Virus record (IMG/VR): IMGVR_UViG_3300006752_000130
Span: 1-30,778 of that record
Reading direction: 5' to 3' (one strand)
Source of the DNA: a virus
Length of the DNA: 30,778 nucleotides
This document shows, piece by piece, positions 1 to 30,778 of the stretch. Numbering within the stretch: the stretch's first letter is position 1; each line of letters begins with the position of its first letter. The notes under the pieces were generated by a model. The model was not told the origin of the DNA. It saw only the letters and a program-made list of their open reading frames with translations, and made no database searches. The position numbers and the translations under genes are program-made.

Positions 1-41
1 CTAATTGTTTGAGATGATGTTGTTGGTGATAATCTTATCAT
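1..41 (-). CDS. 5' end of an unidentified phage gene, cut by the window edge
   Basis: An ATG at 39-41 on the minus strand opens a frame reading MIRLSPTTSSQTI that has no stop before the window ends. It lies about 33 bp downstream of the terminator that follows the tail-tube gene, so it would be the first gene of a new unit. Short proteins with a similar start follow the capsid and tail genes in Bacteroidetes phages, which is the only hint of a structural role. Thirteen codons are too few to identify it. Confidence 0.4.
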   Translation of the reverse strand, partial: MIRLSPTTSSQTI

Positions 42-73
42 ACTTATATAACCTATTATGTTGAATATTGTTC

Positions 74-104
74 AAAAAAAAAGAGGACTGTAAAAGTCCC
101 CTTT
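74..104 (-). terminator. Rho-independent terminator after the tail-tube gene
   Basis: On the minus strand a stem of GGGGACT and AGTCCTC (one mismatch) with a short loop is followed by a run of about nine T. It begins about 24 bp beyond the stop of the gene at 128-697 and probably ends the capsid and tail transcript. Confidence 0.8.
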
Positions 105-127
105 CTATGTTTAAGAACCTACTCTGT

Positions 128-697
128 TTAAGAGTTAGTACCTTCTGTAATAGTTATAGTACCAGATAACCCAGCAAAATCTGTTGAGTTAAATACTAAT
201 TGACCAGAAGTGTGTTTCATAAAATTAGCTGGAGTTGTTTCCATTCCAGTTAATGTTAATGTATAACCACTAAGGTCTCCCATTGCAGCACCAGTTACAA
301 CTGTACCTCCTGATACGTCAGCACCGTTTACTAAACCAACCATCATAAAGTTTCCATTGTAATCTTCAACAGCAACGTGTGGTCTTCCATAAGCCATTAA
401 CTTTAACTCTTTATTATCTGCTTTAGATAACTTCTTAAGTGTTAAGTTTAATGTTTGCTCATAAAATGTAGTTCCGTTTTCTCTTGAAGAATTTACTGTT
501 TGTTCTAATGATGAATTACCTTTTAACTCATACTTACGAGCAGTTAATGCACCTGAAGCACCAGTAATATTAGTTATTTCGTCATCTGTAAGTGTTACAG
601 TACCTAAATCTCCGAAGTCAACGAAATAAATGTTTTTTATTCCACCAACGACATCTTTACAAGGTTCTTTTCTTCCTAAAGTTAAATCACAAGCCAT
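128..697 (-). CDS. Putative major tail (tail tube) protein
   Basis: This 189-residue protein begins MACDLTLGRKEPCKDVVGGI. It is rich in Thr, Gly and Val and appears all-beta, with a C-terminal half of alternating strands (TLTLTGMETTPANFM). Small proteins of this type directly after the major capsid gene are common in Bacteroidetes phages. Length, composition and position fit a tube protein that polymerises around the tape measure. There are two Cys near the N-terminus (C3, C13). It sits between two strong terminators, which suggests an abundant product made mainly by read-through from the capsid gene. No catalytic motif is visible, and a minor capsid or decoration protein remains possible. 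Confidence 0.5.
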   Translation of the reverse strand: MACDLTLGRKEPCKDVVGGIKNIYFVDFGDLGTVTLTDDEITNITGASGALTARKYELKGNSSLEQTVNSSRENGTTFYEQTLNLTLKKLSKADNKELKLMAYGRPHVAVEDYNGNFMMVGLVNGADVSGGTVVTGAAMGDLSGYTLTLTGMETTPANFMKHTSGQLVFNSTDFAGLSGTITITEGTNS

Positions 698-715
698 AAT
701 TTTTATTTTTTATAT

Positions 716-752
716 AAAAAAAGGGTGGTAGGCTCAAGGCTTACCTACCCTT
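716..752 (-). terminator. Rho-independent terminator between capsid and tail-tube genes
   Basis: The minus strand reads AAGGGTAGGTAAGC, a five-base loop, then GCCTACCACCCTT followed by a T run. This is a long stem with about two mismatches. It lies just past the major capsid stop and immediately before the tail-tube start, so it probably sets the capsid-to-tube expression ratio by partial termination. Confidence 0.8.
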
Positions 753-775
753 TCTTAAGTTGAACAATCTATTTA

Positions 776-1711
776 TTATGATGTAGCGTATAATACTACT
801 TCAGTTCCAATTCCGTGCTGGATTCCAGCAGTAAATCTCATAACAACTCTCACATTTTGAGAACCGTCTAAGTCCGCCATATCAATCACTTTTACTTCGT
901 TTTGGTCAGATAATAGACCTGTTCCAAAGAATAAGTTTGATTTTTGTGCTGCTACAGCATCATTATCAGATAATCCTGTTGCTAATGCAATTTGAATACC
1001 ATCAAACTGAAGACCAGCACCACCGTTATACCACTGTGTACCTTTGTTGTCAGTACCTGCTGCTCCTAATCCTGAAGCACCAAATCCACCTAAAGCTCTA
1101 ATGTAGTTTCTGTACATATTAGAAGGTAAGTAGATAGTCATATCTTCAGCACCATATACTGTAGATGGAATTGCGTCAGCAATTTTACCAAGCTCTGTAA
1201 TAATGTTAGCTGCAGTTGAAGCAGTACCTGTTACGTCAACTACATCAGAATCAGCTCCTAAAGTAGTGATGAATCCATCAAACTGACCAGTAGTTCCGTT
1301 AGCACCTGTCCAGATGTTAGTTTCCATTCTTTGAGCTACTTTATCTGCAACGTGTGCAATTAAAAAGTCAGAAAAAGAAGATGGTAAGTTGTCAAATGCA
1401 GAATATCCCATTTGTGCAGCTTCCCAGTCGCTTCTAAAGTCTTTTTTACATAATTCTAAGTTTACTTGAAACTCTTCTGGTTGTAAGATTCTTTCAGTAA
1501 GAGTAAGTGTTGATGTGTCATCAAAATCACAAGTTGCGTTTTTAACGATGTCATTTGTTGCCACTTTTTTCATTACTTGTTTGTATTTAACATTAGGTAC
1601 TACTGTAATATTACCTTCTGCTAAAGTTTTACCTGATAATAAAGCTGCAGAAATATATTTCCCAGCAAATTCACCAGCGTAAGTAGTAGTTATTGAAGTT
1701 GTTGTTGCCAT
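776..1711 (-). CDS. Major capsid protein (HK97-fold type)
   Basis: This 311-residue protein would form the icosahedral shell. It has the layout of Bacteroidetes-phage major capsid proteins: an N-terminal arm, a conserved early segment with LQPEEFQVNLELCKKDF, a helical stretch containing the run VADKVAQRMETNIWTG (the spine-helix region), a segment DMTIYLPSNMYRNYIRALGG, and a beta-rich C-terminal part ending in GIQHGIGTEVVLYATS. The length is typical for HK97-type subunits. It follows the scaffold gene after 11 bp and is followed by a strong terminator. The start at 1711 is preceded by an A/T-only leader without a Shine-Dalgarno sequence. No cleaved delta domain is apparent, which fits a separately encoded scaffold. 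Confidence 0.85.
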   Translation of the reverse strand: MATTTSITTTYAGEFAGKYISAALLSGKTLAEGNITVVPNVKYKQVMKKVATNDIVKNATCDFDDTSTLTLTERILQPEEFQVNLELCKKDFRSDWEAAQMGYSAFDNLPSSFSDFLIAHVADKVAQRMETNIWTGANGTTGQFDGFITTLGADSDVVDVTGTASTAANIITELGKIADAIPSTVYGAEDMTIYLPSNMYRNYIRALGGFGASGLGAAGTDNKGTQWYNGGAGLQFDGIQIALATGLSDNDAVAAQKSNLFFGTGLLSDQNEVKVIDMADLDGSQNVRVVMRFTAGIQHGIGTEVVLYATS

Positions 1712-1722
1712 TTTAAATTAAT

Positions 1723-2220
1723 TTAATTATTAGTTATTGCGTTTAATACTCTATTGTAAGTAGTGTTTCTATTTGCGTTTGGAGAAAACCTAACACCTAT
1801 TTTATCACTTACTTCGTTTTCTGGTGAATGAGAGATTGCTTCAGCAGGTTCATCAGCAGATAGTTCTTGTGGAACTTCTTCTTGAGCTTCGTCTTTAGCT
1901 TCTATCATACCTCTTAATTTCTCTACCATAGATTTAAGTTCTGAAACTTCATCTTTAGTAGCATATTCTACAGCAGGAGCTTCTTCTACTGGATTCTCCT
2001 CGTAGTTTTCCTCTTGTAGTTCGTCAGTAGGCTCTTCTGCAGAATAAGTTACTTCTTTAACTTCTGCTTTAGGAGCTACCTCTTTATTCTCCTTCTTAGC
2101 TTCTTGTTTTTTAGCTTTAGGAGCTTCGTCTTTTAACTCAACATCAGGAGTGTTTACTTCTTCTGAATTAGTTGATAAAAGAACATCTTTGATTTTTGTT
2201 ACAATTTCACTTGCTTTCAT
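1723..2220 (-). CDS. Putative capsid scaffolding protein
   Basis: This 165-residue, very acidic protein (Glu, Lys and Ala rich) has a low-complexity middle (roughly residues 25-85) and a predicted coiled coil around residues 88-112 (TKDEVSELKSMVEKLRGMIE). It ends in a short basic or polar segment (GVRFSPNANRNTTYNRVLNA). Scaffolds of HK97-like phages are acidic, helical and encoded just before the capsid protein, often with a conserved C-terminal capsid-binding segment. Position and composition both fit. The call rests on context and composition only. Confidence 0.6.
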   Translation of the reverse strand: MKASEIVTKIKDVLLSTNSEEVNTPDVELKDEAPKAKKQEAKKENKEVAPKAEVKEVTYSAEEPTDELQEENYEENPVEEAPAVEYATKDEVSELKSMVEKLRGMIEAKDEAQEEVPQELSADEPAEAISHSPENEVSDKIGVRFSPNANRNTTYNRVLNAITNN

Positions 2221-2271
2221 AAGATACTTTTATTTATAATTATTACTGATTAAAATTTAATTGTTGTATTT

Positions 2272-2415
2272 TCAAACTTTACCAACTCCTTGAGCTTGAA
2301 GTGTTCCATCACAACATTTTGTAGAGTAAGTTCTTCCATCAGGACATAAACATCCTCTTGACGAACTCTTTGGTGAAGAGTTACTTACTGTTGCTTTTTT
2401 ATTTCTTTTTATCAT
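2272..2415 (-). CDS. Small Cys-rich conserved phage protein
   Basis: This 47-residue protein has a Lys-rich N-terminus and a C-terminal core RGCLCPDGRTYSTKCCDGTL. Its four Cys (C22, C24, C34, C35) could form disulfides or bind a metal. I recognise the CLCxDG...YSxKCCDGxLxAQGxG pattern as one that recurs in small genes of Bacteroidetes phages, but its function is unknown to me. The ATG at 2413-2415 overlaps the TGA of the upstream protease gene (ATGA), which supports translation by coupling. It lies between protease and scaffold, so a link to capsid assembly is possible. Confidence 0.7.
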   Translation of the reverse strand: MIKRNKKATVSNSSPKSSSRGCLCPDGRTYSTKCCDGTLQAQGVGKV

Positions 2416-3581
2416 TTTATTGGAACACAATTAGGAACTTTTCTACCATTTTTATCTTTCATTCCTATCTGCTCATATCCTTCTGTGCAAGGAAGCTTTA
2501 AATTGTGTTCCTCACAAGGCATATACCACACATCTCCTTCGTACTCGTGTGTATGATACCCTGAACAACCTATGTCTTCAGCAGCTTTTTCTGCTTCTTC
2601 TTGCGTAGTATAAGCAGCTCTACCATCTATAATTGTTGATGATGCTTCTATTGCATCAAGCCCTTTTAATTTAGATGTTGTCCAAGTAAGCATTGATTTA
2701 CCACCCCATAATAAATATGATATAGTTCCACAAGCTTCATTGTTACCTGGCTCATAATAAGCAGATGCTCTTGATAAATATGAGTATATGCGTTTAAGAG
2801 TAGATAACGTAAAGTTTTCTCCCTTTTCAAGCTGTCTAGCTCTAACCTTACCAACTTGAGTTGCACACTTATTGTTTACTTTTTCGTTTAAAGCAATACC
2901 TCTTTTAGCATTGTTCTTTGCAGATTGTGGATAACCTCCATAAGACTCAAGCTCTACTTCTTCTGTAAGAGCAGCTAGTACTTCTGCAAGTTCATATTCT
3001 GCGTTCAGTTCATCTAAACAATCAGAACAAGCATTTTCTTCTACACTCTCTTTAGGTCTTTCCATACCATCAGCAAAATAACCTTCAATAGAAAATCCTT
3101 TTACTTCTCCTTCTTTTACTGCTTTCCATACATCATCATTTAATACTTTCATAGAAACCATCCAAGTTCCTTTAGGAAGGTCAAATCCATAAGCAGCAGC
3201 TTTATCTTTCTTTGGGTCTTCTATTAACCAAGATTCTACAACTGACATATCAGATAATTCAAATGAATGTTCAAATGTAGAGTTTTGGTGTTTACTTTTA
3301 ATAAAGAATAATTCAGATGCTTTTCTAACTGTATCCTCAGAGAAGTATATATAATAATCAGTATCTTCTTCGGTACCTTTTCTAAATATTTTCTTGTTAG
3401 GAATAAGTGCAGGACCCATAAGAATCCTTTGTTCTGCATCTACTTCTGCAAGTTTAACGTCTTTATGTTCTTTTAGTGCAATAAAGTCTTCTTCTATTGC
3501 TGGGTTTTCAACGACAGAGATAGCTTCAATACCACTAATCTCATTTTCTTCGTCTATAATAAGTTCTATTATTTTCTCCAT
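2412..3581 (-). CDS. Prohead protease (XkdF-like) fused to further small modules
   Basis: This 389-residue protein has at least three modules. Residues 1-180 resemble the XkdF-type prohead protease: EISGIEAISVVENPAIEEDF at residues 14-33, a His in FEHSFELSDMSVVESWLI (H105), and GFSIEGYF, where S164 is the likely nucleophile. Residues about 213-310 form a second conserved module (YPQSAKNNAKRGIALNEK, CATQVGKVRARQLEKGE, CGTISYLLWGG) that I know as a recurrent phage domain of unknown role. Residues 320-389 hold short Cys/His segments (GCSGYHTHEYEG, YMPCEEH) and end EGYEQIGMKDKNGRKVPNCV. Its likely job is capsid maturation cleavage. It sits upstream of scaffold and capsid. The catalytic residues are inferred by pattern, not by alignment. 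Confidence 0.75.
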   Translation of the reverse strand: MEKIIELIIDEENEISGIEAISVVENPAIEEDFIALKEHKDVKLAEVDAEQRILMGPALIPNKKIFRKGTEEDTDYYIYFSEDTVRKASELFFIKSKHQNSTFEHSFELSDMSVVESWLIEDPKKDKAAAYGFDLPKGTWMVSMKVLNDDVWKAVKEGEVKGFSIEGYFADGMERPKESVEENACSDCLDELNAEYELAEVLAALTEEVELESYGGYPQSAKNNAKRGIALNEKVNNKCATQVGKVRARQLEKGENFTLSTLKRIYSYLSRASAYYEPGNNEACGTISYLLWGGKSMLTWTTSKLKGLDAIEASSTIIDGRAAYTTQEEAEKAAEDIGCSGYHTHEYEGDVWYMPCEEHNLKLPCTEGYEQIGMKDKNGRKVPNCVPIK

Positions 3582-3615
3582 ATCTAAATAACCTTACTCG
3601 GTCTATTTTGTTTTA

Positions 3616-5652
3616 TTATCCTATTGACGCACCTTCTATCGTACTACGTTCAAGTTCTTGTGCTGTTGATATATCAGATGCTACCACAAATGCTTTTATT
3701 GGTTTATCATCTTGCCCAGATATAGCTTGAGCTAATTGACTCTCTTGTGTAGCACCTACTACGTTGAATGCAGGAGCTTGTACACTAGGAGAAGAACCTC
3801 CACCAACACTTGATACACCAGGAACCAAATTAGCTATTTGATTTTTTGCAGCATCTCTTGCTTTTTTAATACTTGCTAAAGCAACACCTATCGAAGCACC
3901 AAAAGCAATAACACCTGCAGGACCTAGTGCAGACATAAAACTACCTAACGACATACTTGCTTTACCAAGCTCTTTGCTAGCTTCAAGACCTATAGATGTT
4001 ACTGCATCTCCTGCTTGTTGTGCCTGAATACCTGCCATCATTAACTGTTGTTGAGCATAGAATCTAGCGTTCATTATTGTTTTAGCAATCATTAAAGTTT
4101 GCTCAATAGTAAACATATCTCTTTCTAGTTTTATCTTTTTCTTCTGTGTTTCTATTTCTTTAGACTCTATTGCATTAATTCTTTTTTCTTTTTCTGTTTG
4201 TGTTAATGTATCATTAGCTAAAACAACATCCCTTTCTCTGGCTAATCTGTCAAGCTGTGCCTGGTGATGTTCTTGCCTTAAATCATTTAAAGAATTTAAC
4301 ACACTTGCTGTTGAAGAAAAAGCTTGGTTGAGTATTCTTTCTTGCTCTCTTGACTCTCTTAACTCATTTTGCTGTGTTCTAATATAATCAGATATAAATT
4401 TTTGTGCATCTTTACCAGCTTGTTTATTTTTATCTAAAAACTGCTTATACAAATCATCTATAACATCTATTGATTCTTGAACTGATTCTTCAGCAAACTC
4501 TTTAAAATCTTCTAAATTACTTTCTCTTAAATCTTTAAGTTCTTCCAAATATATTGATTCGTAAAGAACTCTTAATTCATTTTTTTCATCAGCAGTATAT
4601 TCCGTTTCATTTAATTCTTTTAGGTTTGCTTCTTTTTGAAGAGTTAATAGTTTTTCTGCATCATCTATTTGTAGTTGTAGCAATTCAGCAGATAGTTTTT
4701 TCTTTGTTTTTACAAAATCAGATTCTTTTTCTTTACCCTTGTCTAAAGTTTCTAGGTATTTTAAGAACTCTTCTCTTTGAACTTTTAATCTAGTTATGTT
4801 TGCTACAGTTTGATTTGCATCCTCAATTTTCCCACCTTTCATCTGTTCAAGGAGAAGTGCTTCAGCTTTTTGAATTTCAACGTTATTGTTTAAACCTTCA
4901 TTGAGTTTGACTAATATGGAATATCTTTCATCTTGAGCTATGTTTGAATCTGTTAACATTTTAGCTTCTTTTATACCTGCTTTAATAAGCAAATCTCTTG
5001 AAAGTAAAAGAAATTCTTCAGTATCAAGAATAGCTTTTTGTCCTCTATTATATCTTCCGTTTTCTTTTTGTAGTTCTTCTAAGTAACCTAATTGGTCTTG
5101 AACTATAATGTTTTGAGCTTCTTGTAGTTCTACTTGTTCTCTTATAGCTTTAGTTTCTTCTTTAATTGCTTTTGTTACTTGATTTACTCCTTTACCTAGC
5201 TTTATTTTACCCTGTGCCATTGCATCTAGTAAAGCAATAAAAACTTGAAAAGCTAATATAATTCCTAAAGGACCAAAAAGCTCTCTTTTTAACATTTGCA
5301 AAGTTCTTGTTAACCTTCCAAATCCTTTTACGTTACTATCAACTTTACCTTGAAGAGTGATAAATAATGTTGATAATTGAGACAAGTTGTTTGCTATACC
5401 TCGAATACCATAAGGCATATCTGATATAGTACGACCAAGCTCTGTAAGTGTAGCTCCAGCAAGACCAGCATTAGTAGTCATACCTTCTCTACCACTTAAT
5501 GTTTGATTAAATTGTTTATTAGCTAATGTTGCTTTTTTAAGCTCTGCATCAAACTTTTTAACAGAAGTTGTAACGCCATCTATTTTACGAATAGCACCTT
5601 TCTCTGTAAATTCTATAGAGAATATTATTTTATTTTCCTGCGTTGTAGCCAT
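3616..5652 (-). CDS. Tail tape measure protein
   Basis: This 678-residue, mostly helical protein would set tail length and later help DNA delivery. The N-terminus carries LGRTISDMPYGIRGIANNLS, typical of tape measures of Bacteroidetes phages. A hydrophobic segment follows at about 126-145 (FGPLGIILAFQVFIALLDAM). Long charged heptad-rich helices fill residues 150-560, and a second hydrophobic Gly/Ala-rich segment (FMSALGPAGVIAFGASIGVA) lies near the C-terminus, before a low-complexity tail. At about 1.5 angstrom per residue it would give a tail of roughly 100 nm. Its start overlaps the preceding 52-codon gene by 23 bp. Confidence 0.85.
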   Translation of the reverse strand: MATTQENKIIFSIEFTEKGAIRKIDGVTTSVKKFDAELKKATLANKQFNQTLSGREGMTTNAGLAGATLTELGRTISDMPYGIRGIANNLSQLSTLFITLQGKVDSNVKGFGRLTRTLQMLKRELFGPLGIILAFQVFIALLDAMAQGKIKLGKGVNQVTKAIKEETKAIREQVELQEAQNIIVQDQLGYLEELQKENGRYNRGQKAILDTEEFLLLSRDLLIKAGIKEAKMLTDSNIAQDERYSILVKLNEGLNNNVEIQKAEALLLEQMKGGKIEDANQTVANITRLKVQREEFLKYLETLDKGKEKESDFVKTKKKLSAELLQLQIDDAEKLLTLQKEANLKELNETEYTADEKNELRVLYESIYLEELKDLRESNLEDFKEFAEESVQESIDVIDDLYKQFLDKNKQAGKDAQKFISDYIRTQQNELRESREQERILNQAFSSTASVLNSLNDLRQEHHQAQLDRLARERDVVLANDTLTQTEKEKRINAIESKEIETQKKKIKLERDMFTIEQTLMIAKTIMNARFYAQQQLMMAGIQAQQAGDAVTSIGLEASKELGKASMSLGSFMSALGPAGVIAFGASIGVALASIKKARDAAKNQIANLVPGVSSVGGGSSPSVQAPAFNVVGATQESQLAQAISGQDDKPIKAFVVASDISTAQELERSTIEGASIG

Positions 5653-5788
5653 ATCTATTGCGTTTAATGCTTTCTTTCATTTCCTTTAATGTAGTAGGAG
5701 ACTTGTATCTTCCTTTTGCTACATCTATATTATAACTAACTCCGTAAAAGTTATCTGTCTTTAACGCTTCTATTAATACTCTTATCAT
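5630..5788 (-). CDS. Small protein of unknown function before the tape measure gene
   Basis: This 52-residue protein reads MIRVLIEALKTDNFYGVSYN at the start and ends in a basic segment. Its ATG (5786-5788) overlaps the stop of the upstream 993-residue gene as TAATG, and its end overlaps the tape measure start, so it sits in an unbroken coupled series. No family is recognised. Its place, between a tail-tip-like protein and the tape measure, suggests a tail role. It also contains one copy of the 9-mer TTAAACGCA, six bases before the tape measure ATG. Confidence 0.55.
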   Translation of the reverse strand: MIRVLIEALKTDNFYGVSYNIDVAKGRYKSPTTLKEMKESIKRNRYGYNAGK

Positions 5789-8769
5789 TATTCGTCTGTT
5801 TGGTCTGATGTTATAATTCCACTATCTACATATATATCTGTTGCGTCTACTGTTAATGTTCCTTCTTCTGGAGGAGCTATTGGAGATGAATCAGCAACAC
5901 AATCTGCATTGTAAACTAAATTGTCTTGACCACCCATATATCCGTGATTGTAACACTCATAACTTACAGTTCCAAAATCACCATTAACAGTTACTGTTAT
6001 TGTACCAGAATAAAATATGTATGTTTTTCCATCAAGACCTGCTTTTGTTCCACCAACTGTTGTTCCTGTATAACTTATTCTGTCATCTTTACCAAAGTTG
6101 TGAAATGCAATAGGATGACTTGAAGGAACGTTATCTAATACGTAAGTACCTTGACCCATTTGATAAATACCATATTTATTGTCAAAATAATATATGTTTC
6201 CTGCTGAGGTTGTTTCTACACTAACATTAAATTCTCCTGATAAACAAGAGAATGATTTTATAGAATAATATCTTTGTAGCTCTAATTTAGAATCACCATT
6301 TACTAAATTAATATCTATTTTGCTTATACTGTAAGTTTTACCTGATACTCTTATTTTATCTGCTAATGAGAATTTAGATAAAAAAGCATTTGTTAAATTA
6401 GCTTTTAGATTTATAACTCTTGATTTTATATCAAATAAATGTGTTATGTAATTTTTATAATATAAGTTAAATAAGTTATTTACATTACTTGTTTCTCCTG
6501 TTTCATAAACTCTATATTCATCAACTTCCAAACCAAAATGATTACTTTGAGAGGTAGTTATATCTACTGAGTTTAGTGGTATAAAATAATTAGACAAAGT
6601 TACAGCTTGAGCTACAGTATTACCTGCTGTATTTCTTCCTGTATATGGAATTGTTGTTCCACCTGTAATTCTATGTGGATAAAACAATACAGGTTTTCCA
6701 ATATGAGGATTGTATTTTTCTTCATAGAATGAAGCAGCAGAACCAATATTTTTATCACTACTTCCTCTTTTTATACTATATCCTACCTGAATACCTGTTA
6801 AGGTATCATCTTGAGAATTTCTTAACCTTTCAAACTTTAAGTGTGCAAAAGGTAGTTTTATTTCATATTTTTTCTCACCTCTTGATTCTGGAGCATCCCA
6901 TCTTTCTCCACCCCACTCTAATCCAAACTCGTTTTTGTGTTGCTCTGCAAGTATTGCTTTTGTATCTTCATATTTAAATTCTATTTGGCTGTATGGTAAA
7001 ACTCTTTCTACAGATGATGAAGAAATGTCTATTTTATCTGTAATATCTAATTCTGAGTTAGATAAAGAATAGTAAGCATCAAAAGTCATTACTCTTATTC
7101 TTTTTGTATTTGATTGACCAGTTGTATATCCACTACTTGTTTGTCCCTCTACAAAACACACTAGATTAAACATCTTAAACAAACCTGATAAAAACTCAAC
7201 TATACTCATATCAGGCATATTTTTCCTCATTGAAAATTTACCTGTTCCAGCAACAATATTTATTTCCCCACCACCAATAACAATATTATCAATGTCATAT
7301 CTGTCATCTGCTCCTCTTGTTACTATTGTTATTTGAAATCCATTGTCAAAGTCTATTGCAACGCCATCATTAGTAATGATTACAAATTCATACTCTCCAT
7401 TCTGTTCTACATTAAAACTTGAGGTTCTAGTTCCAGTAGCACTACCAAACTGGTCAAATAACACACCGTTTCTTAAAACATTAATACTGTAAGATGAGCT
7501 AGTGTTTGTCGTTACTGTTTTTAACTTAAGTTCAATGTTGTCTATAATGTTTGAACCTGGAATATTATCTATTATAACTTTGTCACCAAAAGAACCTGTG
7601 CTTACCCCAGAAGAGCTTGTTACGGAAACATCATACTCAGTTGTCTGATAATTACCTTGAGTATCAGTTGCATAATAACTACCTATGTTTAAAGTATTTA
7701 TTTTTGTTTCTTTTGGAGTGGTACTAAAAAGACTACTTTCTTCTACATCAGAATTTAACCACATATATAATTTATAATAATCTAAATTTGCAGAATTAAA
7801 GAAGTCATTAGAAAACTCAATATTAGTTGTTGTTGATGTTTTATTTATATGCTTTTCAATAGATTTTATTATTTCGTGTACTCTTATAGCTGGTTTTAAG
7901 TATTCAAATTTAAGACCGTTAGGTTTTGAGTTTTTAGGATATGTAGAAGGTAAGTTGCTACCGTCATAATATAAATTACCGTCAGAAAGAACACCATAAA
8001 AATTAGTGTTGCTTGAATAATACAGTCTTTCTGTAGTTGATATTAAAGGAACAACAATAGGTTGTGTGTAAAATAGTTTTGTTGTTATCACTCCAGACGA
8101 AGGTGCTGATGTGAAAGTTATGGTTCCATAAACATTACTATATGAATAGCTGTTTGAGTTCTGTTCAGAACCACCAACAAATACTTTAAAGTCAGACTTT
8201 GATTGTGGATAGGGGTTATAATCTATTAATTGAAATGTTTTTGTTATTCCATTACCATTCCCTATTGTTATAGCAACATCTTCAGTTATGTCTTTGCTTT
8301 CTGTTATATAATTATAAAAAGTATTTGAATCTCCAGAATCATAAGCTCTGTTAGTTATTTCAAAATTATCCAAAGAGTCTAGGTCTCTTAACTTAAGATT
8401 ATTAAACAACTCTTTTAATGTTCTTAAATTTCCATAAAACGTAACTTTATACGTACTAGGTTTATTGTTTTTTATCTCTACACTATCAAGAGTAATATAT
8501 CCTTCTCTAAAAGGTCTATCGTTAATTTCTATTCTTGCATCTTTTGCAGAACGAGCATCAAATCCTCCTTCTATAATATCATAATCGTAGAAATGCTTAA
8601 ATAATAAATTGTTTCTTGCAGAAGCAGGGAGAGAAAAGTTTCTGCTAAAATCAGTAAATATTTTATCTGGACTACGAAAATCTTTTATAGAACTTACTAG
8701 GTTTATTGTTCCATCCTGAAAAACATCAACCTGTTCATTTCCTACATAAAGCTGTATTTTTTGGTTCAT
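5788..8769 (-). CDS. Large tail protein (distal tail or baseplate type) with C-terminal cupredoxin-like domain
   Basis: This is a 993-residue protein. The N-terminal 130 residues (SIKDFRSPDKIFTDFSRNFS, then LPASARNNLLFKHFYDYDI) match a conserved start that I know from large tail proteins of Bacteroidetes phages. The middle is beta-rich and Ser/Thr-rich, as in tail-tip or host-contact proteins. Near the C-terminus, residues about 865-950 form a domain with HPIAFHN (H885) and YECYNHGYMGG (C939, H942, M945). That matches the His...Cys-x2-His-x2-Met ligand order of type-1 copper proteins and the marine-phage YxCxxHxxMGG family. A Pro/Thr-rich tail follows. It starts by TAATG overlap with the 357-residue gene and precedes the tape measure. 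Confidence 0.65.
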   Translation of the reverse strand: MNQKIQLYVGNEQVDVFQDGTINLVSSIKDFRSPDKIFTDFSRNFSLPASARNNLLFKHFYDYDIIEGGFDARSAKDARIEINDRPFREGYITLDSVEIKNNKPSTYKVTFYGNLRTLKELFNNLKLRDLDSLDNFEITNRAYDSGDSNTFYNYITESKDITEDVAITIGNGNGITKTFQLIDYNPYPQSKSDFKVFVGGSEQNSNSYSYSNVYGTITFTSAPSSGVITTKLFYTQPIVVPLISTTERLYYSSNTNFYGVLSDGNLYYDGSNLPSTYPKNSKPNGLKFEYLKPAIRVHEIIKSIEKHINKTSTTTNIEFSNDFFNSANLDYYKLYMWLNSDVEESSLFSTTPKETKINTLNIGSYYATDTQGNYQTTEYDVSVTSSSGVSTGSFGDKVIIDNIPGSNIIDNIELKLKTVTTNTSSSYSINVLRNGVLFDQFGSATGTRTSSFNVEQNGEYEFVIITNDGVAIDFDNGFQITIVTRGADDRYDIDNIVIGGGEINIVAGTGKFSMRKNMPDMSIVEFLSGLFKMFNLVCFVEGQTSSGYTTGQSNTKRIRVMTFDAYYSLSNSELDITDKIDISSSSVERVLPYSQIEFKYEDTKAILAEQHKNEFGLEWGGERWDAPESRGEKKYEIKLPFAHLKFERLRNSQDDTLTGIQVGYSIKRGSSDKNIGSAASFYEEKYNPHIGKPVLFYPHRITGGTTIPYTGRNTAGNTVAQAVTLSNYFIPLNSVDITTSQSNHFGLEVDEYRVYETGETSNVNNLFNLYYKNYITHLFDIKSRVINLKANLTNAFLSKFSLADKIRVSGKTYSISKIDINLVNGDSKLELQRYYSIKSFSCLSGEFNVSVETTSAGNIYYFDNKYGIYQMGQGTYVLDNVPSSHPIAFHNFGKDDRISYTGTTVGGTKAGLDGKTYIFYSGTITVTVNGDFGTVSYECYNHGYMGGQDNLVYNADCVADSSPIAPPEEGTLTVDATDIYVDSGIITSDQTDE

Positions 8770-9842
8770 TATCTAATATTGTTGATTCCATCAAATGCGT
8801 ATTCAAATTGAACTGTGTAATTTACAAGTTTGTCGTTTAATTGTGATTTATATGTAAAGTTACTGTCTTTTATATTTACAGGAACAGTTTTATTTTCTTC
8901 TCTTATCCAAACATCTTCTGATTGAAATAATTGTCTCATTACTTCATTGTATTCCTCTCTTAAGAATCCTGTGTTTAATGTAATTGATTTTTTAACACTT
9001 AAATCTTGAACTATACTTGTTGGGTTATATTGATTGTATAAAACAGCTGTTGATGATGATTTAATTGTGCTTGTTGTATAATTATCTCTTTTTGCAGCAA
9101 AAGAATCAGTTCTTTTTTTATTAAAATATAAATCTTGAACTGCACCAAATTTATTTATAAATGATATTTTGTAATTTATGTACTTAGAACAATCAAGAAA
9201 AACAGGATATACTGTTTCTATTGCACTCCCTGTTTGGCTATTATATGAAGAGGAAGATGTATTTGTAGACACTATTTCTATTTTACTTGCCTGGACCGTA
9301 CTTGACACATAATTAATATAATCATTTGAATTTTCAGTTCCAGGTATCCCTGAGAATGTAGCAGGATTAGCTTTACTATCTGCTACTGATTCAATCCCAG
9401 AACTGTCTTTTGTGTAAAATATTACATTAGAGACTCCATTTGGTCCTTTATAAACTGGTATAAAGTATTCTATATTTGGTGGTATGTATAAATAACTATT
9501 AGTAAACATTTTAGATGTTGTGAGGGTTGAGTTTAACCCATCCTCAAAATAAGTATATCCCTTTGTTGCTAAACCATACTGTGTTGAAGTAGTAGGAGTT
9601 AAAAGGTCGCTATATTCATTTGTTTTTGTGTACTGCCACCAGCAAGTAGTTTTAATACTATTGTAATTATTATTAAACTCTACATCTATATAGTCTTGAA
9701 CAAGCTCTCCTATTTCAAAACGTATTAAATTGTTTGAGTCAGGATTCTTTTTAGTTATTGTATATTGTGCCTGTGTAGGTATTTCGTTGAAACTTCCAGT
9801 CCAACAATATAATTTTAGTGTAGAGCTTGTTAGCGTTGCCAT
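8769..9842 (-). CDS. Tail-associated protein of unknown exact role
   Basis: This 357-residue, Ser/Thr/Asn/Tyr-rich, beta-type protein contains a conserved-looking N-terminal stretch LIRFEIGELVQDYIDVEF (about residues 39-56) with a following aromatic cluster TTCWWQYT. Proteins with this segment sit between large tail genes in other Bacteroidetes phages. No enzymatic motif is seen. Its stop overlaps the start of the next gene as TAATG, so its product probably joins the same tail complex as the 993- and 1110-residue proteins. The specific role (hub, distal tail or fibre base) cannot be told from sequence. Confidence 0.55.
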   Translation of the reverse strand: MATLTSSTLKLYCWTGSFNEIPTQAQYTITKKNPDSNNLIRFEIGELVQDYIDVEFNNNYNSIKTTCWWQYTKTNEYSDLLTPTTSTQYGLATKGYTYFEDGLNSTLTTSKMFTNSYLYIPPNIEYFIPVYKGPNGVSNVIFYTKDSSGIESVADSKANPATFSGIPGTENSNDYINYVSSTVQASKIEIVSTNTSSSSYNSQTGSAIETVYPVFLDCSKYINYKISFINKFGAVQDLYFNKKRTDSFAAKRDNYTTSTIKSSSTAVLYNQYNPTSIVQDLSVKKSITLNTGFLREEYNEVMRQLFQSEDVWIREENKTVPVNIKDSNFTYKSQLNDKLVNYTVQFEYAFDGINNIR

Positions 9843-9883
9843 TGTTTATTGTTTATTATATAACTAAAATATATTTTTTAGTA

Positions 9884-12800
9884 TTATAACTGAGGTCCAC
9901 ATAATTCAACATCATAAACTTGTCCTTCTGGAACAGGGTCAGAATAACTTGAAGAACGCCCTATTTTAAATACAATATTTGTTTCTGTTTTCAGGAATTG
10001 ATTAGAGTTTGTAGTAAAATATTTATTTGACAATCTACCATCAGAATATAAATATACACCGTGACCAAAAGTACCTGTATAATAAACTGTATTAGGAAAA
10101 GTGTTTATTTGATTACAAGCATCAAGAGAATTTGAATTTACGTTTGCAGATATTCTAATTGATTTTATTGCGTCTGGTCTTTCTATTGTAGGTGGTGGAG
10201 GAGGATTTACAGCAGTATCACAATCAGTACAGTTGTCATATCTAACTAAATCTTCAATATTAATTACTGTTGTTGCACTTGCTGTAGTAGATTGCTCATA
10301 ACATATACCATTATATTCAACTGTAGGAAACAAGCTACTCCATTGTGCAGCAGTTAAATTGTTTGTACTACCAAATACTATTGTTTGAGAAGCATCAGCA
10401 CATTGTTTATAAGTTCTTCTATAAGCAAGACCAGTTACTGTAGGAGCTGTTGAACCTGAAATACAGGTTGTACAATCATTAAACTCTGACCAAAACAACT
10501 CTTGAAGAGACAAGGCATTAGGGCTATAAGCTAATATATTACCCTCGTCATTGTGGAAGGTATAAACTTTGTGTCTACAAGTTTGCGTATTTGAACCTGC
10601 TCTTAACACATTAGGTAAAGCAGAGTTAGAAACAATATATGTTAATGTACCTCCTGTACTTCCACATAATCTATACGCACCGTAATACAAATTAGGGTCA
10701 ACTATTACTTCTTCCTCTACAGTAATATCTCCAACACAAGTCTCACATTTTCCGTATGGTTGTAATCTTTCAATATCTGACGTAGAAAGAGTAAAATAAC
10801 CAGAAGGCAAAGTGTAGCTGTCAGCATATATTTCTATAATTTCATAACAACCAGCTCCTCCTGCTTGACCAAAATCTTTAAAGCTTAATACATTTCCTAA
10901 TTGATATTCAAAATTATCAAATAATATATATTCTAATCTACCAGCATTGGTTTGATTTGCACATCTTTTAACAGCAACTTTTTGTATACTTGTTGTAGGT
11001 TGACTTACTGGTGGACCTGCACAACCATAGTTTATACAAGGACCTGGTATTCCACTTGCTTCTATATATCTAAAGTTATTGTTTGTCCCACTTGTACTAT
11101 CGGAATAACTACCTGGAGATAAAGCACCTGTTCCATCTGGATTAGCATAAAATTGACTACCAACACAAAAAGCTGTTACAGCATTTCTGTCGCCATAAAT
11201 AGTAACGCTTGAACCTGTACACGCTGTATTACTTGCTTCACTTGTTGATGCGAACTTTAATGAAAAACTAGGTCTTGTTTGCCAAGTTATGCTTTTAAAT
11301 GTATCAGCTCTTTGATTTGTAACACCAGTTCCACTAACTTTACAGTTATAAAATACTACACCAGCACTTGTTTGTGTTTCTCCACCACCACCAACTTCAT
11401 TTATAACTAATGTCGATGATGTTTCACCACTAATGTTACTCATATTACTTGCACCTGACGAACTACCTTTTTCCCATTGATAAGTTGGGTTAGTTATATT
11501 TTGTGCAACTGCTGTTAACTCAGTTCTTTGTGACACAAAAGCAAATCCTTGATTATTACCATCGCTAGTTGACATATTAATAGTCACTCTTGGTGCTGCT
11601 GTAATAGTTGTTGTTGGACCAGAATCAGTACCACAAACAAATATTCTTGATACATATCCTGGAGGATAACTTAATACTAAAATATAATGACTTTGTGGGT
11701 TGTCATTAGCATCATATAATATAATATTATGCCATTTGTCAACACCGCCAAATACACTTGATAAGTTGTTACTAGAATCTTTCTGTGTATATAAAGCATT
11801 TCCTTCGGTTATAGAACCATTATAATATACCTCTGTATCTGCGTTTAACTCACAAGCAGCATTTCCTCCTGGTCCAGGAACTGATACTGATGTTGATGAT
11901 ATTACAGCGGTATTAGGTACTGTTGTTGATTCTTCCACATCACCAACTGATGTAGATGAAGCACATTCAACATAAGCACTAATTCTTCCATCAGCTACTT
12001 CTCCAATTATTCCATTATTGTTAGAACCTATTTTATAATATTTACCATCACTAGCATAAGGAGTTTCTAGTGACTGGTCACTAAACAAAGTTACACCATT
12101 ACCAATAGCAGATTGTCCACTAAGAAGAACAAAATATGCTGTATCTGTTGCCGTGTCAGCACAAGCTAATATGTCACTAGTTTTACCTGTAGTAGAAACT
12201 AAAACTGTACTTGGTGTTACTTGAGAGACTTCATCATATATTTTTACAGAAGTAGATATTGCTGGACTAACATCATCTAATGTTAATGTAAATGTTTCAA
12301 AGGGTTGTTCGTTTGTTGTATCTTTTACTGCTACAAATTCTTCTTGTGCTACATTTTCAAATATTTGAAACGAACCTGTTAAACCATTTCTTTCTAAATC
12401 ATTTGCAGATACTCCTGTTATAGTAAAAGGAACAGTTGAATTATCAGGCACATTTTCCGTTGTAAGAGTTATAGTAAATGCACTTCCTTCTGTTGCTGAC
12501 GCTACGCTTGGAGTCAAGATATACGTATCGTTAAGGCTAAGAGTACCTGATAGTGTTGAGGTTAGAGCAACATTAGCAGAACCTATAGTTCCACTAAAGC
12601 TTGATGTTGATGCTGCAAGAGCTGGACTTGCTGTATATCCTGTTGCTACAGTTAAAGCTATATCAAAAGTATATGAGTCTCCTGTGACACCTGTAACACT
12701 ATATTTAGTTTCTTCCTCTTTTATTAAAGTTTCTACTGTTGAACTAATGTTGGTTGCATTTTTTGTTACTGTACCTGAATAACCAGCAGAAGAAAAAGAA

Positions 12801-13216
12801 GGAAGTATATCGTTAGTAATTGTTAATTCTACTGTGTATTGAGTTGCTGTAGCGAAATTAACTTTAAAAGGAGTAGATGTCTTTGTAGTTCCGTCAGGAG
12901 CTGTAGCACTTACAGTATATGAAAATTCTTGTTGAGCTGCTCCTCCTCCTTGAGTTTGTGTAAATATAATATCTTGACTTGTTCCAGATGAAGCACCTCC
13001 AGACCAAGTATAAACACCACCAGATGGAACAAAGTTAATTGGTTTTGCTCTAAGAGTTATGTTTGCTCCAAAAGTCCCAACACCTGGACTATTTCTTTCT
13101 GTACCATCTGCGTTTACCTGTACTATGTTTATTAGTAATTCTTGTTCAGGTGTTCCTTCTGTACCTGTTGCAGTTATAAAATAAGGACTTCTACTGTTAA
13201 TTTTTTGTGTTGCCAT
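9884..13216 (-). CDS. Large multi-domain tail surface protein with Ig-like and Calx-beta-like modules
   Basis: This 1110-residue protein is probably exposed on the tail and involved in host contact. Residues about 1-120 look Ig-like (ANITLRAKPINF...YTWSGGA). Residues 232-327 resemble a Calx-beta repeat (ASATEGSAFTITLTTENVP...FETFTLTLDDV). Around 530-650 is another Ig-like module (NPTYQWEKG...VVFYNCKVSG). The C-terminal third has repeated modules with paired Cys (CETC, CTTC, CTDC), each ahead of segments such as YYGAYRLC and AYRRTYKQC, which suggests disulfide-stabilised or metal-bound repeats. Such mixtures are typical of phage adhesins. It overlaps the preceding connector gene by 20 bp. Confidence 0.65.
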   Translation of the reverse strand: MATQKINSRSPYFITATGTEGTPEQELLINIVQVNADGTERNSPGVGTFGANITLRAKPINFVPSGGVYTWSGGASSGTSQDIIFTQTQGGGAAQQEFSYTVSATAPDGTTKTSTPFKVNFATATQYTVELTITNDILPSFSSAGYSGTVTKNATNISSTVETLIKEEETKYSVTGVTGDSYTFDIALTVATGYTASPALAASTSSFSGTIGSANVALTSTLSGTLSLNDTYILTPSVASATEGSAFTITLTTENVPDNSTVPFTITGVSANDLERNGLTGSFQIFENVAQEEFVAVKDTTNEQPFETFTLTLDDVSPAISTSVKIYDEVSQVTPSTVLVSTTGKTSDILACADTATDTAYFVLLSGQSAIGNGVTLFSDQSLETPYASDGKYYKIGSNNNGIIGEVADGRISAYVECASSTSVGDVEESTTVPNTAVISSTSVSVPGPGGNAACELNADTEVYYNGSITEGNALYTQKDSSNNLSSVFGGVDKWHNIILYDANDNPQSHYILVLSYPPGYVSRIFVCGTDSGPTTTITAAPRVTINMSTSDGNNQGFAFVSQRTELTAVAQNITNPTYQWEKGSSSGASNMSNISGETSSTLVINEVGGGGETQTSAGVVFYNCKVSGTGVTNQRADTFKSITWQTRPSFSLKFASTSEASNTACTGSSVTIYGDRNAVTAFCVGSQFYANPDGTGALSPGSYSDSTSGTNNNFRYIEASGIPGPCINYGCAGPPVSQPTTSIQKVAVKRCANQTNAGRLEYILFDNFEYQLGNVLSFKDFGQAGGAGCYEIIEIYADSYTLPSGYFTLSTSDIERLQPYGKCETCVGDITVEEEVIVDPNLYYGAYRLCGSTGGTLTYIVSNSALPNVLRAGSNTQTCRHKVYTFHNDEGNILAYSPNALSLQELFWSEFNDCTTCISGSTAPTVTGLAYRRTYKQCADASQTIVFGSTNNLTAAQWSSLFPTVEYNGICYEQSTTASATTVINIEDLVRYDNCTDCDTAVNPPPPPTIERPDAIKSIRISANVNSNSLDACNQINTFPNTVYYTGTFGHGVYLYSDGRLSNKYFTTNSNQFLKTETNIVFKIGRSSSYSDPVPEGQVYDVELCGPQL

Positions 13217-13649
13217 TTATCTGGTCATTTATATCTTTTAAGTAACTCTGTTCTATATCTTTTGTTATTGATGGGACAATTGAATTTATTGTCTCCCAAA
13301 AGAAGTTTGTTCCTTGAATACCTTCGTCACCTATTTTCTTTGCTATTACCCAAGCTAGTGTTCTATTTCCCTTCTTTTTGTTTTTTTTATATGTTTCGAT
13401 ACCTCTTGCTTTCATCCATTCCATTATCGGTCTTATTGGTGGCATCTTCTTACCTGGCTTTCTACCATAGTTTACTACATACCAATACTCACTTGCAAAT
13501 ATACTAATTGAAGTTCCTTCTACTATACCAGTAATACTTTTTTCTAAATCACCAGTAGCAACTTTATCGTCAGAAATAATTCTGCTTTTTAATTGAGCTA
13601 CAATAGTATCTTTATACTGTTCTAATATTTTGTTTAACCTTTCTGACAT
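13197..13649 (-). CDS. HK97 gp10-like head-tail connector protein
   Basis: This 150-residue protein belongs, by pattern, to the HK97 gp10 family of head-closure or tail-completion proteins. The core is TGDLEKSITGIVEGTSISIFASEYWYVVNYGRKPGKKMPP, i.e. the beta strand and YWYVVNYGRKPG segment typical of that family. I chose the ATG at 13647-13649 because it overlaps the upstream stop as TAATG, the same junction used elsewhere in this operon. A longer frame would need a TTG start. The neighbouring 153-residue tail-completion protein fits the usual pairing. Confidence 0.7.
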   Translation of the reverse strand: MSERLNKILEQYKDTIVAQLKSRIISDDKVATGDLEKSITGIVEGTSISIFASEYWYVVNYGRKPGKKMPPIRPIMEWMKARGIETYKKNKKKGNRTLAWVIAKKIGDEGIQGTNFFWETINSIVPSITKDIEQSYLKDINDQINGNTKN

Positions 13650-14110
13650 TAACAAAGAGATAATTCATTAGTAGGTACTTCTATGTTTATAGTAACTCCC
13701 CATCCAGCTAATTGATTCTCAAAGTTATCTTGGAATGGTTCTGCAGTTACACTTGATGTTATTTGAAAGTTATCTGAAAAAGCATCACCTCTTCTCATTT
13801 CTTGTTGCAAATCATTTACTACTTGCAGTTGAGTGTTTAATATATCTTGTAGGTTGTCATTACCAAACATCATATCTTCAGTTTGTTTTTCTTTTGTTAC
13901 ATCTACTATGTCTAAACATAATATTCTAATTGAAGCTGAAAGTATATGTTCACTAAAAGTTACATTACCAAAAGCAATATGAGATAAAGGAAATATAGTT
14001 GTTTTATTTAAATCAACTTCTGTCAAGTCACCGAAGGTGACAGTTTTTGTTATTCCGTTTGCTCTTAATATTTCTTTTAATTTATCTAATACTGTATAAA
14101 CTTGTCTCAT
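13649..14110 (-). CDS. Putative tail completion (tail terminator) protein
   Basis: This 153-residue protein shows FGNDNLQDILNTQLQVVNDL, MRRGDAFSDNFQIT and FENQLAGWGVTINIEVP, a combination I recognise from a protein family found next to gp10-like connectors and tail chaperones in Bacteroidetes phages. Length and neighbours fit a protein that caps the tail tube at the head side. The start ATG (14108-14110) overlaps the stop of the frameshifted chaperone product as ATGA, which supports both features. The specific role is inferred from context. Confidence 0.6.
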   Translation of the reverse strand: MRQVYTVLDKLKEILRANGITKTVTFGDLTEVDLNKTTIFPLSHIAFGNVTFSEHILSASIRILCLDIVDVTKEKQTEDMMFGNDNLQDILNTQLQVVNDLQQEMRRGDAFSDNFQITSSVTAEPFQDNFENQLAGWGVTINIEVPTNELSLC

Positions 14111-14894
14111 TTTATATTTTGTTTAATCATTTTGTTTTCTAATTCGTTTTTCTCTTTTTCAAACTCTAACCAAGTTAAGCATTGTGCGATGGGTAGTTTT
14201 GTAATTTTGCTAAATTTTGTGACATCGCCTTTAGCGATTGCGTATACTGACTGATACCAACCCCATTTTGCTCCAAATGAGTCTGAAAGTCCGAATCCTC
14301 CTTCAGTTGTTTCTCCAAAGAGACTATCAAATGTTTCGACAATTCGTTTCCTAAACTGTAAAAAAAAACCGTTGAACCGAGTGATGCTTGTATAGGAGAG
14401 TCTTTCATTACTTCTGCGTATTTATCACTTCCCTCGTAATCTTCTATTAAATAGAAATCATTCTTCTGATGTTTAGTTGGTCTGTATAAGATTGCCATAG
14501 CTTTGTGCATTTGTTGCCAATCGCCAATATACTTTTCTAAGTCTATAAACTCACCCATACTCATATCTTCTAGCTTAGGTATAAATCCAAACGTAACATT
14601 ATTACCGTCTGGGTCTATCATATCAAATTTATTATGTAATTTATGTTCAACAGCAAACAGTTCGTTGACGTGTCTTATTACTGAAGTAAATTCAGTCATA
14701 GGTAACTTGTAAGCTTCTTTCATTGTTATACCACAAAAACATTCTAACATCTTAAGATTAGAGAACTCAACCTCTTCCTGTGTAGGTTCTTCTTTCTGTG
14801 TTAAGTGTTCTACTGATTTAATATATTTTTGATATTGACCCAGCGTTATATCTTGCAAAGATGAAGGGATGTTTAGTGTAATGGTTTGACTCAT
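14107..14894 (-). CDS. Probable -1 frameshift fusion product of the tail assembly chaperone
   Basis: A -1 slip at the T9 run would join residues 1-178 of the chaperone to 84 residues encoded in the -1 frame, giving about 262 residues. This would be the equivalent of lambda gpGT. The -1 frame reads FGAKWGWYQSVYAIAKGDVT, then KFSKITKLPIAQCLTWLEFE and a charged helix. Its composition is that of a real protein, and I recognise the GWYxxxYAxAxGD...TxLPxxxxLTWLxxEKxK pattern from other phages. Its TGA overlaps the next gene's ATG as ATGA, whereas the zero-frame stop leaves a 64 bp gap. Known for the class: many dsDNA phages use such a frameshift between tube and tape measure genes. Inferred here: the slip position and efficiency. 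Confidence 0.7.
14175..14894 (-). CDS. Tail assembly chaperone, zero-frame product
   Basis: This 239-residue protein shows SLQDITLGQYQKYIKSVEHL, then FIPKLEDMSMGEFIDLEKYI, DWQQMHKAMAILYRP and an end LEQNGVGISQYTQSLKAMSQ. These fit a family of Bacteroidetes-phage proteins in the tail region. Like lambda gpG, it would bind the tape measure before tube assembly. After residue 178 it runs through a stretch that is also open and conserved-looking in the -1 frame (see the fusion entry). This gene opens the leftward structural block after a roughly 500 bp gap. A weak -7-like TATCTTTA lies about 30 bp upstream. Confidence 0.65.
   Translation of the reverse strand: MSQTITLNIPSSLQDITLGQYQKYIKSVEHLTQKEEPTQEEVEFSNLKMLECFCGITMKEAYKLPMTEFTSVIRHVNELFAVEHKLHNKFDMIDPDGNNVTFGFIPKLEDMSMGEFIDLEKYIGDWQQMHKAMAILYRPTKHQKNDFYLIEDYEGSDKYAEVMKDSPIQASLGSTVFFYSLGNELSKHLIVSLEKQLKEDSDFQTHLEQNGVGISQYTQSLKAMSQNLAKLQNYPSHNA
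14358..14369 (-). other. Candidate -1 ribosomal slippery site
   Basis: The coding strand reads GTTTTTTTTTAC, with zero-frame codons GTT TTT TTT TAC (residues 176-179). A single-base backward slip keeps TTT pairing and enters the downstream -1 frame, which stays open for about 84 codons. Transcript slippage on the T9 run would give the same product and cannot be excluded. Confidence 0.65.
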
Positions 14895-15394
14895 ATTATT
14901 ATAACCTTATATATTTATTATGTAGTAAAGATATGAAAATAAAACACTTTCCATAATATTAGTTATATTATCGAAGATTAAGACTTACATACTATGTTTA
15001 AATCTTCTCCAAAAATATATAGTTAGGCTTAGGATAATTATATCTTTTTTCGTAGTTTTGATTATTATTCAGTACTTACTGAATTTATTTTTCATATTAA
15101 AAGTTTTATGTTTAAGACCCTTTGATTTTATCTTAGGGTCTTTTTTTGTAAAGTGCTAGATTTTACTTAAGTGGAGAACCACACCCCACTATGTTTCATT
15201 TTACGTTCTTTTTTCCAAATCTGTCTCCAGATGTAAAATAAGAAGTCCTAAGACACTTAAAAGAGTTTCGTTAATCCGTACAATTTAAAACTGTTTTTAA
15301 TGCCTTAAAACTTACTTACTTTGATTGTCAATCATTTACAATATAAATTAATTTTATAATTGACTAACTAAATATAAACTAAACTAATAATAAT
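14895..15394. other. 500 bp gap with rightward signals and no convincing leftward gene
   Basis: No leftward gene of more than a few codons is seen. On the plus strand there is an exact TAnnTTTG -7 element (TAGTTTTG, 15053-15060), then a perfect inverted repeat TTCAGTACTTACTGAA (15068-15083), then a rho-independent terminator (15114-15147). Together they could outline an RNA of roughly 80 nt. No good -33 TTG is visible. On the minus strand TATCTTTA (14926-14933) may be the -7 of the chaperone promoter. A short stem GTGG/CCAC lies near 15170-15192, of unknown meaning. Confidence 0.45.
15114..15147 (+). terminator. Rightward rho-independent terminator in a leftward genome
   Basis: An 8 bp perfect stem, AAGACCCT (15114-15121) with AGGGTCTT (15135-15142), is followed by a T run on the plus strand. 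There is no T run on the minus-strand side, so it would stop rightward transcription only. Confidence 0.7.
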
Positions 15395-15508
15395 TTAAAG
15401 CTCGTCTAATAGCATATTAAACTGTTCTAAGTCTTCTATATTATAATCTTTTTTTAAGTCGTCTATGACGTTGTAAAGGTCAACAGGGACTATTTTATTA
15501 TCTGTCAT
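15395..15508 (-). CDS. Small acidic protein of unknown function
   Basis: This 37-residue protein reads MTDNKIVPVDLYNVIDDLKK and then an acidic helical segment ending in LLDEL. The ATG at 15506-15508 lies directly after the stop of the 68-residue membrane protein. It is the last gene before the 500 bp gap. Evidence is limited to an open frame, tight spacing and protein-like composition. Confidence 0.45.
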   Translation of the reverse strand: MTDNKIVPVDLYNVIDDLKKDYNIEDLEQFNMLLDEL

Positions 15509-15509
15509 A

Positions 15510-15716
15510 TTAATATCTGTTTATAAATGTGTATCTGATAAAGTGACAAGTCATAAGCATAACGCAATACGTTAAGATGTGTAAATGGTAACTGTTACCA
15601 CCGTTTAAAATATCCTTAAAGAATAAGAATAAAAAAACGTTAGAGATTATTAATATTATCCAGCTGTTAACTTTTAATATTACTTTAATTAATTGTTTAA
15701 TAAATGTATCCTTCAT
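15510..15716 (-). CDS. Small predicted membrane protein
   Basis: This 68-residue protein has two hydrophobic stretches, around residues 18-35 (NSWIILIISNVFLFLFFK) and 44-60 (HLHILTYCVMLMTCHFI), with a basic N-terminus. It probably spans the inner membrane twice. No family is recognised. It lies in the accessory block between terminase and structural genes, where genes for superinfection exclusion or host takeover are often found. That role is speculation. Confidence 0.5.
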   Translation of the reverse strand: MKDTFIKQLIKVILKVNSWIILIISNVFLFLFFKDILNGGNSYHLHILTYCVMLMTCHFIRYTFINRY

Positions 15717-15727
15717 AATGTTTGTTT

Positions 15728-16003
15728 TTAGTTTGTTAATGTTTCAATTTCTATTTCGTCAAGTTCATAATCATAGATAGCTCTTTTAATTAGTTTGCCA
15801 TCTAAGAAAAACCTGTATTCGTGTAAACCGTTGACAGTTTCTCTGTGTGTTGTTTCTGTCTTAAAGAACTTATAAGACCTTTGTTTGCTGGTGCCTATGT
15901 AACAATTTAGTTCACCGTGTTTATTTATTCCGTAGCTCTTATTACTTTTCTTATATGCACAAGAGTTAATAATGTTATAAATTGGGTATTGTCTAAAGCT
16001 CAT
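15728..16003 (-). CDS. Conserved small phage protein of unknown function
   Basis: This 91-residue protein has the pattern YPIYNIINSCAYKKSNKSYG near the start, followed by CYIGTSKQRSYKF, TTHRETVNGLHEYRFFLDG and a final acidic segment. I recognise YPIYN...CxYKSSKSYG...VGTSxxNSxxF as a recurring small-protein family in marine phages and phages of Bacteroidetes. I know no assigned function. It overlaps the 74-residue gene by 11 bp. Confidence 0.6.
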   Translation of the reverse strand: MSFRQYPIYNIINSCAYKKSNKSYGINKHGELNCYIGTSKQRSYKFFKTETTHRETVNGLHEYRFFLDGKLIKRAIYDYELDEIEIETLTN

Positions 16004-16217
16004 TATTGAAAAGTTTATAAACGTTATTGTTTGTTATATCTTCACATAGTAGAGAGGTTAACCTGTCTAAATCTGACACGGTTAAATTGATAAAGAATTT
16101 ATTTTTCTTTAATGACTCTTTAACCTGTTTTAAGCTAAAATGTAAGCCTTTTGGATTAGCTAAAAGTGAATCCATATATTCTGGTTTTAATCTTTGATAT
16201 AATGTTTTATTTTGCAT
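15993..16217 (-). CDS. Conserved small phage protein of unknown function (RLKPEY type)
   Basis: This 74-residue, mostly helical protein begins MQNKTLYQRLKPEYMDSLLA. The TLYxRLKPEY start followed by a helix and a C-terminal DLTVxD-like segment (INLTVSDLDRLTSLL) recurs in small genes of marine phages, often next to the YPIYN-type gene as here. The function is unknown. It overlaps both neighbours by about 11 bp. Confidence 0.55.
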   Translation of the reverse strand: MQNKTLYQRLKPEYMDSLLANPKGLHFSLKQVKESLKKNKFFINLTVSDLDRLTSLLCEDITNNNVYKLFNNEL

Positions 16218-16323
16218 TTCTTTTGTTTTTAGTTTTATTAGACTTTTTTAATTTGTCTTGTAATTCTTTTATAAAGTCAGCGTTAGCCAATTTTATATTA
16301 TTGATTAGTATTTTATTTTTCAT
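16207..16323 (-). CDS. Small Lys-rich protein
   Basis: This 38-residue basic protein reads MKNKILINNIKLANADFIKE and then a Lys/Asn-rich tail. Its ATG (16321-16323) overlaps the TGA of the upstream 51-codon gene as ATGA, and its end overlaps the 74-residue gene. That coupled position is the main evidence. Its composition alone could arise by chance in AT-rich DNA. Confidence 0.4.
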   Translation of the reverse strand: MKNKILINNIKLANADFIKELQDKLKKSNKTKNKRNAK

Positions 16324-16475
16324 ATTGTATATAGTTTATTTTCGTTATATCTTAGTTTGTAATTTGTTTTTCCTGTAGCAACCTTTAAAGAATTGAATTT
16401 CTTTTCTGTTATTGTTGCTTGAAGGTTAAGCTTTTTTTGTAGCTTTTTGTCTTTTAATATATATCTTAGTTTCAT
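16320..16475 (-). CDS. Small basic protein of unknown function
   Basis: This 51-residue, Lys-rich protein reads MKLRYILKDKKLQKKLNLQA, with a C-terminal half TGKTNYKLRYNENKLYTI that looks like a beta hairpin. The stop overlaps the next ATG (ATGA). No family is recognised. Possible nucleic-acid binding is suggested only by charge. Confidence 0.45.
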   Translation of the reverse strand: MKLRYILKDKKLQKKLNLQATITEKKFNSLKVATGKTNYKLRYNENKLYTI

Positions 16476-16489
16476 ATTGTTTTATTTAT

Positions 16490-16684
16490 TTAGTTGTTTG
16501 TTATATTCAATGCAAATAGAAGTGATATATTTCCGTTTTTTACTAAAGCATATAAATATTTAAATTTATTTTCTTTATTAGCTTTTTTAAAGTTCTTTCT
16601 TGTTTTTATATCAAAAGCATATAAATAATTTTGTCCCATATTTAAATTTTTAGGGGCTATTATATTAATTGTATTTTTTTTCAT
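16490..16684 (-). CDS. Small basic protein of unknown function
   Basis: This 64-residue, Lys/Asn-rich protein reads MKKNTINIIAPKNLNMGQNY and then a basic middle and a hydrophobic end (LYALVKNGNISLLFALNI). It is the first gene downstream of the 566 bp repeat-rich gap, so the paired TTTAACA boxes upstream may control this small-gene operon. No family is recognised. Confidence 0.45.
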   Translation of the reverse strand: MKKNTINIIAPKNLNMGQNYLYAFDIKTRKNFKKANKENKFKYLYALVKNGNISLLFALNITNN

Positions 16685-17250
16685 ATTGTTTATTTTAGTT
16701 TATATTATTTGAAAGCTAATCTATAGTAAAATAATTTAATAACACTATATTTCTAAACCTTTAACAAAAATTTAACATTTGACCACGTTAACCCTTGCTA
16801 TGACTGGATTTTTTATTATCTCAGGGTTTTAATAGTAGTACACCATAACAGGTAGAAAGTGTCTTAAAACGCTTCCTAGAGCTTCTGGAGATGTTAACAA
16901 AACTTTAACATTATTTATTAGGATTTGTCATTTCTTTACTAGAATTTCGCAACTTTTCAACCCTAAAAAGACCATAATAAAATTTATATAACTACCAAAT
17001 ATTTTAACCACTTTAACAAAACTTTAACGTATTAAAAAAGCTATGCAAAATTATTTTGTAACTACCAAACTTTTAGCAGACTTTAACAAAACTTTAACAT
17101 ATACCAAAAAATTTGGGTACTGCGTTTAAGAATTTGGGTACTGCGTTTAAGAGTAACCAAACCTACTGCGTTTAAGAGTAATGAAAAAGGAAGACCAACT
17201 TCACTAGGATAATAATCCGTCATCGATATTAGCTGGTCAACCTATTGCGT
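16685..17250. other. 566 bp repeat-rich noncoding region
   Basis: No gene is supported on either strand. The region holds four copies of a paired TTTAACA box (16759-17100) and, at its right end, four copies of TGCGTTTAA (17121-17254, the last overlapping a stop codon). Between the boxes lies a less AT-rich stretch (about 16795-16890) of unknown nature. The layout resembles a regulatory region or a replication origin more than a decayed gene. Confidence 0.6.
16759..17100 (+). repeat. Four direct copies of a paired TTTAACA box
   Basis: Four 20 bp copies related to CTTTAACAAAACTTTAACAT lie at 16759-16778, 16892-16911, 17011-17030 and 17081-17100. Each contains two TTTAACA-like half sites 11 bp apart, about one helical turn. 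The last two copies are part of a 70 bp spaced repeat that also shares TAACTACCAAA (16989 and 17059). A fifth, inverted copy with two mismatches lies at 19195-19214. They may be repressor or activator sites, or AT-rich promoter-upstream elements. Confidence 0.75.
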
Positions 17251-17254
17251 TTAA
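17110..17254 (+). repeat. TGCGTTTAA repeat cluster A, with a perfect 21 bp tandem duplication
   Basis: Four copies of TGCGTTTAA lie at 17121, 17142, 17167 and 17246, all in the same orientation. The first two are in a perfect tandem repeat of 21 bp units (17110-17130 and 17131-17151). The last two extend to CCTAYTGCGTTTAA. The spacing is 21, 25 and 79 bp. On the gene-coding strand the 9-mer is TTAAACGCA. Confidence 0.85.
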
Positions 17255-17328
17255 TGATTAGGATTATAGATTATGACAACTACAATCAAAAATAAAAACG
17301 CTGGTGCTAAGAATATTAATGCTTCCAT
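17251..17328 (-). CDS. Tiny single-pass membrane peptide
   Basis: This 25-residue peptide reads MEALIFLAPAFLFLIVVVII and then YNPNH. One hydrophobic helix spans almost the whole peptide. The ATG (17326-17328) overlaps the TGA of the 68-residue gene as TGATG, which supports coupled translation. Its TAA lies inside a TGCGTTTAA copy. A role as a membrane-active or regulatory peptide is plausible but unproven. It may be chance in AT-rich DNA. Confidence 0.4.
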   Translation of the reverse strand: MEALIFLAPAFLFLIVVVIIYNPNH

Positions 17329-17534
17329 CAGGATTGATTTACTACATTAATAAATTCCCAATTAACCTCATCTGCTAAATCAAGATATTCACTATTAGAA
17401 AAATGTCTGTCTTCACCTTGTAGAAATTCCCTATCTTTCTTATTGTAATCAACCTTGAATTGAACATACTCCATAAAGTCAATGGAGTCATATAATTCAT
17501 TAGCGTACTTATTTACTATTTCTTTTCTTGTCAT
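17328..17534 (-). CDS. Small acidic protein of unknown function
   Basis: This 68-residue protein has a high content of Asp, Glu, Tyr and Phe (IDFMEYVQFKVDYNKKDREF, YLDLADEVNWEFINVV). Acidic small proteins in phage accessory regions are sometimes anti-restriction or host-takeover proteins. Nothing here shows that specifically. It starts two bases after the stop of the upstream gene. Confidence 0.5.
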   Translation of the reverse strand: MTRKEIVNKYANELYDSIDFMEYVQFKVDYNKKDREFLQGEDRHFSNSEYLDLADEVNWEFINVVNQS

Positions 17535-17536
17535 AG

Positions 17537-17773
17537 TTATTCTTTATTAAGTTTCTCTTCTTTTTGCCTAGAGCTAAATTGCTCTGTGTTTAACTGTAAC
17601 ATAGTCCCATTTGGACAGACAGGTGCTTCATAATCTAAACCATAAGTAACAACTGTATCGCCCTCATAAATAGGTACTGTTATCATTTCCTGACACAACA
17701 TCAGAAAATATAATTTCTGGTGCTGGTCAGTACTATTATAGAAATCTATTACTTTACTAAATTTCTTTTTCAT
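17537..17773 (-). CDS. Small protein of unknown function
   Basis: This 78-residue protein reads MKKKFSKVIDFYNSTDQHQK, then LYFLMLCQEMITVPIYEGDT and a polar C-terminus. I chose the ATG at 17771-17773 because it overlaps the upstream TAA as TAATG, a junction used repeatedly in this genome. A start two codons earlier is possible. No family is recognised. It is co-transcribed with the 455-residue gene. Confidence 0.5.
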   Translation of the reverse strand: MKKKFSKVIDFYNSTDQHQKLYFLMLCQEMITVPIYEGDTVVTYGLDYEAPVCPNGTMLQLNTEQFSSRQKEEKLNKE

Positions 17774-19140
17774 TACCATTCAATTAAAGTTAGTTGAGAT
17801 GTGTCATACGAATCAGTAACAATCTTTGTGAATTGCCATTTCCAATTATCTACATTGTTAGCCTGTGTAGTGTATAAGTTTGACTTATTAAAGTTAATCT
17901 TATCAAGGATTTCTTGGTCATCTTCATTTAATAAACCATACTTAGATACAGCGTCTAAATACTTCTGTATAAAGTCAATATAAAGCCTTATGTCAACGTT
18001 TTTTTCTATATACATAGGAGTATATACCAGATTACTAGAATTACCGCTATACCTAGTTAAAACACCTTCATTATTATAGAACTTTTTATTTATAAATATT
18101 CTAAGCTTAACTTTGCTTTCAAGTCTCTTTAGAACCTGAACTCTAAAAACATTCTCTACTGCAATACTGTTAGTAGTGTAGAATCTTTTTAATATTCTCA
18201 TTTCACCATACTTATAGCCATCGTTACTTTCGTTTACAAAATTTATGTTATCAATGACTTTATCATCTATTTCATTATATATCTTTAACCTAAAGTTAAC
18301 CCTTTTTTGTCTTCTTAACTCATTTAGGTTATCACTTAAATCTGACGTATCAGGAAAGTTTGAAATATCAATATCATTATGTAAATCTAACATAGTTTTC
18401 ATAAACAAGCTATAAACAGATAGCTGACGAGAATACATATCTAAGTCATTAATCTTTTTATCAAAATCAATAACTTTATTTTTATAATCATCACTATAAT
18501 TACATTCTTTTATACGTGATAATGTAAAAGAGTAAATTTGATATTGATAATTAGCGTCTTCATCACCAACAGAAATATCTGTATGATATGATTGAAAACT
18601 TATATTATCTTGACCAGCTTTTATATCTCTATAAATATCATTTGATATTGCATTGATTAAACCGCAGCTATTATCATAAGTAGATTTATATCTGTTGTTA
18701 AAATACTCAATGTACTTAAGTTTATCCCAGGCAAACAATGTTAATGTAAAACTATTTTCGCTATTTCCTTTAAGGTAATAATTCTCAAAGTCCATATAAG
18801 AAATAAAACTTCCTGAATTAGATATTAATCTTTGATAATGTTCATTATCTTTAGATGGATTTAATTCTTTAATTTTATTATGCACCTCATCTATTGATAA
18901 TATATTAGGTGTCTTCCAGAATTTAGAAAACCTGCTATCCCATACTAAAACTTCTGTTCCGTTAAGTGTGGCAAAGGATGTAGTTTGCATATCCAATATG
19001 TTATTTACATAAGATTCATAAAGCTTTTTTATATTTGCTTTTTGAACTTTAAGTGCAGAGGTTTTGACCTTGTCAATCTCTGTTTGTACGTTAGATATTT
19101 TAGTATCTAACTCTTCTATTATTGTGTTATAATTTTTCAT
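17773..19140 (-). CDS. Large accessory protein of unknown function
   Basis: This 455-residue protein opens with a coiled coil (residues about 1-45, IIEELDTKISNVQTEIDKVK). The body is rich in Asn, Asp, Tyr and Ile and has no recognisable catalytic motif, membrane segment or zinc site. I do not recognise it. I prefer the ATG at 19138-19140 over the one 14 codons upstream because a TATGTTTG -7 element (19157-19164) would place the transcript start between them. It lies directly after the large terminase, where a portal gene is often found, but it shows no portal-like features. TGCGTTTAA clusters flank it on both sides. It could be replication-related, structural or a cargo gene. Confidence 0.6.
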   Translation of the reverse strand: MKNYNTIIEELDTKISNVQTEIDKVKTSALKVQKANIKKLYESYVNNILDMQTTSFATLNGTEVLVWDSRFSKFWKTPNILSIDEVHNKIKELNPSKDNEHYQRLISNSGSFISYMDFENYYLKGNSENSFTLTLFAWDKLKYIEYFNNRYKSTYDNSCGLINAISNDIYRDIKAGQDNISFQSYHTDISVGDEDANYQYQIYSFTLSRIKECNYSDDYKNKVIDFDKKINDLDMYSRQLSVYSLFMKTMLDLHNDIDISNFPDTSDLSDNLNELRRQKRVNFRLKIYNEIDDKVIDNINFVNESNDGYKYGEMRILKRFYTTNSIAVENVFRVQVLKRLESKVKLRIFINKKFYNNEGVLTRYSGNSSNLVYTPMYIEKNVDIRLYIDFIQKYLDAVSKYGLLNEDDQEILDKINFNKSNLYTTQANNVDNWKWQFTKIVTDSYDTSQLTLIEW

Positions 19141-19156
19141 ATTATTTATTGAACTG

Positions 19157-19164
19157 CAAACATA
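19157..19164 (-). promoter_or_regulatory. Bacteroidetes-type -7 element for the 455-residue gene
   Basis: The minus strand carries TATGTTTG, an exact TAnnTTTG match, 17 bp upstream of the ATG at 19140. The nearest upstream TTG is only 12 bp away, closer than the usual 17-23 bp, so the -33 part is weak. Confidence 0.45.
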
Positions 19165-19194
19165 TTTAAAATAAATCAACATCCTTTATAAATT

Positions 19195-19228
19195 ATGTTA
19201 ATATTTTGTTAAAGTTTTTGTACCTTTG
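19195..19228 (+). promoter_or_regulatory. Rightward promoter candidate with inverted TTTAACA box
   Basis: The plus strand carries an inverted copy of the paired TTTAACA box (19195-19214) followed by TACCTTTG (19221-19228), an exact TAnnTTTG -7 match. An ATG follows eight bases later (19236), so the transcript would be nearly leaderless. It is the mirror of the leftward promoter 30 bp away, making this a divergent control region. Confidence 0.5.
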
Positions 19229-19235
19229 TTTTAAT

Positions 19236-19460
19236 ATGAAAAAAACAACCCTACTGCGTTTAAGAATTAACCTATTGCGTTTAATAAACACTAAAGCATT
19301 TATAGAGATTTACTTTATATTTTGTTTAGCTTTTCTATTTGTTCTAATGATATTTGGTTTGATATATCTTTTCACTTTTATATATATTGAAATTTTCCTA
19401 CCTATACCTACTGCGTTTAACGATAACCCTACTGCGTTTAATGACTACCTTATCACATAA
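19236..19460 (+). CDS. Candidate small membrane protein, the only rightward gene
   Basis: This 74-residue frame begins MKKTTLLRLRINLLRLINTK, continues with a hydrophobic stretch of about 30 residues (FIFCLAFLFVLMIFGLIYLF and beyond) and ends PTAFNDNPTAFNDYLIT. It overlaps the 3' end of the large terminase by 16 bp. For: a positive N-terminus before a clear membrane helix, and a good -7 element just upstream. Against: it carries four copies of TGCGTTTAA, read in two different frames (LLRL and PTAF), which shows that the repeats are conserved as DNA rather than as protein. No family is recognised. Confidence 0.35.
   Translation: MKKTTLLRLRINLLRLINTKAFIEIYFIFCLAFLFVLMIFGLIYLFTFIYIEIFLPIPTAFNDNPTAFNDYLIT
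19255..19441 (+). repeat. TGCGTTTAA repeat cluster B
   Basis: Four copies lie at 19255, 19276, 19412 and 19433, in the same orientation as cluster A and arranged as two pairs, each exactly 21 bp apart. All four extend to CCTAYTGCGTTTAA. A ninth nearby copy lies at 19660, inside the terminase gene. The cluster fills the gap between terminase and the 455-residue gene. Confidence 0.85.
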
Positions 19461-20659
19461 ACGCCTTTACTTGCGTTGGCGAGGAAATATTGTGCAGAGT
19501 ATCGAAGTGCGTCTAGCTGATGGTTCCATTTATCAACAGGTTTTTCGTTCCTCTCGTGCCAAACATAATTATTTAGCTCTTTTATTAGCTCAAGACTATC
19601 AGGGTCAATTATCAAATCATAATCCTGAACTAGAGCAATCCCTGACAGAATAGACCCTTTGCGTTTAATGGTCGGCTTTAGATTACAATACTCTTGTAGT
19701 TCTGATATAAGTCTTGGTTCTGCACTATCACATATAATAAGATTGTCTTCTGCATAACGCCTGTTAAGTTCCCCTATCTCTTTTGTAGATAGTCCAGGCT
19801 TAGCGTACATAGTCTTTATCCATATAGTTCTCCTATCTTTATCTATTGCTACTTTTATTAAAGTTGTAGGGTCCACAGAAAATCCGAAATCCTGACCAAA
19901 TATATACTCAGCATTGTTATTGAATGGTCCTACTTTCCAATTACTAAATACAACACCTTCTGCTTTATCTAACCATCCACCAAGTATCTGATGATTGTAT
20001 CTGTCTGGTCTTCTGCGTCTTATGTCTTCAAGTTGTAGTAGGAATGAATCAGATAAATTATCTATGTTGTCTTTAAATGTAGTGTGGATATAAGTAACAA
20101 TATCTTTCATCCCATTATATCCTGCGTTTACTGCTTTACCTGCAAAGAATCTTTGATATAACCAATGCTCCTTAGTTGCTGGGTTCAATACCATTATGAC
20201 CCTATTGGGTTTAGCTTTAGAACGAACTGATTGGTCTATCTTATCAAAGTCTTCTTCCTTAATTAATTCTTCTGCTTCATCTAATACCCAAGTAGTTATC
20301 CCACTAATCGACTTTAACGCTGCTGTTTGATTTCCTGCTGATGTACGGATACCTTTAAATAGTATTGAGCTTCCAGTACTTATGTTTAAGATTTCATCTT
20401 TAGTAATACGAAAGTGTTCCATAATACCATAGAGTTCTAACTTCTCAAGGAACTCTGGAATAATTGAGTTAGCAGCACTTATCATAGTGTAACGAGTAAA
20501 TAGTATCTTGTGACCTTGTTCAAATGTAAGAAAAGCTAAGAAGGTAGTTATAGCAAATGACTTACCACTTCCTCTACCTCCTGTCATTACAAAGTATCTT
20601 GAGTCGTTACCTAATGAATTGTATTTATTATTGAGTACTGGCTTCTTCATCTGTGTCAA
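19445..20659 (-). CDS. terL: Terminase large subunit
   Basis: This 404-residue packaging motor has an N-terminal ATPase and a C-terminal nuclease. Visible motifs are Walker A GGRGSGKS (residues 27-34), Walker B ITTWVLDEAE (121-130, D127/E128) and the coupling segment NPATKEHWLY. The RNase H-like nuclease acidic residues lie in FGQDFGFSVDP, CDSAEPRLI and the final DKWNHQLDALRYS. The length is usual for a compact phage TerL. It starts inside the end of the small subunit gene, an overlap of 32 bp; an ATG three codons later is also possible. Its stop lies next to repeat cluster B. Confidence 0.93.
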   Translation of the reverse strand: MTQMKKPVLNNKYNSLGNDSRYFVMTGGRGSGKSFAITTFLAFLTFEQGHKILFTRYTMISAANSIIPEFLEKLELYGIMEHFRITKDEILNISTGSSILFKGIRTSAGNQTAALKSISGITTWVLDEAEELIKEEDFDKIDQSVRSKAKPNRVIMVLNPATKEHWLYQRFFAGKAVNAGYNGMKDIVTYIHTTFKDNIDNLSDSFLLQLEDIRRRRPDRYNHQILGGWLDKAEGVVFSNWKVGPFNNNAEYIFGQDFGFSVDPTTLIKVAIDKDRRTIWIKTMYAKPGLSTKEIGELNRRYAEDNLIICDSAEPRLISELQEYCNLKPTIKRKGSILSGIALVQDYDLIIDPDSLELIKELNNYVWHERNEKPVDKWNHQLDALRYSAQYFLANASKGVYVIR

Positions 20660-21026
20660 GCTCTATAGTATTATCTTCTTCTTGTGTACCAGTAAATAGA
20701 TTCTTAATATTGATATTTACCTTCTGTTGTTTCTCTTCAGGCTTATCAAGCGGCTTACCATATTTATATTCAAAGAGCAATTTAAGATGAGGAAAAGATT
20801 GTTTAGCTTGTTCAGCTAATGATTCCCAAGCTTCTTCTTCGCTTCCAAATACTTTTGCCATTGCGTTAAGAGCGTAGATTCCGACTCGTTTTCGTTTGGC
20901 ATCGTTAATAGCAGCAGAAGATGTGGGTCGTACAACAGGCACGTTTCTAACGCCTGGTTTTCGTCCATTGTTTCTTCTTCCATCATTCTCTTTGACATAC
21001 TTATATTGTTTAGGTTTCCTTCCCAT
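20628..21026 (-). CDS. terS: Putative terminase small subunit
   Basis: This 132-residue protein precedes and overlaps terL. The N-terminus is basic (GRKPKQYKYV, NNGRKPGVRNV). A helical middle (KRVGIYALNAMAKVFGSEEE, AWESLAEQAKQSFPHLKLLF) is followed by EYKYGKPLDKPE and an acidic end. I recognise the KYGKPxxxxE...VNINIKN pattern from small terminases in Bacteroidetes phages. I chose the ATG at 21024-21026 (MGRKP) because the longer frame needs a GTG or ATG with an atypical hydrophobic extension. It would recognise packaging sites in phage DNA. Confidence 0.65.
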   Translation of the reverse strand: MGRKPKQYKYVKENDGRRNNGRKPGVRNVPVVRPTSSAAINDAKRKRVGIYALNAMAKVFGSEEEAWESLAEQAKQSFPHLKLLFEYKYGKPLDKPEEKQQKVNINIKNLFTGTQEEDNTIELDTDEEASTQ

Positions 21027-21303
21027 ACTTGTTATATATATAACTGATTGCAGACCAAACTGCATCACTTATCTCTTTCTTGTTGTATATTTTTGTTCCG
21101 ATTTTTTTAATGCTGTCCTTTTCCACCACAATTTTAAATTGATTACAAACAGGAGAGCAATCCCCAACAGGGTGCCTATAAATCCTATAACCGTTATCAA
21201 TACACCATCGAGAATGTTTTTGATTGCATCCAATATTATACTCACCAAGCTTCCATTTTTTATTATATTCATCTATTTCTTTAGGAGACCTTTTCCTTCT
21301 CAT
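21010..21303 (-). CDS. Cys/His-containing small protein of unknown function
   Basis: This 97-residue protein has a very basic N-terminus (MRRKRSPKEIDEYNKKWKLG) and C26, H30, C34, H44, C49 and C53 (GCNQKHSRWC, HPVGDCSPVC), a spacing that could form a zinc site. The C-terminus is a basic helix. I do not recognise the family. It overlaps the DnaA-like gene upstream and the small terminase downstream, so it belongs to the replication and packaging operon. DNA binding is a reasonable guess from its charge and possible zinc ligands. Confidence 0.5.
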   Translation of the reverse strand: MRRKRSPKEIDEYNKKWKLGEYNIGCNQKHSRWCIDNGYRIYRHPVGDCSPVCNQFKIVVEKDSIKKIGTKIYNKKEISDAVWSAISYIYNKYGKET

Positions 21304-21685
21304 ACTCTGCTAATTTATCTTTTGTGATAAGATATAATTCTTTTATGTTTTCATACTTGTCTCTCCAAAAGTCAGCTTCATCAGGAAATTCATCGTTGTT
21401 CTTTATATTATCAAGAAGCTTTTTACATTCATAATATACATTCATCATATTATCACTATACATTTCGATAACCTCAAAGACTTTCATTCCGTGTATAACA
21501 GATGCGTGGTCCTTCTTAACAACTTGACCTATATCTTTAAAGGTGTGATGGGTAAATTCTTTTGCTAGTTTATAATAAATAGCTCTACCATAAACATAAT
21601 TTCTTTGTCTTATTGGAGAGCCTATACCTATCTGAAGTTTCCTTGAAACCATTCCTTTAATTCCTTGTAGTGTAATTTTATTCAT
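21281..21685 (-). CDS. Stand-alone DnaA domain IV-like DNA-binding protein
   Basis: Residues about 25-75 match the C-terminal DNA-binding domain of DnaA: SPIRQRNYVYGRAIYYKLAK, then FKDIGQVVKKDHASVIHG, the latter corresponding to the DnaA signature helix-turn-helix (DHTTVxHA type). The AAA+ ATPase part of DnaA is absent. Residues 76-134 form a charged coiled coil instead. Such a protein can bind DnaA-box-like sites without ATP control. It may mark a phage origin, recruit host DnaA, or repress. Its neighbours are terminase and the PDDEXK exonuclease. See the TGCGTTTAA findings for possible target sites. Confidence 0.8.
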   Translation of the reverse strand: MNKITLQGIKGMVSRKLQIGIGSPIRQRNYVYGRAIYYKLAKEFTHHTFKDIGQVVKKDHASVIHGMKVFEVIEMYSDNMMNVYYECKKLLDNIKNNDEFPDEADFWRDKYENIKELYLITKDKLAEYEKEKVS

Positions 21686-21926
21686 ATTTATCTTTTAGTT
21701 TAATTATTTCTTTTTGTATTTCACTATACTCTTTATTCTCACTAAATTCTATAGCCTTTTTTATTCCAGCACAATACTCATAATTCTCTGACTCTTCGTA
21801 TGTATAAATCTCTGATACTATTTCGTCTAAAGAGATTCCCATTAATACATCTATGAGAGTTAAATAATAAGCATATTCTATTCTGTATTTATAACTATCA
21901 TAAAGTACCTCTTCTAACAAACTCAT
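21678..21926 (-). CDS. Small acidic helical protein of unknown function
   Basis: This 82-residue, Glu/Tyr-rich helical protein (YDSYKYRIEYAYYLTLIDVL, EIYTYEESENYEYCAGIKKA) has no recognised family. The start is uncertain. An ATG at 21962 would overlap the upstream gene by 65 bp, so I use the next one (21924-21926), which overlaps by 29 bp. Its stop overlaps the start of the DnaA-like gene by 8 bp. Confidence 0.5.
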   Translation of the reverse strand: MSLLEEVLYDSYKYRIEYAYYLTLIDVLMGISLDEIVSEIYTYEESENYEYCAGIKKAIEFSENKEYSEIQKEIIKLKDKYE

Positions 21927-22683
21927 TAGGGTCTTTTGTTTTTCTGATGAAATACTCTTCATAAATGTTACAAACCTTTTTAAGTTTGCGACCAGCTTTC
22001 TCCATAGTTTCTTCGCTGCAATTATAAATACCTATCTCACCGCTTCCTTTCTCTATAACTAAAAAAGTAAAGTTTTGTACATTAAATAGTTTTGAATATA
22101 TATAGCATTGCATATCATAGTGCCAAACATTCTTAGCAGTCCATAACCAATTATCTAGCTTAGATGTAGTCTTTAAATCTATAACGTGATTGTCTTTTAA
22201 ATAATCCGCTTTCCCACGAAAGGGATAGCCAAAAAGCTCACCAATCACAGGAACTTCTGGACTACCACCTCGCAGTAATTCACTTGCTTCTAAATTCTTA
22301 TTTAAGTATGTCATTAACTTACTTAAAGAGTTATATTCTTTTGTTAGTATAATTTCTTTATGAGGATTCTCTGCAGCTAAATCCTTAAACTTATTTGTTG
22401 TTCTAGTAGATGAATCTATAAAAAGATAACTGTCCTGTAGCTTTTGAGGTTCTAATGCCATAACGTGAAAAAGCCTACCGTCCCTTAAAGCAGCAACATT
22501 ATTATTGTCCTCTGTTAATGACTTTGTATATTGTTTAGGTGAATCAAGAAGTTTCTTAGCAGATGATGAAGATAAAGCGGCAGTACTTAAATATCCATAA
22601 TAAAATTTATCATCATACATTCTTGAAAGCAAATCTTCTTTCTTCCAAGTTGTCCCGTCTAGTAATGTTATTTGTTCATTCAT
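21898..22683 (-). CDS. PD-(D/E)XK exonuclease, PDDEXK_12 / RecE-like
   Basis: This 261-residue protein has the layout of the PDDEXK_12 (exodeoxyribonuclease VIII-like) nucleases. It shows LSSSSAKKLLDSPKQY near the N-terminus, GRLFHVMALEP (H73), a core GKADYLKDNHVIDLKTT (D160, D169, K171) and the downstream helix YDMQCYIY (Q192). Such enzymes resect double-stranded ends and pair with an annealing protein, here the Erf-like protein encoded about 3.7 kb upstream in the same direction. It starts by ATGA overlap with the preceding gene. The length is close to the usual for the family. Confidence 0.8.
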   Translation of the reverse strand: MNEQITLLDGTTWKKEDLLSRMYDDKFYYGYLSTAALSSSSAKKLLDSPKQYTKSLTEDNNNVAALRDGRLFHVMALEPQKLQDSYLFIDSSTRTTNKFKDLAAENPHKEIILTKEYNSLSKLMTYLNKNLEASELLRGGSPEVPVIGELFGYPFRGKADYLKDNHVIDLKTTSKLDNWLWTAKNVWHYDMQCYIYSKLFNVQNFTFLVIEKGSGEIGIYNCSEETMEKAGRKLKKVCNIYEEYFIRKTKDPNEFVRRGTL

Positions 22684-22970
22684 AATTTCTCTAATAGTTT
22701 TTCTAAGTTAGCTAAAGCTCTCCAAGCTACTTTTGCATCGTGATATAATCCATCATCATCTAATGTTCCACAATCAATTAAATGTCTTGCTAACGCATCT
22801 AATTCATCTGTTGATTTATTTCTGTCCCAATGTAATGGTTCTCCTGGATGATGTTGTTCGTTACCAATATAACTAACCTTAGATACATATCTAATTGCTT
22901 TAGGAAAATATCTTATTACTCCTGAATAAACAGGTTGTTCTTTTCTTTCTTGATGTTTAGTCTTATTCAA
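22680..22970 (-). CDS. dATP/dGTP diphosphohydrolase-like protein with TTG start
   Basis: This 96-residue protein with SGVIRYFPKAIRYVSKVSYI, EPLHWDRNKSTDELDALARH and DDDGLYHDAKVAWRALANLE matches a phage family annotated as dATP/dGTP diphosphohydrolase domain proteins (DUF5664-like, all-helical, MazG-related in style). The likely role is shaping the dNTP pool. Metal ligands probably come from the Glu/Asp/His cluster. The frame opens with TTG (22968-22970), overlapping the upstream TGA as TTGA, so a non-ATG start is supported. Family assignment is from pattern memory. Substrate is not shown by sequence. Confidence 0.6.
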   Translation of the reverse strand: MNKTKHQERKEQPVYSGVIRYFPKAIRYVSKVSYIGNEQHHPGEPLHWDRNKSTDELDALARHLIDCGTLDDDGLYHDAKVAWRALANLEKLLEKL

Positions 22971-23377
22971 AATTTACATTTATTACATTTCCAAAATTCT
23001 CCTAATTTGTTTAGTGTGTCAACTAAAGGTATAGGATTGTCTAACTGTTTCCACTTACCACCCATATCCCAAATGTAAGTTACTTCGCATTTATCTAAAG
23101 GTACATCTTTTTTGTCATCTTCAAAGTCGTGAGACACTTTAAGTATAGCTGCTTTCTTTCCAAGATTAGCACACCAAGCATTAGCCATTCTCTCTAATAG
23201 CAATCTTTGTCCTGTTGGTATAAGAGCATCTTTATACTTAACCTCCATTAATATAAGAAATTTATTATCAAACTCAAACACAGCATCAACATCTGATGGA
23301 TGTATCTTTCCGTTTTGTACTCCAGTAAAATCTATAGCCTGTTTCACTCTATCACTATTTTTTATTAAACTACTCAT
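22967..23377 (-). CDS. Predicted PD-(D/E)XK nuclease
   Basis: This 136-residue protein begins MSSLIKNSDRVKQAIDFTGV. The core SDVDAVFEFDNKFLILMEVK carries the D...ExK signature of the nuclease fold, followed by GQRLLLERMANAW, which fits the helix with the conserved Gln. The C-terminus ends CNKC. I chose the ATG at 23375-23377, which shortens the overlap with the upstream gene to 8 bp. The likely role is cutting DNA junctions, flaps or host DNA. The specific substrate is unknown. Confidence 0.65.
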   Translation of the reverse strand: MSSLIKNSDRVKQAIDFTGVQNGKIHPSDVDAVFEFDNKFLILMEVKYKDALIPTGQRLLLERMANAWCANLGKKAAILKVSHDFEDDKKDVPLDKCEVTYIWDMGGKWKQLDNPIPLVDTLNKLGEFWKCNKCKF

Positions 23378-23798
23378 ATTTATCAAATAAAGTTTTTAGC
23401 TTCTGTAGTTTACCAGCAAAACAAGAACCGCAATTAGTCATCTTATCATTGTAATTAAATACTCTATTATATATAGCAAGTAATTCTCTTTGCTCTTGAC
23501 CCGTAACTTGTGTCTTTTGTGCAGAGTAAAAGTCTGTCAGAAATGAATGTTCTTCTTGTGTTAGGCAGTTAGGTTTGTTATGAGGAAACATCTTGTTTAA
23601 TGTTTCTTTTCTTTTATCACATCCACAGTCTTTTCCTAGTGCATCAAACACTCCGTCAACTACAGCTTTAATTCCTGTAGCTTTTGTAATCTTTTCTACA
23701 GTATCACCAAGTCCATCAGATTGCTTTTCATATTTAGCAACCCACTCTTTATAGCGTTTGGTTCTTTTGTCGTTTGGTTTAGGTGGTATTTTATTCAT
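23370..23798 (-). CDS. Conserved Cys-containing phage protein of unknown function
   Basis: This 142-residue protein has GLGDTVEKITKATGIKAVVD, then KDCGCDKRKETLNKMFPHNK, then a helical part and TNCGSCFAGKLQKLK. I recognise the combination GLGDTxEKITKATGIK...DCGCxxRKxxLNxxFP as a conserved family in Bacteroidetes phages. C58, C60, C78, C123 and C126 could bind a metal. The function is unknown to me. It lies between the sigma-like gene and a nuclease gene. Confidence 0.6.
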   Translation of the reverse strand: MNKIPPKPNDKRTKRYKEWVAKYEKQSDGLGDTVEKITKATGIKAVVDGVFDALGKDCGCDKRKETLNKMFPHNKPNCLTQEEHSFLTDFYSAQKTQVTGQEQRELLAIYNRVFNYNDKMTNCGSCFAGKLQKLKTLFDKYE

Positions 23799-24363
23799 CT
23801 TTATTATTTTTAATTAAGTCAAAATCTCCGTTTAAGTAATCTTCAAAGTCCTCTCCAAACTTTGATTTGATTAAGTCTTTATAATTCTTACAGCTATTAA
23901 ATATAGATGTAACACTAATGTTTGTTTCTTTAGCTAATTTACGCATACTAATATCAGTTTCATAATATATCTTAAACAACTTTCTGTCGTACCAATGCTC
24001 CCAGTTTTCTACTTCAGCTTTAATTTTGTTAATCATTCTCTCTTCTGCACTATGTTTAGTAAAATTATAATACTCATCTTCTGCATCTACAACTTCATAA
24101 TTTACTTCATAATCATCAATTCTTATTATTTTATATTTGCCTTTAGCTTTTGAGTAATCACCCCATAGATTTTTTAATGTAACATAAACATAAAATTTAT
24201 TTACTTCTGTTTCATTATACATTATTTTTTGTGGGTCACCAACATATTTATTTAACCTTAAATACATCTCGTGAATAAAGTCTTCAACTAAGTGTCTTGG
24301 TATTCCTATTGACATTCCCATAGCAATCCAAGTATTGTGACTTTTAGATAATAACTCAAGCAT
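23791..24363 (-). CDS. Sigma-70-like RNA polymerase sigma factor
   Basis: This is a 190-residue protein. Residues 10-70 resemble sigma region 2 (HLVEDFIHEMYLRLNKYV, then FYVYVTLKNLWGDYSKAKGK). Residues about 122-165 resemble region 4, with a helix-turn-helix (KLFKIYYETDISMRKLAKET, then NISVTSIFNSCKNYKDL). An acidic linker separates them and an acidic tail follows. The size fits ECF-type or phage sigma factors. It could redirect host RNA polymerase to phage middle or late genes, possibly through the repeat elements in the accessory region, though that link is speculative. It overlaps both neighbours by 8 bp. Confidence 0.7.
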   Translation of the reverse strand: MLELLSKSHNTWIAMGMSIGIPRHLVEDFIHEMYLRLNKYVGDPQKIMYNETEVNKFYVYVTLKNLWGDYSKAKGKYKIIRIDDYEVNYEVVDAEDEYYNFTKHSAEERMINKIKAEVENWEHWYDRKLFKIYYETDISMRKLAKETNISVTSIFNSCKNYKDLIKSKFGEDFEDYLNGDFDLIKNNKDE

Positions 24364-24508
24364 TGTTAAATATAAAAAAATTAATCCAGACTATACCTAA
24401 ACTAATTCTAATAAGTTCTACTGTCCTATCGTATTCTTCTATCTCTATATCGTCAACATAATCAATTCCTATAACAAAACCTCTTATAAACTCTATCTGT
24501 ATGTTCAT
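24356..24508 (-). CDS. Small conserved phage protein of unknown function
   Basis: This 50-residue protein reads MNIQIEFIRGFVIGIDYVDD, then an acidic stretch and LIRISLGIVWINFFIF. I recognise the MNxQxxFIxGFxxGIxY...IxLGxxxI pattern as a very common small gene in Bacteroidetes phages. It is probably a small beta protein. Function unknown. It overlaps the sigma-like gene by 8 bp and starts one base after the RusA stop. Confidence 0.6.
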   Translation of the reverse strand: MNIQIEFIRGFVIGIDYVDDIEIEEYDRTVELIRISLGIVWINFFIFNNA

Positions 24509-24509
24509 A

Positions 24510-24920
24510 TTAATATTCAAATTGTACTTTTATTTTGTCTTCTGGTCCAAAATATTTAACCATATTTTTAATCTCTACTATGTTTTGGTCTTGCTCATAT
24601 ACAAAACCTTCTAGTGCATCAAAGAAAGCTTTATTTAAATTGTCTTGTAGGTCAGGCTTTGTGACTTTAGGAACTCTTGGTAGTCTTCTTTTCTTTGCTA
24701 AACTTTTAGGATAAGCATAAGCATATTCTATATAGTTAACTACAATAGGTGTTCCTGCAGGTACTATGTTGAACCCATCAGGCAACTGCCTACCTACTAG
24801 GTCTCTGACATATTTCTGATAGTCTGTTACTTTTTTTGGTTTATACTTAATACCATTCCTTCCTATCTTAAATGATTGATGTGCTAATGGTCTAATGTTT
24901 AATTCAAAAGTTAATATCAT
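24510..24920 (-). CDS. rusA: RusA-family Holliday junction resolvase
   Basis: This 136-residue endonuclease cuts four-way DNA junctions made during recombination-dependent replication and packaging. The family signature is clear: TKPDLQDNLNKAFFDALEGF (residues 87-106, with D90, D93, K97 and D101) followed by YEQDQNIVEIK (D111). The N-terminus shows a typical beta strand and a basic stretch. The length matches the family. The ATG overlaps the upstream stop as ATGA, coupling it to the ATPase gene. Confidence 0.85.
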   Translation of the reverse strand: MILTFELNIRPLAHQSFKIGRNGIKYKPKKVTDYQKYVRDLVGRQLPDGFNIVPAGTPIVVNYIEYAYAYPKSLAKKRRLPRVPKVTKPDLQDNLNKAFFDALEGFVYEQDQNIVEIKNMVKYFGPEDKIKVQFEY

Positions 24921-25747
24921 ATATTTAAAAATGGTTCTTTGTTAATGTTTGCTGGTATAGAATCTTGTACATAAGGCAATCCATCTGACATTATTTTAAA
25001 TGCAAAATCATCAAAAGGATAACCACGAGACCTTCTACATTTAACGATTGCTAAATCTTTATCTTCAGCAGATAACTGAAGGCTTATTTGTGTTTCTGTT
25101 TTTTTCTCCATAAACGAACCTAAATGTCCAGTTGCTTTATCACTATTAAAATTAGAATGTATAACAGTAATGATGTGTATGTTTAAATCTTGTGTCCACT
25201 TCATTAGATATTGTATAAGTTTATTAGATTGAACTAAATCATTGCTATCTAATATTAAATCTGCAATACCATCTATAATTACAAGTCCAGGATTATCTAC
25301 ATTATATAAATGCCAATTAATAAATTCAAGTCTTTCAAATGCAGAGTATTCTCTTAAAGCATAAGTATAATAATCTTTAGAGCTATCTGCCATTCTTATC
25401 ACTCTGTTAAATGTTCTTTGTGCGTGAAATCTACCTTGCTCTGTATCGTAATGAATAAGCTTTTTATTCTTACGCATACCTTTCATATCGTCAGTATATT
25501 TTTTATCGCAAGATAAATATGCACCAGCAAGTAAAGAAACTAAAAATGTCTTCTTGCTTTTAGGTGCAGCAGAAATAAAACTAAAATTACCATAGGTTCC
25601 TATCGGTAACGGTATAGGATTGTTTCCACCTGTGTTACCTTTTGAGATAGCGATTGGAGGATATTCAATCTTTTCTTGTGGGTCAACGTAACTTTGTTGG
25701 AGTATTTTTTTGAATTTTGTGTCATAGTCAATCTTTACTTGTTTCAT
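24917..25747 (-). CDS. RecA-fold ATPase (AAA_25 / RepA- or DnaB-like)
   Basis: This 276-residue protein carries a P-loop region FSFISAAPKSKKTFLVSLLA (residues 55-74), a Glu-containing strand IHYDTEQG (E103), Walker B GLVIIDGIADL (154-164, D159) and a sensor strand HIITVIHSN (191-199). This order is that of RecA-fold helicases and AAA_25 proteins, where the family acts in replication initiation or strand exchange. The P-loop is unusual: the Gly before the catalytic Lys is replaced by Lys (KSKKT), a variant I also associate with relatives in Bacteroidetes phages. It is coupled to rusA. Confidence 0.75.
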   Translation of the reverse strand: MKQVKIDYDTKFKKILQQSYVDPQEKIEYPPIAISKGNTGGNNPIPLPIGTYGNFSFISAAPKSKKTFLVSLLAGAYLSCDKKYTDDMKGMRKNKKLIHYDTEQGRFHAQRTFNRVIRMADSSKDYYTYALREYSAFERLEFINWHLYNVDNPGLVIIDGIADLILDSNDLVQSNKLIQYLMKWTQDLNIHIITVIHSNFNSDKATGHLGSFMEKKTETQISLQLSAEDKDLAIVKCRRSRGYPFDDFAFKIMSDGLPYVQDSIPANINKEPFLNI

Positions 25748-26036
25748 TTTTAAGTTTATGTTTAATCAGTTCTCTTACTAAGGATTGCATACTCTTTGCA
25801 ATATCTCCTGGCTTTCGCATATTATTCTTGTTTGCTACATCGTGAGCAAAAACATTAACATCAAGCCTTTCATAATAATATTTAGCATCTGTATCTAGTA
25901 TGCTATCAATTTTATTTAACATCTGCCACTCTACAAATAAGGAACTTAAATTATCCAATTTGTCTTCGTTTTGCTCAAACACATAATAAACGAACCAAGC
26001 ACACATTCTCTCTAATAATATAGTTTCTTTATTCAT
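25728..26036 (-). CDS. Protein of unknown function in the replication operon
   Basis: This 102-residue, mostly helical protein reads MNKETILLERMCAWFVYYVF, then DNLSSLFVEWQMLNKIDSIL and a basic C-terminus. A frame that starts 12 codons earlier (26072) would have to translate through the terminator hairpin at 26040-26063, so I prefer the ATG at 26034-26036. It precedes and overlaps the ATPase gene by 20 bp. A loader or regulator of the ATPase is conceivable, from position only. Confidence 0.5.
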   Translation of the reverse strand: MNKETILLERMCAWFVYYVFEQNEDKLDNLSSLFVEWQMLNKIDSILDTDAKYYYERLDVNVFAHDVANKNNMRKPGDIAKSMQSLVRELIKHKLKNETSKD

Positions 26037-26039
26037 AAT

Positions 26040-26063
26040 AAAAAAGGGAGCCGTAGCTCCCTT
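26040..26063 (-). terminator. Terminator or attenuator just before a start codon
   Basis: The minus strand reads AAGGGAGC, a four-base loop TACG, GCTCCCTT and a T run of about six. The perfect 8 bp stem ends only four bases before the ATG of the 102-residue gene. It would end the Erf-SSB transcript or control read-through to the ATPase and RusA genes. Confidence 0.8.
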
Positions 26064-26082
26064 GATAAACATAAAATAACAA

Positions 26083-26349
26083 TTAAAACGGTAAGTCGTC
26101 TTCAGTAGAGCTAGAAGAAACTGCTTCTCTTTCTACTTTTTCTGCTACGTTTATATTCCCGTCAGTCCAAAAGATTTTGCCATTGCCAATGTAATTCTTT
26201 GTAGCTTTAGCTTCTCTTTGTTCTTTTGTCTGCTCTTCATACATTTTAAGATTCTGACCATACTCATTAGTATCATCATTAATTGATAGTGTATAATTTT
26301 TATATACACCATCTTTTGTCTTAATACTTATTGTACCTAATGCACTCAT
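26083..26349 (-). CDS. Putative single-stranded DNA-binding protein (SSB-like)
   Basis: This 88-residue protein ends in an acidic Ser-rich tail finishing DDLPF (residues 84-88). This matches the conserved SSB tip (DDxPF) that docks repair and replication proteins. The first 60 residues contain short beta strands (GTISIKTKDGVYKNYTLSIN, NYIGNGKIFWTDG) that could form a minimal OB-like fold, shorter than in cellular SSB. It lies five bases after the Erf-like gene, fitting a partner in annealing. The fold is not proven by sequence. Confidence 0.65.
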   Translation of the reverse strand: MSALGTISIKTKDGVYKNYTLSINDDTNEYGQNLKMYEEQTKEQREAKATKNYIGNGKIFWTDGNINVAEKVEREAVSSSSTEDDLPF

Positions 26350-26354
26350 ATATA

Positions 26355-26909
26355 TTAATTTGTGGCTATTAATGCCTGTTCAACTTCTTTAGATATTCTG
26401 TATTTTTTCATAATATCTTCTATTTTACCACCGTCTTTTACAAACTTAGCTGCTTTAATAAAAGCAACGCTTTCAGCTTTTAAAATAGGTTTCTCGCTAC
26501 TTACGTTTTTATCGTGTGTATTTGTTGCATCAGAATCCTTAGTGTCATCTAATAGAAACAAATTACCCATAGCATACTTTTTAGCATAAGAAGATGCAGC
26601 ACCTGTTCTTTGTGGATGTTGCATACCTTTTGCATTAAAGTCAATTATTGCTTGTGCAGATGATTCTATCTGCATATTCATCTCCTCACAATCTATCAAC
26701 TTTGCAGTTGCTTCAATATAAGGATAATCTCCTACGACATTTAAATTGTCGTGCATCTTTAAAACACATTTGTATTTTTTTAGATGTGGCTTAAGTGCTT
26801 CAAGAATGTCTTCTGCACTTCTATACTTATAGTTACCAAATTTATTTAATTGATTCTTTGGTGCCTTAAGTTCCGTTGTAATTTTAAGTAATTTTTCTGT
26901 AATATTCAT
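26355..26909 (-). CDS. erf: Erf-family single-strand annealing protein
   Basis: This 184-residue protein would anneal complementary single strands during phage recombination. The family pattern is clear: KNQLNKFGNYKYRSAEDILE near the N-terminus, a beta-rich middle, and HPQRTGAASSYAKKYAMGNL with FLLDD after it. The C-terminal 60 residues are a linker and a small helical domain (IEDIMKKYRISKEVEQALI). It begins the recombination operon, followed by SSB-like, ATPase, RusA and later the PDDEXK exonuclease. A promoter candidate lies directly upstream. Confidence 0.88.
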   Translation of the reverse strand: MNITEKLLKITTELKAPKNQLNKFGNYKYRSAEDILEALKPHLKKYKCVLKMHDNLNVVGDYPYIEATAKLIDCEEMNMQIESSAQAIIDFNAKGMQHPQRTGAASSYAKKYAMGNLFLLDDTKDSDATNTHDKNVSSEKPILKAESVAFIKAAKFVKDGGKIEDIMKKYRISKEVEQALIATN

Positions 26910-26923
26910 AATTAAAGTTTAAA

Positions 26924-26956
26924 CAAATATATACAAATTTATTTAATATAACCAAA
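26924..26956 (-). promoter_or_regulatory. Bacteroidetes-type promoter for the recombination operon
   Basis: On the minus strand TTTG (26953-26956) is followed after 21 bp by TATATTTG (26924-26931), an exact TAnnTTTG match. The erf ATG at 26909 lies about 15 bp further on, giving a short leader. This is the best -33/-7 pair that I find in the window. Confidence 0.55.
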
Positions 26957-27302
26957 TTGCTTGTTTTTTTTGGTCATCATTATCAACGTGAATAAAAGTT
27001 TTAGCTATACCAAACCTTTGAAAACCCACCATTGATAATGCTTCTATAATTTTTAATCTTTTGCCTGTGTGTGTGCAATGTATGTCTGCTGCTCTACCAA
27101 TTAAATGTGAACTAGTAGTCAGTCCACCAACTTTTTTATTGTGAGCTGGTGTTCTATAACCTGAATTAATTTTGAATTGTACTCCTGCAATGTCTCTAGC
27201 TTCGTCTAAACACTCTAAAAACTCTCTGTCCATAAATCTATCTCCACTACCAGGATAATCAGGAGAATCAAATTCTTCTAGTTTAAAATATCTAAGTTCC
27301 AT
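26943..27302 (-). CDS. Endolysin, M15-type peptidase (D-Ala-D-Ala carboxypeptidase-like)
   Basis: This 119-residue enzyme would cut peptidoglycan cross-links at the end of infection. Zinc-site motifs of peptidase M15_3 are complete: SGYRTPAHNKKVGGLTTSSH at residues 47-66 (H66), GRAADIH (D73) and FIHVD (H105). The catalytic Asp or Glu before the last His is less clear. There is no signal peptide, so export depends on the holin encoded about 0.7 kb upstream. The length is typical for this compact class. Confidence 0.85.
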   Translation of the reverse strand: MELRYFKLEEFDSPDYPGSGDRFMDREFLECLDEARDIAGVQFKINSGYRTPAHNKKVGGLTTSSHLIGRAADIHCTHTGKRLKIIEALSMVGFQRFGIAKTFIHVDNDDQKKQAIWLY

Positions 27303-27468
27303 ATTTAAATGTAATTAATTTTTTTTATATTCGCAAAACGTAGCTGTAAATCTACGCTAAAAATTACTAAACTTCAGTAGGAATATTGTTGGAACAGATA
27401 CCTATTGAATTTACTTTTTCTATAGGGACTTTTTCTTTTCTTTCTTTTAGTATTTTCTTTCTTTTCTT

Positions 27469-27840
27469 TTAGTTATCTATAAAAGAATAGTTGTTATAAT
27501 ACTTACCATTAATATTATCCTTACTGAGTCTAATAGCTGTTTGTTTACCATTGTTAGGAAATATAAAAAAGCCTTCATATAGGTCAACATAGATGGCAAA
27601 ATAGTCTACTTTATCTATAGGATAATGTCCGTGAAAGGTAACGTGAACAGTACTTCTGTTTTTTCTTGGTACTTTACCAGTTGATTTAACTTGTACTTTT
27701 AATAGCTGACCTTTATAGTCAACTATACAATCATAGGTAGAAGAGTGTAATAATGGAAAAGATACTTCAATACCTCTTTTCATACATTCGGAAGCAAAAC
27801 TGTATTCAGCTAAACATCCTCTGTGATTAATATCCATCAT
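27469..27840 (-). CDS. PD-(D/E)XK endonuclease, Holliday-junction-resolvase-like
   Basis: This 123-residue protein has GCLAEYSFASECMKRGIEVS (E12), STYDCIVDYKGQLLKVQVKS (D37, Q50, K52) and a C-terminal beta part. This is the archaeal Hjc-like or PF11645-type nuclease core, here with Gln in place of the usual Glu in the ExK motif, a variant seen in that family. It could act on recombination intermediates beside RusA or as a restriction-type enzyme. The start is coupled to the preceding 44-codon gene by ATGA. Confidence 0.7.
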   Translation of the reverse strand: MMDINHRGCLAEYSFASECMKRGIEVSFPLLHSSTYDCIVDYKGQLLKVQVKSTGKVPRKNRSTVHVTFHGHYPIDKVDYFAIYVDLYEGFFIFPNNGKQTAIRLSKDNINGKYYNNYSFIDN

Positions 27841-27971
27841 CTTTTAATTCCTTGTCCTCTATATTTCTTTTTATAGCCTACTTGATTCTTACTAGCGTTC
27901 TTAGAATGAACACCAGGTCTCTTCTTCTTTTTAGGAGGAATATAAATTGCTACCTTAGCTTTTCTTGGCAT
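27837..27971 (-). CDS. Small basic conserved phage protein
   Basis: This 44-residue, Lys/Arg-rich protein reads MPRKAKVAIYIPPKKKKRPG, then VHSKNASKNQ and ends KKYRGQGIKR. I recognise the KKRPGVHxK...KKYRGQG pattern as a common small gene in Bacteroidetes phages, with no function known to me. High charge suggests nucleic-acid binding. Its TGA overlaps the nuclease ATG (ATGA), which supports translation. Confidence 0.6.
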   Translation of the reverse strand: MPRKAKVAIYIPPKKKKRPGVHSKNASKNQVGYKKKYRGQGIKR

Positions 27972-28005
27972 TATTTACAAATACAAACTTCGCAGTTACA
28001 CATAA

Positions 28006-28380
28006 TTAATTTGTTTTATTATTAAATTTCTCAAAGGTACGCATACCACCCAGACCTAACATACCAATTAATACAGTCATAAGATGCTCCATCTGTAAAG
28101 CTGGAGGTACTTGTTCTGGTCCTATAAACCATATTAGTAAATCTCTTAGCACAAAGTTATAGGCTAATGCTACTCCACATACCCAACCAATAAAAGGTCT
28201 CCAACCAGCAACAAATATTGTTCTATGTTGAGCTTCTATTTTATTAATCTCTCCCTGCAGTTCTATAAGCTTTTGAGGGTCTATCTCCTTTCCTTTTAGA
28301 AGTTCTCTTATTTCGAGTCCTAGACCGCTTAAATCGTCTGTTTTACCTATACCTAAAATTCTTAGTAGTCCTTTCAACAT
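28006..28380 (-). CDS. Holin, three-TM GTA type
   Basis: This 124-residue membrane protein matches the three-helix holin family named for gene-transfer agents (PF11351-like). An N-terminal amphipathic region (residues 1-55) contains QHRTIFVAGWRPFIGWVCGV, which leads into the first membrane helix. A second lies around 72-88 and a third, VLIGMLGLGGMRTFEK, around 98-118. It would form the lesion that releases the M15 endolysin encoded downstream. Confidence 0.82.
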   Translation of the reverse strand: MLKGLLRILGIGKTDDLSGLGLEIRELLKGKEIDPQKLIELQGEINKIEAQHRTIFVAGWRPFIGWVCGVALAYNFVLRDLLIWFIGPEQVPPALQMEHLMTVLIGMLGLGGMRTFEKFNNKTN

Positions 28381-28391
28381 ACTATGTTTAA

Positions 28392-28502
28392 TTATAGTCC
28401 GTTTTTAAATAGTAATTTCTTAATAATGTTATTCCAGTTTGTAACGAACCAACTGTTAAAGTTTCTAAATTGCTGTGCTAACCATTCAAATATTCTTACC
28501 AT
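28392..28502 (-). CDS. Tiny amphipathic protein near the holin
   Basis: This 36-residue protein reads MVRIFEWLAQQFRNFNSWFV and then TNWNNIIKKLLFKNGL. It is aromatic and amphipathic, and could lie on the membrane. It is placed four bases after the stop of the 51-residue membrane protein and just before the holin. I recall similar Trp-rich small proteins beside holins in other phages of this group. A holin helper or antiholin is possible. Confidence 0.5.
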   Translation of the reverse strand: MVRIFEWLAQQFRNFNSWFVTNWNNIIKKLLFKNGL

Positions 28503-28505
28503 AAT

Positions 28506-28661
28506 TTATTTTTTATTAAAATCATCTAAAAGTTGTATTGTCTTAATGACTGTATAAACCAACGTTGCTATAATTAAAAGTGCTTGTAGTGCTTCATTTA
28601 TCTGTGTCATACTTACTATATAAACTCCTAATCCTATTATTGTTGGTTTAAATCCTTCCAT
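28506..28661 (-). CDS. Small membrane protein, possible second holin or antiholin
   Basis: This 51-residue protein has two hydrophobic stretches (TIIGLGVYIVSMTQI and LQALLIIATLVYTVIKTI) and charged ends. Size, membrane segments and position directly between tail fibre and holin genes suggest a lysis role. The ATG at 28659-28661 falls one base after the tail fibre stop. No named family can be assigned. Confidence 0.5.
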   Translation of the reverse strand: MEGFKPTIIGLGVYIVSMTQINEALQALLIIATLVYTVIKTIQLLDDFNKK

Positions 28662-28662
28662 C

Positions 28663-30778
28663 TTAATTCATTTTAATTGCCATATATATATAACTATCTC
28701 CATTCTCATTCCATCCTTGATAACTATTATTAAGAGTAAATCCTGTAGATGTAAATGTTAAATTAATACCTGAATCAGTAGATTCAGAATCTGATGATTG
28801 TGCCATTAAATATTTAGTTGTACCTCTTACAGAATCTTGTATATTCCAAGTTGTTCCTGAACGACCTGTGTTTTTGATTAACACAAAATCTGGTTGAAAT
28901 CCTGTCGTGATACTATTAGAACTTCCATTTCCAGTATAACTTCCAATCTTGCTATATCCACTTACTGAATGAAAACAATAAGCTATAAAGTCATCTCCTG
29001 ATTTATTTACTGAATTATCACTACCTATACCAAATACTGTTGTATTTCCTGCTTGTGCAGTTGTTGAATCATCTGTTTTTGCTGCTGTTCCTTCAAGAAC
29101 CATTCTTGCATTATCACCAAGTTGTGGTAATTGTACTATCCATTTATCAGCACTATCCAAACCTTTAATAATAACTAAATCACATTTAGCAGTAAGACCG
29201 TGTCCGACAGTTCTTGCTGAATTACCATCTCCAACATATTTAACGATACTAAATCCATTTGCAGTATTTGTGTTTACTGTACTTGGTATTGTTCCATCAA
29301 CATTAGATTGCCAAGTATTACCTGCTTTCCAAGCCCAAGCAATATAGTTTGAACCATTATTATTAGTGTCAGTAGCAGTTCCTAAAGTAACCCCATCTGT
29401 ATCGTAAGATGTAATATTACTTGAATAAGTTGTTTCTGCTGCAGTAAGATTTGAGGAAATTTGGCTTCTTAATCCTCTTAAAGTATCTTGTAAATAATGG
29501 TTTCCAGTGCCACTTCTTTCTTTAATCCATATAAGGTCAGGTTTAAAACCAAATCCTGTAATAGATTGAGATTGATGATTACCTCCACTACTATTCCCAG
29601 TATATGTTACTGCTTTAAAGCTATTAGCAAGAGTTGTATTACTTGCTACATTTTTAGCCATTGCCCAGTATATGTATAAATTACCATTTACATTATTTCC
29701 CGCACTTACTCCACCTGATGTTATAGTAAACCCAGTAGAAGTCATTGTAAGGTTTGGAGCATTACTTGTATCATCACCATCAGTCCTGTTTGGCTCTAAA
29801 TAACCACCACCAGTAATACCTCTTATTGTATCATATAATCTCCAGTTGTCAGCACCTACTGTACTTTTAATTAGCACAAAATCAGGTTTAAATCCTGTTG
29901 TAATTGCTTGTCCTGCACTTCCATTTCCTGTATAAGTTCCAAGTTTTTGATAACCAGACACTGAATGCCAACAATAAGATATATAATCACCTCCACTTAC
30001 ATTTGTACTTTCGCTTGTACCTGTGTTTTGATATATTACTGTAGCTGATGGTCTTGCATAATAAGGGTGATTTGCACTTGATGAACTATCTTGCTCTGAA
30101 CTTGTTAAATTTAAATACAACCAATTAGGGTATGTAGAATGACTTAAACTTAAATCTTTATGATACACACTCCAGTTATTAGTAGAATCTAATCTTTTTG
30201 AAATTATCATTTCGGGAGCGGAATTTAACCCGTGTCCAATTGTTCCTTGAGCCCCCGTTCCTTCCCATTTTACTATGCTAAAACCATTACCAGTATTTGC
30301 ATTAATTAAACTGTTTATTGAACCATCAGTATTAGATTCCCAGTTGTTACCTGCTTTAAAAGTGTATGCTGCATAATCCACATTACTTGCATTAGTTCTA
30401 TTAAAACTACCTCCTGCATTTAAGCTAAAACCATCTGTGTCAAAAGAAGTAAATCTATCAGTACTTGTGCTTTGTACATCAGTACTATCAAAAAATAATT
30501 GTTTATTTACTCCTCTAATAGTATCACCAATTACCCATTTATTACTTTCGTTTCTTGATTTTAACCACACCAAATCAGGACTAAATCCAACACCATTAAT
30601 ACTTCTTGCTGTAGCATTTCCTCTATATAATTCTATATTAAAACTATCAGCTAATGTTGTATTGCTTGGTACATTTTTAGCTACTGCCCAGTATATGTAT
30701 TCATATCCATTTTCATTTAACATTGCATCAGCTATACTTTGTTCAGGGAATGAAAATCCTGTATCAGATATCGTAAAA
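28663..30778 (-). CDS. Tail fibre or surface protein with six internal modules, 5' end outside the window
   Basis: The frame stays open to the window edge; the codons before the ATG at 30723 still read FTISDTGFSFPEQSIADA, which matches the end of an internal module, so that ATG is internal. The visible part (over 700 residues) has six related modules, each with a G(N)xxGF.PD.V(L)IK-type core followed by W...D(T/S)(I/V)RG. They come in two sets of three: starting near FNIELYRGN, FSIVKWEGT, KLGTYTGNGS and again near KAVTYTGNS, FSIVKYVGD, KIGSYTGNGS. I recognise these as a family of repeat proteins common in marine phages (DUF7483-like). The likely role is host-surface binding. Confidence 0.7.
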   Translation of the reverse strand, partial: FTISDTGFSFPEQSIADAMLNENGYEYIYWAVAKNVPSNTTLADSFNIELYRGNATARSINGVGFSPDLVWLKSRNESNKWVIGDTIRGVNKQLFFDSTDVQSTSTDRFTSFDTDGFSLNAGGSFNRTNASNVDYAAYTFKAGNNWESNTDGSINSLINANTGNGFSIVKWEGTGAQGTIGHGLNSAPEMIISKRLDSTNNWSVYHKDLSLSHSTYPNWLYLNLTSSEQDSSSSANHPYYARPSATVIYQNTGTSESTNVSGGDYISYCWHSVSGYQKLGTYTGNGSAGQAITTGFKPDFVLIKSTVGADNWRLYDTIRGITGGGYLEPNRTDGDDTSNAPNLTMTSTGFTITSGGVSAGNNVNGNLYIYWAMAKNVASNTTLANSFKAVTYTGNSSGGNHQSQSITGFGFKPDLIWIKERSGTGNHYLQDTLRGLRSQISSNLTAAETTYSSNITSYDTDGVTLGTATDTNNNGSNYIAWAWKAGNTWQSNVDGTIPSTVNTNTANGFSIVKYVGDGNSARTVGHGLTAKCDLVIIKGLDSADKWIVQLPQLGDNARMVLEGTAAKTDDSTTAQAGNTTVFGIGSDNSVNKSGDDFIAYCFHSVSGYSKIGSYTGNGSSNSITTGFQPDFVLIKNTGRSGTTWNIQDSVRGTTKYLMAQSSDSESTDSGINLTFTSTGFTLNNSYQGWNENGDSYIYMAIKMN

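Follow-up and report, generated by a model that had tools for sequence, protein, structure and literature searches.

The window, i.e., the whole stretch of 30,778 nucleotides that was analysed (IMG/VR virus record IMGVR_UViG_3300006752_000130), most probably derives from a phage of marine flavobacteria-type hosts that makes one of its proteins in two versions via a slip at a run of nine Ts. The gene in question very probably specifies two proteins with a common N-terminal domain of 178 residues, which would diverge by a −1 slip and end in C-termini that are dual-coded on the same DNA. Most ribosomes would pass GT_T TTT TTT TAC, the slippery site, without leaving the zero frame and yield a protein of 239 amino acids with a 61-residue tail. 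A minority would slip back by one base on T_TTT_TTT, with the tRNA-Phe in the P-site and that in the A-site both re-pairing perfectly, to yield a fusion of 262 amino acids that carries an 84-residue helical domain from the −1 frame. The 183 bases past the slip would then encode two C-termini, each kept by selection. The sequences themselves show the reading frames, a heptamer that is in phase and conserved, the A_AAT_TTT that takes its place in some relatives, and the selection on both frames; we infer the ribosomal nature of the shift and its efficiency.

Gene layout and conservation of the slippery site

The gene is located on the minus strand (14894–14175) and has 239 codons, with an ATG at 14894 and a zero-frame stop at 14177–14175. 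The N-terminal domain common to both products (residues 1–178; 14361–14894) is conserved in all relatives. The T9 run (14360–14368) spans V176, F177, F178 and the first base of Y179 (codons 176–179, GTT TTT TTT TAC), and it contains the slippery heptamer T_TTT_TTT (14361–14367) in the phase of the zero frame. Beyond the slip, the zero frame remains open for 61 codons, followed by the stop (14175–14360). The C-terminal domain of the −1 frame (14107–14361) consists of 84 open codons (14361–14110) followed by a TGA (14109–14107), of which the first two bases lie within the ATG of the next gene; the resulting ATGA overlap (14110–14107) is found at the same place in near relatives. This next gene (minus strand, 13649–14110) is a conserved neighbour that codes for a 153-aa protein of unknown function (phrog_30964). 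The T run at residues 176–178, the 84-codon open −1 frame and the ATGA overlap had all been pointed out in the preliminary description of the window, and the coordinates agree with it on each. The long stretch of dual coding that it described is real as well; its length is 183 bases or 61 codons (14360–14178) and not about 70 codons, and the −1 frame is single coding over roughly its final 22 codons. The product of the −1 shift would be the 262-residue fusion.

Relatives of both parts of the gene were collected by protein and profile searches of IMG/VR, and a scan of genomes added six relatives, including the isolate genome of Galbibacter pacificus (L235). In the annotated phage collection, homologues were found only in the Nonlabens phages P12024S and P12024L. 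Deduplication left 237 distinct sequences with both parts, the window included, which were examined by script; they were sampled by similarity and are not a census. The N-terminal and −1 domains were offset by −1 in all 237 sequences and in two later genomes. A heptamer of the form X_XXY_YYZ was present in phase at the junction in 237 of 237 (T_TTT_TTT in 233, A_AAT_TTT in 4), and in nearly all relatives nine Ts (in a few cases ten) follow one another without a break. A search of 397 Flavobacteriaceae genomes yielded the gene in three (Galbibacter again and two others), all with T9; the two genomes added to the 237 sequences are L323 and L324, both with T9. The length of the zero-frame tail past the slip ranges from 25 to 80 codons with a median of 62; short tails occur in the Nonlabens phages (25 codons), L199 (38 codons) and L324 (40 codons). 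Early stops in the −1 frame and loss of the slippery site were sought in the relatives as refutations of the shift, and neither was found. The −1 frameshift, which had been called probable, is thus strongly supported by the offset and the slippery site in every relative.

Homopolymers are prone to error and the −1 domain is well conserved, which would fit a situation in which the −1 frame is the true continuation of the gene, displaced by a homopolymer error or a frameshift mutation, with the zero-frame tail as noise. However, a second contig (L001) carries a stretch identical to that of the window, the same arrangement is found in all relatives, among them the isolate genome of G. pacificus and two isolated phages, and the zero frame is open and under selection (see below). 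The concordant relatives refute a sequencing error or a pseudogene in practice, and we give this explanation next to no weight.

Another route into the −1 frame would be internal initiation at a separate overlapping gene, and GenBank indeed lists the −1 part in P12024S as a small gene in its own right (P12024S_39). The interval from the nearest upstream stop in the −1 frame to the third residue of the conserved domain was inspected for start codons in 230 relatives. ATG and GTG are absent from it in 226 and TTG is also absent in 178; in 27 of the 230, the upstream −1 stop lies at most 5 codons before the slip exit. Internal initiation, which would also leave the invariant slippery heptamer unexplained, was therefore rejected for want of a start codon and is highly improbable. 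A conserved in-phase heptamer and a −1 offset without an independent second start is the arrangement expected of a −1 frameshift by tandem slippage.

The homologous genes 38/39 of P12024S (L147, 3007–3701) and 40/41 of P12024L (L148) share the T9 run, the −1 offset and the neighbouring genes with the gene described here. They differ in the short zero-frame tail and in that the halves are split in GenBank, where they are annotated as two hypothetical genes and the frameshift is not noted. The T9 run and the −1 offset indicate that each pair is one frameshifted gene, and phrog_32199 and phrog_38404 look like the two halves of it.

Selection on both frames of the overlap

The openness of the zero frame was assessed by holding the −1 protein fixed and resampling its synonymous codons according to the codon use of the family. 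The resampled zero frame was open for a median of 6 codons versus 61 observed (p = 0.009 for the window), and the geometric-mean p over 63 non-redundant relatives was 0.0067. The third frame has 3–8 stops in each of 36 aligned relatives.

Substitution rates were determined for close pairs (<15% divergence) among 36 relatives of identical architecture. The dS of the −1 frame was 0.146 in the overlap versus 0.497 in the single-coding end of this frame, and the dS of the zero frame upstream was 0.655. Sites that are synonymous in both frames changed at 0.545 in these pairs (about 1.3 such sites per pair), indicating that the bases of the overlap as such are free to vary. In sliding windows, the dS of the −1 frame was 0.18–0.39 across the overlap and reached 1.39 and 1.0 immediately beyond the zero-frame stop; the dS of the zero frame was 0.8–1.3 upstream and fell from about 0.9–1.0 to 0.17 at the slip. 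Synonymous rates are thus 3–5 fold lower between the slip site and the zero-frame stop and rebound just beyond it, and each of the seven length groups tested showed the drop in the overlap. Substitutions that leave the −1 protein unaltered and replace a zero-frame residue, with those that create stops excluded, occurred at 0.37, 0.16, 0.36 and 0.22 times their rate in the single-coding end (four length groups), with bootstrap upper limits of 0.63, 0.37, 0.95 and 0.55, respectively; these intervals are not fully independent since pairs within a group share ancestry. The dNN/dSN of the zero frame was 0.65 (bootstrap 0.42–1.03), which is weaker by itself.

Judged from these rates, both frames of the overlap are under selection, with purifying selection acting on each across the same bases. 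Conservation by codon position in the two frames had been proposed as a check on the preliminary description, and the collapse of dS in the overlap supports selection on each of them. The claim of two conserved C-termini holds in this respect. The zero-frame motif LEQNGVGISQYT, to which that description had drawn attention, is weak evidence by itself because it is partly dictated by the conserved KWGWYQS of the −1 frame; its similarity by itself was dropped as evidence, and the case for selection on both frames is made by the rate tests.

The zero frame might be open merely through the constraint on the −1 protein, in which case its tail would be without function. The glycines G211 and G213 of the zero frame do follow from KWGWYQS, tail lengths vary as given above, and the confidence predicted for the structure of the tail is low. 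Yet the codon resampling leaves a median of just 6 open codons under such a constraint, changes that affect the zero-frame residue and are synonymous in the −1 frame are suppressed about 3–6 fold even with stop-makers excluded, and this suppression ends at the zero-frame stop. A functionless tail is accordingly very unlikely.

Ribosomal versus transcriptional slippage

Four relatives (L042, L237, L239 and L240) have GTA AAT TTT AT(T/A) TA(T/C) in place of GTT TTT TTT TAC. They contain at most four Ts in a row and the −1 arrangement is still kept. A_AAT_TTT is a canonical heptamer for tandem slippage. In a maximum-likelihood tree (midpoint root; deep forks poorly supported), the four form one clade with a support of 100/100 among members with T9.

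These sequences bear on the possibility of RNA polymerase slippage on T9, with one U added, which would put part of the mRNA in the −1 frame without any shift by ribosomes. The unbroken run of Ts in nearly all relatives is consistent with such a process, and bacteria provide well-documented cases of transcriptional slippage on homopolymers, for instance tssM of C. rodentium (PMC4256274; reviewed in PMC5009743). Genes of this type (C. rodentium tssM, Shigella mxiE) resemble the present one in that two products depend on a homopolymer (PMC4256274); they differ from it in that the shift is retained here in a subclade free of the T run. The run is, moreover, always in the phase required for tandem tRNA slippage, with T at the third positions. 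Since the A_AAT_TTT subclade keeps the −1 arrangement without a long T run, a ribosomal −1 shift is favoured and polymerase slippage in its place is unlikely. The subclade is the best evidence here and argues for slippage of the ribosome rather than the polymerase. In members with T9, slippage of the polymerase may add to the yield.

Conserved RNA folding downstream of the slip was analysed in 59 sequences using windows of 60 bases, and none was observed in excess (mean z near 0). A downstream stimulatory structure or an upstream SD-like element is usual in −1 frameshift genes, and not obligatory. The usual stimulator may thus be missing or of another kind.

Structure predictions, genome context and possible role of the two products

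In the AlphaFold2 model of the zero-frame product, the common N-terminal domain has pLDDT values mostly above 85, and most of the zero-frame tail has values of 40–66. The −1 domain is predicted to be small and all helical (pLDDT 85.8). The N-terminal domain matches phrog_32199 (E 1.5e-16) and the −1 domain weakly matches phrog_38404. No match to a chaperone family was found in Pfam, PHROG or NCBIfam; Foldseek yielded no significant match in the PDB for either model, and searching the sequences of solved structures with the two profiles gave no match at E up to 10. In BFVD, good scores were obtained only with uncharacterized phage proteins, the P12024S homologue among them, and residues 10–86 weakly resembled a viral model annotated as a tail chaperone (prob 0.84, E 0.71). 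A second look with VIA-align placed the same residues on the HK97 tail chaperone (2ob9) with a Z of 3.2 over 59 residues; such a value falls in the stated noise of the tool, and this fold similarity was set aside.

The gene order is TerL (followed by some small genes in the subgroup of the window), the frameshift gene, the 153-aa gene, a neck/tail-completion-like gene, more tail-like genes, the probable tape-measure gene, an XkdF-like protease, a capsid-like protein and a tube-like protein (697–128). From the frameshift gene onward, the relatives and P12024S have the same order, and that of P12024S is comparable over the whole stretch between its terminase gene and its homologue of the probable tape-measure gene. 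The 153-aa phrog_30964 gene, which as a guess could be tail-terminator-like, follows the frameshift gene in 227 of the 236 relatives. The probable tape-measure gene (5652–3616) was named by the character of its sequence and has no family match; the frameshift gene lies ∼8.5 kb and several genes before it.

Some other features of the window were observed. The order in 128–5652 is unusual, as the probable tape-measure gene precedes the head protease, scaffold-like, capsid-like and tube-like genes. The C-terminal part of the XkdF-like head protease (2412–3581) matches DUF3721 (PF12518), an unusual addition. A 1110-aa protein (9884–13216) has a weak Ig-like match (PF13927) below the cut-off and is without a PHROG match; similarity to it was found in the flanks of no more than 20 of the 236 relatives. 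A gene for 469 aa (17773–19182) that lacks a family match and was seen in few relatives is located after TerL and before the frameshift gene. The record, at 30.8 kb, may be incomplete, and no portal gene was recognised in it.

The closest known parallels are frameshifted tail genes. Like lambda G/GT, the present gene combines two predicted products, a common N-terminus and a −1 shift at an in-phase heptamer (PMC5009743), and the −1-frame extension runs to the next gene (lambda record). In lambda, however, the heptamer is GGGAAAG with 5 codons to the zero-frame stop, compared with T_TTT_TTT and 61 dual-coded codons here, and G lies directly before the tape-measure gene H, whereas the present gene is far from the probable tape-measure gene. 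Similarly, E/E+E′ of P2 (FETUD operon) has a −1 shift at a heptamer with a T run, TTTTTTG, in a tail gene (record note); it differs in the 6 codons from the heptamer to the zero-frame stop and in its position directly before the tape-measure gene T.

At the sequence level the gene has two products with a common N-terminus, as tail-chaperone genes do, and it likely works as their frameshift does, giving two products by a −1 shift. It does not occupy the place between the major tail protein and the tape measure, directly before the latter. For this reason, likeness of mechanism is kept apart from membership of the family, and the tail-chaperone identity is putative. Of the original designation as a tail chaperone, the two products by −1 shift and the fit to a tail gene cluster stand; the gene is distant from the tape-measure gene, no family library names it, and its similarity to the HK97 fold is weak. 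We regard a tail-chaperone role of the products as reasonably probable. They would then form a gpG/gpGT-like pair in tail assembly, with an abundant short form and a −1 domain that would recruit a second tail protein.

A smaller, appreciable chance is left for the two products serving another step of assembly, i.e., head–tail joining or packaging. This would accord with TerL upstream of the gene in at least 139 of 236 relatives, with the phrog_30964 and neck-like genes that then follow, with the several genes that separate it from the probable tape measure, and with the absence of a chaperone family match. On the other hand, no rival candidate for a chaperone was seen beside the tape-measure gene in the window, the −1 design with two products is typical of tail chaperones, and residues 10–86 bear a weak structural resemblance to 2ob9 and to the viral tail chaperone model. 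Tentatively, the zero-frame tail and the −1 domain could be two separately functional C-terminal modules overprinted on ∼180 bases, which would give the gpG-like and the gpGT-like product each a specific end for binding its partner. Both would serve in assembly, from a gene set apart from the classical tail chaperones by its position and its fold, and the heptamer would be swappable (T_TTT_TTT, A_AAT_TTT) with the dual code kept.

In the tail-gene frameshifts known to date, the zero frame stops soon past the slip, with an average of 26 nt in SEA-PHAGES (PMC10885494). For the 28 chaperone genes in the set of Xu et al., the average is 36 nt (PMC10885494), and the predictor PRFect takes a short distance from slip to stop as a feature. 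The dual-coded stretch has a median of 62 codons in the relatives versus 5 in lambda G/GT and 6 in P2 E/E′. Among 5 million open-access texts, no account came up of this gene or of a conserved overlap of comparable length in a tail gene, and its novelty is not certain.

The gene departs from the textbook phage example in that evolution has maintained both reading frames over some 60 codons beyond the slip. A lineage in which this is so implies that the rule of a short distance from slip to stop can fail, and such genes will then be missed or split, as in P12024S and P12024L. The lineage also offers a natural experiment on the coevolution of two C-termini that share their DNA. Provided that the function is as proposed, the short product in a pair of this type can likewise require a C-terminal module of its own.
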